Positions 1-64,000 of a DNA stretch of 64,000 nt are shown piece after piece. Numbering within the stretch: position 1 is the stretch's first letter; each line of letters opens with the position of its first letter. The stretch covers positions 62,001-126,000 of the forward strand of contig JAJYUT010000003.1 in assembly GCA_021792365.1 (NCBI GenBank). The letters are read 5' to 3'. This stretch comes from Pseudomonadota bacterium (GTDB lineage: Bacteria > Pseudomonadota > Alphaproteobacteria > Dongiales > Dongiaceae). The notes beneath the pieces were generated by a model that was not told the origin of the DNA, searched no databases, and saw only the letters and a program-made list of their open reading frames with translations. Made by a program: the position numbers and the translations under genes.

Positions 1-736
1 GCCCGAGTTCCAGGTCTATAACGAGGGCAATCGCAAGGCGTTCACCAATTACCAGCTCCAGCCGCTTCCGGTCATAGACTCCCTGGTCCGGCAAAGCGGC
101 GCGCGGTTCGTCGTGTTCAAGCCGCTTTGCGACACCCATCGCACGCCGGAACTGCTCGACCATTTCAGGCCGAATGCGCGCGCCGTCTGGGCGTACAGGA
201 ACGTCGATGGCCGGGTCCGCTCCGCCGTCGCGAAGTTCGGCGATTCGAACCTGCGCGCGCTTCGCACGTTCGCCGCAGGCGAGGACCAGAGGCCGTGGAA
301 TGCATGGCAGGTGCAGGGCCTCTCCACCGAAAGCGCGGCATTCATCAGGAGCCTGGACTTCAACGGATTGTCGCCCGAATCCGGCGCGGCATTGTTCTGG
401 TACGTGCGGAACCTGCTGTATTTCGAGATGCGCCTCGATCGGCGGCCCGACACCATCCTGCTCAACTACGATGATTTCCTGGCGGAGCCGGACCGCATCG
501 CCGGCGCGCTGTGCGCGTTCCTCGACGTGCCCTATCGCTCCGAAATGATCGCCCATGTCGACGGCGGACGCCCCTTGCAGAGATCACACCTTGCGATCGA
601 TCCGCGGATTCGCGAGCGATGCGCCGCGTTGAAGGAGCAACTGGACGCAACCTGCGCGGCCCAGATGGCCCGGCTCGCCGGTGATCGGCTGGCGCAGCCT
701 TCAAGTTCGCCTGCCGCCCAGACCGCAGGAGCTTGA
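1..736 (+). CDS. Sulfotransferase-like protein (5' end outside window)
   Basis: The reading frame is open from the window edge and stops with TGA at 734-736. The first in-frame codon is at position 2, so the true start lies upstream. The visible part (about 244 codons) contains RFVVFKPLCDTHRTPELL, then AVWAYRNVDGRVRSAVAKFG. This resembles the central part of PAPS-dependent sulfotransferases, where an Arg- and Ser-containing strand and helix bind the 3'-phosphate of PAPS. A later segment, ILLNYDDFLAEPDRIAGALC, matches the typical family ending. The P-loop-like N-terminus is not in the window. It runs into the methyltransferase gene with overlapping stop and start, so it belongs to the same polysaccharide-modification operon. 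The sulfotransferase call is inferred from these patterns only. Confidence 0.6.
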   Translation, partial: PEFQVYNEGNRKAFTNYQLQPLPVIDSLVRQSGARFVVFKPLCDTHRTPELLDHFRPNARAVWAYRNVDGRVRSAVAKFGDSNLRALRTFAAGEDQRPWNAWQVQGLSTESAAFIRSLDFNGLSPESGAALFWYVRNLLYFEMRLDRRPDTILLNYDDFLAEPDRIAGALCAFLDVPYRSEMIAHVDGGRPLQRSHLAIDPRIRERCAALKEQLDATCAAQMARLAGDRLAQPSSSPAAQTAGA

Positions 737-1554
737 CTCCCGTGACACAGCCGCTGGATCAGCCGGAAGCGGGATTGCCCAGCGCGCGAGGTGGGCCGGC
801 ACACCCGCCCTCGATCGCATCGGTCAGCCGTGGCGCGCGCATCTTGCTGATGAAGCTGAAGCATGCCTACTCGCACCGTGCCCGCAAGAGGCGCGCGACG
901 GTCTTCCGGCGCCTGTTCCCCGATGCCATGAAGCAGTCGATCCTGGATCTCGGGGGAGGCGATGGAAGCCACATAGCGATGGTCGTGCCGGGCCATAGAA
1001 ACGTCACGATTGCGGATATCGATAGAGGCAAGCTGGATCTGGCCCGATTCCGGTACGCCCACAAGTCGCGCGTGCTCACGGAATCAGAACGCCTGCCGTT
1101 CCATGACCGCGAATTCGACATCGTCTTCTGCTCGTCGGTGATCGAGCACATCACCGGCCCCAAGGAGGTGGTGGGCGAGATCAGGTCGACCCGGGTGTTC
1201 GAAACAAGGGCCACGCTCCACCAGCACAGGTTCGCAGAGGAGGTGCGGCGCATCGGCAAGAGCTATTTTGTTCAGACACCTTACAAGTACTTTCCGATAG
1301 AAAGCCACACGAGCGCACCCGGATTCGTGATCCTTCTTCCCCGCTCCGCGCAGCTCGAAATCTGGAAGCGATGGCCCTTCTACAACCATGTTCCGGACTT
1401 CAACCTGCTGACCGTGCGGGACATGCAGCGATTCTTCCCGGACGCCGAGATCCACCTGGAATCGGAGTTCGGGTTCACCAAGTCGATCATGGCGGTGCGC
1501 CGTATCGAGGACGGCAATGGCGTGACTGTGGGGACGAGACCGGCTGATGGGTGA
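733..1554 (+). CDS. Class I SAM-dependent methyltransferase
   Basis: Motif I of class I methyltransferases is clear (ILDLGGGDGSH, residues 70-80 from the TTG at 733), followed by the acidic strand end VTIADID and the motif IV-like IVFCSSVIEHI. The C-terminal part (SYFVQTPYKYFPIESHT) is typical of the methyltransferases found in polysaccharide and O-antigen clusters. TTG at 733 overlaps the upstream stop. GTG at 742 and ATG at 850 (MKLKHAYS) are alternative starts, and the ATG would give 234 residues. Its end overlaps the next gene by 8 bp, so the three genes are co-transcribed. A stretch of about 20 residues after VIEHITGPKEVV looks like extra sequence. The acceptor is unknown. Confidence 0.8.
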   Translation: MTPVTQPLDQPEAGLPSARGGPAHPPSIASVSRGARILLMKLKHAYSHRARKRRATVFRRLFPDAMKQSILDLGGGDGSHIAMVVPGHRNVTIADIDRGKLDLARFRYAHKSRVLTESERLPFHDREFDIVFCSSVIEHITGPKEVVGEIRSTRVFETRATLHQHRFAEEVRRIGKSYFVQTPYKYFPIESHTSAPGFVILLPRSAQLEIWKRWPFYNHVPDFNLLTVRDMQRFFPDAEIHLESEFGFTKSIMAVRRIEDGNGVTVGTRPADG

Positions 1555-2926
1555 AGGTCTCGAAGTCGGCAGATCGCTGCCGGGATGGCTGCTGTATCCC
1601 GCAACGCTCCTGGTCCTGGTCATCCTGAGCTACCCCTTCTACCGGGTACGCAGCGTCATCTCGCGCTACGTTTTGTTCGCGCTCTCGTTCCGCTACCTGA
1701 TGAGCGCGCATCACGACTTCACGTTCGATGCCTCGCCGGTCGGCGTATCCTGGAACGCTCTGGGCTCGATCACCGTATTCCTGCTTGGATTGCTGCTGAT
1801 CAGGATGCGGCATCTCCTGCTGACGACGCTGATACCGTTCTACGCGGTCACTGGCGTCGTCGTGATGAGCGCCTATATCAATCACTCCCTCGGCAACGGC
1901 ATCGATGTGGTCGTCAAGTTCGGCTACCTCATCGTCATCACCATCGCCGTGTACGAATCGATCAGCGAGCGCGGCCCGGAGCGCACAATGAGCCTGCTGC
2001 TCTGGGCGATGGTGACGCCGGTGCTCTTCCAGTACCTGTCGGTGATATTCGGCATCAGGAAGGGGACGGAAGGCCTGGGCGCCGGCATCAGCTACGTCGG
2101 CGGCTACAACCACGAGGCCGGGTTCTCGACCGTTCTGGCGACCGGGTTCGTGATCGCGTGCTTCGCGACCGGCCTGCGGCTCTGGGTGAGAGGGGGAGCT
2201 CTCGTGAGCTTGCTGGTCGGCATATTGCTCGCGAACTACCGCACGGCGATCGTGGCGTTCTCGCCCATGGTATTCATGCAGTTCAACGCGGACATCATCT
2301 CGCGCTTCTCGCCGCGGGTCCGGATCATCATCGGCGTCGTGATCCTGGGCGTCAGCGCGCTCGCGGCGGTCGGCGCCGCCTGGGCCATGCGGGAAAAGTT
2401 CGCCGACTTCGCCATCATCTTTTCCGACCCGGACCGGCTCATCAAGCCGCCCGCCGAGTACACGCCGGAGGAAAGGCGGCTGCTTTCCGCGCGGCCCTAC
2501 ATATGGGCCGGCTATATCGACGCCTACCTGAACGGCGGCATCAGGAACCTGGTTCTGGGCTTCGGCCCGAATGCCTGGGTCGGGAAGTTCCCGGTCTATG
2601 CCCACAACACGCTGGTCTCGACGCTCTACGAGTACGGCATTGTCGGCGTGGCCGCGATGATCGCGCTCTGGGGCTCGATGTTCGTTGCCGCGCTGCGGAT
2701 CAAGCACGGGCCGAAGGGGAAGCTGCTGGCGGCCCATGCCAGCTTCCTGCTGCTGAACATGGCGACCATGCCGCATTGGACGATCGAAGGGAATCTCCTC
2801 TACGCCATCATCTGCGGCTACACCTTCTATCTGTTCCTGGGGCCGGCGACCAAGCCGCTCCCCGCCGCGAGGCCGGCGCCCGATGCCTCGCTCGCCCCGC
2901 TGTCCCGCCCGAACATCCTGAGATAG
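1547..2926 (+). CDS. O-antigen ligase / Wzy-like polymerase membrane protein
   Basis: A 459-residue, very hydrophobic protein with about ten predicted membrane segments. Between residues 300 and 370 it has a large polar loop followed by FGPNAWVGKFPVYAHNTLV and EYGIVGVAAMI. This His-Asn and Glu-x-Gly-x-x-Gly arrangement is the hallmark of the Wzy_C / O-antigen ligase family. Such proteins join or polymerise undecaprenyl-linked glycans on the periplasmic side of the inner membrane. The ATG at 1547 overlaps the end of the methyltransferase gene. Ligase and polymerase cannot be told apart from sequence alone. With the sulfotransferase and methyltransferase it forms the end of an exopolysaccharide or O-antigen cluster. 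Confidence 0.75.
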   Translation: MGEGLEVGRSLPGWLLYPATLLVLVILSYPFYRVRSVISRYVLFALSFRYLMSAHHDFTFDASPVGVSWNALGSITVFLLGLLLIRMRHLLLTTLIPFYAVTGVVVMSAYINHSLGNGIDVVVKFGYLIVITIAVYESISERGPERTMSLLLWAMVTPVLFQYLSVIFGIRKGTEGLGAGISYVGGYNHEAGFSTVLATGFVIACFATGLRLWVRGGALVSLLVGILLANYRTAIVAFSPMVFMQFNADIISRFSPRVRIIIGVVILGVSALAAVGAAWAMREKFADFAIIFSDPDRLIKPPAEYTPEERRLLSARPYIWAGYIDAYLNGGIRNLVLGFGPNAWVGKFPVYAHNTLVSTLYEYGIVGVAAMIALWGSMFVAALRIKHGPKGKLLAAHASFLLLNMATMPHWTIEGNLLYAIICGYTFYLFLGPATKPLPAARPAPDASLAPLSRPNILR

Positions 2927-3056
2927 AGCCGAAGAGCGCAGTGTTGTTTCGCGTCGGCACGGCCGCTATATCTGGCCGGTCTGGTCCGGTCGAGGCGGCC
3001 GCTCCGAGAGGACGCCCCGGGGGTTCTGCGTGTCCTTTGCAGGCTAGTGCGAATAG

Positions 3057-3689
3057 ATGCCGAAGCAGCTCGATCTGGCAGGCATTCTGGACGTGTTGCG
3101 GGGGCGCGGCGCGTCCGGACGCAGCGTGACCGCCATCGCCGGGCCGCCCGGCGCCGGCAAGTCCACCTTGGCGGAGGCGTTGGCGGCGAAGCTCAACGAG
3201 GACGCGGCCGACAGCGCAGCGGTGCTGCCCATGGACGGCTACCATTTCGACGACCTGCTGCTCGTGCCGCGTGGATTGCGGCCGCGCAAGGGCGCGCCCG
3301 AGACGTTCGATGTCGCCGGATTCCACCACATGCTGCGCCGGCTCAAGAGCAGCGAGGAGGCGGAGATCGCCGTCCCGGTGTTCGACCGCGACCTGGAGAT
3401 CGCCCGCGCCGGGGCACGGCTCATTCCGCGCTCGGTCCGACACCTGATCGTCGAGGGAAACTACCTGCTGCTCGACCGGCCGGGCTGGTCCAGCCTGCAC
3501 GGCGTGTTCGACACCACGATCATGGTATCCGTTCCCGAGGTTACCTTGCGGCGGCGGCTGATCGAGAGATGGCAGGCCCATCGGATGCCTCCGGACGAGA
3601 TCGCGGCGAAGGTCGACGGCAACGATCTGCCGAATGGCCGGCTTGTCGTCTCGGCGAGCATCCCGGCGGAGTTCGAGTTCCGCTCCTGA
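3057..3689 (+). CDS. P-loop nucleoside/sugar kinase, FrcK/uridine-kinase-like
   Basis: A 210-residue P-loop kinase. Walker A is AGPPGAGKST (residues 28-37), followed by the conserved PMDGYHFDD (about residues 60-68), in which an Asp and a His sit near the phosphoacceptor in the uridine kinase/PanK family. Later landmarks are FDRDLE, the Walker-B-like LIVEGNYLLL, and an Arg-rich lid (LRRRLIERW). This combination is typical of the FrcK/YggC-type subfamily, which is associated with sugar ABC transport operons in rhizobia. ATG at 3057 is the only reasonable start. The gene is 130 bp behind the polysaccharide operon and converges with the next gene. The substrate is unknown. A Frc-type transporter lies 22 kb away, but no link is shown. 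Confidence 0.8.
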   Translation: MPKQLDLAGILDVLRGRGASGRSVTAIAGPPGAGKSTLAEALAAKLNEDAADSAAVLPMDGYHFDDLLLVPRGLRPRKGAPETFDVAGFHHMLRRLKSSEEAEIAVPVFDRDLEIARAGARLIPRSVRHLIVEGNYLLLDRPGWSSLHGVFDTTIMVSVPEVTLRRRLIERWQAHRMPPDEIAAKVDGNDLPNGRLVVSASIPAEFEFRS

Positions 3690-3709
3690 TCGCTGCCTGG
3701 CGCGGGAGA

Positions 3710-4384
3710 TCACGCGAAGTGCCGGAGCGCGGCCCTGCTTCTGCCGAGGGCATAGATGTAGTGAGCCAGATCGGGCCGAGCCCTGCTGAACGGCTTGCAG
3801 GCGACCGCGAAGCCGGCCGCCCGCGCGCGGGCCGCGAAGTCCTCCGATTCGAAACCGGACCAGAGCAACGCGACGCCATCTGCGGCGAGAGCCGCGCGGA
3901 GCGCTGCCAGTCCCGCCTGGGAATAGAGCGCGGCATTGCCGGCCCTCACCAGCGGTTCCGGGCCGTTATCCACATCCAGCACGATCACATCGTATGCGTG
4001 CCCCGCTGAGAGCAGTTCGGCGATATCGGCGCGGATGATCGTCAGATTGCCGGCCACCATGGGCAGGACCGAGGGCTTCACATAGCGCTGGAACCACGCG
4101 ATCACCGCGCCGGAGAGCTCCGCCACCGTGATGGTTCCGGCCGTGCCGAGTGCATCGGTGAGCGCCGCGACCGTATAGCCGAGTCCCAGGCCGCCGATCA
4201 GGATGCGCGGCTCACGCGCCGGGGCGAGTTGGGCCGCAAGCTGGCCGAGGGCCATTTCCGAGTCATGGCAGAACCCGCTCATCAGCTCCAGGCCATTGGC
4301 GCGGATCATGAAGATCCCGTCCCTGGAATAGAGCTCCAACCGGGCATCGTTCTCCGTCACGGATTCTAGGAGAGTCCAAGGCAT
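3710..4384 (-). CDS. Spermidine-synthase-fold SAM-binding protein
   Basis: A 224-residue protein with the aminopropyltransferase/methyltransferase fold. The nucleotide-binding loop is GGLGLGYT (residues 64-71), the ribose-binding acid follows as VAELSG (Glu89), then RADIAELL (Asp120) and the catalytic-region strand VLDVDNGPEPL (Asp137/Asp139). True spermidine synthases are about 280-300 residues with an N-terminal beta domain. Here that region is short, so activity on putrescine is uncertain and a methyltransferase-like role is possible. It starts 3 bp after the stop of the FAD-SelD gene, so the two are almost certainly co-transcribed. Confidence 0.75.
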   Translation of the reverse strand: MPWTLLESVTENDARLELYSRDGIFMIRANGLELMSGFCHDSEMALGQLAAQLAPAREPRILIGGLGLGYTVAALTDALGTAGTITVAELSGAVIAWFQRYVKPSVLPMVAGNLTIIRADIAELLSAGHAYDVIVLDVDNGPEPLVRAGNAALYSQAGLAALRAALAADGVALLWSGFESEDFAARARAAGFAVACKPFSRARPDLAHYIYALGRSRAALRHFA

Positions 4385-4387
4385 CCG

Positions 4388-6637
4388 CTAGTCCCGTTGC
4401 GCAAGGTTGCCCGACACGACGACCGAAACCTCCGTCGCGCCGAGGCGGGTGGGCTTGACCTGCCCGATGATGGTGGCATGGGCATGGCCGGCAGCGCGCA
4501 ACTCCGAAACGCACTCGGCGGCCGCCTTGGCCGACACGCCGGCAAGCAGGCCGCCGGAGGTCTGCGGATCGAACAGGATCGCCTTGGCCGGCTCGTCGAC
4601 GTCGCCCCGCAGCAGCAACAGGCGCGCGAGGTTCTCTGGGAGCTGCGCCGAGGCCGCGCCAGCCCGTGCTTTCACGCTTATGTCGCGATAGATCGGCATC
4701 GCGCCGAGGTCGAGCTCCGCTTCGGCGCCGCTGGCGGCCAGCATTTGCGCCAGATGGCCCATCAGACCGAGCCCGCTCACATCCGTCATGGCGGTCGCGC
4801 GATGTCGCGCCAGGACCATGGCGGTGCTGCAGTTGGACCGGCGCATTTCCGCGAGGGCATCGGCCACCGCGCCCGATCGGGCCTGTCCGCGCATGGCAGC
4901 GGCAAAGAGAATGCCGGTGCCCAGCGGCCGCGTCAGGATCAGCGCGTCGCCCGCCGCAAGGCCGCCCTTGCGCACCACCCCGTCGGGAGCGACCTCGCCC
5001 GTCACGCTGAGCCCCAGGGCAAGGTCCATCCCTTCGCTCGCGTGGCCGCCCACCAGCGCGACGCCTTCGCGGTCCAGGCATGCGCGCACGCCGGAGAGAA
5101 GCTGGAACAGCGCTTCCTCCATCTTGTCGGGCGGGCCCATGGGAATGACGGCAGTCGCCAACGCGTGGCGCGGCTTTCCGCCCCTCGCGAACACCTTGTT
5201 CAGCGCGTGATTGGCCGCGATGTCTCCGAACACGAACGGATCATCGATGAAGGCGCGGGAGAACTCGATCGTCTGCATCAAGTAGCCGGCTTTCGGCGGC
5301 AGGAAAACCGCCGCGTCGTCCGGCGCGGCCAGCCCAGCGATCACGCCATCGCCGAGCGGCGGCGGAAGCTTGGGCAGCGCCTGCGACAGAGGCATCGGGC
5401 CGATCCTTGCGGCGCAGCCACCGCAGCCCATGCCCCCCTCTTTCGCAAGATCCGGCTGTATCCTGGGCATGCGCGCGCGCATGGCCTCAGTATCCTGGTA
5501 CATCCGCATCCAGCGGCGATCGATCCAGTCCTTCCACCGCCACACCCAGGCGCCCTCGGTCTTGAACGGCCCGCGCGAGGCGATGGCATAGCGCTCCCCG
5601 GTCGAGATCAGCGCGAGGTGCCGCTGTTGCGGTCGCCACGGCCTCAAGACCTCGCCGCGCACGCGCCGCCGCAGATTGCGCGCCAGCGGTGGACCGGCGC
5701 GCACGGCATAGACGCCGGCTTTTTCCCGCGGCGTCTCAATCAGCGTCACGCAATCTCCGGCGCCGAACACGTCCGGGTCGTTCAGAAGCTGAAGCGTCGG
5801 GCCGACGGCGAGGAACCCATCCTTGTCGAGCGACAGGCCGGTCGCGGCGAACCAGGGGGGCGCCGCGGCCCCCGTCGTCACCAGCACGGCATCGGCCGCG
5901 ATGGTCTCGCCGCCCTCCAACGCGATCGCGGCGGGGGTCAGGGCGCGCACCTTCCGATGCTCGTAGAGCGCGATGCCGCGCGCGGCGAGCGCGTGCCGGA
6001 AAGCATCGCGGACCTTGGGATCATGGGTCGCCAGAATCGCGCCTTCGGTCGCCAGGGCAAAGGAGAAGCCGGCTTCGTCCCGATTCTCCGCCCGCGCATC
6101 CGCCAGCAGATGCGAGCGGACGGACAGGATAAGCTCGACGCCACCCGCGCCACCGCCGATCACCGCGATGCGCCGAGGGCCATCCGGCGCGCGGCAGCGC
6201 TCCCGCAAGGCCGCGAACTTGCCGAGGAAGGAGCCGATCGGCTTGACCGCAATGCCGTGCTCGGCCGCGCCCTCGATATGCGCGAGCGCCGGCGTGATGC
6301 CCACGTCGATCGACAGCAGGTCATACGCGATGGGTGGGCGGCCGGCGAGCAGGACGCGTTTCTGCGCCCGGTCCACGCCCACCGCCTCCGCGTGGATCAG
6401 CCGCGTGCCGGAAACCGCCGTCAGGCGCAGCAGATCGATATGGGCCTCCGCCTCGGTATAGAGCCCGGCGATCACGCCGGGAAGCATGCCGGAATAGGGC
6501 GTGTCGAGATCGCGCGTCACCAAAGTCAGGCGGACACCGGGCTCCGGTTTCATCGCGAAGGCCTTGAGGACGTGGACATGGGCGTGACCGCCGCCGAGCA
6601 GCACGATGTCGGTGCGGACCTCTCCCGCGTGCATCAT
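4388..6637 (-). CDS. selD: Bifunctional FAD-dependent oxidoreductase / selenide, water dikinase
   Basis: A fusion protein. The N-terminal half (to about residue 400) is an NDH-2/sulfide:quinone-reductase-like flavoprotein: TDIVLLGGGHAHVHVL, a second dinucleotide motif IAVIGGGAGGVEL, and the C-terminal FAD motif VFGAGDCVTL. The C-terminal 347 residues are selenophosphate synthetase, starting at GGMGCGGCAARIGP, with an ATP-binding region and a typical end (FDPQTSGGLLAGV). SelD makes selenophosphate from selenide and ATP. The fused oxidoreductase is thought to supply reduced selenium. The active-site loop has Arg (AGG codon) where Lys is usual. I chose ATG 6637; an in-frame TTG at 6682 adds 15 residues. 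No selA, selB or selU is in the window. Confidence 0.9.
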   Translation of the reverse strand: MMHAGEVRTDIVLLGGGHAHVHVLKAFAMKPEPGVRLTLVTRDLDTPYSGMLPGVIAGLYTEAEAHIDLLRLTAVSGTRLIHAEAVGVDRAQKRVLLAGRPPIAYDLLSIDVGITPALAHIEGAAEHGIAVKPIGSFLGKFAALRERCRAPDGPRRIAVIGGGAGGVELILSVRSHLLADARAENRDEAGFSFALATEGAILATHDPKVRDAFRHALAARGIALYEHRKVRALTPAAIALEGGETIAADAVLVTTGAAAPPWFAATGLSLDKDGFLAVGPTLQLLNDPDVFGAGDCVTLIETPREKAGVYAVRAGPPLARNLRRRVRGEVLRPWRPQQRHLALISTGERYAIASRGPFKTEGAWVWRWKDWIDRRWMRMYQDTEAMRARMPRIQPDLAKEGGMGCGGCAARIGPMPLSQALPKLPPPLGDGVIAGLAAPDDAAVFLPPKAGYLMQTIEFSRAFIDDPFVFGDIAANHALNKVFARGGKPRHALATAVIPMGPPDKMEEALFQLLSGVRACLDREGVALVGGHASEGMDLALGLSVTGEVAPDGVVRKGGLAAGDALILTRPLGTGILFAAAMRGQARSGAVADALAEMRRSNCSTAMVLARHRATAMTDVSGLGLMGHLAQMLAASGAEAELDLGAMPIYRDISVKARAGAASAQLPENLARLLLLRGDVDEPAKAILFDPQTSGGLLAGVSAKAAAECVSELRAAGHAHATIIGQVKPTRLGATEVSVVVSGNLAQRD

Positions 6638-6689
6638 GAATGCTGCCGAATCCCGCCCGTCATTGGACGGTGATCTCCTCAATCACGAT

Positions 6690-7197
6690 GCGCCCCCGTG
6701 CCCTTTGAGATCATCGTTCAGCGCCTGGCCGCTCCGCACGTGCTAGGCTCATGTCACGCCGCGATCCCTGATCCAGGCGCGCCCGACAGCGGCCAAGTCC
6801 GCGCCTCCGGTCAACCGCCCGTCGCACGGGATACGGTCCATGCGGCATTGCCGATATGATACTCGGAACGAGTTGGTCGGAGAACACGCATGAGCGGTCC
6901 GTCGCCGTGGCAGGTGGCGGCCTCTCCCCTGCAGAGATCGCGCTATCGCTGCTGCGAGACACACCGCTGCTGCTGTGCGAGGCGGTGATCCGGAAGGCGC
7001 TGCGCCAGCGCGCACAGCGGCTCAGCCAAGCCCGGAGCCGCGACGCGATCGGCGGCCGGACGGCGCGGTTTCCGCTAGGCCGGTCGTGGAGTGAGTGTAT
7101 CCGTCACCTCATCCTGCCGGCGGATCGGTAACGGCGGACGCCACGGTCCGGCTCCATCATGGCCTACGACGATGCTCCATTTAGACGGCCCATTCGC
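6690..7197. other. Intergenic stretch without a supported gene
   Basis: About 500 bp between two minus-strand genes. Short open frames exist on both strands (for example 6711-6962 and 6856-7131), but none has a recognisable domain, ribosome-binding site or plausible composition. No tRNA cloverleaf or strong terminator was seen. The promoter of the FAD-SelD gene must lie at the left end. The right part is downstream of doeB. Confidence 0.5.
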
Positions 7198-8202
7198 TCA
7201 GGAAACCACCTGCGCCGTCACGGCAATGCAATCGCCGGACTTCACCAGGCCGGGAAAATGCCGGCCGGCCAGGATGCCGTCCGTGGCGGTGCGATACTGC
7301 ACCGGCGGCACGCCGGTCCGGTCGGCCGGCCAGACCTGGGCGATGACGTCGCCCTTGCGCAGCGGCTGGCCAAGATCGACGCAAGGCTCGATCAATCCAT
7401 CCTGATCGCTGAAAGTGAAGCAATCGCCGCTCGGCATGTCGAGCATGGTCGACGGCGCCGCCTCCGCCTCGCCGTCCAGGATGCCCGCATGGGCCAGCAG
7501 GTTGCGCACGCCGCGCCTGGCGATCGCGATGGTCATAGCGCTGGTCGTGCCGCCGCCGCCCAGTTCGGTGGAGATGAATATCTTGCCCATCTCTTCCGCT
7601 GCCGTGTCGTACATGCCGACAGCGTCGATCTCGAGCAGCATCATCGAATAGGGCGCATTGAATGCGCGCATGGCGGCGACGCATTTGTCCTCATGCTTCC
7701 GGTCGGGGAGCCTGTGCGCGCAGCAGAACGGCAGGAACTCCAACGTCTTTCCGCCGGAATGGATGTCGAGCACGAAGTCCGCCAGCGGCAACAGCGTACG
7801 CTGGAAGTAGTCCGCGATCTTCTCCGTCACCGTCCCGTCCGGCTTGCCCGGGAAAAGGCGGTTGAGGTTGCCCTTGTCGATGGGCGAGGTGCGCGTTGCG
7901 GCGCGAAAAGCCGGATAGTTCATCGCCGGCACGATGATGACGCGTCCCGACAGCCGAGCCGCATCGATGGACGCCGCGAGGTTCATCAATGCGACCGGGC
8001 CCTCGTATTCGTCACCATGGTTGGCGCCGGTCAGCAGGAGTGTCGGCCCGCTGCCGTTCTTTGCAACTGTGATCGGGATCATGATGGCGCCCCACGCGGA
8101 ATCGTCGCGGCTATAGGGCAGCCGCAGAAAGCCGTGCTGTACGCCGTCGCGCTCGAAATCCACTGTGGCGGAGATGGGGCTTGCCCGCTTCTCCATGCTC
8201 AT
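7198..8202 (-). CDS. doeB: N2-acetyl-L-2,4-diaminobutanoate deacetylase (ectoine degradation)
   Basis: A 334-residue protein of the succinylglutamate desuccinylase/aspartoacylase family. The zinc ligands are visible: GANHGDEYEGP (His62, Glu65) and DIHSGG (His147). Length and overall sequence match DoeB/EutE, which removes acetate from the N-acetyl-diaminobutyrate made by ectoine hydrolase, giving L-2,4-diaminobutyrate. It acts in the cytoplasm. It is the last gene of the leftward ehuB-ehuC-ehuD-ehuA-gntR-doeB operon, 14 bp behind gntR. There are two in-frame ATGs (8202 and 8196); a GGGAG sequence is better spaced for 8196. The assignment rests on both family and gene context. Confidence 0.9.
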   Translation of the reverse strand: MSMEKRASPISATVDFERDGVQHGFLRLPYSRDDSAWGAIMIPITVAKNGSGPTLLLTGANHGDEYEGPVALMNLAASIDAARLSGRVIIVPAMNYPAFRAATRTSPIDKGNLNRLFPGKPDGTVTEKIADYFQRTLLPLADFVLDIHSGGKTLEFLPFCCAHRLPDRKHEDKCVAAMRAFNAPYSMMLLEIDAVGMYDTAAEEMGKIFISTELGGGGTTSAMTIAIARRGVRNLLAHAGILDGEAEAAPSTMLDMPSGDCFTFSDQDGLIEPCVDLGQPLRKGDVIAQVWPADRTGVPPVQYRTATDGILAGRHFPGLVKSGDCIAVTAQVVS

Positions 8203-8216
8203 GCTCCCTGCTTGAT

Positions 8217-8909
8217 CTATTCTTTGCCGTCCGGATAGCGCTTCATGCGCTTGACGCTCATGGAGATGTGGCTGCGACGGATGTGGCCCACCGCCTCCAG
8301 GTCGCCGACTTCCATCGCCTGCAGGATGTCGGCCATCTCGCGCCGGAACACCTCGATCTCGGCTGGCAGGTTAAGGTGCGGCACCGACTTCAGCCAAATT
8401 CGCGTGGTCAAGTAATAGAGCCGTTCGGAAATATCGCGGAGCGGCCCATTGCCGACCATCGCGGTCAGCTCCTGGAAGAAGTCCATGTTGAGCCGCGCAT
8501 AGGCCTTCGCATCCGGCTGCTTCAGCAGCTTGTCGCAGCGCACCAGCAGCGCCCGCACCCGCGCCAGATCGGCCTCGCCGCGCGGGATCGGATCGAGCTT
8601 GCCGATCAGTTCCGCCAGTTCCATGCGCAGGCGAAAAACCTGCGCGAGCGAATCGATGTCGACGTCGGTGACGAAAGTGCCGACACCGTGCCGGCTTTCC
8701 AGCAGCCCCTCGCTTTCCAGGCGCGACAGCACCCGGCGGATCGGCGTGCGGGAGACGTTGAATTCCCGGGCCAGCTCCTCCTCGGCCAGGCGCTCGCCCG
8801 GCTGATATTCGAGCAGGCAAATGCGGTCGCGGATCGTCTTGTAGATCCGCTCGAACCGCTCGCGCGACATGCTAAGCGGCCGCTCAGCACCCTCGTCATA
8901 GGGACTCAT
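8217..8909 (-). CDS. GntR-family transcriptional regulator, FCD type, of the ectoine cluster
   Basis: A 230-residue protein with an N-terminal winged helix (LAEEELAREFNVSRTPIRRV, then SEGLLESRHGVGTFV) and a C-terminal helical FCD-like effector domain. The usual FCD metal ligands look largely lost: the Asp-x-x-x-His position reads NMDFFQEL and the Glu-His position reads EIEVF. Only a late His (RRSHI) remains, so effector binding may be metal-free. ATG at 8909 overlaps the ehuA stop (ATGA), so it is translationally coupled to the transporter. Ectoine operons are classically controlled by the MocR-type regulator EnuR; this protein has no aminotransferase domain and appears to replace it. Probable targets are the TGTATACA palindromes near 12.14 and 12.23 kb. 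Confidence 0.88.
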   Translation of the reverse strand: MSPYDEGAERPLSMSRERFERIYKTIRDRICLLEYQPGERLAEEELAREFNVSRTPIRRVLSRLESEGLLESRHGVGTFVTDVDIDSLAQVFRLRMELAELIGKLDPIPRGEADLARVRALLVRCDKLLKQPDAKAYARLNMDFFQELTAMVGNGPLRDISERLYYLTTRIWLKSVPHLNLPAEIEVFRREMADILQAMEVGDLEAVGHIRRSHISMSVKRMKRYPDGKE

Positions 8910-9694
8910 ACCGCCTCCAGAACGGCGCGCAGGAACTGCTGGGTCCGTTCGTTCTTCGGGGCGGTGAACAGCTCCCTGGGCTCCCCCTGCTCGCAGATCT
9001 TGCCCTGGTAGAAGAAGCAGACTCGGTCGGCGAATTCCTTCGCGAAACCCATCTGATGGGTGACCATCAGCATGGTCAAGTCGTGTTCGCTCCCGAGCTT
9101 GCGGATGACCTGCAGCACCTCGCCGCACAGCTCCGGATCGAGGGCGGACGTCACCTCGTCGAACAGCATGATCTTGGGCCGCATGGCAAGGGCCCGGGCG
9201 ATGGCGACGCGCTGCTGCTGCCCACCAGACAATTGTGCCGGATAGTGGCCCTTCTTCTCGCCGAGGCCGACCAGGTTGAGAAGGTCGGCGGCGCGCTCTT
9301 CCGCCTCTCGGCGCGGCAAGCCAAGGACGGTCATCGGCGCCTCGATGCAGTTGCCGAGCGCCGTCATGTGCGGGAACAGGTTGAAATGCTGGAACACCAT
9401 GCCGATCTTCGAGCGCACGCGGCGCAGATGCTTGGCTTCGGCCGGCACCAGCTTGCCGTTCTTCTGCATATGGGTCATCGGTTCGCCATCGACCCAGATC
9501 ACGCCGCCGTCGATGCGCTCCAGGGTCATCAGCATGCGCAGCACGGTCGTCTTGCCCGAGCCGGACGGGCCGATGATCGCCACCTTCTCGCCGCGCCCGA
9601 TGTCCAGGTTGAGACTGTCGAGCACGGTCAGGGAGCCGTAGCGCTTGGTCACGCCCTCGAACCGCACCATCGGGCGATCAACGGTTTCGGTCAT
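8906..9694 (-). CDS. ehuA: Ectoine/hydroxyectoine ABC transporter ATP-binding protein
   Basis: A 262-residue polar-amino-acid-type ABC ATPase. Walker A is GPSGSGKTT, the signature is LSGGQQQR, Walker B is IMLFDEVTSALDP, and the switch His is in MVTHQMGFA. It energises uptake through EhuC/EhuD. ATG at 9694 is preceded by AAGGAG at good spacing; longer in-frame starts only read into the upstream gene. It overlaps ehuD (ATGA) and the downstream gntR (ATGA). Generic glutamine-type ATPases look alike, so the substrate assignment comes from being embedded between ectoine genes. Confidence 0.88.
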   Translation of the reverse strand: MTETVDRPMVRFEGVTKRYGSLTVLDSLNLDIGRGEKVAIIGPSGSGKTTVLRMLMTLERIDGGVIWVDGEPMTHMQKNGKLVPAEAKHLRRVRSKIGMVFQHFNLFPHMTALGNCIEAPMTVLGLPRREAEERAADLLNLVGLGEKKGHYPAQLSGGQQQRVAIARALAMRPKIMLFDEVTSALDPELCGEVLQVIRKLGSEHDLTMLMVTHQMGFAKEFADRVCFFYQGKICEQGEPRELFTAPKNERTQQFLRAVLEAV

Positions 9695-10350
9695 CGCACG
9701 CTCCTTCGATTGAGGCGACGCTCCAGCCAACGGATGGCAACCGCCGACACTAGGCTCAGGACCAGGAAGGCTACGCCGACGATGGTCATCGGCTCGGTGT
9801 AGCGGAAATTCTCCGAACCCAGGTTCTTGGCGGTCTGCACCAGCTCCAGCACCGCGATCGCCGACAGCAGCGGCGTATCCTTGAACAACGCCACCAGGTA
9901 GTTGCCGAGGGCCGGCACGATCGGCGGGATCGCCTGCGGCAGGATGATGTTCTTGAAGGTGTGCCAACTGCTAACATTGAGCGCCGTGCACGCCTCCCAC
10001 TGACCGCGCGGCACCGCCTCCAGGCCGGCGCGGTAGACCTCGGAGCAATAGCAGCCGTAATGGATGCTGAGCGCGATGATACCCGCGGTGAAGGCATCCA
10101 GCACGATGCCGAAGCGCGGCAGCACGAAGAACAGGAAGAAGATCTGGATCAGCAGCGGCGTCGAGCGGACGAGCTCGACGAAGGCCGAGGCCAGCCAGCC
10201 GACGATGGGGCCGCTCATCCGCAGGACGGCCAGCACCAGGCCGAGCACCAGCGCGATGAAGAAGCTGAGGAACGTCGCTTCGATCGTCACGATGGCAGCT
10301 CTAGCCAGGACCGGCAGGATCTCGATGGTGTATTCCCAGTTCCAGATCAT
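9691..10350 (-). CDS. ehuD: Ectoine/hydroxyectoine ABC transporter permease
   Basis: A 219-residue inner-membrane permease of the HisMQ/polar-amino-acid family. It has about five hydrophobic segments and the EAA loop EAVPRGQWEACTALNVSSWH followed by ILPQAIPPIVPALGN. The ATG at 10350 overlaps the stop of ehuC (ATGA), and its own stop overlaps the ehuA start. It pairs with EhuC as a heterodimer. Which permease is called ehuC or ehuD here follows gene order by analogy with the Sinorhizobium ehu operon. Confidence 0.85.
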   Translation of the reverse strand: MIWNWEYTIEILPVLARAAIVTIEATFLSFFIALVLGLVLAVLRMSGPIVGWLASAFVELVRSTPLLIQIFFLFFVLPRFGIVLDAFTAGIIALSIHYGCYCSEVYRAGLEAVPRGQWEACTALNVSSWHTFKNIILPQAIPPIVPALGNYLVALFKDTPLLSAIAVLELVQTAKNLGSENFRYTEPMTIVGVAFLVLSLVSAVAIRWLERRLNRRSVR

Positions 10351-11078
10351 CAGCGCCCTCGTCCCCGTACCATGCCGCGCAGCGACTTGCGCTCGAGCCA
10401 GCGCATGCCGATCGTGATGGTGAGCGACAGCACGAGATACATCAGCAGCGCCAGCGTGAAGATCGGGATCGTCTGCATCGAGAAGTCGTTCAGCGTCCTC
10501 GCCTTGAAGGTCAAGTCGCTCATCGTGATGAGGGAGACCAACGCGGTCGATTTCAGCAGCTCGATGAAAAGGTTGCCCCAGGGCGGGATCATGGCGACGA
10601 AGGCTTGCGGCAGGATGATGCGCCGCAGCGCCTGCCAGCGCGTCATGTTGAGCGCCGTTGTCGCCTCCCACTGGCCACGCTGCACCCCCTGGATCCCGCC
10701 ACGCACGACCTCCGCCCCGTAGGCGCCGACATTCAGCCCCAGGCCGAGCACCGCAACCGTGAACGGCTCCATGAAGATGCCGAAATCCGGCAGCACGAAA
10801 AACAGCCAGAACAGCTGCACCAGGGCAGATGTGCCGCGGAAGAACTCGACATACGTGACGGCGAGCCAGCGCAAAGGTGCCGGACCATAGAGCCGGCATA
10901 GAGCGGCGGCCGTCGCCGTGATCACGGCAAGACCGCAGCCTACCACAGCGATTCGAACGGTCAGCCACGCGCCTTCCAGCAGCCCGGGCATGAAAATGGC
11001 GTTGTCGCCGCTGGCCGCCAGAACGGCGATCGCAATCAGTGCCGTTGCCAGCATTGCGGCAAGCGAAGGTATGCCCAT
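10350..11078 (-). CDS. ehuC: Ectoine/hydroxyectoine ABC transporter permease
   Basis: A 242-residue HisMQ-family permease with an N-terminal membrane segment and the EAA loop IQGVQRGQWEATTALNMTRW, followed by IILPQAFVAMIPPWGN. It shares layout with the next permease gene, which it overlaps by ATGA. The two form the membrane channel of the ectoine ABC importer. An 80-bp gap separates it from ehuB upstream, which is common for operons in which the binding protein is made in excess. No obvious hairpin was seen in that gap. Confidence 0.85.
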   Translation of the reverse strand: MGIPSLAAMLATALIAIAVLAASGDNAIFMPGLLEGAWLTVRIAVVGCGLAVITATAAALCRLYGPAPLRWLAVTYVEFFRGTSALVQLFWLFFVLPDFGIFMEPFTVAVLGLGLNVGAYGAEVVRGGIQGVQRGQWEATTALNMTRWQALRRIILPQAFVAMIPPWGNLFIELLKSTALVSLITMSDLTFKARTLNDFSMQTIPIFTLALLMYLVLSLTITIGMRWLERKSLRGMVRGRGR

Positions 11079-11157
11079 GGCGACTCCCCCGGCCTATGGG
11101 TGGGACGAACCCGTCGCGCCGAAGCGGGGCGGACCTGCGGCCCGCCCCGGGTTCGGT

Positions 11158-12036
11158 CTACTCACCCTTGCAGAGCTGTTCGGTCGTCTTGTTCGGCAGG
11201 TAGTCCTTGCCGAAACCAATCGGCGTCACCAGCGCGATATGTTCCGGCGAGCCGAGGAACTTCTTCAATTCGGCGTTGAAGGCCTCGAGAAGATCCGTGT
11301 CGTCCTTGCGGAAGCCGAAGCCGCCATGACCCTTCACCGACTTGCCGGCCACCTCGCCGAACGGCGTGGTGGATTCCACGCCTTCGCCCTTCTTCGCCAT
11401 GTCTGCGATCGAGAGCGCGGTCAAAGATGCGCCGTCGGCGCGGCCGGACTGGACCGCCGCGAGCAGGCTCGACTGGTCGGGCAGCACCACCAGCTGCGAT
11501 TCGGGCACGCCGGCATCCTTCGCGTAGCCGACCTCGACCGCGCCCGACATGACCGCGAGCTTCAGGTCCTTGTTGCCGGCGAAGGTGGAGAAGTCCTTCA
11601 CGCCCTTCGGATTGCCCGCCGCCACCAGCATCGCCTGGCCGATGCCGTAGGACGGCTCGGAGAAATTGATCTCTGCGCAGCGCTTGGGATTGATGAACAT
11701 GCCCGCCGCGATGATATCGAAGCGGCCGGCCTTGAGCCCCGGGATGAGCGAGCCGAATTCCGTCAGCACGCCATCGACCTGGGGGATGCCGATCTTCGCC
11801 AGCACCGCCTTGGCCACTTCCGGCGCCTCGCCGGTCAGCTTGCCGTCCGGGGTCGCGTAGCCGAATGGGGCCTCGTTGGCGAAGCCTACGCGGATGAAGC
11901 CCTGCTCCTTCGCGCGCTCCAGGGTGGTCTCCGCGAATGCCAAGCGGGTGCCCGCGCCGAGCGCCGCAATGCCCGCGCCCAGTCCGATGGCGGATTGCAA
12001 CAGGCCGCGCCGCGTGACCCTCAACACGTGATTCAT
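11158..12036 (-). CDS. ehuB: Ectoine/hydroxyectoine ABC transporter substrate-binding protein
   Basis: A 292-residue periplasmic binding protein of the family-3 (polar amino acid) type. The N-terminus has a twin-arginine signal (TRRGLLQSAIGLGAG) ending near AFAET. Family landmarks are IRVGFANEAPFGY, LKAGRFDIIAAGMFI and GKSVKGHGGFGFRKDD. Length and sequence style match EhuB, the high-affinity ectoine/5-hydroxyectoine binder. ATG at 12036 has a strong GAGGAGG site. It is the first gene of the leftward operon, driven by the promoter at about 12.15 kb. Confidence 0.87.
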   Translation of the reverse strand: MNHVLRVTRRGLLQSAIGLGAGIAALGAGTRLAFAETTLERAKEQGFIRVGFANEAPFGYATPDGKLTGEAPEVAKAVLAKIGIPQVDGVLTEFGSLIPGLKAGRFDIIAAGMFINPKRCAEINFSEPSYGIGQAMLVAAGNPKGVKDFSTFAGNKDLKLAVMSGAVEVGYAKDAGVPESQLVVLPDQSSLLAAVQSGRADGASLTALSIADMAKKGEGVESTTPFGEVAGKSVKGHGGFGFRKDDTDLLEAFNAELKKFLGSPEHIALVTPIGFGKDYLPNKTTEQLCKGE

Positions 12037-12133
12037 GCTTGCCTCCTCTGTTGTCTGGTCGCGTGTTTTTGCTGTATCGGCCCGGGGAGAGTTTCGACCA
12101 GTGCCCCCGCCCGGAAAACCCCTTCTAAGATAG

Positions 12134-12143
12134 TTGTATACAT
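12134..12143. promoter_or_regulatory. Candidate GntR operator 1 (TTGTATACAT)
   Basis: The palindromic core TGTATACA lies at 12135-12142. It overlaps the -10 hexamer of the likely ehuB promoter, so a bound repressor would block that promoter. GTATAC cores occur in sites of several FCD-type GntR regulators (for example UxuR/ExuR). The same 9-mer TGTATACAT recurs 95 bp to the right. Confidence 0.6.
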
Positions 12144-12163
12144 CTTATCTTTCCTTGGCGCAA
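12135..12163 (-). promoter_or_regulatory. Candidate sigma-70 promoter for the ehuB operon
   Basis: On the minus strand, TTGCGC (12163-12158) is followed after exactly 17 bp by TATACA (12140-12135). This is a reasonable -35/-10 pair. Transcription would begin near 12128, leaving a leader of about 90 nt before the ehuB ATG at 12036. The -10 is inside operator 1. Confidence 0.5.
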
Positions 12164-12228
12164 GTTCCGCGCTAGTCTTTGCTCCTGTAAGTGGATTCCT
12201 CTCCGGAGCGATCCAACGCCTCCCGTCG

Positions 12229-12238
12229 ATGTATACAT
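12229..12238. promoter_or_regulatory. Candidate GntR operator 2 (ATGTATACAT)
   Basis: A perfect 10-bp palindrome ending 8 bp before the eutB ATG at 12247. No Shine-Dalgarno sequence precedes that ATG. TATACA within the site could serve as a -10, which would make the eutB transcript start at or next to its start codon (nearly leaderless); however, no good -35 is seen 16-18 bp upstream. The two operator centres are 95 bp apart, close to nine helical turns. Confidence 0.6.
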
Positions 12239-12246
12239 TTTAACCC

Positions 12247-13257
12247 ATGACCTTGCCTGCCTCCGCGCCGACCCTTGCCGACATCCGCGCAGCGCGCGAC
12301 GCGATCGGCGGACTCGTACTTCGCACGCCCTCGATCGTGGCGCGGGAGCTGAGCGCCCTGGCTGGCCAGGACGTGTTACTGAAGCTCGAAACCCTGCAGC
12401 CGATTGGCGCCTTCAAGCTGCGCGGCGCGGCCAATGCGATCAGCCGACTCAGTGACAAACAGAAGCGGCATGGAATCGGCTGCTGCTCCACGGGCAATCA
12501 CGGGCGCGCCATCGCCTACGCCGCGGCACGCGCCGGCATCCGCGCCACGATTTGCCTGTCGGCACTGGTGCCCGAAGCCAAGGTGCGCGCGATCCGCGAT
12601 CTTGGCGCGGAGGTTCGCCGCATCGGCAACAGCCAGGATGACGCGCAGGCGGAGATCGACCGGCTCGCGCGCAGCGATGGGCTCACCGACATCCCGCCTT
12701 TCGACCATCCGCACGTGATCGCGGGACAAGGCACGATCGCGCTCGAACTGCTGGAGGACCGGCCGGACCTTGCCGCCATCGTCGTGCCACTGTCCGGCGG
12801 GGGCCTCATCAGCGGCATCGCGATCGCGGCCAAGGCATTAAGGCCGGAGATCAGGATCATCGGCGTATCGATGGAGAACGGCGCGGCGATGCATGAGAGC
12901 CTGGCTGCCGGGCGGCCTGTCGAGGTGACGGAAGTTCCTTCTCTTGCCGACTCACTCGGCGGCGGAATCGGCCTCGGCAACCAATGGACTTTTCCGATCT
13001 GCCGCGCGCTCGTTGACCAGACGATCCTGGTCAGCGAAGAGGAAATCTATCGCGGCATTCAGGCCTTGATGGGAGACCAGAAGCTGGTCACCGAAGGCGC
13101 GGCCGCCGTCGGCCCGGCCGCCTTGATCGCCGGCAAGCTCAAGCTCGACGGACCGTCGGCCATGATCATCAGCGGCCACAATGTCGATCCGGACCAGTTC
13201 CTCGCCATCGCAAGCGGTCAGCCCGTCAAGATCGGCGATCAGACAATCAGGGGGTGA
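12247..13257 (+). CDS. eutB: Hydroxyectoine utilization dehydratase-like protein EutB
   Basis: A 336-residue fold-type II PLP enzyme of the threonine/serine dehydratase family. The Schiff-base lysine lies in GAFKLRGA (Lys57), the substrate loop is STGNHGRA, and the phosphate-binding Gly loop is LSGGGLISG. With EutA and EutC, EutB is implicated in converting 5-hydroxyectoine to ectoine. It is the first gene of the rightward operon, and its stop is 1 bp from the eutC start. The EutB assignment, rather than a generic threonine dehydratase, comes from the position between ehuB and eutC-doeA. Confidence 0.88.
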   Translation: MTLPASAPTLADIRAARDAIGGLVLRTPSIVARELSALAGQDVLLKLETLQPIGAFKLRGAANAISRLSDKQKRHGIGCCSTGNHGRAIAYAAARAGIRATICLSALVPEAKVRAIRDLGAEVRRIGNSQDDAQAEIDRLARSDGLTDIPPFDHPHVIAGQGTIALELLEDRPDLAAIVVPLSGGGLISGIAIAAKALRPEIRIIGVSMENGAAMHESLAAGRPVEVTEVPSLADSLGGGIGLGNQWTFPICRALVDQTILVSEEEIYRGIQALMGDQKLVTEGAAAVGPAALIAGKLKLDGPSAMIISGHNVDPDQFLAIASGQPVKIGDQTIRG

Positions 13258-13258
13258 G

Positions 13259-14248
13259 ATGCGGGACATCTTCGTATTGACCGAGCGCGACCTGCGCGGC
13301 TGCGTGCATATCGACCGCGCCGCGATTGATATCGTCGAGCAGGCATTCCGCGCGCTGGCGAGCGGCAAAGTCGTCATGCCGCCGATCCTTTCGATGGAGA
13401 TTCCGGACGCCCATGGCGAGGTCGACGTGAAGACCGCCTATATTCCCGGCTTCGACGGCTTCGCCATCAAGGTCAGCCCGGGCTTCTTCGACAATCCCAA
13501 GATCGGCCTCCCCAGCCTCAACGGCCTGATGATCCTGTTCTCCGCCAGGACCGGGCTGGTCGACGCGCTGCTGCTGGACAATGGCTATCTCACCGACGTG
13601 CGCACCGCCGCCGCCGGCGCGGTGGCCGCACGCCATCTGGCGCCGCGCGAGGTGCGCGTGGCCGGCGTGATGGGCACCGGCGTGCAGGCGCGGCTGCAAA
13701 TCCAGGCGGCCCACCTGGTGCGGCCTTTCTCCAAGGTCCTGGTGTGGGGCCGCGACGCGGGCAAGGCGGCTGCTTGCGCGCGCGACATCGCGGCGGCGAT
13801 CAAGGTGGAAGCCCAGGCGATCGGCGACCCGGCGGCGCTGGTGCGCAAGAGCCAGCTTGTCGTCACGACGACTCCCGCGCGCGAGCCGATCCTGAACGCC
13901 GCATGGCTGCATCCAGGCCTGCACATCACGGCCATGGGCTCCGACCAGGCAGGAAAGAACGAAATCGATCCGGCGGCGATCGCCGCCGCCGATCTCTTCG
14001 TCTGCGACCGCGTCACCCAGAGCGCGAAGCTGGGCGAGCTGCGCTCGGCACGGGAAGCGGGGCGCTTCGTGAAGGCCGATCCGTCGGAGCTTGGCGAGGT
14101 GATCGCCGGCGTTAAGCCAGGCCGCCGGTCGCAAGAGGACATTACCATCTGCGATCTGACCGGCACGGGCGCACAGGACACCGCGATCGCCACCTATGCC
14201 TTGGCTGCGGCGCGCAAGGCCAGCGGCGGCACCATCATTCAGGCCTGA
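13259..14248 (+). CDS. eutC: Ectoine utilization protein EutC (ornithine cyclodeaminase/mu-crystallin family)
   Basis: A 329-residue protein of the ornithine cyclodeaminase/mu-crystallin family. The NAD(P)-binding Rossmann motif is VAGVMGTGVQARLQ (about residues 133-146), and the N-terminal dimer/substrate region contains VDVKTAYIPGFDGFAIKVS. EutC works with EutB in hydroxyectoine conversion. The start is ATG 13259, 1 bp after the eutB stop. It is followed by doeA after 13 bp. A longer in-frame start only reads into eutB. The partner eutA (aspartate/glutamate-racemase-like) is not present here. Confidence 0.88.
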   Translation: MRDIFVLTERDLRGCVHIDRAAIDIVEQAFRALASGKVVMPPILSMEIPDAHGEVDVKTAYIPGFDGFAIKVSPGFFDNPKIGLPSLNGLMILFSARTGLVDALLLDNGYLTDVRTAAAGAVAARHLAPREVRVAGVMGTGVQARLQIQAAHLVRPFSKVLVWGRDAGKAAACARDIAAAIKVEAQAIGDPAALVRKSQLVVTTTPAREPILNAAWLHPGLHITAMGSDQAGKNEIDPAAIAAADLFVCDRVTQSAKLGELRSAREAGRFVKADPSELGEVIAGVKPGRRSQEDITICDLTGTGAQDTAIATYALAAARKASGGTIIQA

Positions 14249-14261
14249 AGGAGGAGAACAC

Positions 14262-15446
14262 ATGGCCGTCTACGAGAAGCCCTTCGACAAGGCCGAATAT
14301 GCCCGGCGCGTCGCCGCCACCAAGCGGCGCATGCAGGACGCGGGCCTCGACCTCATCATCTGCCAGGATCCGGCCAACATGTGCTGGCTGACCGGCTTCA
14401 ACGGTTGGTCCTTCTATGTGCCGCAATGCGTGCTGGTGCATGTGGAGGAGGAATGGCCGCTGTGGTTCGGCCGTGCCCAGGATGCCAAATGCGCGCAGGT
14501 GACCACCGATCTGCCGGACCGGAACATCGTGCCGTTCTCCGAACGGCTGGTGCAGCACAAGATCGAGCATCCCTATGACGAGCTGGCCGACCTCATCAAG
14601 TCGCGCGGCTGGGACAAGGCGCGCATCGGGGTCGAGATGGATGCGCACTACTACACGGCGCGCTGCCACGCGCATCTGGTGAAGGGCCTGCCCAACGCGA
14701 CATTCGCCAACAACGGCGATCTGGTTAACTGGGCGCGGCTGGTGAAGTCGCCGGCGGAGCTGAAGTTGATGCGCGAGGCGGGGCAGATCTGCACCAAGGC
14801 CATGAATGCCGCGATCGCGAAGATGAGGCCCGGCGTGCCGCAGAACCACGTGATCGCGGACATCTATCACGCGCAGACCATGGGCGCGAACGGCTTCGGC
14901 GGCGATTATGCCGCGATCTGCCCGCTGATGCCGGTGGGCGAAGGGACCAGCACGCCGCACCTCACCTGGTCGGATGCACCGCTGCCGTCCAACGCGCTGA
15001 CCATGATCGAGATCGCGGGATCGCGCCGCGGCTATCACGCGCCGCTGACGCGCACGATTCACCTCGGCAAGCCGCCGGCCGGCATTCAGGATGTGGCCAA
15101 GGCAGTCGTAGAGGGCGTCGATGCGGGTCTCGCCACCGCCCGGCCCGGCAATACCGCCGAGCAGGTCGAAGCGGCTTGGCAGGCCGTGCTGCGCAACAAC
15201 GGCCTGAAGAAGGAGAGCCGGGTCGGCTACTCCGTCGGCCTGTCCTATCCGCCGGACTGGGGCGAGCGCACCGTCAGCCTGCGCCCAGGCGACACCACCG
15301 TGTTGCAGGCCGGCATGTGCTTCCATATCCAGGCGGGCGTCTGGCTGCAGGAATGGGGTGTTGCAATTTCCGAATCCTTCGTCGTCACCGAGAAGGGCGG
15401 GGAGCGCTTCTGCGATGTCGCGCGCGAGCTGATCGTGATCGACTGA
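14262..15446 (+). CDS. doeA: Ectoine hydrolase (M24 pita-bread fold)
   Basis: A 394-residue creatinase/aminopeptidase-P-fold protein. It opens the pyrimidine ring of ectoine to N-acetyl-diaminobutyrate. The N-terminal domain contains DPANMCWLTGFNGWSFY; the catalytic domain contains TMIEIAGSRRGYHAPLTRTI. The two Asp metal ligands of classical M24 peptidases are replaced here (EIAG... and ...YHAPLTRT), as in the metal-free creatinase. Glu250 in MIEIAG is therefore the candidate catalytic acid or nucleophile. The C-terminal GYSVGLSYPPDWGE is a DoeA-type signature. A strong GGAGGAG site precedes ATG 14262. The last codons overlap doeX (TGATG). Confidence 0.92.
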   Translation: MAVYEKPFDKAEYARRVAATKRRMQDAGLDLIICQDPANMCWLTGFNGWSFYVPQCVLVHVEEEWPLWFGRAQDAKCAQVTTDLPDRNIVPFSERLVQHKIEHPYDELADLIKSRGWDKARIGVEMDAHYYTARCHAHLVKGLPNATFANNGDLVNWARLVKSPAELKLMREAGQICTKAMNAAIAKMRPGVPQNHVIADIYHAQTMGANGFGGDYAAICPLMPVGEGTSTPHLTWSDAPLPSNALTMIEIAGSRRGYHAPLTRTIHLGKPPAGIQDVAKAVVEGVDAGLATARPGNTAEQVEAAWQAVLRNNGLKKESRVGYSVGLSYPPDWGERTVSLRPGDTTVLQAGMCFHIQAGVWLQEWGVAISESFVVTEKGGERFCDVARELIVID

Positions 15447-15940
15447 TGAAGAACGGCGGCCTCAGGCTGGATGAGCGTGACCTCAGGATTCTCACGATCC
15501 TGCAGCGGGAAGGCCGCATCACGAAAACCGAGTTGGCGGAGCGGGTGAATCTCTCGCCGACCCCATGCTGGAGCCGGTTGAAGCGGCTGGAGAAGATCGG
15601 CCTAATCGAAGGCTATCGCGCCAAGATCGCCCTCAAGCGCTTCGGCCTTACCATGGTGTTCATGGAAGCCGAGCTGGAGAGTCACCGCGCTTCGGATTTC
15701 GCGCGCTTCGAAGCGGAGATGAAGCAGGTCCCAGAGATCACCGGCTGCTGGTCGGTCGGCGGCGGGATTGACTATCTGATCCAGGTCATGGTGAAGGATG
15801 TCGATACCTATCAGCGCCTCGTCGACCGGCTGCTCGATAGCGGCATCGGCCTCAAGCGCTACTATACCTATGTCGTGACGAAAGCGGTCAAGGAGGACAG
15901 CCCGCCGCCGCTGGAGCAGCTGCATCAGGAAGCGCTCTAG
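15446..15940 (+). CDS. doeX: Lrp/AsnC-family regulator of ectoine catabolism (DoeX-type)
   Basis: A 164-residue Lrp/AsnC protein. The N-terminal helix-turn-helix includes RITKTELAERVNLSPTPCWS and KRLEKIGLIEGY; the C-terminal RAM ligand domain includes PEITGCWSVGGGIDYLIQV. DoeX/AsnC proteins accompany doeA-doeB and respond to pathway intermediates. ATG 15446 overlaps the doeA stop. Its 3' end overlaps the convergent soxG by 4 bp. Together with the FCD-type GntR the island therefore encodes two regulators. Confidence 0.9.
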   Translation: MKNGGLRLDERDLRILTILQREGRITKTELAERVNLSPTPCWSRLKRLEKIGLIEGYRAKIALKRFGLTMVFMEAELESHRASDFARFEAEMKQVPEITGCWSVGGGIDYLIQVMVKDVDTYQRLVDRLLDSGIGLKRYYTYVVTKAVKEDSPPPLEQLHQEAL

Positions 15941-16461
15941 GCCGCCGCCTCCGCTAGCAGTTCCCAGATCGAGCGGGCGAAGCTGCGCGGCGCCAGGACA
16001 TCGATTCCGTCCGCGCGCCGCCACAGCACAACGCCGACGCGATGGATCGGCGTCAACGCGATGTCGTCTTCGGCGAAACGATGCGGCCTTAAGTCGATCG
16101 CGACAAAGCGGCTCAGCAGCGGAACGGCGCTGTCCTCGCTGACGTGGATGATCGTGCGGGCATGCGAGAGATCGAGGGTGGCCCCGATCTCGGCGCCGAG
16201 CTTTGGATGATCGCTCACGCGCCCCTCCTCCGCCACCAGCCACAAACGCTGCGGATGAACGCGCAGCAGCCCCGCCGTCGCACCGCGCGCAGCTTTGCCC
16301 GGCCGCGGCGCCTCCGGCAGGCCGCACCGGGTGGCCAGGCCCCTTGCCATCTCCGCATAGCGGTCCGGCCAGGCGTGGTACTGCAGCAGCACCGCGCAAG
16401 CGCGATGCGAAAACCCTGCGACAGGCTTGTTCTGCGAGACCGGCGAGATGCGATCAGCCAT
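15937..16461 (-). CDS. soxG: Sarcosine oxidase gamma subunit
   Basis: A 174-residue protein with the weakly conserved gamma-subunit pattern: a mid-section DLSHARTIIHVSEDSAVPLL, followed by FAEDDIALTPIHRVGVVLWR and the C-terminal SFARSIWELL. It is the smallest structural partner of the SoxB/SoxA complex in the cytoplasm. It overlaps soxA by 8 bp, and its end converges with doeX. Identification depends mainly on position after soxA and on these short conserved blocks. Confidence 0.85.
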   Translation of the reverse strand: MADRISPVSQNKPVAGFSHRACAVLLQYHAWPDRYAEMARGLATRCGLPEAPRPGKAARGATAGLLRVHPQRLWLVAEEGRVSDHPKLGAEIGATLDLSHARTIIHVSEDSAVPLLSRFVAIDLRPHRFAEDDIALTPIHRVGVVLWRRADGIDVLAPRSFARSIWELLAEAAA

Positions 16462-19399
16462 GGAGGCGCTTCCCTTCGGGATCGAGGAAGTGCGGTGCCA
16501 CGACCTTCACCAGCGTCCTGCGCCCGCGGATTGGATCGTCCGCCAGCAAGGTGCGCCCTTCCCAATCGGCGAGGCCGCCTTTGACAAAACCGAGGCCGAT
16601 CCACTGGCCGAGCGACGGACTCTCGGTTACGGAGGTGACCCAGCCGAGCCCGTGGCCGCTCTCGTCACCCGCCGCACACAGGATCGATCCGCCCTTGAAG
16701 GTCTCGCCGGTCGTGACAGGCATCAGGCCGACGATCTGTGCCCTGTCCTTGCGCTGGAGGTCGGGGCGCATGCGCAGCGCGCTGCCGATGAAGGGCTTCT
16801 TGGTCGAAGCCAGGCGGCCGAGCCCGAGATCGTCCAGGGTCGCGCGACCATCGAGCTCCGGCCCGCCCACGTGGCCCTTCTCGACGCGGAGCGCACCCAG
16901 GGCCTCCAATCCGTACGTGCCGCCACCGCGCGATTTCGCGCCTTCCAGAAGCACGCGCCATAACGCTTGCCCGTAATCCGCCGGCACATAGATCTCGTAG
17001 GCTAACTCCCCGGAGAAGCTGATGCGCGCGATGCGGCAATGAACGCCGTCGAACGATCCCTCCCGCACACCCATGAAGGAAAACGCCTCGTTGGTGAAGT
17101 CCACGTCCTTCACGAGCGCCTGCAGCAGGTCGCGTGCCAACGGACCGGCGACCGAAGCGCCGGCCCATTGATCGGTGACGGAGGTCACGGCGACGCGCAG
17201 GTCCGGCCAGCGCGTCTCCAGCAATTCTTCCAGCCACGCCATCACCTTGCCGGCATTGGCGGTGGTGGTCGTCATGAAATACTCATGCTCGCCGATGCGC
17301 CACGACGTGCCGTCATCCATCACGATGCCGTCGTCGCGCAGCATGACGCCATAGCGCGCCCTGCCGACCGTCAGCGACTTGAAGGCGTTCACGTAGACGC
17401 GATCGAGCAGCTCGCCAGCATCAGGCCCCTGCACCGCGATCTTGCCCAAGGTCGAGACATCGCAGATGCCGACCGCTTCGCGCACGAGGCGCATCTCGCG
17501 CAGATAGGATTCGTCGACAGTCTCTTCACCTTGCGGATAGAACCAGGGGCGCAGCCACAATCCCGTTTCCAGCATGCGCGCGCCCTGCGCGACTAGCGCG
17601 TCATGCATCGGCGATCGGCGAGTCGGCAGCAAATGCTGGTCCCGCTCCGCGCCCGCCAGCGCGCCGATCGACACCGGCACGAAGGGCGGACGGAAGGTCG
17701 TGGTGCCGATGGCGTCGAGGGGCTTGGCGCGCGCCTCGGCGATCACGGCCAGCGCGTTGACAGCGGAGGTGCGGCCCTGGTCCGTCGCCATGCCGAGCGT
17801 GGTGTAGCGCTTCAGAAGCTCCGGCGCGTCATAGCCTTCGGCGCAGGCCTGGCGCACGTCGTCGAGCGTCACGTCGTTCTGCAGATCGACAAAGGCCTTG
17901 CCCTTGATGCCGCCGAAGACCCAGGGGCGGATGGGCGCCTCCCATCCACCTGGACCGGGAAACTCCTCATCCGGCGCCCTGCGTCCGAGCGCCCGCGCCG
18001 CTTCCGCGCCCGCCGCCCGACCGGAGCGCGCGCAGTCTTCCGAGCGCCAGGTTCCGGCAGCCGCCCCCGCGCAGCGGATCGGCTCGCCCGTCGCGCCCGG
18101 CAGGAAAGCGGCAAGCGTCTCGTTCCAGATCGGTTTCACGCCGCGCTGGCTCAAGAGGTGCTGCGTCGGCGACCAACCACCCGACATGCCGACAGCGTCG
18201 CATTGTATCGTCTCGACCCCACCCCCGTCCGCCGTGCCGATCTCGACAGCGCGCGCGCAGCGGCCGATCGTCCGCAGAGGCACGCACGCCAGACGCAATT
18301 CTACGCCAGCCTCTTTGGACTTGTGCAGAAGCGATGCCGGAAGATTTTCACGCGCATCGATCAAGGTGGTCGCGATCCCGGCGCGCGCCAGATCGTGCGC
18401 GGCTGCATAGGCGGAATCGTTGTTGGTCGCGATGAGCACACGCCTGCCCGCCGCCACGGCCCACCGGTTCGCATAGGCGCGCAACGCCGAGGCCAGCATC
18501 ACGCCCGGCCGATCATTGTTTCCGAAGACCAGCGGCCGCTCGAGCGCGCCGGCAGCGATCACGATGCGCTTGGCGCGCACGACCCAGAAGCGCTCGCGCG
18601 CCGAAGCCCCGGGCTGCAGCCGCTCGACCAGACCGGCAACCCCGTTGTCGTATAGGCCGAATGCCGTGGTGTGGCCGAGGATGCGCACGTTGGGTGCCGC
18701 GCGGAGGCTGCGCTCACGCGCGGACAGCCAGTCCCGCGCATCTGTGTCCTCGATCGGTTGACTCTCGTGCAGCAGAGCGCCGCCCAGCAGGAAGTCGCGC
18801 TCGGCCAGGAAGACATCCAGGCCGGCTTCCGCCGCGACCCGCGCCGCCTCGATTCCGGCAGGACCTGCACCGATCACAAGTACGTCGCAGAAGGCTTCGC
18901 GGCTCTCATAGTGATCGGGGTCCGGCTCGCGCGAGGCGACGCCCAGCCCGGCGGCGCGCCGGATGAAATGCTCGTAGAACAGCCAGCTCTTGGGGCGCTT
19001 TCCCGGCCCCATGAAGGTCTTGTAGTAGAAGCCGGCGCTGAACAGCCTGGCGAAGAGCTGGTTGATTGCACCCAGATCGAAACGCAGGCTCGGCCAGCAG
19101 TGCTGGCTGTAGGCGTCGAGCCCGTCCACCAGCTCCTCGGTCGAAGCGAGGGTATTCGGAGTCGTATGCGCGCCCTTGCCGACCGTCACCAGGGCCGAGG
19201 CTTCCTCGACTCCCGCGCCCATGATTCCTCGCGGGCGGTGATATTTGAAGCTCCGCGCGACCAAGCGTTGCCCACTGGCCAGCAAAGCAGACGCCAGGGT
19301 ATCGCCGGTGAAGCCCCGCAGCATCCGCCCATCGAATGAGAAGCTGAGAGGCTTGCCGCGGTCGATCGCGCCGCCGCTCTTGAGTCGAAAGCCGGTCAT
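16454..19399 (-). CDS. soxA: Sarcosine oxidase alpha subunit
   Basis: A 981-residue protein. The N-terminal part has the SoxA opening GFTGDTLASALLASG and a pyridine-nucleotide domain (VLVIGAGPAGIEAARVAAEAG); the last 380 residues are a GcvT-like tetrahydrofolate-binding domain (GICDVSTLGKIAVQGPDAGE). The complex oxidises sarcosine to glycine and H2O2, and transfers the methyl carbon to THF. ATG 19399 overlaps the soxD stop (ATGA); a longer in-frame extension to 19492 reads only into soxD. Order on the minus strand is soxB-soxD-soxA-soxG, the standard operon. Confidence 0.93.
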   Translation of the reverse strand: MTGFRLKSGGAIDRGKPLSFSFDGRMLRGFTGDTLASALLASGQRLVARSFKYHRPRGIMGAGVEEASALVTVGKGAHTTPNTLASTEELVDGLDAYSQHCWPSLRFDLGAINQLFARLFSAGFYYKTFMGPGKRPKSWLFYEHFIRRAAGLGVASREPDPDHYESREAFCDVLVIGAGPAGIEAARVAAEAGLDVFLAERDFLLGGALLHESQPIEDTDARDWLSARERSLRAAPNVRILGHTTAFGLYDNGVAGLVERLQPGASARERFWVVRAKRIVIAAGALERPLVFGNNDRPGVMLASALRAYANRWAVAAGRRVLIATNNDSAYAAAHDLARAGIATTLIDARENLPASLLHKSKEAGVELRLACVPLRTIGRCARAVEIGTADGGGVETIQCDAVGMSGGWSPTQHLLSQRGVKPIWNETLAAFLPGATGEPIRCAGAAAGTWRSEDCARSGRAAGAEAARALGRRAPDEEFPGPGGWEAPIRPWVFGGIKGKAFVDLQNDVTLDDVRQACAEGYDAPELLKRYTTLGMATDQGRTSAVNALAVIAEARAKPLDAIGTTTFRPPFVPVSIGALAGAERDQHLLPTRRSPMHDALVAQGARMLETGLWLRPWFYPQGEETVDESYLREMRLVREAVGICDVSTLGKIAVQGPDAGELLDRVYVNAFKSLTVGRARYGVMLRDDGIVMDDGTSWRIGEHEYFMTTTTANAGKVMAWLEELLETRWPDLRVAVTSVTDQWAGASVAGPLARDLLQALVKDVDFTNEAFSFMGVREGSFDGVHCRIARISFSGELAYEIYVPADYGQALWRVLLEGAKSRGGGTYGLEALGALRVEKGHVGGPELDGRATLDDLGLGRLASTKKPFIGSALRMRPDLQRKDRAQIVGLMPVTTGETFKGGSILCAAGDESGHGLGWVTSVTESPSLGQWIGLGFVKGGLADWEGRTLLADDPIRGRRTLVKVVAPHFLDPEGKRLHG

Positions 19400-19671
19400 T
19401 TTATGAGCTCGGAAAGAACGGCGCGAGACGGCTCGACGCGCGTGATTGCGTGAGTCACGGTATCGCGTTCCACGATCAGCCACAGGCGGCAACCATCGCT
19501 GTGCTGCCAGCGCTCGCGATGCGGTCCTTTCGGATTGGACCGCACATAGACCGCCTCGAACCAGGCCTCTGTCGGTGCATCCAGCGCCGGGTAGGTCACG
19601 GTCGCATCGCCACCATAGGTGAATTCGCTATGGTCGCGTTCGCCGCAGAAGGGACAATTGATGCGCAGCAT
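19396..19671 (-). CDS. soxD: Sarcosine oxidase delta subunit
   Basis: A 91-residue zinc-binding subunit. Candidate zinc ligands are Cys6 and Cys9 (NCPFCGERD), His57 and Cys61 (WQHSDGCRLW). The sequence FTYGGDATVTYP and the ending match SoxD of heterotetrameric sarcosine oxidases. Its ATG directly follows the soxB stop with no gap. Confidence 0.92.
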   Translation of the reverse strand: MLRINCPFCGERDHSEFTYGGDATVTYPALDAPTEAWFEAVYVRSNPKGPHRERWQHSDGCRLWLIVERDTVTHAITRVEPSRAVLSELIK

Positions 19672-20928
19672 TCAGTGCAGCCTGGGCGTGGGGCCGGAGC
19701 CGGCCTCGTCGATGGTCGCACCGCGCGCGAAGCGGTCGAGCGAGAACGGCACCGAGAGCGGATCCGGCTGATCGCGCGCCATCAGGTGCGCAAAGCACCA
19801 GCCCGAGGCCGGCGTCGCCTTGAACCCGCCATAGCACCAGCCGCCATTGAGATAGAGACCGTCGACCGGCGTCTTCGAGATGATGTGCGAGCCGTCCATG
19901 GTCATGTCCATCACGCCCGCCCAATGCCGCAGCAGGCGCACGCGCCCGAGACACGGCATCAGTGAGACCGCGAGGGCGGCGACGTCGCGCACCACCGGCA
20001 GGTTCCCGCGCTGCGCGTAGGAATTGTACATATCGAGGTCGCCGCCGAAGACCATGCCGCCCTTGTCGGACTGGCTGATGTAGAAGTGGCCGTGCCCGCC
20101 GAAGCCGATCACGTAATCGAGCAGCGGCTTCAATGGCTCGGAAACGAAGGCCTGCAGCAGGTGGCTCTCGATCGGCAGGCACAGTCCCGCCATCTCACCC
20201 AGGCGCGAGGTATGACCGGCGACCGCGATCCCCGTCTTCGCCGCCATGATCCGGCCGCGGCTGGTCTCGACGCCGGCGATGCGCCCGCCTTCGCGCACGA
20301 AGCCGGTCACTTCGCAATTCTGGATGATGTCGACGCCAAGCTCCGACGCGGCGCGGGCATAGCCCCACACCACGGCATCGTGGCGCGCCGTGCCCGCGGT
20401 CGGCTGCATCAGACCGCCCCAGATCGGAAAGCGCGCACCCGGACTGTAATCGAGATGCGGCACCAGTTCCTGCATCGCCGCGCGATCCAGCAGTCGCGCC
20501 GCGATCCCGTGGCGGCGCATGATGTTGCCGCGCCGCGCTGCCGAATCCAGCGCATCGGGGGAATGCAGCAACAGGATCTGCCCGCGCGGAGAGAACATCA
20601 CGTTAAAGTTCAGCTCGTGTGAAAGGGTGTTCCAGAGCCTGAGAGAGAAATCATAGAACTCGGTCGCGCCCGGCAGCATGTAGTTGGAGCGTACGATCGT
20701 GGTGTTGCGCCCGGCATTGCCGGAGCCGATATAGCCCTTCTCCAGCACGGCCACGTCCCGGATGCCGAATTCCTTGGCGAGGTAGTAGGCCGTCGCCAGC
20801 CCGTGTCCGCCGCCGCCGACAATGATCACCTGGTAGCGCTCTTTCGGCGCAGGATCGCGCCAGGCACGCGACCAAGGCTGGCCGGTGACGGCATGCTTCA
20901 GGAGAGCGAGCGCGGAATAGCGCGTCAT
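19672..20928 (-). CDS. soxB: Sarcosine oxidase beta subunit
   Basis: A 418-residue FAD-dependent amine oxidase (DAO family). The ADP-binding fold is VIIVGGGGHGLATAYYLA (about residues 34-51), then VLEKGYIGSGNAGRNTTIVRSNY, typical of SoxB. The C-terminal FAD loop is LYLNGGWCYGGFKATPASGW. It carries the sarcosine oxidation site, and in known enzymes also a covalent FMN. It is the first gene of the sox operon and is divergent from the aldehyde dehydrogenase gene across 176 bp. Confidence 0.93.
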   Translation of the reverse strand: MTRYSALALLKHAVTGQPWSRAWRDPAPKERYQVIIVGGGGHGLATAYYLAKEFGIRDVAVLEKGYIGSGNAGRNTTIVRSNYMLPGATEFYDFSLRLWNTLSHELNFNVMFSPRGQILLLHSPDALDSAARRGNIMRRHGIAARLLDRAAMQELVPHLDYSPGARFPIWGGLMQPTAGTARHDAVVWGYARAASELGVDIIQNCEVTGFVREGGRIAGVETSRGRIMAAKTGIAVAGHTSRLGEMAGLCLPIESHLLQAFVSEPLKPLLDYVIGFGGHGHFYISQSDKGGMVFGGDLDMYNSYAQRGNLPVVRDVAALAVSLMPCLGRVRLLRHWAGVMDMTMDGSHIISKTPVDGLYLNGGWCYGGFKATPASGWCFAHLMARDQPDPLSVPFSLDRFARGATIDEAGSGPTPRLH

Positions 20929-21039
20929 GGAGTCTTATTCTACGGCGAGTTCGATGCCGCCTTTCATTACACTTCGGCCGCGGAAAAAGCAGCTAAAGGA
21001 ATGGCGCCGGATAGTGGAATCTTCTGCGACCGGCCGCCA

Positions 21040-21052
21040 CTTTGGACCAAAG
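21040..21052. promoter_or_regulatory. Perfect 13-bp inverted repeat (CTTTGG-A-CCAAAG) between soxB and the dehydrogenase operon
   Basis: Six-base arms around one base, in the 176-bp divergent region, 52 bp before the dehydrogenase ATG (21105) and 111 bp before the soxB ATG (20928). It could be an operator shared by both operons, for example for DoeX. No copy of the TGTATACA motif was seen in this region. Confidence 0.35.
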
Positions 21053-21104
21053 CGAGCCGCGTCGCGCCCTATCCTGTCTGTATTGCCACGCCAGGGAGGA
21101 AGGC

Positions 21105-22598
21105 ATGCAAAGCTCCGCCACCAGCCGGCACAGACGCTCCGAAGGATTGGAGCTGCTCACCGATTCCCGTCTGCTGAAGGAGTTCGCCTATATCGACGGC
21201 GGCTGGCGGTCCAGCGCTTCCGGGCGTTTCATCTCGGTCACCGATCCCGGAAATGGCGAGTGGATCGGGCATGTCCCGGCCCTGACCGCAGACGAGAGCT
21301 ACCAGGCGATTGCCGCGGCGGAGCGCGCCTTCCCCGCCTGGTCCGGACTGTTGCCGCAGCAACGGGCCCAGATCCTGCGCCGGTGGTTCGAGGCGATCGT
21401 CGCGAACCGGGAGGATCTCGCCGTGCTCATGACGCTCGAGCAGGGCAAGCCGCTGTCGGAAGCGCGCGGAGAGATCGACTACGCAGCGTCCTTCATCGAA
21501 TTCTATGCGGAGGAAGCAAAGCGCACGAACATCGAGTCCGTGACGTCGCATCTGCCCGGCGCGCAAATGAGTGTGCGGCGCCAGCCGATGGGCGTCGCCG
21601 CCCTCGTGACGCCCTGGAATTTCCCCTCTGCCATGATCACGCGCAAGGCCGCGGCGGCCCTGGCGGCCGGCTGCACCACGGTGATTCATCCTTCTCACCA
21701 GACGCCCTTTTCGGCCCTGGCCTTGGCGGAGCTGGCCGATCGCGCTGGGCTCCCCGCCGGCATCTTCAATGTCGTGACCGGCGAGGCGGCAGAAGTGGTC
21801 GCGCCGATGACGGAATCCTCCACCGTGCGCGTGCTCTCCTTCACCGGTTCGACGGAGGTGGGCCGCCTGCTCTATCGCCAGTGCGCCGTGACCATCAAAA
21901 CGCTGGTGCTGGAACTTGGCGGTCATGCACCGTTCCTGGTGTTTGCCGATGCCGATCTCGACCGCGCGGTCGAGTGCGCCGTCAGCGCCAAGTTCGCGAC
22001 CTCCGGCCAGGATTGCCTGGCGGCCAACCGCATGCTCATCGAGCGGCCGGTCTATGACGCTTTCGCCGCGCGTTTCGCCGAGCGCGTGCGTGGCCTGACG
22101 GTCGGGCATGGCCTCTCCGATCCCGCCATCGGCCCGCTAATGAACGAGGCGGCAATGCGCAAGCAGGAAGAGCACGTGGCCGATGCCCTTAACCGCGGGG
22201 CCCGGCTGGTCGTCGGCGGCAAGCGGCACCAGGCCGGTCCGCTGTTCTTCCAGCCCACGCTGCTCGCCGACGTGCCGCCCGCCGCGTTGATCTTCCGCGA
22301 GGAGACGTTCGGGCCGGTGGCCGCCCTGGCGCCGTTCGATGACGAGGCGGAAGCTCTCGACCGCGCCAACGACACAGAGTATGGGCTGGTCGCCTATCTT
22401 CACACGCGCGATACGGGTCGCATCGCGCGCCTGACAACGGGGCTGCAATACGGCATGGTGGCGATCAATCGTACCAAGATCACCGGCGCGCCGATTCCCT
22501 TTGGTGGCGTCAAGCAATCGGGGCTCGGGCGCGAAGGATCGCGGCTGGGCATGGAAGCCTTCATGGATGTCAAATATGTGTGCCAGGATGCAGCGTGA
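21105..22598 (+). CDS. doeC: Aldehyde dehydrogenase, probable aspartate-semialdehyde dehydrogenase of ectoine degradation
   Basis: A 497-residue ALDH. The catalytic residues are present: Asn172 (TPWNFP), Glu270 (LELGGHAP) and Cys304 (SGQDCLAANR). It looks like succinate-semialdehyde dehydrogenases; in this context it should oxidise L-aspartate-beta-semialdehyde to aspartate, the DoeC (Ssd) step. The cofactor motif that usually reads K-P-x-E is IHPSHQT here (His195, His198), an uncommon change at the NAD(P) ribose-binding lysine. ATG 21105 has GGGAGGAAGG at good spacing. It is followed 9 bp later by the M24 hydrolase. Confidence 0.75.
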   Translation: MQSSATSRHRRSEGLELLTDSRLLKEFAYIDGGWRSSASGRFISVTDPGNGEWIGHVPALTADESYQAIAAAERAFPAWSGLLPQQRAQILRRWFEAIVANREDLAVLMTLEQGKPLSEARGEIDYAASFIEFYAEEAKRTNIESVTSHLPGAQMSVRRQPMGVAALVTPWNFPSAMITRKAAAALAAGCTTVIHPSHQTPFSALALAELADRAGLPAGIFNVVTGEAAEVVAPMTESSTVRVLSFTGSTEVGRLLYRQCAVTIKTLVLELGGHAPFLVFADADLDRAVECAVSAKFATSGQDCLAANRMLIERPVYDAFAARFAERVRGLTVGHGLSDPAIGPLMNEAAMRKQEEHVADALNRGARLVVGGKRHQAGPLFFQPTLLADVPPAALIFREETFGPVAALAPFDDEAEALDRANDTEYGLVAYLHTRDTGRIARLTTGLQYGMVAINRTKITGAPIPFGGVKQSGLGREGSRLGMEAFMDVKYVCQDAA

Positions 22599-22607
22599 GC
22601 GCGCGCG

Positions 22608-23759
22608 ATGATGTACGATAACCCATTCTCTGAAGCAGAGGTCACGCGCCGTCTTGCGGCGTTCCGCGCAAAGCTGGCGGAGAGCGGCCTCGACGGCGCG
22701 GTCGTTGCCGCGCCGGAGAACGTGTTCTATCTGACCGGCCTCGACCACTGGGGCTATTTCGCGCCGCATCTGCTGATCGTGCCGCTCACCGGAAACCCGG
22801 TGCTGATCACGCGCGCGATGGAGCGCGTCTCGGTCGAGAAGCAGGTGAAGACGGCCGAGTTTCGCGGCCACAGCGACAGCGAAACCGCCGCAGCCATGGC
22901 TGCGCGCGTCCTGCGCGATCTGAAGCTCACAGGGCGGCGGCTCGGTTTGGAGTTCTGGACGGCAGGGTTGAGCCATGGCCTGGCTTTGTCGTTGCAGAGT
23001 CAGGCGGAGGCACAGTGGCGGGACATTTCCGGGCTGATCGATGATCTCCGCCTGGTCAAGAGCGCGGAGGAACAGACGCTGATGCGCCGCGCCGCGGCCG
23101 TAACGGACGCTGCCGCCGGCGCCGCGATCGACGCAATTGCGGACGGCGTGCCGGAAACCGAGGTTGCCGCGGCCTGCATCGCCGCGATGACCCGGGCTGG
23201 CGGCGCACCGCCGGCCTTTGGCCCTTTCATCCGGCCGGGAAGCCGGTTGGGCGAGGAGCACGCAACCTGGGGCGACCGGCGTTACAAATCGGGCGAGCCG
23301 GTGTTCCTTGAATTATCCGGCTGCGTTGCCCGCTACCACGCGCCGCTCGGGCGGATGGTCCATATCGGTGCGATTCCGGATGCGGACGCCAGGATGGCGG
23401 AGACGACGCGGCAGGCATTCGACGCGGTGCTGACGGCGTTGCAGCCCGGCAACCGTGCGCGCGACGTCTATGCTGCCTGGCAACGGGTGGTCGACGCAGC
23501 GGGCCTGGCGCACTATCGTCGGCACCATTGCGGCTATTGTGTCGGGATCGGCCTGTCGCCGTCCTGGACCGGCGGCAACAAGGTCGTCGGCCTGCGCCAC
23601 GATTCCGACCTGGAGATCCGGGAGGGCATGTCGTTCCACATCCTCTCCTGGCTCATGGGAACGGGACGCGGCGACTATTTCGTTTCCAATGCGGTGCTGC
23701 TGGGCGCCCAAGGACCGGAGGTCCTCACCCAAACGCCCACCGGACCGATTGTCAGATAG
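22608..23759 (+). CDS. Second DoeA-like M24-fold hydrolase
   Basis: A 383-residue pita-bread-fold protein paralogous to the ectoine hydrolase. The N-terminal domain has APENVFYLTGLDHWGYFAPH; the catalytic domain has VFLELSGCVARYHAPLGRM and GYCVGIGLSPSWTGGNKVV. As in doeA, the Asp metal ligands of M24 peptidases are missing and GYxVGxxxxPxW is kept. This suggests a metal-independent C-N hydrolase rather than a peptidase. It sits between the dehydrogenase and transaminase genes. The substrate could be hydroxyectoine, another cyclic amidine or a creatine-like compound; none is shown. Two adjacent ATGs start the frame. Confidence 0.8.
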   Translation: MMYDNPFSEAEVTRRLAAFRAKLAESGLDGAVVAAPENVFYLTGLDHWGYFAPHLLIVPLTGNPVLITRAMERVSVEKQVKTAEFRGHSDSETAAAMAARVLRDLKLTGRRLGLEFWTAGLSHGLALSLQSQAEAQWRDISGLIDDLRLVKSAEEQTLMRRAAAVTDAAAGAAIDAIADGVPETEVAAACIAAMTRAGGAPPAFGPFIRPGSRLGEEHATWGDRRYKSGEPVFLELSGCVARYHAPLGRMVHIGAIPDADARMAETTRQAFDAVLTALQPGNRARDVYAAWQRVVDAAGLAHYRRHHCGYCVGIGLSPSWTGGNKVVGLRHDSDLEIREGMSFHILSWLMGTGRGDYFVSNAVLLGAQGPEVLTQTPTGPIVR

Positions 23760-23769
23760 GAGTCATGCC

Positions 23770-25149
23770 ATGTTGCGCAACGACCAGCTCGACCAGTGGG
23801 ATCGCAATCACTTCTTTCATCCGTCGACCCATCTGGGCCAGTTTGCGCGCGGCGAAATGCCGAACCGCATCGTGACCGGTGGTGAAGGCGTCTATATCCA
23901 CGACCGGGACGGAACCAGGCTGCTCGATGCGTTCGCCGGCCTCTATTGCGTCAATGTCGGCTATGGCCGGCCGGAGATCGCGGAGGCGATCGCGAAACAG
24001 GCGCGCGAGCTCGCGTATTATCACGCCTATGTCGGCCACGGCACAGAGGCGGCGATCACGCTGGCGCGGATGGTGCTGGAGCGCGCGCCGAAGACCATGT
24101 CGAAGGTCTATTTCGGCCTGTCTGGCTCCGACGCGAACGAGACCAACATCAAGCTCGTCTGGTACTACAACAACATCCTCGGGCGGCCCGGGAAAAAGAC
24201 CATCATCTCGCGCTGGCGCGGCTATCACGGCTCCGGCCTGATGACCGGGTCGCTGACCGGCCTCGAGCTGTTCCACAAGAAGTTCGATCTTCCGCTGGAT
24301 CAGGTGACGCATACGGAAGCGCCGTACTATTTCCGCCGTACGGATGCGTCGATGTCCGAAGAGGAATTCTCGGCCCATTGTGCGACCAAGCTGGAGGAGA
24401 TGATCCTGACGGAAGGGCCGGACACGATCGCGGCCTTCATCGGCGAGCCGGTGCTCGGAACCGGCGGTATCGTGCCGCCGCCGAAGGGCTATTGGGCCGC
24501 CATCCAGCCGGTTCTTCGCAAATACGACGTCCTGCTCATCGCCGATGAAGTGGTGACGGGCTTCGGCCGATTGGGCTCCATGTTCGGCTCGGATCATTAC
24601 GGGATCGAGCCAGACATCATCACCATTGCCAAGGGCCTCACCTCTGCTTACGCACCCCTTTCCGGCTCGATCATCTCCGAGAAGGTGTGGAAGGTGCTGG
24701 AGCGCGGCACCGACGAGTTCGGCGCGATCGGCCATGGCTGGACCTATTCCGCCCATCCGATCGGCGCGGCGGCGGGCGTTGCCAACCTGAAGCTGATCGA
24801 CGAGCTCGGCCTGGTGGACAATGCGCGCACCGTCGGCAGCTATTTCCTCAACACCATGCGCGAGGCGCTGGCGCGCCAGCCGATCGTCGGCGAGGTCCGT
24901 GGCGAGGGGCTGCTCTGCGCGGTCGAGCTGGTGGAGGACCAGGAGAAGCGACGCTTCTTCGATCCGGCCAAGAAAGTGGGCCCGCAGGCGGCCGCCGCCC
25001 TGCTGAAGCGTGGCGTGATCGCCCGCGCGATGCCGCAGGGCGACATCCTCGGCTATGCGCCGCCGCTCTGCCTCACGCGGCAGGAGGCCGATACGATCGT
25101 CATGGCGACCCGCGACGCGATCGAAGAGGTGTCGAAATCCGTCCGCTGA
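23770..25149 (+). CDS. doeD: Class III aminotransferase, probable diaminobutyrate transaminase of ectoine degradation
   Basis: A 459-residue class III PLP aminotransferase. Asp259 (LLIADEVVTGFGR) contacts the pyridine nitrogen and Lys288 (TIAKGLTSAY) forms the Schiff base; GSDANETNIKL binds the phosphate. In ectoine clusters the equivalent gene (doeD/atf) moves the amino group of L-2,4-diaminobutyrate, giving aspartate semialdehyde. ATG 23770 is chosen (GGAG 9 bp upstream); a much longer open frame to 23455 only overlaps the previous gene. It is the last gene of the rightward part and ends 22 bp before the terminator. Confidence 0.8.
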   Translation: MLRNDQLDQWDRNHFFHPSTHLGQFARGEMPNRIVTGGEGVYIHDRDGTRLLDAFAGLYCVNVGYGRPEIAEAIAKQARELAYYHAYVGHGTEAAITLARMVLERAPKTMSKVYFGLSGSDANETNIKLVWYYNNILGRPGKKTIISRWRGYHGSGLMTGSLTGLELFHKKFDLPLDQVTHTEAPYYFRRTDASMSEEEFSAHCATKLEEMILTEGPDTIAAFIGEPVLGTGGIVPPPKGYWAAIQPVLRKYDVLLIADEVVTGFGRLGSMFGSDHYGIEPDIITIAKGLTSAYAPLSGSIISEKVWKVLERGTDEFGAIGHGWTYSAHPIGAAAGVANLKLIDELGLVDNARTVGSYFLNTMREALARQPIVGEVRGEGLLCAVELVEDQEKRRFFDPAKKVGPQAAAALLKRGVIARAMPQGDILGYAPPLCLTRQEADTIVMATRDAIEEVSKSVR

Positions 25150-25170
25150 GGCGCCGACGCGGGCAAAATG

Positions 25171-25200
25171 AAAGGGCGGAGCCCTAGCGCTCCGCCCTTT
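25171..25200. terminator. Strong bidirectional hairpin between convergent operons
   Basis: A perfect 12-bp stem (25171-25182 with 25189-25200; arms AAAGGGCGGAGC and GCTCCGCCCTTT) with a 6-base loop. The arms begin with AAA and end with TTT. It sits between the doeD stop and the stop of the minus-strand binding-protein gene, so it can serve both directions. Confidence 0.85.
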
Positions 25201-25222
25201 GAATTTCAGCCTCTAGCCCGAC

Positions 25223-26239
25223 TCAGCTGCCCCCGCCTCCGATGCAGGTGTCGACATTTTCCGGCGTGCAGACATCGAGGCCGGTGTAGGTCGGATCCGC
25301 CGGCGGCGCCTTGCCGTCCTTGATGTCCTTCAGGAAATACATCGACTTGTAACCCATCTCGAATGGCCGCTGCCCCACCTGGCCGGCGGAGAGGCCCTTC
25401 TTCATAAGCTCGATCTGGACCGGCAGCGTGTCCGCGACCACGAGCGCCAATTGGCCGGATGCGATCTTGTCCTTGTGCTGCATCGCGGTCTTCTCGTAGG
25501 CATCCGGCAGGAACTGCGGGAATCCGCCGGTCGGGATGAAGGCATCGAGGTCCGAGTACTTGCCCAGGATGTCCTCCATCTGCTGCACGGCACGGGCGAA
25601 GTCGTCGTCCGTGTAGAGCGGGCAGCCATCGACCTCGGTCCAGCCGTTCTGGCCGGTCAGCTTGTCACCGGGCGCCTGCGCGCTCTGCTTGCCGGCCAAG
25701 GTGTCCCGGATGCCCTGCATGCGCTCGTTGTGGTTGGCGGCGGCCGCGCCGCCCGACTGGATGCAGATCGTTCCGCCATCCGGCTTGATCTGCTGCGCGA
25801 TCTTCGCGAGGTTCACGCCGATCTCGTAGTTATGCGTGCCGACATAGGCGAGGCGCAGCCCCTTGTCCTTCTCCAGCAAGTCGGAATCCCAGGTCAGCAC
25901 TGGAATATTCGCGCCGCTGGCGCCCTGCAGAGCCGCCGCGATCGCAGCGGCGTTGGAGGGAGAAACGGCGATGCCGTCGACGCCCCTGGTGATCAGGTCC
26001 TGGACGATCTGGGCCTGCTCATCGCCGCCGCCATGCTCGCCTGGGCCGATATAGAGGCACTCGACGGCGCCGTTCAGCTCCTCCTCCGCCTTCTTGCAGC
26101 CGGCGAGGGCCTGATCGAAAAAGGGATTGTTGGTGTTCTTCGGGACGAGGGCAAACGTATATGTGTCGGCACTGGCTGTGCCGATGCCCGTCGCAACTCC
26201 AGCCGCAACCAGTGCGGCGGTCATCAAATGCTTGAGCAT
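25223..26239 (-). CDS. Sugar ABC transporter substrate-binding protein (RbsB/FrcB type)
   Basis: A 338-residue periplasmic protein with a Sec signal peptide (hydrophobic stretch to about residue 24, cleavage near ASA-DTYTF). The type I fold is typical of ribose/fructose binders: FALVPKNTNNPFFDQALAGC, VDGIAVSPSNAAAI, NIPVLTWDSD. ATG 26239 has GGAGGAAC upstream. It is the last of three genes on the minus strand (ATPase, permease, binding protein), which is unusual because the binding protein often comes first. The substrate cannot be assigned; fructose- or ribose-like sugars are most common for the family. Confidence 0.85.
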   Translation of the reverse strand: MLKHLMTAALVAAGVATGIGTASADTYTFALVPKNTNNPFFDQALAGCKKAEEELNGAVECLYIGPGEHGGGDEQAQIVQDLITRGVDGIAVSPSNAAAIAAALQGASGANIPVLTWDSDLLEKDKGLRLAYVGTHNYEIGVNLAKIAQQIKPDGGTICIQSGGAAAANHNERMQGIRDTLAGKQSAQAPGDKLTGQNGWTEVDGCPLYTDDDFARAVQQMEDILGKYSDLDAFIPTGGFPQFLPDAYEKTAMQHKDKIASGQLALVVADTLPVQIELMKKGLSAGQVGQRPFEMGYKSMYFLKDIKDGKAPPADPTYTGLDVCTPENVDTCIGGGGS

Positions 26240-26293
26240 GCGTTCCTCCACTTCGTGTTTTCTTCTTGACCACACGGATGCCCGGTCATCGGG

Positions 26294-27400
26294 TCATTCG
26301 CGTCTCCTGCCGCGGATCCGCTCGAGCAGAACCGCCAGAACGATGAAGGCGCCGACAAAGATGCCTTGCCAATTCGAATCGACGCCGGCCATCAGCAGTG
26401 AATTGCGGATGACGAAGATCAGGGCCGCGCCGACAAAAGCGCCATAGGCCGTTCCCTCGCCGCCCATCAGGTTGGCGCCGCCGATGACGACCGACGCGAT
26501 GGCCAGCAGCTCATAGGTCGCGCCAAGGCTGTTGTTCGCAGACCCCGACCACCCAACGCTGAGGATCGCGGCAAGCGCGGCCGATAGCGAGCACAGCACA
26601 TAGGCCTGCACCTTCACGCGCTTGACCGGCACGCCGGTGAGGTTCGCCGCGTGTTCGTTGCCGCCGATGGCGTAGATGTGCCGCCCCCATGTCGCCATGC
26701 GCAGCACCACCGCGAGGCCGATCGTCAGGACGATCATGATGAGGAACGGATTGGACAGCCGGAACGGCAGGTCAAAGCCGAAATTCTGGCCGCCACCGAT
26801 GATTTTGAACGTGTCCGCATCGGGGATGAAATCGTAGAGCATCCGGTTGCCGGACAGGATCACGCCCACCGCGCGCGCGGCCGCCAGCATGCCGAGCGTG
26901 ACCACGAAAGGCGGCAGGCCGACATAGGCGATGAGCACGCCGTTGATGAACCCCACGACCGCACCGGCGGCGAGGCCGGCGATGACCGCCATCCACCAGG
27001 AATGCGCCCAGGCGGCCTCCGGCCACCAGCCCGCCATCCAGGCCGGCGTTTCCGCCAGCAGGACCGAGCCGGCGACGATCGCGGCCAGCCCCATCACTGA
27101 GCCGACGGAAAGATCGATGCCACCCGTGATGATCACGGGCGTCATGCCGAGCGCCATGATGCCGATGAAAGCGAAGTTGCGGGTGATGTTGTAGAAATTG
27201 TCCTCGGTCGCGAAGCGCGGCTCGACCCAGACCATGCCGAGGCAGATGGCAACCAGCGCAACCGTCACCCAGAACGACTGGTTGCCAATGAAGCGCTGAT
27301 ATGCGGATTTCTCCTGCACGTCGAGAACGGACTGGATCGAGACATGCTCCTGTTCCAGCTCCGGTTTCGCACGATTGGGCCGCTCGGCTGTGTCGTTCAT
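26294..27400 (-). CDS. Sugar ABC transporter permease (RbsC/FrcC type)
   Basis: A 368-residue BPD_transp_2-family permease with about ten hydrophobic segments. Family blocks are MTPVIITGGIDLSVGSVMGL, LPPFVVTLGMLAAARAVGVI and YAIGGNEHAANLTGVPVKRV. It forms the channel of the sugar importer in the inner membrane. It lies 6 bp after the ATPase gene and 54 bp before the binding-protein gene. Confidence 0.88.
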   Translation of the reverse strand: MNDTAERPNRAKPELEQEHVSIQSVLDVQEKSAYQRFIGNQSFWVTVALVAICLGMVWVEPRFATEDNFYNITRNFAFIGIMALGMTPVIITGGIDLSVGSVMGLAAIVAGSVLLAETPAWMAGWWPEAAWAHSWWMAVIAGLAAGAVVGFINGVLIAYVGLPPFVVTLGMLAAARAVGVILSGNRMLYDFIPDADTFKIIGGGQNFGFDLPFRLSNPFLIMIVLTIGLAVVLRMATWGRHIYAIGGNEHAANLTGVPVKRVKVQAYVLCSLSAALAAILSVGWSGSANNSLGATYELLAIASVVIGGANLMGGEGTAYGAFVGAALIFVIRNSLLMAGVDSNWQGIFVGAFIVLAVLLERIRGRRRE

Positions 27401-27406
27401 GGCAAC

Positions 27407-28144
27407 TCAGGCGCTGTGGATGGCACCGGTGATGAGGCCGGTGACTTCTTCGGGGGAGCTGTCCGTGATCGGCTTGTCCGCGACCTTGCGGCCGCGCCTC
27501 ATCACGACGACCCGCTCACAGACCGCGAACACGTCCGGCATGCGGTGGCTGATGAGAACGACCGTGATGCCGCTGTCCTTCAGGCGCCTGATCAGGTCCA
27601 GCACCTCCGCAACCTGGCGCACGGAAATGGCGGCCGTCGGCTCGTCCATCAGCACGATCTTGGCATCGGTCAGGCGGGTGCGCGCGATGGCCACGGCCTG
27701 GCGCTGCCCGCCGGACATCTGGCGCACGAGGTCGCGCGGCCGCGTCTCGGACTTGAGCTCGCCGAACAATTCGCCCGCCCGCCTGTTCATGGCGGCGTGA
27801 TTCAGCCAGCGAATGGGGCCGATGCTGCTTTTCAGTTCGCGGCCGAGGAACAGGTTGGCGGCCGCCGTAAGATTGTTGCACAGGGCCAGATCCTGATAGA
27901 CGACCTCGATGCCCTTGCCGCGTGCCTCCACCGGCTTGTGAAAATGGACCACCTCGTCGTCGATCACGATCTCGCCGGAGCTCGGCGGAAAGTTGCCCGC
28001 GATCAACTTGATCATGGTCGACTTGCCGGCGCCGTTGTCGCCCATCAAGCCCACGAGCTCGCCCCGGCCGACCTGGAGGTCGACATCGGAGACGGCCTTG
28101 ATCGCCCCGAAGCTCTTGGACACCTTCCGCAGTTCGAGCAACAT
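27407..28144 (-). CDS. Sugar ABC transporter ATP-binding protein (single-domain, FrcA type)
   Basis: A 245-residue ABC ATPase. Walker A is GDNGAGKST, the signature is MSGGQRQAVAIART, and Walker B is IVLMDEPTAAISV. RbsA-type sugar ATPases usually contain two ABC modules (about 500 residues). This protein has only one, as in the rhizobial FrcA system. ATG 28144 is preceded by GAGGGATC; an in-frame extension to 28201 lacks such a site. It is the first gene of the operon, whose promoter must lie in the 630-bp region to the right. Confidence 0.86.
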   Translation of the reverse strand: MLLELRKVSKSFGAIKAVSDVDLQVGRGELVGLMGDNGAGKSTMIKLIAGNFPPSSGEIVIDDEVVHFHKPVEARGKGIEVVYQDLALCNNLTAAANLFLGRELKSSIGPIRWLNHAAMNRRAGELFGELKSETRPRDLVRQMSGGQRQAVAIARTRLTDAKIVLMDEPTAAISVRQVAEVLDLIRRLKDSGITVVLISHRMPDVFAVCERVVVMRRGRKVADKPITDSSPEEVTGLITGAIHSA

Positions 28145-28773
28145 TCCCGATCCCTCAAAATCCCTCAACGGAGGCGAATCTTGGGCACCTGTCGATGGCA
28201 CACGGGGCGACCGGATCAGTCGCGTTACGGCATCACAATGCGCTGGATTGGAACGACAGGACGCACGTCAATGATTGAGGCTTGGCCCAAACGTTAACGC
28301 TTGACCTGATTTGCGGTCGAATTGCCTCCCGTAGGTAGGCTGCTGCTGCAGCTCTTTGCTTGGCGACATTACAACCATTGTCCGGAGGTCCGTCAATGGT
28401 TGCCGCTGGCGGCCAATTCGTCAATCTGCCGCCAATGCCGGCTCGGGTGTCTAGAAGACGGTTGCGCCTTAGCTCGCGCTTTCGCGGCCCAGTAGACCTG
28501 CTCACAGAGCGGACTACCATCTGGCTCCGCGCGCCCAAATAAGTGCGCTTCTCGTACATCTCAGGTTGCCATCGCTTTCCGAGGCTGAGGTGGAATGTGG
28601 ATGCCGTTGCCGAAGCCGGCGGGATCGGATCGGGAGTTTGGACAATTAGTCGAATCCAGAGGTCAGATTGACAATAATAGAAGAAGTCCTTTGAGTGCTA
28701 TGGCCCGTTCCGAACAAGGCGAACGAACCGCAAGTTTCGGCGCGGCCGCCATCCTTATAAGAAGAGTTACTCC
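28145..28773. other. Divergent intergenic region upstream of sugar transporter and cysteine hydrolase
   Basis: About 630 bp without a supported gene. It holds an 8-bp palindrome CGTTAACG at 28292-28299 (a LacI-type operator-like core, 148 bp before the ATPase start) and an imperfectly supported 7-bp stem TGGCGGC/GCCGCCA at 28407-28413/28428-28434. Short open frames on both strands look non-coding. TATAAG at 28756-28761 lies just before the hydrolase ribosome-binding site. Confidence 0.4.
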
Positions 28774-29430
28774 ATGAATGTTGATGTCCTGACGACGCGC
28801 GAAGTCGCACTGGAGCCGAGGTCGTCGGCGCTGCTATTCATCGACGTGCAGAACTTCTCCTGCCGGCGCGCTGGCGGCGAGTTCAAGGACGTGCCGGATC
28901 CCGAGATCGCCGGAGAATACGGCTACTATTTCGACCGCCTGAGCACCCTGGCCATTCCCAACATGCAGCGGCTGCAAACGGCCTTCCGCACCGCCAAGAT
29001 CGAAGTGCTCTACACCACGATCGAGAGTCTGACCAAGGACGGCCGCGATCGCAGCCTTGATTACAAGATCACCGGATTCAACGTTCCCAAGGGCTCCTGG
29101 GACGGCAAGGTCATCGACGAGATCGCGCCTGGCGAGGATGAAATCGTACTGGCGAAAAGCTCGTCGAGCGTGTTCGTCTCGACCCATATTGACTATCTTC
29201 TGCGCAATCTCGGTGTGAGGCAGCTGGTACTTGCGGGTGTCCTGACGGACCAGTGCGTGGAGTCAGCGGTTCGCGATGCTTGCGATCTCGGCTACCTGGT
29301 AACGCTTGTGCCCGATGCCTGCGCAACCATCAGCGAAGAGCGGCACCAAAATGCGCTGCGCGCCATCAAGGGCTACTGCCGGCAGGTCAAAACGGATGCA
29401 CTGATTGCCGAGATAGAGAAGCGGAGTTGA
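28774..29430 (+). CDS. Isochorismatase-like cysteine hydrolase
   Basis: A 218-residue protein of the isochorismatase/nicotinamidase superfamily. The catalytic triad is visible: Asp24 (LFIDVQNF), Lys128 (IVLAKSSSSVF) and Cys161 (GVLTDQCVESAVRDA). Such enzymes hydrolyse amides, carbamates or related bonds (nicotinamide, ureidoacrylate, N-carbamoyl compounds) in the cytoplasm. ATG 28774 has a weak AAGAG site. It is a single-gene plus-strand unit between a sugar transporter and a molybdenum hydroxylase operon. The neighbours suggest N-heterocycle or amide breakdown, but the substrate is not fixed by sequence. Confidence 0.85.
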   Translation: MNVDVLTTREVALEPRSSALLFIDVQNFSCRRAGGEFKDVPDPEIAGEYGYYFDRLSTLAIPNMQRLQTAFRTAKIEVLYTTIESLTKDGRDRSLDYKITGFNVPKGSWDGKVIDEIAPGEDEIVLAKSSSSVFVSTHIDYLLRNLGVRQLVLAGVLTDQCVESAVRDACDLGYLVTLVPDACATISEERHQNALRAIKGYCRQVKTDALIAEIEKRS

Positions 29431-29543
29431 ACCGGCATCACGAGCACTGTGCCCGCCAGTGAATCCGGCGGAGGGCGGCCCGCATCCGCTAGATTGACCG
29501 GAGACACTGAGAATAACCGCCACCTTCGCAGGCACCGGCGCGA

Positions 29544-29720
29544 TTGGAGAAAGTCATCGTCGCGGCCAACGACATGCCGGCTCGGCGATTGTCGGACCTG
29601 ACGGAGAGGCTAGAAAGCGCAGAGCTTGGCGGCTCGGTCGAAATGACCGTGCAGCGGGATGGAAAGCGCCGCACGATCGACGTCTCGGTGATCGATAATG
29701 GCCAATCGTTTGATGTTCGT
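29544..29720 (+). pseudogene. Remnant of a PDZ-domain (trypsin-like protease) C-terminus
   Basis: The frame from the TTG at 29544 reads EKVIVAANDMPARRLSDLTE, then LGGSVEMTVQRDGKRRTIDV and SVIDNGQ. This is the typical end of a PDZ domain in DegP/HtrA-like trypsin proteases. No protease domain or rest of the PDZ domain lies upstream; within 100 bp there is only the end of the cysteine-hydrolase gene. The frame continues for about 40 codons through the 3' end of the minus-strand MoaD-like gene as unrelated sequence. It is best read as a truncated relic. Confidence 0.5.
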
Positions 29721-29721
29721 G

Positions 29722-29967
29722 CTAGCCGCCGACCATGCGCGGCAGCAGGAAGACCTCGCTCTCTTTGCGCAGGGGCTCATGCCAGCCGTCGCGGAAGATC
29801 ACGCCATCGATTGCCACGGAGACGCCGCGCGCCAGTTGCGGCTTGAGGCCGGGATAGGCGTCGCCCAGCCGGTTCAGGAGTTCGCGCACGTTGGTGGCCT
29901 CGATCTCGAGCTCGGCCTTGCCGCCGGTATGGGGCTTCAAGGAGCCCCATACAACCACCTTCACCAT
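29722..29967 (-). CDS. MoaD/ThiS-family ubiquitin-like sulfur carrier
   Basis: An 81-residue beta-grasp protein: MVKVVVWGSLKPHTGG, then VRELLNRLGDAYPGLKPQL and VAIDGVIFRDGW, ending LPRMVGG. The C-terminal Gly-Gly, needed for thiocarboxylate formation in MoaD and ThiS, is the very end of the protein. It follows the molybdopterin-subunit gene by 16 bp and is the last gene of the operon. A role in molybdopterin or sulfur supply to the hydroxylase is inferred from context. A general housekeeping MoaD would normally sit with moaE. ATG 29967 is chosen; longer frames read into the upstream gene. Confidence 0.82.
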   Translation of the reverse strand: MVKVVVWGSLKPHTGGKAELEIEATNVRELLNRLGDAYPGLKPQLARGVSVAIDGVIFRDGWHEPLRKESEVFLLPRMVGG

Positions 29968-29983
29968 TGCGCGTGCTGTCCTC

Positions 29984-32266
29984 TCACTCCGCGGCGATCC
30001 GCTTCGCGTTCTGCTGCTCCAATGCCGCCAGGATCCTGGGTGGCGACATCGGCAGGCTGGTGAGGCGCACGCCCGCCGCAGCCGACACCGCATTGGCGAT
30101 CGCCGCGAGCGGCGGGACGATCGAGGTCTCGCCGACGCCGCGCACGCCATAGGGGTGCCCCGGATTTGGAATCTCCAGGATCACCGTGTCGATCATTGGC
30201 AGGTCGGAGCAAACCGGGATGCGGTAGTCCAGGAAACCGGCATTCTGGAGCCGGCCGTCCTTGCCATAGATGTATTCCTCGTTCAGCGCCCAGCCGATGC
30301 CCTGCACCGCGCCGCCTTGGAACTGGCCTTCCACATAGCTCGGATGCACGGCCTTGCCGGCATCCTGCAAGACCGTGTACCGCACGATCCTGGTCGCACC
30401 GGTTTCGGGATCCACCTCGGCATCGCAGATATGGGTGGCGAAGCTCACGCCAGCGCCGTCGGCGCTGTATTCGTAATGCCCGGCAATCGGCCCGCCGGTC
30501 GCACCGGCCTGGGCCGCGACCTCGGCCAGGGACATGGGCGGAAAGTTGCCGGCATTCGGGCCAGCCGGCCTGGCATGGCCCTTCTCCCACGTGACTGCCT
30601 CCTCCGGGATACCCCAGATCTGCGCGGCGCGTGCGCACAGCTTCCTGGTGGCATCGCGCGCGGCGTGGATGGTCGCCATGCCCGTCGCGAACGTGACGCG
30701 GCTGCCGTCGGTCACGTCGTTGTACCCGAGGGAACTGGTGTCAGCGACGATCGCCCGCACCTTGTCGTACGGTATGCCGAGTTCCTCGGCGGCCATCAGG
30801 CACATGGACGCGCGCGAGCCGCCGATATCCGGCGTGCCCACCGACAAAGCCACGGTCCCGTCGCTGTTGACGTTGAGCGACACGCAGGTCTGGCCCCCGA
30901 AATTGAACCAGAAGCCACAAGCCATGCCGCGGCCCTGGTTCGGGCCCAGCGGCGCCTTGAAATGCGGATGCTGCTTCGCCCGCTCCAGGGTCGGCAGCAG
31001 ACCGATCGGGCCATAGGTCGGACCGTAGGACGACTTGGTGCCTTCATGCGCCGCGTTCTTGATGCGGAAGTCGATGCCCGCCATGCCGACCTTGTGGGCC
31101 AGTTCCTCGATCACGCTCTCGACCGCGAAGGCCGCCATCGGCGCGCCCGGCGCGCGATACGCGGCCTGCTTCGGCCGGTTGGTCACCACGTCGTAGCCGA
31201 TCGCGCGCACGTTCTCGAGGTCATAGCATGCGAAGGCCGACATGGCGCCGAACTCCACCGGAGACCCCGCGAACGCGCCGCCCTGGTAGCGCAACGTCGC
31301 GTCCGCCGCGGTGATCCGGCCGTCCTTCGTCACGCCGATCTTGACATCGATCGAGGTGCTGGCGGTTGGGCCGCTGGCCTTGAACACTTCGTCGCGGCTC
31401 ATCACGACCTTCACGGGCCGGTTGGCCTTGCGCGAGAGGGCGAGCGCCACCGGCTCGATGAACACGGTCGTCTTGCCGCCGAAGCCGCCGCCGATCTCGG
31501 AGGCGGTCACGCGCAGCTTGGAGATGTCCATGCCAAGCAGGCGCGCGCAGGTGTCGCGCACCATGAAATGGCCCTGGGTGCAGACCCACAGCTCGCCCTG
31601 CCCGTCCGGGCCGACATTGGCGAGGCAGGCGTGGGGCTCGATGTAGCCCTGATGCGTCGCCTCGGTCTTGAAGGTCCGCTCCACGACGATGTCCGCCCTT
31701 CGGAAGCCGGCTTCGACATCGCCATGGCCGAACTCGTAGCGGCGCACGATGTTGGACGGCTTCCTCGGCTTCGGCTCCACGCCATCGGTGAGGATGGTGT
31801 TGTGCAGGACCGGCGCATTCGGCTTCATCGCCTCGTCCACGTCGGTCACGTGCGGCAGCACCTCGTAATCGACCTTGATGAGTTTCAGCGCCTCGCGTGC
31901 TGTATGCGCGTCGACCGCCGCCACCGCCGCCACCGCGTGGCCCTCATAGAGCGCCTTCTCGCGCGCCATGATGTTGTAGAGGATGTCGAAGAGCGCGGCG
32001 TCGCCGTTGGTGTGGTCCGGAAAGTCGGCGCGCGTGACGATCGCCTTCACGCCCGGCAGCCTCTCGGCCTTGGCTGTGTCGATCTTCTTGATGCGCGCAT
32101 GAGCGTGGGGCGAGCGCAGGATGCGCCCGACCAGCATGCCCGGCGCGGTCGCGTCGGCGCCGAACTTGGCGCGGCCCGTCACCTTGTCGATGCCGTCGGG
32201 CCGCAGGGGCCGTGTGCCGACAACCTTGAATGCGCGCTTGTCTTGCGGCGTGCTGTCCAGAGGCAT
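29984..32266 (-). CDS. Molybdenum hydroxylase large (molybdopterin) subunit, xanthine-dehydrogenase family
   Basis: A 760-residue catalytic subunit. Landmarks are DGIDKVTGRAKFGAD near the N-terminus, the molybdopterin loop EIGGGFGGKTTVF, QAAYRAPGAPMAAFAVES, and the conserved catalytic Glu in GVRGVGETSIVPP (about residue 711). The motif AYRAPGAP, without the Cys of CO dehydrogenase, argues for an aldehyde oxidase or N-heterocycle hydroxylase rather than CoxL. ATG 32266 has AGGAGGG upstream; a longer open frame to 32869 only runs through the iron-sulfur gene. The substrate is unknown. Confidence 0.9.
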   Translation of the reverse strand: MPLDSTPQDKRAFKVVGTRPLRPDGIDKVTGRAKFGADATAPGMLVGRILRSPHAHARIKKIDTAKAERLPGVKAIVTRADFPDHTNGDAALFDILYNIMAREKALYEGHAVAAVAAVDAHTAREALKLIKVDYEVLPHVTDVDEAMKPNAPVLHNTILTDGVEPKPRKPSNIVRRYEFGHGDVEAGFRRADIVVERTFKTEATHQGYIEPHACLANVGPDGQGELWVCTQGHFMVRDTCARLLGMDISKLRVTASEIGGGFGGKTTVFIEPVALALSRKANRPVKVVMSRDEVFKASGPTASTSIDVKIGVTKDGRITAADATLRYQGGAFAGSPVEFGAMSAFACYDLENVRAIGYDVVTNRPKQAAYRAPGAPMAAFAVESVIEELAHKVGMAGIDFRIKNAAHEGTKSSYGPTYGPIGLLPTLERAKQHPHFKAPLGPNQGRGMACGFWFNFGGQTCVSLNVNSDGTVALSVGTPDIGGSRASMCLMAAEELGIPYDKVRAIVADTSSLGYNDVTDGSRVTFATGMATIHAARDATRKLCARAAQIWGIPEEAVTWEKGHARPAGPNAGNFPPMSLAEVAAQAGATGGPIAGHYEYSADGAGVSFATHICDAEVDPETGATRIVRYTVLQDAGKAVHPSYVEGQFQGGAVQGIGWALNEEYIYGKDGRLQNAGFLDYRIPVCSDLPMIDTVILEIPNPGHPYGVRGVGETSIVPPLAAIANAVSAAAGVRLTSLPMSPPRILAALEQQNAKRIAAE

Positions 32267-32268
32267 AG

Positions 32269-32745
32269 TTACGCCCTCCTCATTTCCTGAGCCGCGTCCA
32301 TGACGGCCCGTACGATCTTGTCGTAGCCGGTGCAGCGGCAGAGATTGCCCGCCAGCCCGAAGCGCACTTCCGTCTCCGTCGGCTCGGGATTCGTGTCCAG
32401 CAGCGCCTTGGCGGCGACCAGGATGCCCGGCGTGCAGATCCCGCATTGCAAGGCGGCATGCTCCAGGAACTTGCGCTGCAGCGGATGCAGCGCCTCGCCA
32501 TCGGCCATGCCTTCGATCGTATCGATCTCGCAGCCTTCGGCCTCCACGCCCAGCACCAGGCAGGAGCAGGTCAGGCGGCCGTCGATGGTCACGCTGCAGG
32601 CGCCGCAATCGCCGGTGCTGCAGCCTTCCTTCGCACCGGTCAGGCCGAGGCGGTTGCGCAGCACGTCGAGAAGCGTCTCGTCGGCCTCGCAGACGTAGTC
32701 GACGACGTCTCCGTTGATCTTGGTGGTTACGTGAATGGCCGACAT
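32269..32745 (-). CDS. Molybdenum hydroxylase [2Fe-2S] subunit
   Basis: A 158-residue protein with two [2Fe-2S] clusters. The plant-type cluster is bound by Cys42, Cys47, Cys50 and a Cys at 60/62 (GCSTGDCGACSV). The second is bound by Cys101, Cys104, Cys136 and Cys138 (QCGICTPG and LCRCTGY). It passes electrons from molybdopterin to FAD. It is separated from the large-subunit gene by 2 bp and from the FAD-subunit gene by none. Confidence 0.93.
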   Translation of the reverse strand: MSAIHVTTKINGDVVDYVCEADETLLDVLRNRLGLTGAKEGCSTGDCGACSVTIDGRLTCSCLVLGVEAEGCEIDTIEGMADGEALHPLQRKFLEHAALQCGICTPGILVAAKALLDTNPEPTETEVRFGLAGNLCRCTGYDKIVRAVMDAAQEMRRA

Positions 32746-33630
32746 CTACCTGCCTCCTGCGCGCTTGCGCGCGATTTGCGCGGCGCGGCGCGCCAGGACG
32801 CCCGCCACTTTGATCCGGAATTCGCGCGTGCCGCGCTTGTCGTCGATCGGTCGGCAGGCTGCGGAGCACGCCGCCGCCAGCGCATCCAGCGCCTTGTCAT
32901 CCATCCTGGTGCCGATCAGCGCCTTCGCCGCATCGGGGACCAACAGCACCGTCGGAGCGACCGCCCCGAGCGCCACCCGCGCGTCGATGCACACGCCCTT
33001 GGCATCCAGCGTCACGCTGGCGGCAACGCCCACCACGGCAATGTCCATCTCCGTGCGCGGGATGAAGCGCAGATAGGCATCCCCGGATCGCGACAGGCGC
33101 TTGGGCAACAGGATGCTCTCGATGATCTCGCCCTTCTTGAGGGAGGTTCTGCCCGGTGCAACCGGCACCTGCTCGACCGGGACGGTGCGCTTGCCCTTCG
33201 GCCCGACGATGACGACCTTGGCGCCGGCGGCGACCAGCGCCGGCACGCTGTCGGCGGCGGGGGAGGCGTTGCAGAGATTGCCCACCATGGTGCAGCGGCC
33301 CTGCACCTGCTTGGAGCCAATGAGATTCGCCGATTCGACCACACCCGGCCAGGCCTTCTTCAGCTTGGCATGTTCGCCGAGTTCCGCGCCGGTCACCGCC
33401 GCGCCGATGCGGAACCCGCCCGGCGTGACCTGGATCGAGCGCGTCGCAGCAATGCGCTTGATGTCCACGAGCAGGTCGGGCTCGATAAATCCGGTGCGCA
33501 GACGCACCAGAAGGTCCGTGCCGCCGGCGAGGACAAAGGCGCTGCCCTTCTCCTTCGCCAGAAGCGCCGCGGCCTCTTTCATGGTCGCTGGACGTTCATA
33601 TCTCACGATCGGTCCTTTGGGGTTGTGCAT
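32746..33630 (-). CDS. Molybdenum hydroxylase FAD-binding subunit (CoxM/CutM type)
   Basis: A 294-residue FAD subunit. FAD-binding blocks are FVLAGGTDLLVRLR (about residues 32-45) and CTMVGNLCNASPAADSVPAL, with the C-terminal CO_deh_flav_C part (RTEMDIAVVGVAASVTLD). It is the first gene of the operon FAD, FeS, Mo, MoaD-like on the minus strand. The 284 bp to its right hold no gene and must contain the promoter; no clear -35/-10 pair was found there. Confidence 0.92.
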   Translation of the reverse strand: MHNPKGPIVRYERPATMKEAAALLAKEKGSAFVLAGGTDLLVRLRTGFIEPDLLVDIKRIAATRSIQVTPGGFRIGAAVTGAELGEHAKLKKAWPGVVESANLIGSKQVQGRCTMVGNLCNASPAADSVPALVAAGAKVVIVGPKGKRTVPVEQVPVAPGRTSLKKGEIIESILLPKRLSRSGDAYLRFIPRTEMDIAVVGVAASVTLDAKGVCIDARVALGAVAPTVLLVPDAAKALIGTRMDDKALDALAAACSAACRPIDDKRGTREFRIKVAGVLARRAAQIARKRAGGR

Positions 33631-33914
33631 GGGATTGTGGCCATGCAGCTAGACGAAACCAAGGCCGGCCGCAAGTCAATGGGGCCGCCTTGGTCCATGG
33701 CTTAGGAATGAGAGCAACCGGTTCCGTCCGGCCGCGTCGCGGCGCGCCGCCAATCTTTTCAAGCCTGTAAGCGACTCATAATAGGCAGATTGGGCCGTGC
33801 GTCTATCGCGGGAAGCCGCCTATGGGTGGCCGGGCGACGATCCGCCTCACACGTCGTGATACCATGCATTTCCAGGGCTGTGCAATCGGTGGGAGGCCGT
33901 GCGAGGCCCGTCCA

Positions 33915-34880
33915 CTACGGTTGCGATGTCTCCGCCGATTGCGGAGCCGCCCCTGACGCGTCGGCGGTATTCTTGGATTTGACGAGCAGCTTCAGCGCTT
34001 CGAGGTTCATGGCGGCCCCGTCGTGGTAAGTCGGGCTGCTTTCCAGCGCCTGGGAAAAATACCGCTGAGCGTCCGCGTAGTCGCCCCGCAACATGGCGAC
34101 ATAGCCGACATTATTGAGCGCATCCGCCCGGCCGCTCGTGGCCAGCCCGGCCAGCGCCTCGTCGTAGCGGCCCTGCCAAGCCAGGGCGATCCGCAGGTTC
34201 GACCGGGTAGTGTCGAGCGCCGGATCCTGCGCCATCGCCGTCTCGAACTGGTGGGCGGCCTCGGCGTATCGCTTCTGGAGAAGCAGCGACATGCCGATAT
34301 TGTTGGCGATCACCGCCGGATGCGGACTGGCCGCCAGGCTCTTCTCATAGGCGGCGGCGGATTCGCTCCAGCGCCTGTCCTTGTCGTATGCCCGGCCGAG
34401 CGCCGCCCAGGCGCGCCACAACGACGGATCGGCTTCGAGCGCGCTGTTCAATTGCGTGACAGCCGCGGTCGTATTGCCCATCGCCAGCAGCGCCAGCCCC
34501 ATGCCCTGCCACGCCAGCACGCGGAACGCCTCGTCGGACTGCACCTCCTCGAAACGCGCCAGGGCCTCCTTCGGCCGGTCAAGGCCGAGCAGCACCTCGG
34601 CCATCACGTAGCGCGACCGGGGCAGCGCGGCGGTGTCGGCGGTCAGGCGCGCCAACCGCTGCGAGGCAAGCTGGAAGCGGCGCGCCTCGACATCGGCCTC
34701 CGCCGCAGCCAGGAGCGCGTCCTGGGACTCGGCCGCCGGTCGCACGGCATTCTCGGCCGGGGGCTTCGTCGTGCTGCAGCCTGCCAAGGCGAGCAGGACG
34801 ACCGCGGCCATGCCGAAGCCGCGCGCTATTCCACAGCACGTCTGGACGCGCCGTTTCAGATCTGTCTTCTGCTCAACCAT
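33915..34880 (-). CDS. TPR lipoprotein of the Tad locus
   Basis: A 321-residue protein with a lipoprotein signal (LLALAGC, lipid-modified Cys35) and tandem TPR repeats over most of its length (for example ALLAMGNTTAAVTQLNSALE and LNNVGYVAMLRGDYADAQRY). TPR lipoproteins at the end of tad operons help assemble the outer-membrane secretin or pilus. It is the last gene of the operon, 28 bp after the previous TPR gene. Either of the two could be the functional TadD. Confidence 0.8.
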   Translation of the reverse strand: MVEQKTDLKRRVQTCCGIARGFGMAAVVLLALAGCSTTKPPAENAVRPAAESQDALLAAAEADVEARRFQLASQRLARLTADTAALPRSRYVMAEVLLGLDRPKEALARFEEVQSDEAFRVLAWQGMGLALLAMGNTTAAVTQLNSALEADPSLWRAWAALGRAYDKDRRWSESAAAYEKSLAASPHPAVIANNIGMSLLLQKRYAEAAHQFETAMAQDPALDTTRSNLRIALAWQGRYDEALAGLATSGRADALNNVGYVAMLRGDYADAQRYFSQALESSPTYHDGAAMNLEALKLLVKSKNTADASGAAPQSAETSQP

Positions 34881-34908
34881 GAGTGCCCCCGGGATTCATT
34901 TCATCGAC

Positions 34909-35724
34909 TCAGAACGCGGAGAAATCGTCGATTTCGGCGACGATGGCGAAGGGTGCGGCGCTCGCATCGAGGGGTCTCTCCGCCACCTGCTCGCCTTCGA
35001 GGAGGGCAAACAAGCTGCGGAATGCCGCGAAACGCGGGTCGGCCGGCCCTTCGGCCGCCCTGCTCGTGAAAGCGGGCGGAGAATCGGGCGCGGGCTCCGG
35101 GGCGCCCCTTGTCACCAGCAACTGCACCCCGGGCGCCACCCGCTGCAACTGCCCGACGCGGCGCACCAGCACGACATGCTCCGACAGCCGGACGGTCTGC
35201 TCGGTCACCGCCGCTGGCGGCTCCTGAATAGGCCTCGCCGCCGCCTCGCCGCTCCGGCCGGCCGCGAGCGTGAGATTGGCCGCGACGACCGGCTGGTCGG
35301 TCCCGGTCGCGGCGGCCCGCTCCAGCAAATCGGCTGCGCGGGCGGAATCCCCGCGCATCAGGTAGGAGTAGCCCCAGTTGTTGAGCGCGGTGACGGAATC
35401 GGGATCCGCCAGCAGCGCCTGCTGGTGGTAGCGGTCGGAAAGGTCGTAGCGCTTCAAATGCGCGTAGGTGACGGCGAGCAGGTTGAGCGCCCTGACGTTC
35501 CCGGGCTCGCGGCTGGTGATCTGCGCGAGCTCGTCGACCGCGAGGCCATATTGCCCGGTCGCGACCAGGCCGCGGGCGCGCTCCACCGGGTCGTTGAAGT
35601 CCATGTGCGCGCCGTCGAGCGTCATGATCGGGCGCATCCCTTCGGGCATACCGGCGCAGCCGGAAACCAGCAACGCGCCGGCCAGCAAAGCCAACCCAAG
35701 AAGCTGTCGAGCCATCGATCTCAT
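34909..35724 (-). CDS. tadD: TadD-like TPR lipoprotein
   Basis: A 271-residue lipoprotein (signal LLVSGC, Cys23) with two to three TPR repeats in the first half (LAVDELAQITSREPGNVRAL, YHQQALLADPDSVTALNNWG). The second half is a variable region with HVVLVRRVGQLQRVAPGVQL and an acidic end. This layout fits TadD, the pilotin-like lipoprotein of Flp pilus systems. It follows tadC by 28 bp. Confidence 0.75.
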   Translation of the reverse strand: MRSMARQLLGLALLAGALLVSGCAGMPEGMRPIMTLDGAHMDFNDPVERARGLVATGQYGLAVDELAQITSREPGNVRALNLLAVTYAHLKRYDLSDRYHQQALLADPDSVTALNNWGYSYLMRGDSARAADLLERAAATGTDQPVVAANLTLAAGRSGEAAARPIQEPPAAVTEQTVRLSEHVVLVRRVGQLQRVAPGVQLLVTRGAPEPAPDSPPAFTSRAAEGPADPRFAAFRSLFALLEGEQVAERPLDASAAPFAIVAEIDDFSAF

Positions 35725-35752
35725 CCCGGCCTCCCCAAGCCTGCCCCTCGGT

Positions 35753-36721
35753 CTACTGAGTCAGGATCGCACGATAGATGCGGATCATGAGAGGGAGCAG
35801 GATCACGATCAGCATCGTCGGAAATACGAAGAAGCCCAGCGGCAGCGCCAGCTTCACCGGCAGCGCATGCGCCTTGGTCTCGGCGCGCAGCATGCGCATC
35901 GTGCGCATGTCCTCCGCATAGAGGCGCAGGGCATCCGCGACGCTGGTGCCCAGCTCCTCCGACTGCAGGAGCAGCGTGACCATCGAGCGCACCTCGTCGA
36001 TGCCCATGCGTTCGGCGAGGTTGCGCAGCGCGTCGGCGCGCGTGCGGCCGGCGCGCAGTTCCAGCGCCATCATCGCGAAATTCTCGGCGAGCGCCGGATG
36101 GGCGTGCCCGATCTCCTGTCCCACGCGGGTGATGGAGGCGTCGAGACTGAGGCCGGCCTCCACGCACACCACCATGAGGTCGAGCGCGTCCGGAAAGCCC
36201 TCGCGGTACTGCTGCTGCAGGGACCGGGTGCGCAGGGCGATCCACAGGTCCGGGAGATAGAACGCCACGGCGGCGCCGGCGATGCCCAGCACCGGAACCA
36301 ACTGGTCCGGCAGGCGTGTGGAGAGGACCGGCGCCGCGAACGCGAACAGCGCGACGAACAGCACGGCGAGGCCGATGCGCGTCGCATAGTAGTAGCCGAT
36401 GGCCGACGGCCGGTAATAGCCCGCGCAGACCAGGCGCCGGCGCAGCAGGGAGATCCGGGTCATGTCGGTGGGGACGAACCGCCGTACGATCGGCGAGATG
36501 CGCGCGGCTTCGTCCAGGTAGCTGAGCGATTCGGCCCTAGGCCCCGCCTCCTGCGGCGCGGCGGCGTCGGCCCCCATGCGCCGCCGCACCGTGCTCCCGC
36601 TTACCAGCAGCGCACTCACGCCATAGACCGCGAAACACACGGCCAGGAAAACCAGCGCGAAGAACGCAAGCCGCGTCACGTCGCCGGAACCCAGGCCGAT
36701 CAGGGCGAGCGCGTCGGTCAT
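35753..36721 (-). CDS. tadC: Tad pilus inner-membrane protein TadC
   Basis: A 322-residue type II secretion F-domain protein with an N-terminal membrane segment, a central T2SSF domain (FPDALDLMVVCVEAGLSLDA, ELRAGRTRADALRNLAERMG) and C-terminal membrane segments. With TadB it forms the inner-membrane platform of the Flp pilus, next to the TadA ATPase. It starts 12 bp after tadB. Confidence 0.9.
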   Translation of the reverse strand: MTDALALIGLGSGDVTRLAFFALVFLAVCFAVYGVSALLVSGSTVRRRMGADAAAPQEAGPRAESLSYLDEAARISPIVRRFVPTDMTRISLLRRRLVCAGYYRPSAIGYYYATRIGLAVLFVALFAFAAPVLSTRLPDQLVPVLGIAGAAVAFYLPDLWIALRTRSLQQQYREGFPDALDLMVVCVEAGLSLDASITRVGQEIGHAHPALAENFAMMALELRAGRTRADALRNLAERMGIDEVRSMVTLLLQSEELGTSVADALRLYAEDMRTMRMLRAETKAHALPVKLALPLGFFVFPTMLIVILLPLMIRIYRAILTQ

Positions 36722-36733
36722 TGCCTTGCGTCC

Positions 36734-37699
36734 CTAGACACGGAAGTTCACCATGCGATGCATGACGAACATGCCCAGCACCATCAGGAAGAACCCGAAG
36801 CCGAGGACCGGCCAGAACACCGGATCTTCGTTCACCGCGGCATAGAAGGTCGGCGCGAGGAGGTTGATCACCCCCATCAGCGCGAAGGGCAGGATGGACA
36901 ACAGGATCGCGGAAAAGCGGCCCTCCGCCGAGAGCGCGCGGATCTTCGCGCGCATCTTGCCGCGCTCGCGGATCACCCGCGACAGGCTGCCCAGGATCTC
37001 GGCGAGGTTGCCGCCGACCTCGACCTGGATGGTGACCGCCACCACCAAAAACCGCAGATCCTCGAGCCCGACCCGCCGCGCCATGTTGGACATCGCGGTC
37101 TCCAGGTTGAGGCCGTAGGTCATCTCGTCCACCACGACTCCGAACTCAGTGGCCAGCGGGTCGCGCATCTCGCGGGCGACCATGTTAATCGAGGTCGTCA
37201 CTGGATGGCCTGCCCTGAGGCTGCGCACCATGATATCGATCGCGTCCGGCATCTGCGCCGTCATCGCCTTCCAGCGCTTCCGGCGCTTCAGCATCAGCAC
37301 CAGCAGCGGCAGGATCAGGCCGATGGCCATCGCGCCGAGCGCGGCCAACGGGATCGATTTGTAGAGCATCATCAGGATCGCGGCCACCGCGCCGCCGATC
37401 GCGACCATCAGCAGCAGCACCTGCTGCGGCGAGCGCCGGACGCCGGATTGCGACACCAGCAGCAGGAACCATTCGTACGGATTCCGCGCATGATCGCTGG
37501 CCGGCAGCGGCCGCTCGCGCTGCAGCCGCACCAGGACGTCCTCCCGCTTGTCGCCGCCGACCAGCATGCGCAGGCGCCGGTTGGGCGAGGCGGCAGCGCC
37601 GCCGCCCGGCCCCGCCAGCAGGTAGAACAGCCCTTCCACCAGCAGCAGCACGCTGAGGAAGATGGCGCCGTAGAAGAGGTATGTCAGGTAGACCGGCAT
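36734..37699 (-). CDS. tadB: Tad pilus inner-membrane protein TadB
   Basis: A 321-residue T2SSF-domain protein. It has an N-terminal membrane segment, two central ones (residues about 75-125), and the F-domain pattern MPDAIDIMVRSLRAGHPVTT, LGSLSRVIRERGKMRAKIRA, with further membrane segments at the C-terminus. It partners TadC. It follows tadA by 8 bp. Confidence 0.9.
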   Translation of the reverse strand: MPVYLTYLFYGAIFLSVLLLVEGLFYLLAGPGGGAAASPNRRLRMLVGGDKREDVLVRLQRERPLPASDHARNPYEWFLLLVSQSGVRRSPQQVLLLMVAIGGAVAAILMMLYKSIPLAALGAMAIGLILPLLVLMLKRRKRWKAMTAQMPDAIDIMVRSLRAGHPVTTSINMVAREMRDPLATEFGVVVDEMTYGLNLETAMSNMARRVGLEDLRFLVVAVTIQVEVGGNLAEILGSLSRVIRERGKMRAKIRALSAEGRFSAILLSILPFALMGVINLLAPTFYAAVNEDPVFWPVLGFGFFLMVLGMFVMHRMVNFRV

Positions 37700-37707
37700 G
37701 CGCGCTC

Positions 37708-39102
37708 CTAGCCGAGGATCCGGTCGGGCTCAAAGGCCCGGGGCGGCAGGTCGATGGCGCGGGCCTGGAACTCGGCCATGAAGCGCGGGCGGATGCCGGT
37801 GGCGCGGAACTCGCCATGCACCGTCCCGTCGGCATCGGTGCGCTTGCGCACGAAGCGGAAGATCTCCTGGAGCTGGACGACCTCGCCCTCCATGCCGGTG
37901 ATCTCTGTCACGCTGGTCAGCTTGCGGCGGCCGTCGCTGAGACGCTGGAGCTGGAGGACGACGTGCAGCGCAGAGGCGATCTGGTTGCGCATGGAGCGCG
38001 GCGAGAGGTCGAGGTCGGCCATGCCGATCATCTGCTCCAGGCGGCTCAGCGCGTCGCGCGGCGTGTTGGCGTGCACCGTGGTCATCGAGCCCTCGTGGCC
38101 GGTGTTCATCGCCTGCAGCATGTCGAATGCCTCGCCGCCGCGCACCTCGCCCACGATGATCCGGTCCGGGCGCATGCGCAGCGCATTCTTCACCAGCTCG
38201 CGCTGGCGGATCTCGCCGCGACCCTCGACATTCGGCGGCCGCGTCTCCATCCGCGCCACATGGATCTGCTGGAGCTGCAGCTCCGCCGCGTCCTCGATGG
38301 TGATGATGCGTTCGCGGCCGTCGATGTAACGAGAAAGAGCGTTCAGCATCGTGGTCTTGCCGGAGCCGGTGCCGCCGGAGATCAGCACGTTGAGCTTGCA
38401 CTGCACGACGCCGCGCAGGATGGAACTGATCTCCTCGGTGATGGAGCCGTTCGCCACCAGGCTGTCGAGCGTGTAGGGACGCGCCGCGAACTTGCGGATC
38501 GAGACCAGCGGGCCGTCGATGGCGACCGGCGCGATCGCGACGTTGACGCGCGAGCCGTCCGCCAGGCGCGCATCCATCATCGGGCTGGATTCGTCCACCC
38601 GCCGACCGACCGCCGACACGATCTTGTTGATGATGCGCAGCAGGTGCCGCTCGTCCTGGAAGATGACCGGCGTCAGCTCCAGCCGGCCCTGCCGCTCCAC
38701 GAACACCTGGCGGTGGGTGTTGACCAATATATCGTTGATGGTCGGGTCCTTGAGCAGCGGCTCGAGCGGGCCCAGCCCGATCATCTCGTCGATCACGTCG
38801 TCGGTGATCTGCGCCTGTTCGCGCTGGTTGAGCTGCACGCGCTCGGCCTTCAGCAGCCGCGTGATGATGCCGGCGGTCTGCTCGCGGAACGCCTCGGGCG
38901 GCAGCTTCTCGATCGCGGCGAGGTTCATCTCCTCCAGCAGCTTCTGGTGCAGGCGGACCTTGACATCGGTGTAGACGCGGTTGGCGGCATCCATGTCCGG
39001 CAGCCCGGGATCCGCCAGCGCGGCGGCCACCGAGTCGGTGCGCGGCGGCGGCGCCGGATCCTTGCCATTGCCGCCCGTCAGCTTGGTGAACCGGCTCAGC
39101 AT
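37708..39102 (-). CDS. tadA: Tad pilus assembly ATPase TadA/CpaF
   Basis: A 464-residue secretion ATPase. Walker A is [12 protein letters not shown] (residues 241-252), followed by the Asp box [12 protein letters not shown], the Walker B region [15 protein letters not shown] and the His box [12 protein letters not shown]. It powers pilin assembly in the cytoplasm under TadB/TadC. ATG 39102 has AGGAACG upstream; an in-frame extension to 39156 has no such site. It is also called CpaF in Caulobacter. Confidence 0.95.
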
Positions 39103-39139
39103 CGCGTTCCTGCCTCTCTCTCGGTCATGCACCGCATCG

Positions 39140-40306
39140 TCACGCGCCCGCCCCACCGGCGGCCCCGCGCGCCATCTTGGCGATCTGCTTCTCCGTCCTG
39201 GTGCCGGAACGGAACTTGGCGGCCGGCATGCCGTGATTGGCCGCGGCGGAGAACAGGCGGTAGTCGCTGGTGATGAAGTGGTCGATCTTGTGCCCCAGGG
39301 CCTTTTCCACCTCGCGCACCTTGAGGCCGGAGCGGAACCAGGAGCGGCGGTAGCGGTTCAGCACCACCGAAACCGGCGTGCCGGCCGCGCTTGAACGCTT
39401 GAGCTGGTCGAGGAACAGGTGGGCCTGCTTGGCCGCGACGACGGTGAGCTGCAGGACCAGGAGCACCCGGTTCGAGCCGGCGAGGATGTCCGCATACCAG
39501 TGGGTCCAGCCAAGCGGCAGGTCCACCACCACACAATCATAGCTCTCGCAGGCCAGCGCCATGAGATGGCCGACCACGTCGCCCGGCACCGAATCCGGGT
39601 TGATGCTCCCGTTGGGCGCGGCGATCAGGTCGAAGCCGGCCGGGTGCCGCGTCGTCATGGCGGCCAGCAGCTTGGAATCCAGCCGGTGCGGCGAGCGCAC
39701 GATCTCCCCGATGTCGAGTAGCGGTTCGGCGTCGAGATGAAGCCAGGCGGAGCCGCCCTGGAAATCGAGGTCGACCAGGCACACCCGGTGCCGTGGCTGG
39801 CCGCGCCGCGTGCGCGACAATTCGAAGGCCGTCTCGATCGCCAGCGAGGTCGCGCCCATGCCGCCGGAACGTCGCACGAAGCTCATTACTTGGCAGGCGG
39901 TCTGCGAAGCTCCGGACTCGCCGCGCAGGCGCGCCCGCACCGCGCGCAGCACCGCGAGCACGTCCTCCTGCACGATCGGCTGCGGCACGTAATCCGCGAC
40001 GCCGAGGCGGATCAGCCGCCGCATGGCGTCCACGCTCGCCGGAGCCGCCGAGGTGACGATCACGGTGGGTCGCGCCTCCCCCGCCAGCAGGCGCTCCAGC
40101 GCGGCCATGTCGGCGCGGCTGTTGAGGTCGACATCGACGATCAGCACGTCCTGCGGGCTCAGCCGGTCCGGCGCGTGGTCCGCGAGGCGCCCGCGCACGA
40201 TCCCGATCTCGTAGCTGGACGCGCCGGCGAACGCCGTCCGCAAGTCATGCTCTGCCTCGGCGGATTGAACGATGGCTCGAACCCTGGTCTCGGTCACTGC
40301 GTTCAC
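39140..40306 (-). CDS. tadZ: Tad pilus localisation protein TadZ/CpaE
   Basis: A 388-residue protein with an N-terminal receiver-like domain (DVLIVDVDLNSRADMAALE, YVPQPI) and a C-terminal MinD/ParA-like ATPase domain. The deviant Walker A reads RRSGGMGATSLA, with Ser where the signature Lys is expected. VCLVDLDFQGGSAWLHLD and DCVVVDLPLGW complete the fold. TadZ proteins place the Tad machine at the cell pole. Confidence 0.9.
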   Translation of the reverse strand: MNAVTETRVRAIVQSAEAEHDLRTAFAGASSYEIGIVRGRLADHAPDRLSPQDVLIVDVDLNSRADMAALERLLAGEARPTVIVTSAAPASVDAMRRLIRLGVADYVPQPIVQEDVLAVLRAVRARLRGESGASQTACQVMSFVRRSGGMGATSLAIETAFELSRTRRGQPRHRVCLVDLDFQGGSAWLHLDAEPLLDIGEIVRSPHRLDSKLLAAMTTRHPAGFDLIAAPNGSINPDSVPGDVVGHLMALACESYDCVVVDLPLGWTHWYADILAGSNRVLLVLQLTVVAAKQAHLFLDQLKRSSAAGTPVSVVLNRYRRSWFRSGLKVREVEKALGHKIDHFITSDYRLFSAAANHGMPAAKFRSGTRTEKQIAKMARGAAGGAGA

Positions 40307-40328
40307 GCTTATTCTTCCCTGGTCGTCT

Positions 40329-41006
40329 TCATTCCGGCGCTGCGCCGCTCAAATCCTCGCCCGTCATCGTCACCTTGAAGTCGGGCATCGCGATCTCTTC
40401 GAATCCCATCAGCGAGGCCAGGGCGAAGAACTCGAAGGTCAGCCCCGTCAATTGCAGCGTGATGGTCGGCACCGGCCCGCCCGGCCGGCCGGAGAAGCCC
40501 ATGCCGGTATGGGCATAGGTGACGATGACGTCGGCATCCGGGTCGGTCGCGATCCGCCGGTGCAGGTTGCACATGCCCTGCTCGGGGCCGGTGGCGGTGT
40601 CATCGCAGGTCGTCCTGCAGGATGCAGCTCCCGGTTCCTGTCCGAACACCAGGCAATTCATGGCGTCCCCGTCGTATTCGAGGTCATCGACCGCGTCCGT
40701 GCCGACACTGACGCAGGTGCCACTGCCACTGCTGCTGCACTCGACCGCGTAGTCCGTCTGCCAGACGCCGCCCGGCGAGCCGCCGTCGTCCGTGAGGGTC
40801 GGAAGGCCGGCCCAGACCGGATTCGACACCGCGGCGAGGCGCGCGCCGACCTGCGCGGCCTTGGCGGCGCTGTTGTACTGCCAGAACAGGAAACCGAACT
40901 CGACGATGCCGAAGGTGAGCGTGAAGAACAGCACGGCCACGATCGTGAACTCGATCGTGGTGGTGCCGCGCTCGTCGCGCAGGAGGGTGGGGAGGCGGCG
41001 CATCAT
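40329..41006 (-). CDS. TadE/TadF-like pseudopilin
   Basis: A 225-residue protein with a short basic N-terminus and the TadE-like segment DERGTTTIEFTIVAVLFFTL, i.e. a prepilin-like hydrophobic helix with Glu after the first residues. The rest is an exported domain with several Cys (CSSSGSGTC, CRTTCDD, MCNLHRR) that may form disulfides. Its start overlaps the tadE stop. It is probably a minor pseudopilin (TadF-like). Confidence 0.82.
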   Translation of the reverse strand: MMRRLPTLLRDERGTTTIEFTIVAVLFFTLTFGIVEFGFLFWQYNSAAKAAQVGARLAAVSNPVWAGLPTLTDDGGSPGGVWQTDYAVECSSSGSGTCVSVGTDAVDDLEYDGDAMNCLVFGQEPGAASCRTTCDDTATGPEQGMCNLHRRIATDPDADVIVTYAHTGMGFSGRPGGPVPTITLQLTGLTFEFFALASLMGFEEIAMPDFKVTMTGEDLSGAAPE

Positions 41007-41521
41007 CCCCCTGCCTCCTCGGGCTCAATGATGTTTCCGGCATTGTCGATGACGCGCTGCTCATGCGACGCGTTGACCGAGATCGCCGGCACGCCGAGCG
41101 CGGAAAGCAGCCCGGCATCGGCGTAGTCGAAGGTCGTCGTCACCTGGACGACATAGATCGTGGCAGGCCCCCGGTAGGTCCCCGCATTCGCGACGGGTGT
41201 GACGACGAAGTTGACGTCGCCCGCCTCCCAGCCGTCGACGCGCGGGTCGCCGGTGCCGTCCGTCGTGCCGGTCACGGCGAGGTTCCTGGCGTTGCTCTGG
41301 GCGGTGGCGTCATAGGGGTCGAGGCGCGCGATGTAGCGGCCGGCGTCGCGCAGGCCTTCCACCACGAGCTGGTACTGGTAGAGGAAGCGGCCGAACTCCG
41401 CCACGCCGAAGGAGAGCGAGATCAGGAACGGCGCCAGCAGGCTGAACTCGACCAGCGCCGCGCCGGCCTGGCACAGCGACAGCCGCTGCGGGAGCCGCCT
41501 ATATGCGCCGCGCCGCGTCAT
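41003..41521 (-). CDS. tadE: TadE-like pseudopilin
   Basis: A 172-residue minor pilin-like protein. The N-terminus has AGAALVEFSLLAPFLISLSF, the TadE signature. The remainder is a small periplasmic domain. It overlaps the TadG-like gene by 4 bp and the next pseudopilin by 4 bp. Such proteins need the prepilin peptidase TadV, which is not encoded in this window. Confidence 0.85.
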   Translation of the reverse strand: MTRRGAYRRLPQRLSLCQAGAALVEFSLLAPFLISLSFGVAEFGRFLYQYQLVVEGLRDAGRYIARLDPYDATAQSNARNLAVTGTTDGTGDPRVDGWEAGDVNFVVTPVANAGTYRGPATIYVVQVTTTFDYADAGLLSALGVPAISVNASHEQRVIDNAGNIIEPEEAGG

Positions 41522-43050
41522 CGGTAGAGCTGCACGATGTCGTGGACGACGGCGTTGGCGGTGCCCGGCTTCACGATGTCCACCATCTCGACATAGAGCG
41601 TGCTATCCTCGTCTGTGTGTCCGGTGCCGGGCAGCTTGGTCATCGGCTCGGTGATGAACATCTTGACGAAGGTGAGCGCCGGGACCGTGCCGCCGGAACC
41701 GCCCGTCAGGCCAAGCTCAATGCAGTTCAGAACCGCAGCATAGATGATGCGCCGGTCGACCTCGTCGCTGACATCGGTCGTGTTGCATCGCGGGTTGCCG
41801 TTCTCCCACGCGGTGTTCGGGATTTCCTCGTTGTCGATCTCCCAGCGATAGACGTCGTAGCGGGTCGGCAGGTTGTCGTTGTCCCAGCCTGTCGTATTGC
41901 CATCCGCGGCGGCGTCATACACGCCGTCTTGGTTGCCGTGGTTGGTGTCCCAATACTTTTCGAAGTCGGGCTCCCCGTCGTCGTCGCCGTCCCAGTCGCC
42001 GTTGCCCAGCCGGGTGCCTTCGTGGTCGATGTAGCTGTCCCGCGGAAGGGGGAGCGGGTTTGGCGCCGTCAGCGGATCGTTATCAGGGGCCGAATTGCAG
42101 GCGCCGCCGCCGGTCAGGTAACCCTTCGTGACGTTGACGGAGGGGCGGTACTCGGCGCTGTTCTTCCAGTTTCCCGGCAGGCCGTTGGCATAAAGGTCGA
42201 ACCGGACGTTGATCGCCTTGTGCACCGAGTTGGTGCTGCCTGTCTTGGTCTCGACGCCGTCCTGCCGGTAGCAGGTGCCGGGATCGACGGCGGCGAGGGA
42301 TTCACCCAGGGCCTTCGCGCCGGGCCCGGTATTCGATTCGAGGAAGCCGAAATTGCCGGGGACGTAGGAGGCGCCGGCTCCCGACTTCTTGAGGGCGATG
42401 ATCCGCCGCTTGCCCTCCGTGGTGGAGAACTGCTCGGTGAAATAACCGAGGGAGGGGTTGGTGCTCTCGAACGGATTGCACATGAACAGCGGCGTGAACT
42501 TGCAAACCGCCGCGGTGAAGCCGGCGACGGCGACCGCGCCCCCCTTCACCGTGTCGCCGCTGCCGAGGACGGTGGCGAACGTCATGTTGATCGAGCGCGT
42601 GTTGTCTCCTATGTCGCCCCCCTCTTCCAGAAGGCGCACCTCGACGAACCGCGCCTCGGCGGGATCGTCGGCCACGTGGTCCGCGGTGATCTCATCCGCG
42701 TCGCTGGCGGGCAGGCTGTCCAGGAAGCGCGCGCTGTAACCAGTGATCGGAGTCCCGCTATCCCCGAAGGTTTCGAAGTTCCGCACCAGGTTGTCCATGG
42801 CCGCGGTCGCGCGCTCGGTGGAATCCGCATTGCCGTCCAGTTCCGCCGCGCCGGCAAGGGCGAGGGCGTCGGCGGCGGATTGCATCTCCGTGTCCAGGGT
42901 GAAGAGGCGGCTGCCGTCGATGACGAGCGCCGCGAACCCCATGAACACGGTCAGCGCGACCGAGACATAGACCAGCGCGGCGCCGCCCTCGTCGCGCGCA
43001 AGGCGCCGGAACAACCCTGGCATCCGCATTCTTCCTGTCGAGATCCTCAT
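41518..43050 (-). CDS. TadG-like Flp pilus assembly protein
   Basis: A 510-residue protein opening with the TadG-like segment RDEGGAALVYVSVALTVFMG, a membrane anchor with a Gly-Gly prepilin-like start, followed by a large exported domain. This domain lacks a clear von Willebrand MIDAS motif. It is unusually Asp/Asn-rich between residues 345 and 400 (GNGDWDGDDDGEPDFEKYWD), which could bind calcium. GGAGTC lies before ATG 43050. It may link the pilus to the envelope, as suggested for TadG. Sequence outside the anchor is variable in this family. Confidence 0.75.
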   Translation of the reverse strand: MRISTGRMRMPGLFRRLARDEGGAALVYVSVALTVFMGFAALVIDGSRLFTLDTEMQSAADALALAGAAELDGNADSTERATAAMDNLVRNFETFGDSGTPITGYSARFLDSLPASDADEITADHVADDPAEARFVEVRLLEEGGDIGDNTRSINMTFATVLGSGDTVKGGAVAVAGFTAAVCKFTPLFMCNPFESTNPSLGYFTEQFSTTEGKRRIIALKKSGAGASYVPGNFGFLESNTGPGAKALGESLAAVDPGTCYRQDGVETKTGSTNSVHKAINVRFDLYANGLPGNWKNSAEYRPSVNVTKGYLTGGGACNSAPDNDPLTAPNPLPLPRDSYIDHEGTRLGNGDWDGDDDGEPDFEKYWDTNHGNQDGVYDAAADGNTTGWDNDNLPTRYDVYRWEIDNEEIPNTAWENGNPRCNTTDVSDEVDRRIIYAAVLNCIELGLTGGSGGTVPALTFVKMFITEPMTKLPGTGHTDEDSTLYVEMVDIVKPGTANAVVHDIVQLYR

Positions 43051-43110
43051 GGCCGAGACTCCAAACTCATCCGTCCGATATCCGTCCGGGCTCCGGCCGT
43101 CCGAAGCCCG

Positions 43111-43398
43111 CTACTCCAGCACGTCGCTGGTCCTCAGCTCCTCCGGCGGGATGACCGTGCCCGTGCGATAGCGCTCGATCGCCAGCGCGTCCTTGCGCCC
43201 GTCGAGATCGAAATCCGTGTTCGCCGCGCTCGCCGGCTGCGGGTCGATGATCATGACAGCGTTGTTCTGCGACACCGCGTTGCCATAGCCGGGGAACTGT
43301 GTCCGCGAATCCTGGTAGGCGGTAGGGCCGCACGCCGCCACCGCCACGCCCAGCACCAGCAAGCCGAAGCAAAGACGCGCCTTCAATCCCGTGTTCAT
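43111..43398 (-). CDS. Small Tad-locus lipoprotein
   Basis: A 95-residue lipoprotein: signal LLVLGVAVAAC (Cys23), then a short exported part with NNAVMIIDPQPASAANTDFD and a charged end. It sits between the secretin gene (10 bp) and the TadG-like gene. Position suggests the role filled by CpaD in Caulobacter, i.e. an outer-membrane accessory protein, but it is much shorter than CpaD and homology is not evident. Confidence 0.7.
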   Translation of the reverse strand: MNTGLKARLCFGLLVLGVAVAACGPTAYQDSRTQFPGYGNAVSQNNAVMIIDPQPASAANTDFDLDGRKDALAIERYRTGTVIPPEELRTSDVLE

Positions 43399-43408
43399 CG
43401 TTCCGCCC

Positions 43409-44839
43409 CTATTCCAAGATGTATCCGTAGGACCCGCTGAAGCCGACCTGGTTCTTGTTCAGCGCGTCGGCGCCGCTGGGCAGCTCCGCGCTGGCGCCGG
43501 AGGCCTGCGGCGGCAGGCCGGAGCCCGCGCCCTCGGTCTGGCCGAACAGGAACAGCTCGGCGTCGCTCGGCAGGACGACCCGGTCCGTCGGCACCGAGAG
43601 CTCGGCCATCGAGCGCGCCGGCTTCACCAGGCGCGGCGTCACCAGGATGACCAGCTCCGTCTCGTTGCGCCTGAAGCCGGTGCTGCGGAACAGCGCGCCC
43701 AGGATGGGGATGTCCGACAGCCAGGGCAGGCCGGAGATCTCGTTCTGGTAATCCTGCTGCAGCAAGCCGGCGATGGCGAAGCTCTGCCCGTCGCGCAGTT
43801 CGACCGTCGTCTTGGCGCGCCGCGTGGAGAGGCCGGGGATCGTGACCAGCGGCGTGGTGATGGAGACCGTAGGGTCGATGCGGCTCACCTCCGGCGCGAC
43901 GACGAGATTGATGAGGTCGCGGCCGATCACCGTGGGGGTGAAGCCGAGACCGACGCCGAATTCCTTGAACTCGATCGTGATGGTGTCGTCCTCGGATTCG
44001 ACCGGGATCGGGAACTCGCCGCCGGCGAGAAAGCTGGCCGTGTCGCCGGAGAGGGCAATGAGCGTCGGTTCCGCCAAGGTGCGGAGCAGGCCGTTCTCTT
44101 CCAGCGTCTGGAAGGTCGTGGCGAGATCGACATTTCCGGGCGAGGCGCCGAGCTGGCCGACGCCGAAAGGCAGGGTGCCGGTCGCCAGCGGCAGCGCGGA
44201 GGAGGTTATGAGGTCGAAGGCGAGATCGCCGGTGACCGCGAGATCGTGGCCGATGCCGAGCTGGCGCACCACGTTGCGCGAGACCTCGGCGAACTTCACC
44301 TGCAGCATGACCTGCTGGCTGCCCTCCACGGTCATCGCATTGGTCACCGAATCCGGCGCGTATTGCCCGGCGATCGCCAGCGCGTCGCTCAGCGCCGTCG
44401 CGTTCGAGACCTTGCCGCCCAGCAGGACGCCGCCATTGACCGTCCGCACCTCGATCGTCTCGCCGGGCAGCACCTCGTGCAGCTTGGCCTTGAGCGATTC
44501 AACGTCATAGGAGACGACGAGATCGAGAACCGCCAGAAGCTGCCGCCGCGGCCCATAGATGGTGAGGTTGGTGGTGCCGAGCTGCTTGCCGAGCACATAG
44601 ACCGTCTGGTTGGTCAGCGCCACGACATCGGCGATCTCCGGGTTGCCGATCAACAGCTCCGTGAAGGGCTGGTCGACCCGCAGCACCTGCGACTTGTTCA
44701 CCGGCACCACGAACTCGCCGGCATGGATCACGTCCGCCCCCAGCGGGTCGATCGCCACCTGCGCCCGCGCTCCCTGCGGCGCCGCCGCGAGCAGGACGGC
44801 AACCGACAGTATTGCAAACGCCCTCCAGATAATCACCAT
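43409..44839 (-). CDS. cpaC: Tad pilus outer-membrane secretin CpaC/RcpA
   Basis: A 476-residue secretin. After a signal peptide (ending near ARA-QVAID) comes the pilus N domain (VNKSQVLRVDQPFTELLIGN, TNLTIYGPRRQLLAVLDLVV), a BON-like part, and the secretin core (VMLQVKFAEVSRNVVRQLGI, SFLAGGEFPIPV, TTVELRDGQSFAIAGLLQ, ETELVILVTPRLVKP). It forms the outer-membrane pore. I chose ATG 44839; a TTG at 44851 is also in frame. Confidence 0.92.
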   Translation of the reverse strand: MVIIWRAFAILSVAVLLAAAPQGARAQVAIDPLGADVIHAGEFVVPVNKSQVLRVDQPFTELLIGNPEIADVVALTNQTVYVLGKQLGTTNLTIYGPRRQLLAVLDLVVSYDVESLKAKLHEVLPGETIEVRTVNGGVLLGGKVSNATALSDALAIAGQYAPDSVTNAMTVEGSQQVMLQVKFAEVSRNVVRQLGIGHDLAVTGDLAFDLITSSALPLATGTLPFGVGQLGASPGNVDLATTFQTLEENGLLRTLAEPTLIALSGDTASFLAGGEFPIPVESEDDTITIEFKEFGVGLGFTPTVIGRDLINLVVAPEVSRIDPTVSITTPLVTIPGLSTRRAKTTVELRDGQSFAIAGLLQQDYQNEISGLPWLSDIPILGALFRSTGFRRNETELVILVTPRLVKPARSMAELSVPTDRVVLPSDAELFLFGQTEGAGSGLPPQASGASAELPSGADALNKNQVGFSGSYGYILE

Positions 44840-44874
44840 CACCGCCCCCAACGCACCCCAAGGTTCACTGATCC

Positions 44875-44896
44875 CCCTCCCCCGGTTCGGGGAGGG
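44875..44896. other. GC-rich hairpin between cpaB and cpaC
   Basis: A perfect 8-bp stem (CCCTCCCC at 44875-44882, GGGGAGGG at 44889-44896) with a 6-base loop in the 113-bp gap. There is no U-tract on the minus-strand transcript, so it looks like an RNA-processing or stability element rather than a terminator. Confidence 0.5.
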
Positions 44897-44952
44897 AATT
44901 TCTTCATCGCCACCGCTCCACCCCGAATGCTGGGGAGCGAACTCTTCTTGCC

Positions 44953-45996
44953 CTAGAACGCGGTGGCGGCGGCCGTCGTGCCTGGCGCCGGCGCGCCCTG
45001 AGCCGAGACTCCCTGACCGGACGCACCCAGCCCCGCCGGAGCCTGAACCGTCGGCGGCGCGGGCGCCTCCTCGGCCTGCTTCCTGGCCGGCGCCTGGTAG
45101 GGCGCCTGCGGCCGCACAACCGTCCCTTCGGGCGTGACCTTGTATTCCTGCCGCGCGGTGCCGCGCGTGATACCGATGCTGGGCAGGGAATCACCTTTCG
45201 GCCTGGGCACCACCTTCACCACCGGCGTCTCGACCTTCTCCTCCGGCTTCGGCTCCGACGTGCCGATCGCCTCGGTGATGCCGAGATCCTTCAGCGTCAC
45301 CGGCTTCACCTTCGCCATCTCCACGTTGGAGACATCGCGCAAGGCGAGGGAAAGGGTGCCGACGGTGGCGGCCAGCGTGATCTTCTGCGCCTGCTCAGCC
45401 GTGACCTCGATGGTCGTGGCCTTCGCCACGTTCGGCTTGTTGTCCTTCTGGTCGGAGCGTTGGTCGATGCCCAGCACCTTGACGTTCTGCAGCAGGATGT
45501 CGGTGATCGGCTGCTCATCAACGATCTCCCGCGTCAACAGGATGTCGACGCGATCGCCGGGCAGGATGAAGCCCGCGACGCCGAGCACGTCATTGACCCG
45601 GATGGTCATGGCGCGCATGCCCGAGGTGATGATCGCGGAGAGCGAGGCGCGCTGCCCCGGCCCGGTCACCTTGGAGGTGAGGATAAGCTCGTTGGGTTGG
45701 ACGGATTGAAGCGCCACGCGCGGCTCCGGTCCCACCAATTCGTCGATCGACCTGAACGCGCCCGGCGGGACGCTGCCCGCCGGCCACTCGATCAGCCGCA
45801 GATTCTCCTCGGCAATGCGGTCGCCGAAATTGAGCGCCGCGCCCGCGGCAACCAGCTTCACGGTCGGCGAAGGCGACGGAGCGGCGACCGTGCCGGGCGT
45901 TGTCGTCTGGCCCTGGATCCAGGTGCGGGCAAGGAACACGGCCAGCACCGCCAGCAACAAGGCCAGCGCCAGCACGAACATTGGACGCGCTTTCAT
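44953..45996 (-). CDS. cpaB: Flp pilus assembly protein CpaB/RcpC
   Basis: A 347-residue protein with an N-terminal membrane anchor (ALALLLAVLAVFLA), then a SAF domain (LVAAGAALNFGDRIAEENLR) and the RcpC/CpaB core (MRAMTIRVNDVLGVAGFILP, GDRVDILLTRE). The C-terminal 90 residues are Pro/Ala-rich and probably disordered. CpaB works with the secretin in the periplasm. It is the first large gene after flp. Confidence 0.9.
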   Translation of the reverse strand: MKARPMFVLALALLLAVLAVFLARTWIQGQTTTPGTVAAPSPSPTVKLVAAGAALNFGDRIAEENLRLIEWPAGSVPPGAFRSIDELVGPEPRVALQSVQPNELILTSKVTGPGQRASLSAIITSGMRAMTIRVNDVLGVAGFILPGDRVDILLTREIVDEQPITDILLQNVKVLGIDQRSDQKDNKPNVAKATTIEVTAEQAQKITLAATVGTLSLALRDVSNVEMAKVKPVTLKDLGITEAIGTSEPKPEEKVETPVVKVVPRPKGDSLPSIGITRGTARQEYKVTPEGTVVRPQAPYQAPARKQAEEAPAPPTVQAPAGLGASGQGVSAQGAPAPGTTAAATAF

Positions 45997-46097
45997 CGGA
46001 ATGGCCCTCGCAGCGGCATCATCTGTGGGAAGTCACGCCATTGCGCGACGACGTCCCGCGAAAGAGGCGACCATCGACCGGCCCTGCGATCGCCCGA

Positions 46098-46115
46098 CGG
46101 CTGAAACGTCAGCCG
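46098..46115. other. Hairpin between flp and cpaB
   Basis: A 7-bp stem CGGCTGA/TCAGCCG with a 4-base loop (AACG on the plus strand), inside the 170-bp gap after flp. No U-tract follows. It could attenuate or stabilise so that pilin mRNA exceeds that of the assembly genes. Confidence 0.4.
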
Positions 46116-46166
46116 CCGTCAACCGCGCACCGGTCGATGTTCGCTATCTTCAGACGTGTGCCAAGA

Positions 46167-46349
46167 TCAGCCGGCGGCCGTGAGGGCCGTTTGGAGATCC
46201 GTCCACTGGGTCCCGACCCAGCCGCCGACAAAGACGATCGCCAAGATCACAGCCGCGGTGATGAGGCCGATGAGGATCGAATACTCGACCATCGTCGCGC
46301 CATTTTCGTCCTTGCGCACGCGCGCAAGAAGGTTCTTCAGGTACGTCAT
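46167..46349 (-). CDS. flp: Flp-family type IVb major pilin
   Basis: A 60-residue prepilin: a charged leader (MTYLKNLLARVRKDENG), cleavage after Gly17, then ATMVEYSILIGLITAAVI with Glu22 at position +5 of the mature pilin. This is a textbook Flp pilin. GAGGAGC precedes the ATG. It is the first gene of the tad operon; its cognate peptidase (TadV/CpaA) is not in the window. Confidence 0.96.
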   Translation of the reverse strand: MTYLKNLLARVRKDENGATMVEYSILIGLITAAVILAIVFVGGWVGTQWTDLQTALTAAG

Positions 46350-46709
46350 TTCATGCTCCTCAAGCCGTAGTTTGTCTTTATGGGCCTGGTTTCTGTTTTG
46401 GTTCTGGCCCGACTACGTTGCTCGAAATGACCGCCCGAGCTTTGGTGTGAAAAACCGGTCGCAACGCACGGACACTTTAGACAAATGCCCGCCAAATTCG
46501 CAACGTATTGAAAGCATGTATTTAGTGGTTAATTAGCCAATGGGGTGTGCGATTCAGCAGATTCTTCGCTTGCTGTGATCCGGCGCACTCTTGCGAGGCG
46601 GACGCCGTCCGGGTGCCGAAGCCTGAGTGGGCAGCGCGCGCGTGGCCGCATGCGAGCAGAGAAATGGCCCGCGCGAAGCGATGACAGACAGCCTTGAAGA
46701 CGGATCAGG
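46350..46709. promoter_or_regulatory. AT-rich promoter region of the tad operon
   Basis: A 360-bp gene-free region upstream of flp. At 46526-46539 it contains an imperfect palindrome TGGTTAATTAGCCA; its minus strand reads TTAACCA, which resembles the CtrA half-site of alphaproteobacteria. A clear sigma-70 pair was not found. The left part (46350-46540) is markedly AT-richer than the surrounding genes. Confidence 0.35.
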
Positions 46710-47387
46710 TCAGTCGCGTGGGCGACGATCGGTAGCGACGGCGCGTCTCGCGTGGGCGACCGTGACGCGGCGAGCGATGGGAACGAACGGCTCGATCACG
46801 CCGGCGAACGCCTCCACAAGCTTGTCACGCTGGCGCAGGGCGGCGCTGCGGGTACGCCGCACCAGGCGCGACCGCGCCAGGTCCAGCCCCATATATTCCG
46901 CATGAATCCGCAGACAGAGCCCGGCGGCGATCGAGGCGAGCAGAACGCCAATCAGGAAATACGGCTCCGAAGGCGTGCCGACCAGCGCGTGATCCCGAAC
47001 GACGAGGGCGCTGTCGAAGCAGAGCACGGCCAGGACCACGCCCGCGATGAGCAGCAGGTGGCATGAAACTGCGCGCGCAAGTCTGATCCCCGACAGGACG
47101 CTGAGAGCGATCAGCGCTCCCGCGGCGGCGACCACGAGACTGAAGCTCCACGGCGACCAGCTGCCGAAGCTGCGCTCCGCGATGCTGTGGTAGACGGCGA
47201 TCGGTCGCAGATACTCGAAGCGGATGTGCCAGAGCAGGGCCTCTGCCGGGAATGCTCCGATCAGCCAGGCGAACAGGCGATCCGCAACCGTCAGGCCCGA
47301 CAGCAGCGCTACGGCGCCAATGACGAACCGGCTTTCCCAGTTGGGGGAGGCGGGCGATGCAAAGTGAGAAGGAGAGCGTCCGGTCAT
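46710..47387 (-). CDS. Hypothetical integral membrane protein
   Basis: A 225-residue protein with about four hydrophobic segments (around residues 21-45, 82-102, 106-128 and 142-160) and an Arg-rich C-terminal tail of some 60 residues. The polar/hydrophobic pattern is protein-like, which supports a real gene, but no family is recognised. It ends 360 bp before flp on the same strand. It lacks a strong ribosome-binding site. Its promoter would lie between 47388 and the terminator at 47464. Confidence 0.6.
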   Translation of the reverse strand: MTGRSPSHFASPASPNWESRFVIGAVALLSGLTVADRLFAWLIGAFPAEALLWHIRFEYLRPIAVYHSIAERSFGSWSPWSFSLVVAAAGALIALSVLSGIRLARAVSCHLLLIAGVVLAVLCFDSALVVRDHALVGTPSEPYFLIGVLLASIAAGLCLRIHAEYMGLDLARSRLVRRTRSAALRQRDKLVEAFAGVIEPFVPIARRVTVAHARRAVATDRRPRD

Positions 47388-47463
47388 GGACGCATGGTGC
47401 GGCCCGTGAGTTTAAGGGTGAGTTAATCCGGCATGCGGCGGTCGAGAATTCCCGTCGCGGGGC

Positions 47464-47502
47464 AAAAAAAAAGACCGCCGAGCTCGGGGCAACGGCGGCC
47501 TT
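47464..47502 (-). terminator. Intrinsic terminator with no conventional gene upstream
   Basis: On the minus strand: a 10-bp stem (47502-47493 with 47480-47471; one G-T wobble), a 12-base loop, then a run of nine T including the stem end (plus-strand A-run 47464-47472). This is a classic Rho-independent terminator. It faces a region in which no normal minus-strand gene exists, only the 38-codon frame described next. Confidence 0.75.
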
Positions 47503-47546
47503 GCTGACAAGCAGTGCCTGCAGCGGAACTTGTGCCCTGCTCTGTT

Positions 47547-47663
47547 TCAGCGTTCCCCGAAGAGGCAGTTGAGACAGGTGCAATTCGGCTCAAATCCGGC
47601 GCGAATGTAGGAGATGCATCCTGAACCACAGATGAACCGGGGGCCGGATATTTGCCCATCCAT
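47547..47663 (-). CDS. Candidate 38-residue Cys-rich small protein
   Basis: A short frame reading MDGQISGPRFICGSGC, then ISYIRAGFEPNCTCLNCLFG, ending GER. It has five cysteines (12, 16, 28, 30, 33; patterns CxxxC and CxCxxC) and stops 45 bp before the orphan terminator. There is no good Shine-Dalgarno site before ATG 47663. GC at third positions is moderate, below that of neighbouring genes. It could be a metal-binding micro-protein or a peptide precursor, or just the open part of a small RNA. No family is recognised. Confidence 0.3.
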   Translation of the reverse strand: MDGQISGPRFICGSGCISYIRAGFEPNCTCLNCLFGER

Positions 47664-48522
47664 ACATGATCGTGTGACGAAGCGCACAGCCCGCCTGTTT
47701 CAGGTGCGATGTTGCATCCATGTCCGGGTTGGGTGAGCAGCCGAAGCGGCGGAACGGACCCTTTCTCTCCGCTAACACCGGGCAAGCGCCGACGCGGTAG
47801 CGGCCGCCGGATTCCGAACCTGCGACAACAGATCAAAGCCAGGCCAGCCTGGCTGCACGGCGCCTCGATGCGTTGGGTGCATTTGCGTGCCCATTGCGTG
47901 CCCAAGCTGAACCTGCTGCCTGCTCGACTCTCAAACAGCGGTATCGGACTGGGCACGGGCAGCCATCCCCCGCCGTCAATATGGCCTTGCCGATCCAGGG
48001 ATCGCTGCCGGAGATGAACGCGAGCGAACTCTTCATCTCTGAGGGCACAAACGGAGTCCAGATTCGGAGTGTCTGGAGCCTTCGATCGGCAAGCGGAGCT
48101 CGTCCAGATGCCGGGACGTACGAACCGCCGTCCAGGACTACGATAGAAGCTCTGATCGAGGGAACACGAGGATTTCACCAGGTTCGCCGCGATCTCGGCG
48201 CTCACAAAGTGTTCGACGACATCCCGATGCTCCACAACGCGCTCTGCTGGACCAGAGGCACGGCTGCCGGATCAGATCGGCAGGATGATGTGGACAGCAA
48301 GTCCGGCGCGCCCAGGCCCTGCTTGCACTTGAGGGGCCCCCGTCGCTCTCCCAATAGAACTAAGACCGTCGCAATAGCGTTGCACGAGCAAGTTCCAATA
48401 GCCAGTTCATCTTGGTAATGTCCCGCACATTCGCGAATTCGAACATTGTTGCCGTGGATAAAGACCTTCACGCTGCTGCGGCGAAGGCTTGTGATCGATG
48501 ATCATTAGATACTTGAGGTGTT
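47664..48522. other. Gene-poor region upstream of the GH2 glycosidase
   Basis: About 860 bp. Open frames exist on both strands (e.g. 47873-48418 plus, 47423-48235 minus), but their composition is Arg/Ser/Pro-rich without domains, as expected for shadows in GC-rich DNA. I see no IS ends or long repeats. The end next to 48523 carries GAGGTGTT before the glycosidase ATG. Confidence 0.45.
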
Positions 48523-51270
48523 ATGAAGGACGCGCGTATTCCCCTCGATGGAACCTGGGATTTCCTCCATATCGTAGAAGACTACCGCTCCAGGCCGGTT
48601 CACTGGAGAAGCATCGCGGTCCCCGGCCCGTGGCAGGCGCAGTTCGCGGACCTCAGGATGCGTGCGGGAACGGGTCTTTACCGGCGGGAGGTCAACATTC
48701 CCGCCGGGTGGCGTCGCGACCGTGTCTTCCTCGTCTTCGGTGCCGTGTTTCACATTGCGCGCGTATGGGTGAATGGCGCGCTGGTGGGGACGCATGTCGG
48801 CGGCTTCCTCCCGTTCTCGTTTGACATCACGGAGCATCTGCAAGACGGGCCCAATGAGATCAAGGTTCGAGCCGACAGCCCGAGCGATGATCCCAGCGTC
48901 TTTCCGGATGCTCCGTTCGGCGAAATACCGTTCGGAAAGCAGAGTTGGTACGGGCCGCTATCCGGCATTTGGCAATCCGTCTGGCTGGAACGGAAAGTCA
49001 AAGCCCACCTCAAGCGCGTCCGCATTGTTGCCGACCTCGCAACCGGAAACGTAGAGGCGCAGATATTCTTCGCTCAGCCCGTCGCCAGGGATAGTACGGC
49101 CTCAATCACCATTATGGCGCCGAGCGGCGAAGTGGCTGGACGGACAACGTGCGAGATCCGAGCGGGGATGGAACGAGCGACCGGGTCCCTCCTGGTGTCA
49201 AACGTCCAGGCGTGGTCCCCGAACCATCCCAACCTGTACCGCCTTCGCATAGAGATTGAGGAAGACGGCCAGCTTGTCGATGCCCTGAATGATGCTTTCG
49301 GCTTCCGGACCGTTGAGACCCGCGCCGGGCGATTCTACTTGAACGGCGAACCATTCTATCTGCGGGCCGCCTTGGACCAGGACTATTACCCAGACACGAT
49401 CTGCACGACACCTTCGGTCGAATTCCTGGAGGACCAGTTCCTGAAGGCAAAGCAGCTCGGGCTCAACTGCATCCGCTGCCACATCAAAGCGCCGGACCCG
49501 CGGTATTACGAGGTCGCGGACCGGATCGGCATGCTGATCTGGACCGAGCTGCCCAACATGGGCGTATCGACCGAACGCTCCCGTGTGCGCAAAGAGCAGA
49601 CGCTTAAAGGCATCGTCGACCGGGACGGCAACCACCCCTCGATCATCTGCTGGACCATCATCAATGAGAACTGGGGCGTCGATCTCGTCCATGACGCCGA
49701 ACACCGCGAATGGCTGAAGAAAACCTACGCCTGGCTCAAGGCCTATGATCCCGGCAGGCTGGTTGTCGACAACTCGCCCCTCGCCCCGAGCTTCCACGTC
49801 CAAACGGACGTCGCGGACTACCATTACTACGCCGCCTTCCCGGACAGCAGGGGTGACTGGGACAACTTCGTCGAGCAGTTGGCGAGCCGCCCGCCATGGT
49901 TGTTTTCCGCGGAGGACGGCGTGCAAACCGGAGAGGAGCCGCTGGTCTGCTCGGAGTTCGGCAATTGGGGCCTGCCTGATCCGGAGCTGCTCATGGATTC
50001 CGCGGGCGCCGAGCCCTGGTGGTTCGAGACCGGCCATGATTGGGCCGAGGGTGTCATGTATGCGCACGGCGTGCAGAACCGATTTTCCGACTGGAGCCTG
50101 GGCCGGATATTCGGAAGTCTGCAGGGTTTGGTCGAATCGGCGCAATGGCAGCAATTCCGTGCGTTGAAATACGCCATCGAATCAATGCGCGCCAAGCCGC
50201 AGCTGGCAGGCTACGTCATAACCGAGCTCACGGACGCCCACTGGGAATCGAACGGCCTGCTGGACATGCGGCGGAACAAGAGAGTCTTCCACGAGGTATT
50301 CGCGACAATAAACGCCGACATCGTGATCGTGCCGCGGTGGACCAAGCTGTCCTACTGGAGCGGCGAAACCGCCACATTCGAGGTAATCATTGCGCACGGG
50401 GCTGGAGCCTCGCTGCGCGGCGCCAAGCTCGAGATCTCTCTTTCCGAGAAGATGGTCGTGGATGTGCGAGATCAGGCTGCAGGGAGCGCTGAATCGATCG
50501 GAACCATCTCCTTTCCGCTTCCCGCTGTGCAGGCTAGCTGTACCGGGCGCATTCGCTTCCACCTGCGCGATGCGGACGGGATCGTGGTGGCGACGAACTA
50601 TCTCGACGTTGCCATCCATGCTCCGCGCCGCCCTCCGCAGGGGCCGATGCCCCTGTTGTGGTCGCCAGATCCGCAAATCCGCAAGCGTCTTGCGGAGCTT
50701 GGATATCGGACGGTGGCCGAGCCCCGGCGTGATGCACTGTGGCTGTGCACCGATGTCGATGACGATGCCGATGCGGCTCACGTCCGCCAGGGAGGGCGCA
50801 TGCTTCTCCTGCCCGAGGCTGATATCGGCCTGACCCCGTTCTTTCCCCATTGGCAGAACGTCCGGGTGCAGAGCCGGGACGGCACGCTCTGGCGGGGGGA
50901 TTGGGCGTCGACTTTCGGCTGGCTGCGCCGCGGGCATGCCTTCGAAAGGCTACCCGGAGGGCCTCTCATCGATGAGACCTTCGATCGCGTGCTCCCGACG
51001 CGCGTCATTTCCGGGTGTAACCTGATAGACTTTCAGGCGCGCGTGCACGCCGGATTGGTGATCGGATGGATTCACAAACCGGTGGCGTTGGCGGTTGAGC
51101 GGAGCTACGGCAAGGGACGCATCGTGGTGTCTACATTCAGGCTGTTCCGGGATGCGGCCGGAGCCGATCCGACAGCGACCACTCTGCTCGACTCGCTCAT
51201 AGAGCTTGCTCTGGCGGAGGGCTCGGCAGCGTCACGCGAACGCGATGAGGTGCTGGCGCATCTGTCCTAG
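48523..51270 (+). CDS. Glycoside hydrolase family 2 protein (beta-galactosidase/glucuronidase type)
   Basis: A 915-residue GH2 enzyme. The N-terminal sugar-binding domain has VWVNGALVGTHVGGFLPFSF; the Ig-like domain and TIM barrel follow. The acid/base is Glu382 (WTIINENWG), and the nucleophile is Glu478 (VCSEFGNWG). There is no signal peptide, so it acts in the cytoplasm. The C-terminal 300 residues have additional Ig-like parts and a region resembling a ThuA-type or glutamine-amidotransferase-like fold. It converges directly on the GH1-RmlD gene (stop codons are adjacent). The substrate is probably a galactoside or glucuronide of the surface polysaccharide. Confidence 0.85.
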   Translation: MKDARIPLDGTWDFLHIVEDYRSRPVHWRSIAVPGPWQAQFADLRMRAGTGLYRREVNIPAGWRRDRVFLVFGAVFHIARVWVNGALVGTHVGGFLPFSFDITEHLQDGPNEIKVRADSPSDDPSVFPDAPFGEIPFGKQSWYGPLSGIWQSVWLERKVKAHLKRVRIVADLATGNVEAQIFFAQPVARDSTASITIMAPSGEVAGRTTCEIRAGMERATGSLLVSNVQAWSPNHPNLYRLRIEIEEDGQLVDALNDAFGFRTVETRAGRFYLNGEPFYLRAALDQDYYPDTICTTPSVEFLEDQFLKAKQLGLNCIRCHIKAPDPRYYEVADRIGMLIWTELPNMGVSTERSRVRKEQTLKGIVDRDGNHPSIICWTIINENWGVDLVHDAEHREWLKKTYAWLKAYDPGRLVVDNSPLAPSFHVQTDVADYHYYAAFPDSRGDWDNFVEQLASRPPWLFSAEDGVQTGEEPLVCSEFGNWGLPDPELLMDSAGAEPWWFETGHDWAEGVMYAHGVQNRFSDWSLGRIFGSLQGLVESAQWQQFRALKYAIESMRAKPQLAGYVITELTDAHWESNGLLDMRRNKRVFHEVFATINADIVIVPRWTKLSYWSGETATFEVIIAHGAGASLRGAKLEISLSEKMVVDVRDQAAGSAESIGTISFPLPAVQASCTGRIRFHLRDADGIVVATNYLDVAIHAPRRPPQGPMPLLWSPDPQIRKRLAELGYRTVAEPRRDALWLCTDVDDDADAAHVRQGGRMLLLPEADIGLTPFFPHWQNVRVQSRDGTLWRGDWASTFGWLRRGHAFERLPGGPLIDETFDRVLPTRVISGCNLIDFQARVHAGLVIGWIHKPVALAVERSYGKGRIVVSTFRLFRDAAGADPTATTLLDSLIELALAEGSAASRERDEVLAHLS

Positions 51271-53382
51271 CTAAACCTCGCGCTCGCGGAAGAAGCGTTC
51301 CAAGGCGTTCGGCAGAGGCGGCAGGAGCGGACCGCGGTTGCTGCCGAGCTCCGTGCTGATCGTGGGGCCGTCTTCGGCGACGACCAGTCCCGCGTTCAAC
51401 CCAGCGCGTGTAGCCGCCTCTCGCGCCAGCTCTCCCCACGAGACTGCTCCTTCGTTGGCGACGTGCCATATGCCGCTCTCGCCATCGATCAGCAGATCGA
51501 GTGCGCGATGCACCAGATCGGGCACGTAGGTCGGCGAGACGCGGCACGTGCCGTTGATGACCAATGGTCGCCCGGTGCTCAGCGCAACGAGCGTCTTGTG
51601 AATGAAATTGTACCGGTCCCACGGCCCAAAGAACGCGCTCGTCCGGACGACGATTGCTTCGGGCCAGGTCTCGGCGACCAGCCGCTCGGCAGCGGCTTTG
51701 CTGGAGCCATACACGGTGGTCGGGGACGGCTCGTCCGTCTCGGTATATGGCCGGCCGAGCCGGCCGTCGAACACCAGATCGGACGAGAACGTCAGCAGCG
51801 GAATGCCGCGCCGAGCGCAGGCATGTGCGAGAACCTCCGCCCCCGCGATGTTCTCGCGGTGGCAGCGTTCGGGTTCTCGTTCCGCGTCGGGAACGCGCAC
51901 GTATCCCGCGGCATTGATGACCGCCCACGGACGGTGACGTTCCAGCGCCCGCTCGACGGACGCCAAGTCCGCGATGTCGAGCTCGGACCGGCCGGTGAGT
52001 TCGTGCGGCAGGCCTCGCAGCTCGCACAGGCGCGAGAAGGCCCGACCCAAAGTCCCACTGGCGCCGGTCACCAGCATCCGACGGGCGCTTAACAGGGCTG
52101 GTGCCGATATCCGGCGCGGCACATCATAGAAGCGCATGTCGCGATGCCACCAGCCGGGTGCGTCGAGGACTGGGTGATCATAGACTGCGCCCGAGGCAAG
52201 CGCCTTCGTTGCCGCCGCAAGGGCCGTTCGTCTTGGCACATTATCGCGGACTTCGATGGCGCCGGTCTCACGATGACCATTGCGCAAGGTCAACATAGAA
52301 TTCCAGTCAACCGAGCCGGCAAGCGCCCAGACAGTTAAGGCACGCACGTCGATGCCGGCGATCCGCGCACGTTCGGCGGTACGGCTGGCCTCGACCAGCC
52401 AGCGGATCTGTTCTTCACGAGTACAGCCGTTGTGCACTTCGGTGATCGCGATCGGGAGCTTGTATCTCCGCCAGATTTCTGTCAGGCGCCGGAGCATCCC
52501 ATCGGACACCTCCTTGCGGTTGATGCGCGCCGCTTCAACGTCGGCATAGGCATCGCGCCCGTTCCCGCCATGGCTCGCGCCCGGATAGCGTGAGAGCCGA
52601 TGGTCGAGGAAGCGATCACTGGAAAGGTAGTAGTTCACGCCCACGATGTCGGGGGGACATGGATCGCCGGACAGCTGAGTGAGCGCGCGTCGGTCGACGC
52701 CCGCCTTGATGAAGGCCTTGAACCAGTCGTGGTTCGGTTTGACCCGGCCGCAAAGAAGATCCAAGCTCAGCCATCGGCGGGTGTTCTCATAACGCGCCTG
52801 ATAGCGCAGAGGCGCGGTCGAGAAAGTCTTGCCCAGATCTTCGGTTTGCACCAGCCGTGCATCCGGCGTGATTCGGCGGATCGCTCTCATCGCCAGGGCC
52901 GTTCCCCGTACCTGGTTGAAAAGCGCCCGGAGGAACGATCCGGTATCACGGGCATGGGGATACCAATGACCGTAAAGGCAGCTGAACCGTGCCGTGGTCA
53001 GCGGTTCATTGACCGGAGTGAACATTCGGATCCACGGATAGCGTTCGGCGACCGCACCTGCGTACTCCGCCAGGAGGTCTGGAAAAGCGGGATCAAGCAG
53101 GTTCGTGTAGCGCGGTCCGCTACCGTGGTGAACAAGCCCGGCAATCGGATCGATGCCGAGCGCGCGAAGGTGCGAAAGGCGTTGATCATGCCAGTTCCAC
53201 CTCCGCTCTCCGATGGAATCGGGGGCGACCTGTTCCCAAAGGACCGGATAGCGCAGCGTCTTGATGCCGAGATCCGCGATCAGGTCAAGATCGCTCATCC
53301 GGTTCAAATGACCGGTTTCCGCGATCTGATCGCGATACCCCTCGCCCACCCGAGCGATGGTGCATTCGAAACCGGCCCACAC
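51271..53382 (-). CDS. Fusion of a GH1-like beta-glycosidase and an RmlD-like reductase
   Basis: A 703-residue fusion. Residues 1 to about 400 are a GH1-like TIM barrel with acid/base Glu126 (MFTPVNEPLTT) and nucleophile Glu315 (AITEVHNG). Residues 435-703 are an RmlD-type short-chain reductase: MLVTGASGTLGRAF, then YGSSK (Tyr558, Lys562). The GTG start at 53382 seems late, because the frame continues upstream with RPIP, typical of this fusion's N-terminus; a non-canonical start just after the glf stop is possible. It is the third gene of the GT-glf operon. The reductase half could make a deoxy sugar while the glycosidase half trims glycans. Confidence 0.85.
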   Translation of the reverse strand: MWAGFECTIARVGEGYRDQIAETGHLNRMSDLDLIADLGIKTLRYPVLWEQVAPDSIGERRWNWHDQRLSHLRALGIDPIAGLVHHGSGPRYTNLLDPAFPDLLAEYAGAVAERYPWIRMFTPVNEPLTTARFSCLYGHWYPHARDTGSFLRALFNQVRGTALAMRAIRRITPDARLVQTEDLGKTFSTAPLRYQARYENTRRWLSLDLLCGRVKPNHDWFKAFIKAGVDRRALTQLSGDPCPPDIVGVNYYLSSDRFLDHRLSRYPGASHGGNGRDAYADVEAARINRKEVSDGMLRRLTEIWRRYKLPIAITEVHNGCTREEQIRWLVEASRTAERARIAGIDVRALTVWALAGSVDWNSMLTLRNGHRETGAIEVRDNVPRRTALAAATKALASGAVYDHPVLDAPGWWHRDMRFYDVPRRISAPALLSARRMLVTGASGTLGRAFSRLCELRGLPHELTGRSELDIADLASVERALERHRPWAVINAAGYVRVPDAEREPERCHRENIAGAEVLAHACARRGIPLLTFSSDLVFDGRLGRPYTETDEPSPTTVYGSSKAAAERLVAETWPEAIVVRTSAFFGPWDRYNFIHKTLVALSTGRPLVINGTCRVSPTYVPDLVHRALDLLIDGESGIWHVANEGAVSWGELAREAATRAGLNAGLVVAEDGPTISTELGSNRGPLLPPLPNALERFFREREV

Positions 53383-53411
53383 CGGGATGGGCCGGGTCTG
53401 AAGACCGGGAA

Positions 53412-54554
53412 TCAGGCGCTAAGCTCCAATCTCTCCCATGCCGCTATGGGCTTGGAGCCACTCAGCTGCTCGTTGATGCGGCGGAACGTTGCCAGGGCCT
53501 GACCGACCACTTGATCCATGTTGTAGTAGCGATAGGTGGCAAGCCGCCCGACGAACCAGACATTCTGGGTGCTGAGGGCAAGGCGCTCATAGCGCTTGAA
53601 CAACTCCGCGTTCTGCGGCCGCGGAATCGGGTAGTAGGGATCGCCTTCCTCGCACGAGTACTCGTAGGTGAGGCTGGTCTTTGGATGCCGCTGACCGGTC
53701 ATGTGCTTGTATTCGGTCACTCGAGTATACGCGTTGGTCTGCGGATAGTTCACGACGGCGACGGGCTGGTGCCACTCCTTGTCCAGGGTCACATGTTCAA
53801 ACGAGAGCGAGCGGTAGGGCAGCTTCCCGAAGCGGTAGCCGAAGTATTCATCAATCGGCCCGGTGAATATCAAACGCTTGTGCGGGATGAGATCGCAGAC
53901 ATCGCGGTAGTCGGTCTCAAGCATCACCTCGATGTTCGGGTGGTTCACCATGCGATTGAACATCTTCGTGTAGCCTTCAGCCGGCATGAACTGGTGGGCA
54001 TCGCTGAAGTATCGATCGTCAGTATTCGTTCGCGTCGGCACTCTTGCCGTCACCGCTTTGTCGAGTTCCGACGGATCGAGGCCCCATTGCTTGCGGGTAT
54101 AGCCGCAGAAGAACTTCTCATAGAGTTCCCGGCCGACGGTTCCGACCACGACATCCCTGGCGGTGCGGATCTCTTCCACGGGCTCGGCACGAGCCGCCAG
54201 CCAGCCCTCCATTTCGGTGGATGTCAGCGACAATCCATAGAGCTTGTTTATCGTGGTCAAATTGATCGGAATGGGCACTTTCATGCCATCGACCTCGGCC
54301 AGCACCCGATGCTCGTACAGCCGCCATTCGGTGAACTGCGACAGATGCTCGAAGATCGCCTTGCTGTTCGTGTGAAAAATGTGCGGTCCGTACTGATGGA
54401 TCAGAACGCCCGCCGCGTCGTAGCGATCGAAAGCATTGCCCCCGATGTGAGGGCGGCGATCGATCAGCAGGACTCGTTCGTTCCTCTGACTTGCCAGTCT
54501 TTCCGCAAGGACGCTTCCGGCAAAGCCCGCGCCCACCACAAGCCAATCAAACAC
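53412..54554 (-). CDS. glf: UDP-galactopyranose mutase
   Basis: A 380-residue flavoenzyme. The FAD-binding motif is WLVVGAGFAGSVLAERL, followed by IGGNAFD and the mutase signatures YGPHIFHTN, GYTRKQWG and TGPIDEYFGY. It converts UDP-galactopyranose to UDP-galactofuranose, the donor for Galf-containing glycans. GTG at 54554 with GAGGAGAAG upstream is preferred; an in-frame extension to 54617 overlaps the glycosyltransferase gene. It overlaps that gene by 8 bp. Confidence 0.95.
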   Translation of the reverse strand: MFDWLVVGAGFAGSVLAERLASQRNERVLLIDRRPHIGGNAFDRYDAAGVLIHQYGPHIFHTNSKAIFEHLSQFTEWRLYEHRVLAEVDGMKVPIPINLTTINKLYGLSLTSTEMEGWLAARAEPVEEIRTARDVVVGTVGRELYEKFFCGYTRKQWGLDPSELDKAVTARVPTRTNTDDRYFSDAHQFMPAEGYTKMFNRMVNHPNIEVMLETDYRDVCDLIPHKRLIFTGPIDEYFGYRFGKLPYRSLSFEHVTLDKEWHQPVAVVNYPQTNAYTRVTEYKHMTGQRHPKTSLTYEYSCEEGDPYYPIPRPQNAELFKRYERLALSTQNVWFVGRLATYRYYNMDQVVGQALATFRRINEQLSGSKPIAAWERLELSA

Positions 54555-55749
54555 GTGCTTCTCCTCCGTGCATCGCCTGTCGCGGGCGCACCTGTCGGCC
54601 CGTTCGAGCAGCCTCAATGAGCGTTTGCATCCGAGCCCAAGTCAGGTCCCAGGAGTTGGTCGCGAGGTGCTGGTCCACCTTCGCGCGCCAGTCGGCGTCC
54701 GCCGATTCCAGAGAGCGCTCGAGGGCCGCCACGAACTCATCGGGTCCGGCCGCGATCTCGATCAGGCCTTTTTCGCCGTAGGGCCGGATGACGTCGGCGA
54801 TCGGCGTCGACACAACCGGCACCCCCGCCGCGAGAAACTCCGGGGTCTTGGTCGGGCTGATGAACCGTGTCGAATCATTCAGCGCGAATGGCATGATGCC
54901 GGCATCCCAGCCGGACAGGTAGGCTGGAAGCTCGGCGTACGGCTTTGGGCCAAGCCAGTGTATGTTCGGGGCTTGGGGCAAGGCGCGAGGGTCTATTTTC
55001 GCGACCGGGCCGATCATGGTGAACTGCCAGGCCGGCCGCAGTGCCGCCATAGCCGCGAGCAGGCCCAGGTCCATGCGCTCGTCGATCACGCCGAAAAATC
55101 CAATCCGTGGGCGCTTAATTTCAGCTTGGTCAACCGGCTCGTGAATGCCAGCGCCGCGCGCCTTGGCAAAGTGGCTAAGATCGATGCTGCTAGGGAAGGC
55201 GTGAATGTTCCGATGCCGGTGCCGTTTTGCCTCGTAGAGGCTTTGACCGCCGGTGAAGACCACCCCGGCACGTGCAAACAACTCCGATTCGAGTGCAATC
55301 AGCTGCGGCGGGGCATTATGGAATGCGGAAAGCTCATCCATATTGTCATAGACGCACACGCTCGGCCGTAGATGTGCCGTGAAGCGCAGGGCCATGGGCG
55401 TGTAATACCAGGCGATCAGGTCCGCAGGGTCAACGCTGGCCAGCAGCGCGTCTACCATACGCCGCTGTACATTGAACGCACGCCGCGCCCCTGTCCGGGC
55501 CGGCATTAGCGGCGTCAACACTCTGACGCCTTCCGAGGAAACTACCGACCGCAACTCAGGCTCGCCGGTTCCTTCGAACAAGGGCTCCTCGAAGAAGAGA
55601 ACGCGATAATGCTGCGCAGCCCGGCTCAGAAGGTGCTGCGGCCGTTGGTGCACAAAATTCCATCGCAGATGAGAAAAGCAAAGTAAGGTGGAGGTGGCAG
55701 ACCATGCCGGCTCCGGCCGCAGGTGCGGTGGAGCAGAAATGTTGTTCAT
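54547..55749 (-). CDS. Glycosyltransferase (GT4-like), putative galactofuranosyl/galactosyl transferase
   Basis: A 400-residue GT-B glycosyltransferase. The N-terminus has LLCFSHLRWNFVHQRPQHLL; the middle YDNMDELSAFHNAPPQ and a C-terminal Rossmann part with IGFFGVIDERMDLGLL and STRFISPTKTPEFLAAGVPV, including the family Glu (PEFLAAG). It is the first gene of the operon with glf, so UDP-Galf may be its donor, but the donor is not fixed by sequence. ATG 55749 gives MNNISAP; a longer frame to 55851 is not needed. Confidence 0.82.
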   Translation of the reverse strand: MNNISAPPHLRPEPAWSATSTLLCFSHLRWNFVHQRPQHLLSRAAQHYRVLFFEEPLFEGTGEPELRSVVSSEGVRVLTPLMPARTGARRAFNVQRRMVDALLASVDPADLIAWYYTPMALRFTAHLRPSVCVYDNMDELSAFHNAPPQLIALESELFARAGVVFTGGQSLYEAKRHRHRNIHAFPSSIDLSHFAKARGAGIHEPVDQAEIKRPRIGFFGVIDERMDLGLLAAMAALRPAWQFTMIGPVAKIDPRALPQAPNIHWLGPKPYAELPAYLSGWDAGIMPFALNDSTRFISPTKTPEFLAAGVPVVSTPIADVIRPYGEKGLIEIAAGPDEFVAALERSLESADADWRAKVDQHLATNSWDLTWARMQTLIEAARTGRQVRPRQAMHGGEARV

Positions 55750-56020
55750 GCAATTTGTTCCAAAGTTCCCCGCGCACGCCTGCTGCGGTCCGAGCCCCTG
55801 TGGCCCAGCCGTCGTCAACAGCCGGTGGCCGTCGCCGTTGCATCGCGGCACTAAACTTATCAGGGGCGGCCGCGCTGGACGTGGGCGGCACTGGGCGCGC
55901 CGCTAAAGGCTTCCTGGACCTGCCGGCTTCGCTTGGCGGCGCGAGCGAGGCAATGTGCATCAAAACGGTCCCTTTCGCTGTTTACGGCCCGCCGCACAAC
56001 GACTTTGAGCGAGGATCGAG

Positions 56021-56320
56021 ATGATGGTGGACCCAAAGGCCCAGGCGCCAGGCGATCAGCCTGAGCGCAGCCCAAAGCCCGGCCAGGGCGCCGATGCAGA
56101 CAACAATCTGACCCGTGGGGCACCCGCTGACCGTGATGAAAGGCTTCAACAGCAAGCCCGCGATAGCGCGCCATCCGTTGACGACGATCCGCAGTATCAG
56201 GCTCGCAAGGCGCACGACCTGGACAGGGAAGATTGCGAAATCGGCCGGGAAGGCGCTGCCGGTGAAAAGCCAGGCGTCCGACTCAGCAAGGAAGAAGCCG
56301 AAGCGAAACGTAAGAGTTGA
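56021..56320 (+). CDS. Small hydrophilic protein of unknown function
   Basis: A 99-residue, highly charged protein (rich in Asp, Glu, Arg, Lys, Gln) with a Lys/Glu-rich end (LSKEEAEAKRKS). It has AGGATCGAG before two adjacent ATGs and lies 6 bp before the next small gene, which supports translation. Composition is like desiccation or stress proteins. The opposite strand has a 77-codon hydrophobic frame (55982-56215); the two cannot both be judged real from sequence alone. Confidence 0.5.
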   Translation: MMVDPKAQAPGDQPERSPKPGQGADADNNLTRGAPADRDERLQQQARDSAPSVDDDPQYQARKAHDLDREDCEIGREGAAGEKPGVRLSKEEAEAKRKS

Positions 56321-56326
56321 TCTGCA

Positions 56327-56632
56327 GTGCGCAGGACAAGGGCGAACAAGTGGTTCCGTCTGGGGTCTGCCGCGGCGATGTTAGGGATGGACGCCTCACA
56401 TGTCATTGCGCTTCGGACAATGGCCTTGGCTACCGGTGGAAGGGCAGGAGAGCGGGAAGCACGGCGTATGGTGGATGAAAAGATCAAGGCCGCACACGCT
56501 CTTCAGGCCCTTGCCATGGCAGGGACTTTGGGACGAACGCCCCATCGCGCTGCTACAAAAGTGATCTCTCACTATCGCAAGGCTGTGCGGGCGAACAAGC
56601 GCCGCCTGTTGAAGAAATCGATCAAGCAATGA
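56327..56632 (+). CDS. Conserved hypothetical small basic protein
   Basis: A 101-residue basic protein with an amphipathic helix pattern: LGMDASHVIALRTMALATGG, then REARRMVDEKIKAAHALQAL and the Arg/Lys-rich end SHYRKAVRANKRRLLKK. This style is familiar from small uncharacterised proteins of sphingomonads and relatives, where similar frames recur. No function is known. It follows the preceding small gene by 6 bp. Confidence 0.65.
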   Translation: MRRTRANKWFRLGSAAAMLGMDASHVIALRTMALATGGRAGEREARRMVDEKIKAAHALQALAMAGTLGRTPHRAATKVISHYRKAVRANKRRLLKKSIKQ

Positions 56633-56758
56633 CCAAGCTGCGGCCAATCTGACGCGAGTGGAGAAGATGTCCGCCGGAGTGTGCGGGCAGATGCGGTCCG
56701 AGTTCCTGAGGGCCAGGCGGCGGCCTGACACTGACTGGAACATCGGCAGTGCTTGGCG

Positions 56759-57478
56759 CTAACACGAGTGACTTTCCAGGGCCAACCGGAGCTGTTCGCT
56801 CAGTATCTCGATACGACCTTCATATCGGTTCAGCGCGTCACGGATGAAGGCGAGATCGACATCGCGACGGTGGATCGCGTCGTAATCGTTTGGCTCGTCA
56901 GACACGCCGGGATACTTTCCATCCGGATGCAGGTAAAGATCGACCCCCGCAATGATCAGGCGGCTCGGCCGAAGGCGTACGGCCGCCGCTATCATCAATG
57001 CTCCGTTCGTCGGCCGATAGGGCAGACCTCCTTCTCTCCCCGTGGGTTCGATCTCGGTAAAGACGAAGTAGCTTTTACAGGCGGTCCTTCGGGACTGGCG
57101 GTATCCGGCGAGTATGCGATTTGCGTCCTCCCGGGCAGGAAAACAGACGATCGGATTGGTGGCCGGCGATGGCAGATCAGGATCGGCGGTGAAAACAAGA
57201 TCGGGGTCGGCACAGCGGCTGCGCTGCGCCCAGGTCCAGTTGACCCGGAACAGACAGTCGAATTCGAGAGCGTCGATCCGGGAATCCTCGGAGGATGGGC
57301 CGTTGCCGAGGCATAAGATCACGTCGTGATGACCCAGCTCCGAACGGAGCGCCTCCCAACTCGGGATGCAGTGCATGCCAGATAGCGATAGCCTTGCCTT
57401 GCCAAGATAGCCGGCCAGAATTGATCGCAGCCCCCTGTCAGGCGGCCATTTGCTCACAACGTCGCGCCGAGATGCCAT
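56759..57478 (-). CDS. Sialyltransferase-like (GT42/DUF115-type) glycosyltransferase
   Basis: A 239-residue protein with the pattern DVILCLGNGPSSED, then FDCLFRVNWTW and ADPDLVFTADPD, followed by RPTNGALMIAAAVRLRPSRL and IIAGVDLYLH. The GNGPS loop, the Arg-Asn motif and the P-T-N/T-G helix resemble bacterial sialyltransferases of family GT42. The start at 57478 overlaps the dehydratase gene by 25 bp; an internal ATG at 57376 (MHCIPSWE) would avoid the overlap. It is out of place at the end of a catabolic operon. Its donor may not be CMP-sialic acid. Confidence 0.6.
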   Translation of the reverse strand: MASRRDVVSKWPPDRGLRSILAGYLGKARLSLSGMHCIPSWEALRSELGHHDVILCLGNGPSSEDSRIDALEFDCLFRVNWTWAQRSRCADPDLVFTADPDLPSPATNPIVCFPAREDANRILAGYRQSRRTACKSYFVFTEIEPTGREGGLPYRPTNGALMIAAAVRLRPSRLIIAGVDLYLHPDGKYPGVSDEPNDYDAIHRRDVDLAFIRDALNRYEGRIEILSEQLRLALESHSC

Positions 57479-58992
57479 GGCGCGAATTCGTCTTCGCCAT
57501 AGCCCAGCAGCTCGCTCTTGGTCCGATCGCCCGATGCGGTGGCGAGGATCATTCGAAAGATGCGTTCGCCCATCTCCTCGACGCCGGCACCCCCGTCAAG
57601 GATCTCGCCGCAATTGATGTCCATGTCGTCGGCCATGCGGTGAAACATCGGGGTGTTGGTCGCGAGCTTCAGGCTCGGCGCGGGCTTGCAGCCGAAGCAC
57701 GAGCCGCGTCCGGTGGTGAAGCAGATGATGTTTGCCCCGCCCGCCACCTGTCCGGTGACCGAGACAGGGTCGTAGCCTGGCGTGTCCATGAACACGAAGC
57801 CGCGGCGGGTGACGGGCTCGGCATAGCGGTAGACGTCGGTCAGGTCGCTGCGTCCGCCCTTCGCCGCCGCGCCCAGCGACTTCTCCAAGATCGTGGTGAG
57901 CCCGCCGGCCTTGTTGCCGGGCGACGGGTTGTTGTCCAGCGACTCCCCGTTGCGCTCGGCGTACGCTTCCCACCAGCGCAGCAGGTCAAGCAGCTTGCGG
58001 CCGACCTCCTCGCTGACGGCGCGGCCGAGCAGCATGTGCTCGGCGCCGTAGATCTCCGGCGTCTCGCTCAGGATCGCCGTGCCGCCGTTGCGCACCAGCA
58101 GGTCGGCGGCAGCACCCAGCGCGGGATTGGCCGTGATGGCGGAGAAGCCGTCGGACCCGCCGCATTGCATGCCGAGGATGAGATGCTTGGCGGGCACTGC
58201 CTGGCGCTGGACGGCGTTGGCTTGGGGCAGCAGCTCCCGGATCATCGAGATGCCCGCCTCCACCGTTTTCCGGGTGCCGCCGCTCTCCTGGATGATCAGA
58301 GGACGGATACGCCCGTCGGCCTCCAGATGCTCCTCCGCGATCAATCGGGGAAGCTGGTTCGATTCGCAGCCCAGCCCGATGATCAGGACCGCCGCGAAGT
58401 TCGGATGCCGCGCATAGCCCGCCACCGTACGGCGCAGCGTATAGTTCCCCTCCGTCTCCTCTCCGCCGGCGCAGCCGCTCTTGTGGGTGAGGGCTACGAC
58501 GCCGTCGACATTGGGGTAGCTTTTCAACTCGCCCGACAGGCGGAAATGGTCGGAGATCATCCGCGCCACCTGGGCCGAGCAGTTCACCGTCGTCAGCACG
58601 CCGATATAGTTGCGGGTCGCCACCGATCCGTCCGCCCGCACGATGCCCTCGAACGTCGCCGCCCGGGTTTCGGGCAGAACCGGCAGATTGCTGCGATGCG
58701 CACCGATGCCATGGTCGGCCGCGCTGGTTCGGAACTCGACATTGTGCACATGGACGTGCTGGCCCGGCGCGATTGGACGGGTGGCGTTGCCGATGATCTG
58801 CCCCAGTTTGCGCACCGGGGCACCCGGTGCGATCGCTGCGACTGCCATCTTGTGCCCGCGCGCGATCGGCTCCACCGGCGTCACCTCGCCCAGCCCCACC
58901 GCCTCCCCGGGTGCAAGGTCCCGCGTCGCAATAACCAGAGGGTCGCTCGGGTCCAAGCGCAGCACCGGCGGCTGGTTGCGTCTTTCGCTCAT
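57454..58992 (-). CDS. UxaA-family altronate/galactarate dehydratase
   Basis: A 512-residue protein with an N-terminal SAF domain (about residues 15-90, with HVHVHNVEFR) and a D-galactarate/altronate dehydratase C-terminal part: RNYIGVLTTVNCSAQVARMI, THKSGCAGG, MQCGGSDGFSAITANPALG, RGSCFGCKPAPSLKLATNT. These Cys-containing motifs are typical of the iron-dependent enzymes that dehydrate aldonic or aldaric acids to 2-keto-3-deoxy acids. ATG 58992 follows AGGAGCAG. With the TRAP transporter it indicates sugar-acid catabolism; which acid is not clear. Confidence 0.87.
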   Translation of the reverse strand: MSERRNQPPVLRLDPSDPLVIATRDLAPGEAVGLGEVTPVEPIARGHKMAVAAIAPGAPVRKLGQIIGNATRPIAPGQHVHVHNVEFRTSAADHGIGAHRSNLPVLPETRAATFEGIVRADGSVATRNYIGVLTTVNCSAQVARMISDHFRLSGELKSYPNVDGVVALTHKSGCAGGEETEGNYTLRRTVAGYARHPNFAAVLIIGLGCESNQLPRLIAEEHLEADGRIRPLIIQESGGTRKTVEAGISMIRELLPQANAVQRQAVPAKHLILGMQCGGSDGFSAITANPALGAAADLLVRNGGTAILSETPEIYGAEHMLLGRAVSEEVGRKLLDLLRWWEAYAERNGESLDNNPSPGNKAGGLTTILEKSLGAAAKGGRSDLTDVYRYAEPVTRRGFVFMDTPGYDPVSVTGQVAGGANIICFTTGRGSCFGCKPAPSLKLATNTPMFHRMADDMDINCGEILDGGAGVEEMGERIFRMILATASGDRTKSELLGYGEDEFAPWHLGATL

Positions 58993-59029
58993 CGCCTGCT
59001 CCTGTGGCGTAGCCCTCATCCTCAGCGGA

Positions 59030-60499
59030 TCACGCGTAGTTGACGTAAATGGTCTTCTTCTGGAAGTACGCATCCAGGCCGTATTTGCCGTCTTCTCCGC
59101 CGATACCGCTGTGCCGAAGGCCGGCATGGTGCGCGTGGACAGCATCGCCCCCCGGCCGGTTCACATAGATCTCGCCGAACTTGAGCTCGCGGATGAGGCG
59201 CATCAGGCGGCGCATATCCTTGGTGAAGACATAGGCGGAGAGCCCATAGCGCGACTCGTTGGCAAGACGCAGCCCTTCGTCGAAGTCTGTGACGGTCATC
59301 AGCGGGATGACGGGCCCGAAGACCTCGTCCTGCATGATCGCCATGCGGTTGTCGGTGGCGGTCAACACTGTCGGCTCGAACCAGTGCCCGCGGGCGAACT
59401 CGCCTTCTGTGAGGCGCCGGCCGCCGGTCAGAACTTTGGCGCCGGAATCGGTCGCCGCCTTCACCATGCGTTCGACCTTGTCGACCTCGGATCCGCTGAA
59501 CTTGGGCCCCACATCCACCATCTGCAGCGGATCACCGACCTTCAGCGCTTTCACCGCGCGCACGAACTTCTCGGTGAACTCGTCGGCGATGCGCTCGTGC
59601 ACATACATGCGTTCGTTGCAGATGCAGATCTGACCGCAATTCTCGAAGCGCGACGCGATGGCAGCCTTGACCGCCGCGCCGATGTCGGCGTCCTCCGCGA
59701 CGATGAAGGGGGCCTTCCCACCCAGTTCCAGGCGCAGGATCTTGAGGTCGTCAGCGGACGCGCGGAAGATCTCCTTGCCCGCGCGAACGCTGCCGGTGAG
59801 GGTGATAAGACGCGGAATGGGATGACTGACCAAGGCAGCGCCCAATCCCTCGCCTGTCCCGCTCACCACGTTGATGACGCCGGGCGGGAAATCGAGCTGG
59901 GTCGAGAGCTGCGCGATCTCGAAGGCCGCAAGCGGCGTGCCTTCGTGTGACTTGATGACGATAGTGTTGCCGGCCAGCAGCGCGGGGCCCATCTTGCGCG
60001 TGGTAAGCGCCGCCGGATAGTTCCAGGCGGTAAGGCCGACCACCACGCCGTGGGCAACGCGCTGAATCCAGACCTGCTCGTCGGAATTGTCGGAGGGGAT
60101 GATGTCGCCGGTGATGCGGCGGGCCTCCTCCGCCGCATAAGTCAGATAGAGCGCTGTCCCTTCGATCTCGCCACGCGCTTCGGTCAATGGCTTCCCCTGC
60201 TCCGCCACCACGAGCCGCGCCAGCCGTTCGCGATTCTCCAGGACCAGCCGCGCAAGCGCGGTCAGCAGCTTGGCGCGCTCGATTGGCGGCAAGGCCTCCC
60301 AGGCCGGCTGCGCCGCCGCCGCCGCGACCAGCGCACGGTCGGCATCGTCGGCGCTGCCTTTCGGCACGGTCGCAATGACGGCGCCCGTCGCGGGATTCTC
60401 CACCTCGATCCATTCCTTGACGGTCGAGTCGGTCCACTGGCCATTAATGAAATGGCGGTAGCGCGGAACCCCGTTCACCATCTCCTTCATCGCGGGCAC
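59030..60499 (-). CDS. Aldehyde dehydrogenase, AldA (lactaldehyde/glycolaldehyde) type
   Basis: A 489-residue ALDH with Asn160 (LTAWNYP), Lys183 (VIKSHEGTP), Glu258 (LELGGKAP) and catalytic Cys292 (NCGQICICNERMYVHE). The NCGQ-C-C-NER block is typical of lactaldehyde dehydrogenases. The start is GTG at 60499 with AGGAG 8 bp upstream. It lies between the TRAP large permease and the dehydratase. It probably oxidises an aldehyde released during sugar or sugar-acid breakdown. Confidence 0.87.
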   Translation of the reverse strand: MPAMKEMVNGVPRYRHFINGQWTDSTVKEWIEVENPATGAVIATVPKGSADDADRALVAAAAAQPAWEALPPIERAKLLTALARLVLENRERLARLVVAEQGKPLTEARGEIEGTALYLTYAAEEARRITGDIIPSDNSDEQVWIQRVAHGVVVGLTAWNYPAALTTRKMGPALLAGNTIVIKSHEGTPLAAFEIAQLSTQLDFPPGVINVVSGTGEGLGAALVSHPIPRLITLTGSVRAGKEIFRASADDLKILRLELGGKAPFIVAEDADIGAAVKAAIASRFENCGQICICNERMYVHERIADEFTEKFVRAVKALKVGDPLQMVDVGPKFSGSEVDKVERMVKAATDSGAKVLTGGRRLTEGEFARGHWFEPTVLTATDNRMAIMQDEVFGPVIPLMTVTDFDEGLRLANESRYGLSAYVFTKDMRRLMRLIRELKFGEIYVNRPGGDAVHAHHAGLRHSGIGGEDGKYGLDAYFQKKTIYVNYA

Positions 60500-60522
60500 G
60501 GCAATCTCCTATGGAATCGCGA

Positions 60523-61830
60523 TTATGATTTCGCCTGAAGCGGCTGGTAGCCAGCCAATTCCGGCAGCCAGAGCGTGAGCTGTGGCACGTAGACCAGCAC
60601 GAACAGAATTGTGATCAGCACCAGCAAAAAAGGCCAGACCTCGCGGATGATGGCGCCGACCGGAATGCCGGACACGCCCGAGATCAGGAACATGAGCTGG
60701 CCCATTGGTGGAGTCACCAGCCCGATCATCATATTGATGATGATGGTGACACCGAAATGGACAGGATCGATGCCCAGCCCGGTGACCGCCGGCATCAGGA
60801 TCGGCACCAGCACCAGCAGCATCAGCAATGTATCGAGAAAGCAACCGAGGATCAGGAACAGCACATTGGTCGCCAGCAGGAACATCGCGGGCGACATGTC
60901 CAGTGAGATCATCCAGGCGCCCAGCGCCTCCGGAATCTGCTCCGAGGCCACCACCCAGTTCATGACCAGAGCACCGGCGATGGTGATGGCGACGATGGCC
61001 GTGGAGCGCGCAGATCCGACGAAGACATCGATGACCTTGCCGAGCGGCAAGCTACGATACCAGAAAAGCGCCAGGATCAGCGCGTACGCCGCCGCGACCG
61101 CTGCCGCTTCGGTCGGCGTCACCGCGCCGCTGTAAATCCCGCCCAGGAGGATGACCGGCAGGAACAAGGCCGGCAAGGTAGACTTGATGGTCGAGATGGC
61201 ATGCTTTCTGGTCGGCCGCGGTTGCACGGGAAAGTTCCGCCGCCTCGCCTGGACCGCGATCACGGCCATTTGTGCGATCGACAGGAGCAGGCCCGGAATG
61301 ATACCGGCTATGAACAAGTACCCGATCGAGGTGTTCGAGATGACGCCGAACAGCACCATCGGGATGGATGGCGGGATGATCGGTCCAACGACGGCCGATG
61401 TCGTGCTGACTGCGGCTGCAAACCCTGGCTTGTAGCCTGCCTTCACCATCATATCGACTTCGAGCTTGCCCGGGCCGGCGGCGTCGGCCAGCGCACTGCC
61501 ACTCATGCCAGAGAAGATGACGCTGGCCACCACGTTCACATGCGCCAGCCCCCCGCGCAGCCTGCCCACGAGCAGATTGGCGAACTCAAACAACCGGTCT
61601 GTGATCTTGCTGGCGTTCATGATGTCGGCGGAAAGGATGAACAGCGGTACCGACATCAGAACAAAGCTCGAGAACATGCCATTGAGACTCTGCGTCGCAA
61701 TGATGGCCAGATCCTGCCCGGTCAGCAGCAGATAGACGATGCCGGCCAACAGCATGGCGTGCCCGATCGGCATGCCGAGCAGCATCCACATGAAGAAGAA
61801 ACCGAGCATCACGGCGGCGGCGATACTCAT
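60523..61830 (-). CDS. TRAP transporter large permease (DctM type)
   Basis: A 435-residue protein of about twelve membrane segments. Family motifs are FSGMSGSALADAAGPGKLEV, TSAVVGPIIPPSIPMVLFGV, YSGAVTPTEAAAVAAAYALI and IGLVTPPMGQLMFLISGVSG. It is the ion-coupled translocator of a tripartite transporter. ATG 61830 gives MSIAAAVM; the longer frame to 61875 reads into the small permease gene. Confidence 0.92.
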   Translation of the reverse strand: MSIAAAVMLGFFFMWMLLGMPIGHAMLLAGIVYLLLTGQDLAIIATQSLNGMFSSFVLMSVPLFILSADIMNASKITDRLFEFANLLVGRLRGGLAHVNVVASVIFSGMSGSALADAAGPGKLEVDMMVKAGYKPGFAAAVSTTSAVVGPIIPPSIPMVLFGVISNTSIGYLFIAGIIPGLLLSIAQMAVIAVQARRRNFPVQPRPTRKHAISTIKSTLPALFLPVILLGGIYSGAVTPTEAAAVAAAYALILALFWYRSLPLGKVIDVFVGSARSTAIVAITIAGALVMNWVVASEQIPEALGAWMISLDMSPAMFLLATNVLFLILGCFLDTLLMLLVLVPILMPAVTGLGIDPVHFGVTIIINMMIGLVTPPMGQLMFLISGVSGIPVGAIIREVWPFLLVLITILFVLVYVPQLTLWLPELAGYQPLQAKS

Positions 61831-61843
61831 GGACGGGTACCGC

Positions 61844-62323
61844 TCAAAGGTGTTGCTGCCAAGAAGGCCCGGCAAGCCGGCGCAGCCGCAGAGCGGCGCC
61901 TCCGATGACCGCCATCATGAACACACCGAAGCACGCATAGACATAGTCGAAAGGTACCTTGAGGATCATCGTCTTGCGGCGACCCAGGAAGTCTATGTAT
62001 TCGAGCACGGTGGGCAGCGCGGCGAGGAAGATGAGGCCCAGCGTTGCAGTGTTGGCGACCGCGATCACGCGTCGCCAGCGCGGCGTAAACCTCCTATAGA
62101 GAACATCGAAGACGATGTGCTGCCGCTCGCCGAGCAGCAGGTTGCAGGACCAGAAGACCACCCATACATACGTTATGGAGCAGATCTCCAGCGACCACGA
62201 CACTGGAGCGTTGAAGACATACCGACTGACGATCTGCACCATGAAGGCGCCGAACATGGCTACGAACATTGCCGCCGCAGCCAGTTCGGCGAGGCGCTTC
62301 AGCTTGGCGCCGAGGCCGATCAT
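61844..62323 (-). CDS. TRAP transporter small permease (DctQ type)
   Basis: A 159-residue protein with four membrane segments and the DctQ blocks VQIVSRYVFNAPVSWSLEIC and LLGERQHIVFDVLYRRF. ATG 62323 has a strong GGAGGGGG site. It lies 13 bp before the large permease gene. Confidence 0.9.
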   Translation of the reverse strand: MIGLGAKLKRLAELAAAAMFVAMFGAFMVQIVSRYVFNAPVSWSLEICSITYVWVVFWSCNLLLGERQHIVFDVLYRRFTPRWRRVIAVANTATLGLIFLAALPTVLEYIDFLGRRKTMILKVPFDYVYACFGVFMMAVIGGAALRLRRLAGPSWQQHL

Positions 62324-62361
62324 TCTCCCCCTCCTGCTTGCGCCAAGCTTCCGCGTATGAT

Positions 62362-63381
62362 CTAGGCGCCGGCTGCCCTGATCCGGTCCAGCATCCCTGC
62401 CGGCCAATCCTTCGAGAAGTCGGAATTGACGAAGGCATCGAGCACCTTGGTACGGAAGGCGGCGACGTCCGGCGTCGTAACTTTCAATCCCTTGCCTTCC
62501 ATGAAGGCGACGGCCTCCTTCTCGGTCGCGACCACGCCCTGGTCATTGACCTTCTTGCCCTCCATCTCGGCAGCAATGACGGCGGCGCGCTCGTCCTCGC
62601 TGAGGCCATTCCAGTACTCGCTCGCGACAGCGAAGAAGGTGTTGGCAACCATGTGCGACGTCAGGACGATCTGCTTCGAGACCTCGTAGAACTTCGAGGC
62701 CATGGCGTCGGGAAGCGGGTTCTCCAAGCCGTCGATGGTGCCAGTTTGCATGGCGAGGTAGACCTCCTCGAATGCGAGCGGCGTCGCGTTCGCGCCGAGC
62801 GCATTGCCGAGGAACTGCCAGGCCTCCGAGCCCGGCATGCGCAGCTTGAGTCCCTTCAGGTCTTCCGGCCCGTTGACCTCTTTCGCCTCGCGCAGGATGA
62901 CATGGCGAGTGCCGAGATATTGGCTCTTCACCAGCGTGATGCCGATGTCCTTCTCGATCCGCGCCTTGTATTCGGCGCCGATATCGCCGTCGTAAACTGC
63001 ATCGAGATGCGCGGGGTCGCGCATCAGGTAGCCGCAGGTGAACACCGAGTACTCGGGTATGAGCGCCGCGATATCCTGCGGCGAAACCATGCCGACCTCG
63101 AGATTGCCGCGCTGCATCGCCTCGATCTCGGTGCCCTGCCCGAACAGCGTGCCGTTGTAGTGAATCTGCACGTTGAACCGGCCCGGCATGCTGGCTTCAA
63201 TCGCCTGCTTGAAGGTCTGCAGGTTTTTCGCCTGCCACTCCTCCTCGTTGCCGGGAAGCGAGATGCGGAACGGCTGTGCGTCGCCCAGGCTCGATTTGAT
63301 GATGAAGGGCATCGAGAGCGCGGCGGCACCCCCTGCCAGAACTGCGCGGCGGCCGAATGGCTTGCCGATGATCGTGTTCAT
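62362..63381 (-). CDS. TRAP transporter substrate-binding protein (DctP type)
   Basis: A 339-residue periplasmic protein with a TAT-like signal (GRRAVLAGGAAALSMPF). The DctP fold shows in LKGLKLRMPGSEAWQFLGNA (the Arg that binds the carboxylate) and EVYLAMQTGTIDGLENPLPD. Ligands are usually acids, in line with the dehydratase. GGGGAGG precedes ATG 63381. It lies 24 bp after the GntR gene, in the same operon. Confidence 0.9.
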   Translation of the reverse strand: MNTIIGKPFGRRAVLAGGAAALSMPFIIKSSLGDAQPFRISLPGNEEEWQAKNLQTFKQAIEASMPGRFNVQIHYNGTLFGQGTEIEAMQRGNLEVGMVSPQDIAALIPEYSVFTCGYLMRDPAHLDAVYDGDIGAEYKARIEKDIGITLVKSQYLGTRHVILREAKEVNGPEDLKGLKLRMPGSEAWQFLGNALGANATPLAFEEVYLAMQTGTIDGLENPLPDAMASKFYEVSKQIVLTSHMVANTFFAVASEYWNGLSEDERAAVIAAEMEGKKVNDQGVVATEKEAVAFMEGKGLKVTTPDVAAFRTKVLDAFVNSDFSKDWPAGMLDRIRAAGA

Positions 63382-63405
63382 GTGACCCTCCCCTTTTGGT
63401 TGACG

Positions 63406-64000
63406 TTATGCGTTGGCCTTGACTGGCTCCCTCTGGCCGCCGGCGCCTCGGCCCGCGGCTGCTTTCGTTGCCGGCTTGCCTGGTGACGGCTTGGCGGCCG
63501 CGCGCTCGCGCGCCAGCGCCTCGGCCGCGCGCTCGACTTCCGGCGCGTTGTGCTGTCGCGCCAGTCGCTCGGCCTTCTCCGGCTCGCCGGCGACGATTGC
63601 GCGCACGATCGGCTGATGCTCGGCCACGATCTGGTTGAGGTCCAAGATCAGCGCGTTGGACGAAATAATATAGTGCCGCACCTGCTGCTCCAGCAGCCGG
63701 TATTGGTCGATCAGGCGCTGATGACCGGTGATCGCAACGATGGTCTTGTGCAAGGCGAGATCGGCATCAGCCACCCGGCCGTGCTTGCGGAATCCTACCG
63801 CCGCCACCAGCCGCTCGAACGCAGCCTCCAATTTGGCAACGCAGTCCCTTGTGCGGTGCTCGGCCGCGAGCCGTGCCGCCATCCCCTCGAGCGTGCCGCG
63901 CAACGTATAGAGCTCCCACGCATCCGCCTGGGAAAACTCGGGCAGCATCCATTTCGTGTAGGCCACCTGCTGGATCAGGCCCTCGTGTGCGAGGGCCCGG
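63406..64000 (-). CDS. FCD-type GntR transcriptional regulator (5' end outside window)
   Basis: The reading frame is open to the right edge, where the residues read ALAHEGLIQQVAYTKWMLPEFS, i.e. the end of a winged-helix domain. The rest is an FCD effector domain with the expected metal ligands (VADADLALHKTIV with Asp and His, IVAEHQPIV, LARQHNAP). The C-terminus is a Lys/Ala/Pro-rich tail. It leads the operon of TRAP transporter, aldehyde dehydrogenase and dehydratase, so it is most likely the regulator that senses their substrate. Confidence 0.85.
   Translation of the reverse strand, partial: RALAHEGLIQQVAYTKWMLPEFSQADAWELYTLRGTLEGMAARLAAEHRTRDCVAKLEAAFERLVAAVGFRKHGRVADADLALHKTIVAITGHQRLIDQYRLLEQQVRHYIISSNALILDLNQIVAEHQPIVRAIVAGEPEKAERLARQHNAPEVERAAEALARERAAAKPSPGKPATKAAAGRGAGGQREPVKANA

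Follow-up and report, generated by a model that had tools for sequence, protein, structure and literature searches.

Why should the same short palindrome occur twice, exactly 95 bp apart, between two divergent operons, and which protein would bind it? The question is raised by an ectoine gene cluster in a window of 64,000 nucleotides (the whole stretch of DNA analysed, whose numbering is used below). The host genome measures 5.43 Mb, and in the ectoine cluster its closest relative is Dongia deserti, whose regulator is 93% identical. To the left lie ehuBCDA, the gene for a GntR protein of the FCD type and eutE; to the right lie eutB, eutC, eutD and an Lrp gene. The features of the region are as follows.

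7198..8202, minus strand: eutE/doeB deacetylase (TIGR02994)
8217..8909, minus strand: P0001, a GntR regulator of the FCD group, VanR type by its model, predicted binder of both operators (Pfam GntR and FCD)
8906..9694, minus strand: ehuA (ATPase), by position and tblastn against relatives
9691..10350, minus strand: ehuD (permease), by position and tblastn against relatives
10350..11078, minus strand: ehuC (TIGR03004)
11158..12036, minus strand: ehuB, ectoine-binding protein, first gene of the left operon (TIGR02995, 299 bits)
12132..12145, no strand: predicted operator A, AGTTGTATACATCT, on the ehuB side, with core TGTATACA at 12135-12142
12135..12163, minus strand: proposed ehuB promoter, TTGCGC-17-TATACA, with its -35 inside the loop and its -10 (12140-12135) within operator A
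12143..12229, no strand: proposed loop DNA between the operator cores, 95 bp centre to centre or 9.05 turns
12227..12240, no strand: predicted operator B, CGATGTATACATTT, on the eutB side just before the eutB ATG, with its core at 12230-12237
12247..13257, plus strand: eutB, first gene of the right operon (TIGR02991, NF005680)
13259..14248, plus strand: eutC (NF006141 above cut-off; TIGR02992 just below cut-off)
14262..15446, plus strand: eutD/doeA-like M24 ectoine hydrolase (TIGR02993, 473 bits, below the cut-off of 613)
15446..15940, plus strand: Lrp/AsnC regulator of the DoeX type (Pfam AsnC_trans_reg)

The palindrome TGTATACAT is found at 12135-12143 and again at 12230-12238. A preliminary description of this DNA had reported two copies with centres close to nine helical turns apart, and both the coordinates and the spacing are exact. 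Its wording that the copies flank a 210-bp region was loose. Both are present, one 99 bp from the ehuB start, the other with its octamer beginning 17 bp from the eutB start.

The octamer TGTATACA occurs twice in the window against an expectation of 0.09, and no shuffle contained two copies. Genome-wide the bare octamer has 9 copies, compared with 6 for its reversed control, and is not enriched. Counting octamers alone therefore proves little, and it is the pairing and the context that carry information. The longer 14-mer WGWTGTRYACAWCW has a single exact match in the genome, which is the left site, so that no regulon beyond the ectoine cluster is indicated by exact 14-mers. Scored with the weight matrix described below, operator A reaches 21.1 of a maximum 21.4 bits and operator B 17.0 bits.

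Whether the pairing matters can be asked of related loci. Relatives of the 230-residue GntR protein were gathered by a scan of GTDB contigs and by order-level searches, since class-wide samples of EhuB and GntR were too sparse. The TGTRYACA sites of the loci collected up to that point supplied a 14-bp weight matrix, in which spacing played no part, and the matrix was run on 122 loci with distinct regulators. Left out were thirteen loci whose regulator is distant or that lack a matching cluster, and six on truncated contigs. The remaining 103 all have the FCD-GntR gene together with ectoine genes, and their upstream DNA is intact; in 97 of them two adjacent sites (WGWTGTRYACAWCW) lie within 150 bp of each other. 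Thus the same intergenic region in related genomes, to which the preliminary description had looked for refutation, keeps the pair together with this regulator. Background sites above the matrix threshold number 0.03 per kb, which makes chance pairs negligible.

The pair also goes missing with the regulator. Six ehuB-like loci that were fetched by EhuB and have no such GntR gene contain no comparable site upstream of ehuB; the best scores 6.6 bits, and most real sites score 15-21 bits. The pair is likewise absent from the loci of FCD GntR proteins of 38-46% identity. Five of the exceptions among the 103 loci have a single strong site each (L119, L134, L137, L141 and L172). In two of these, L137 and L141, a degenerate CGTAYACA at 75 bp is the only candidate for a second site found among the single-site loci. 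In the sixth, L066, the two sites are separated by 297 bp (28.3 turns).

The distance between the sites is quantised. Across 105 adjacent pairs the spacings are 42, 62-65, 73-75, 83-87, 93-97, 103-106 and 125-126 bp, plus one of 138 bp, and every zone between these bands is empty. The bands correspond to 4, 6, 7, 8, 9, 10 and 12 turns of the helix rather than to one constant spacing. In a scan that leaves the period free between 6 and 20 bp, the maximum falls at 10.55-10.60 bp and the offset is 0.0-0.2 bp. With regulators collapsed at 95, 90, 80 and 70% identity (n = 69, 62, 54 and 30), R is 0.81, 0.82, 0.83 and 0.86, and none of 20,000 jittered nulls matched the observed value at any level of redundancy. 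Pairs with exact cores alone give R of 0.79-0.81. The nominal Rayleigh p of about 1e-16 (n = 54) or about 2e-10 (n = 30) overstates the independence of loci that share ancestry; the redundancy-filtered R and the count of changes on a tree are safer measures. On the regulator tree the turn class changed at least 15 times, in phase each time, and the exact spacing changed 44 times. Within Mesorhizobium, regulators 97-98% identical go with spacings of either 94-97 bp or 86 bp, and the alignment gap is 10 bases. The phase is not strict, as the spread within a band is 2-3 bp either way; 64 of 65 non-redundant combinations of cluster and spacing fall within 2.6 bp of a multiple of 10.5, the worst being 3.0 bp off.

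In Paraburkholderia three or four operators occur per locus (L121:8234-8440, L123:6441-6641 and L131:6422-6632). The gaps in these arrays are 62-65, 87-95 and 42 bp (about 6, 8-9 and 4 turns), and the remaining gap in L131 is the sole value of 138 bp (about 13 turns). Such arrays suggest an assembly on several operators.

One rival explanation is that the two operators act separately, each shutting off its own promoter without contact between them, with the 95-bp spacing incidental. Every site does lie at or beside a promoter or start codon, and this is the mode to which Suvorova 2015 (PMC4494728) assigns most double-site divergons of the FadR subfamily. Independent operators, however, would be expected to lie further apart in longer intergenic regions and to show no 10.5-bp period in their spacing. 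What is seen instead is a correlation of -0.26, hence no growth, and a period of 10.55 bp with R of about 0.83. In the same loci neither the site-to-start distances nor the intergenic length show a period (R of 0.09-0.12), so only the distance from site to site is phased. This explanation is accordingly unlikely. That about 100 related loci vary the spacing only by whole turns of the helix is strong evidence for a repressor that loops the DNA and turns off both gene sets at once.

The protein that would bind the sites is probably P0001. Its assignment follows from linkage and from the type of motif. The preliminary description had placed an FCD-type GntR gene in the left operon, and Pfam bears this out (PF00392, GntR winged helix, 6e-22; PF07729, FCD, 1e-12). 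In an AlphaFold2 model of the monomer, with a pLDDT of 89, the winged helix is followed from residue 85 by six C-terminal helices, not seven. By this model, P0001 is an FCD GntR of the VanR type, defined by its six-helix C-terminal domain. The nearest solved folds include AlkR, PmiR, Atu1419 and McbR. Residues S53, R54, T55, P56 and R58 are invariant in 38 relatives and are equivalent to DNA contacts of Atu1419 (SRTP.R, with Arg45 in that protein). The site of metal-binding FCD regulators, an Asn or Asp with three His, appears incomplete in P0001. Asn141 and His214 are invariant, and the other two presumed His positions, judged by eye, hold Phe145 and a residue other than His. With the metal site apparently degenerate, the P0001 clade may bind its inducer without zinc.

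The following mechanism is proposed. Operators A and B would be bound by the repressor encoded in the left operon. One dimer would sit on each palindrome, and a dimer of dimers would bridge the two, so that the DNA between them forms a short loop. This would require both operators on one face of the helix, and hence 6, 7, 8, 9, 10 or 12 turns would be tolerated and intermediate lengths would not. Each operator would lie across or next to the start region of one of the divergent promoters, and the loop would shut down ehu uptake and eut breakdown together. Release would come from a metabolite derived from ectoine, perhaps alpha-ADABA or DABA, as for EnuR. It had been suggested at the outset that a dimeric repressor could loop the DNA. 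The same-phase spacing across relatives supports the loop. A single dimer cannot hold two palindromes, and a tetramer or two interacting dimers would be needed, as in Atu1419.

Operator A had been said to overlap the -10 of a good minus-strand promoter. The overlap stands for the proposed TATACA, and the word good does not; the promoter is weak by the E. coli consensus, and a strict sigma-70 scan of the region reported no promoter. Among the ehuB-side operators of loci L040-L179 there are two geometries. TTG(C) lies 21 bp upstream of the octamer, as here, in 34 of 81 sites, and TTGAC about 27 bp upstream in 27 of 81. From these two fixed offsets of a -35-like TTG it follows that the operator lies on or beside the -10 and that the -35 falls within the proposed loop. 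On the eutB side, as first described, 8 bp separate the end of the second palindrome copy from the eutB ATG (12247), and no Shine-Dalgarno sequence can be seen in that stretch. If the TATACA at 12232-12237 served as a -10, the eutB mRNA would be leaderless.

With operator A over the -10 and the -35 within the loop, and operator B 8 bp before eutB, the arrangement is best explained by a short loop that represses both operons jointly. That a VanR-type FCD GntR, acting as a dimer of dimers, represses both operons through a short, phase-locked loop is given a probability of about 0.84. The sign of regulation could in principle be the opposite, the same protein looping the same operators as an activator or dual regulator, and the comparative data prove phase rather than sign. 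Against this, the sites lie over or next to -10 regions and start codons at either end, and a repressor bound at such positions obstructs polymerase; Atu1419, too, is a repressor (PMC7797058). An activating or dual role is thus very unlikely.

Lrp proteins wrap DNA, and the phase could instead be set by such an architectural protein, for example one of the Lrp/AsnC family (DoeX), wrapping the DNA between the sites. An Lrp gene is present in the window and in many of the loci; AsnC is an activator of the ectoine genes in Ruegeria, and in Halomonas the ectoine regulatory region is a target of DoeX binding (PMC5924519). Yet the phase is kept in loci with no Lrp gene nearby (L043, L044 and most of Mesorhizobium), an ehu cluster that has Lrp without this GntR (L057) has no sites, and the periodic elements are themselves palindromes of the FCD type. 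An architectural protein is therefore a very unlikely source of the phase.

Least credible of all is ownership of the sites by the MocR-type ectoine regulator EnuR/EhuR, which controls most known ectoine clusters (PMC5924519) and has a relative above the NCBIfam cut-off elsewhere in this genome, since its consensus ATTGTnnnnnnACAAT has a different spacing (PMC8739950), has no match with up to 3 mismatches in 10673-12777, and belongs to a protein that no GntR locus encodes nearby, the only locus to do so being the control L057, which is without sites. The EnuR/EhuR-like MocR gene of this genome (G000:C1:220301-221695, L036) scores 487 bits against the cut-off of 480, and no ehu or eut genes were detected within several kb on either side of it.

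The closest described system to the P0001 loop is Atu1419 of Agrobacterium fabrum (PDB 6za3 and 6z74). It is a tetramer in which each of two dimers binds ATGTATACAT, and in a divergent promoter with two palindromes at a distance of 190 bp it forms a loop (PMC7797058). The two systems share a VanR-type FCD fold, as far as the P0001 model goes, an ATGTATACAT operator, a pair of palindromes at the -10 regions of a divergent region and, if the proposal for P0001 is right, looping. Operator B contains, at 12229-12238, a 10-mer identical to the one bound by Atu1419 (PMC7797058). The differences are several. The Atu1419 loop, seen by electron microscopy, spans 190 bp, whereas spacings at ectoine loci are 42-126 bp, and Atu1419 governs hydroxycinnamate degradation rather than ectoine genes. 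The two proteins are only about 22% identical, and Atu1419 has a complete zinc site, while in P0001 only Asn141 and His214 are recognisable. The sections of PMC7797058 consulted report no phasing across species.

EnuR, EutR and EhuR resemble P0001 in controlling ehu and eut ectoine genes from operators that overlap the promoter. They differ in being of the MocR/GabR type, with a PLP domain like that of aminotransferases and the operator ATTGTnnnnnnACAAT. In E. coli, LacI and GalR bridge two operators in helical register across promoter DNA, and in gal two promoters are shut. These belong to other protein families, and their periodicity comes from engineered spacings rather than, as here, from natural variation. 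The double-site divergons of the FadR subfamily also have paired sites for GntR-family proteins in divergent regions; in some the distance between sites is near constant and is read as cooperative, and that survey mentions no ectoine regulon, nor does its section on double sites report a helical period (Suvorova 2015, PMC4494728).

Looping by phased operators is thus already known from Lac, Gal and Atu1419, and what is new is unusually clear evolutionary evidence for it. The dependence of repressor loops on helical phase is known mainly from engineered promoters. Here the rule holds in natural variation across many species as well, direct evidence from evolution that looping bears on fitness. 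Neither a published FCD regulator of ectoine genes nor a spacing quantised in turns across species was found in the literature, in which subscription journals were thinly covered. Probably this ectoine system, present in Alphaproteobacteria and Paraburkholderia, is a previously undescribed one; its VanR-type FCD repressor would shut uptake and catabolism by a phase-locked loop. The shortest loop would be of 6 turns (single gaps of 4 turns occur in multi-site arrays), and its length would drift only by whole turns, leaving a natural record of selection on helical phase in about 100 orthologous promoters. In a published set, enuR is present in 456 of 539 ectoine clusters (PMC5924519); the FCD protein is a candidate regulator for ectoine consumers without EnuR. 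The loci also form a ready natural set of loops, from 4 to 12 turns, for measuring DNA looping by GntR proteins of the FCD type.

Two further observations concern the neighbours of the cluster. At 16454-20928 a pair of genes resembling the sarcosine oxidase alpha subunit and a DAO-type oxidase adjoins it, and comparable pairs adjoin ectoine loci of Mesorhizobium and Sinorhizobium; a link to the breakdown of ectoine or betaine is possible. On the minus strand at 4388-6682 there is an open reading frame of 764 amino acids which, by eye, joins an NAD(P)/FAD oxidoreductase to a domain like selenophosphate synthase.
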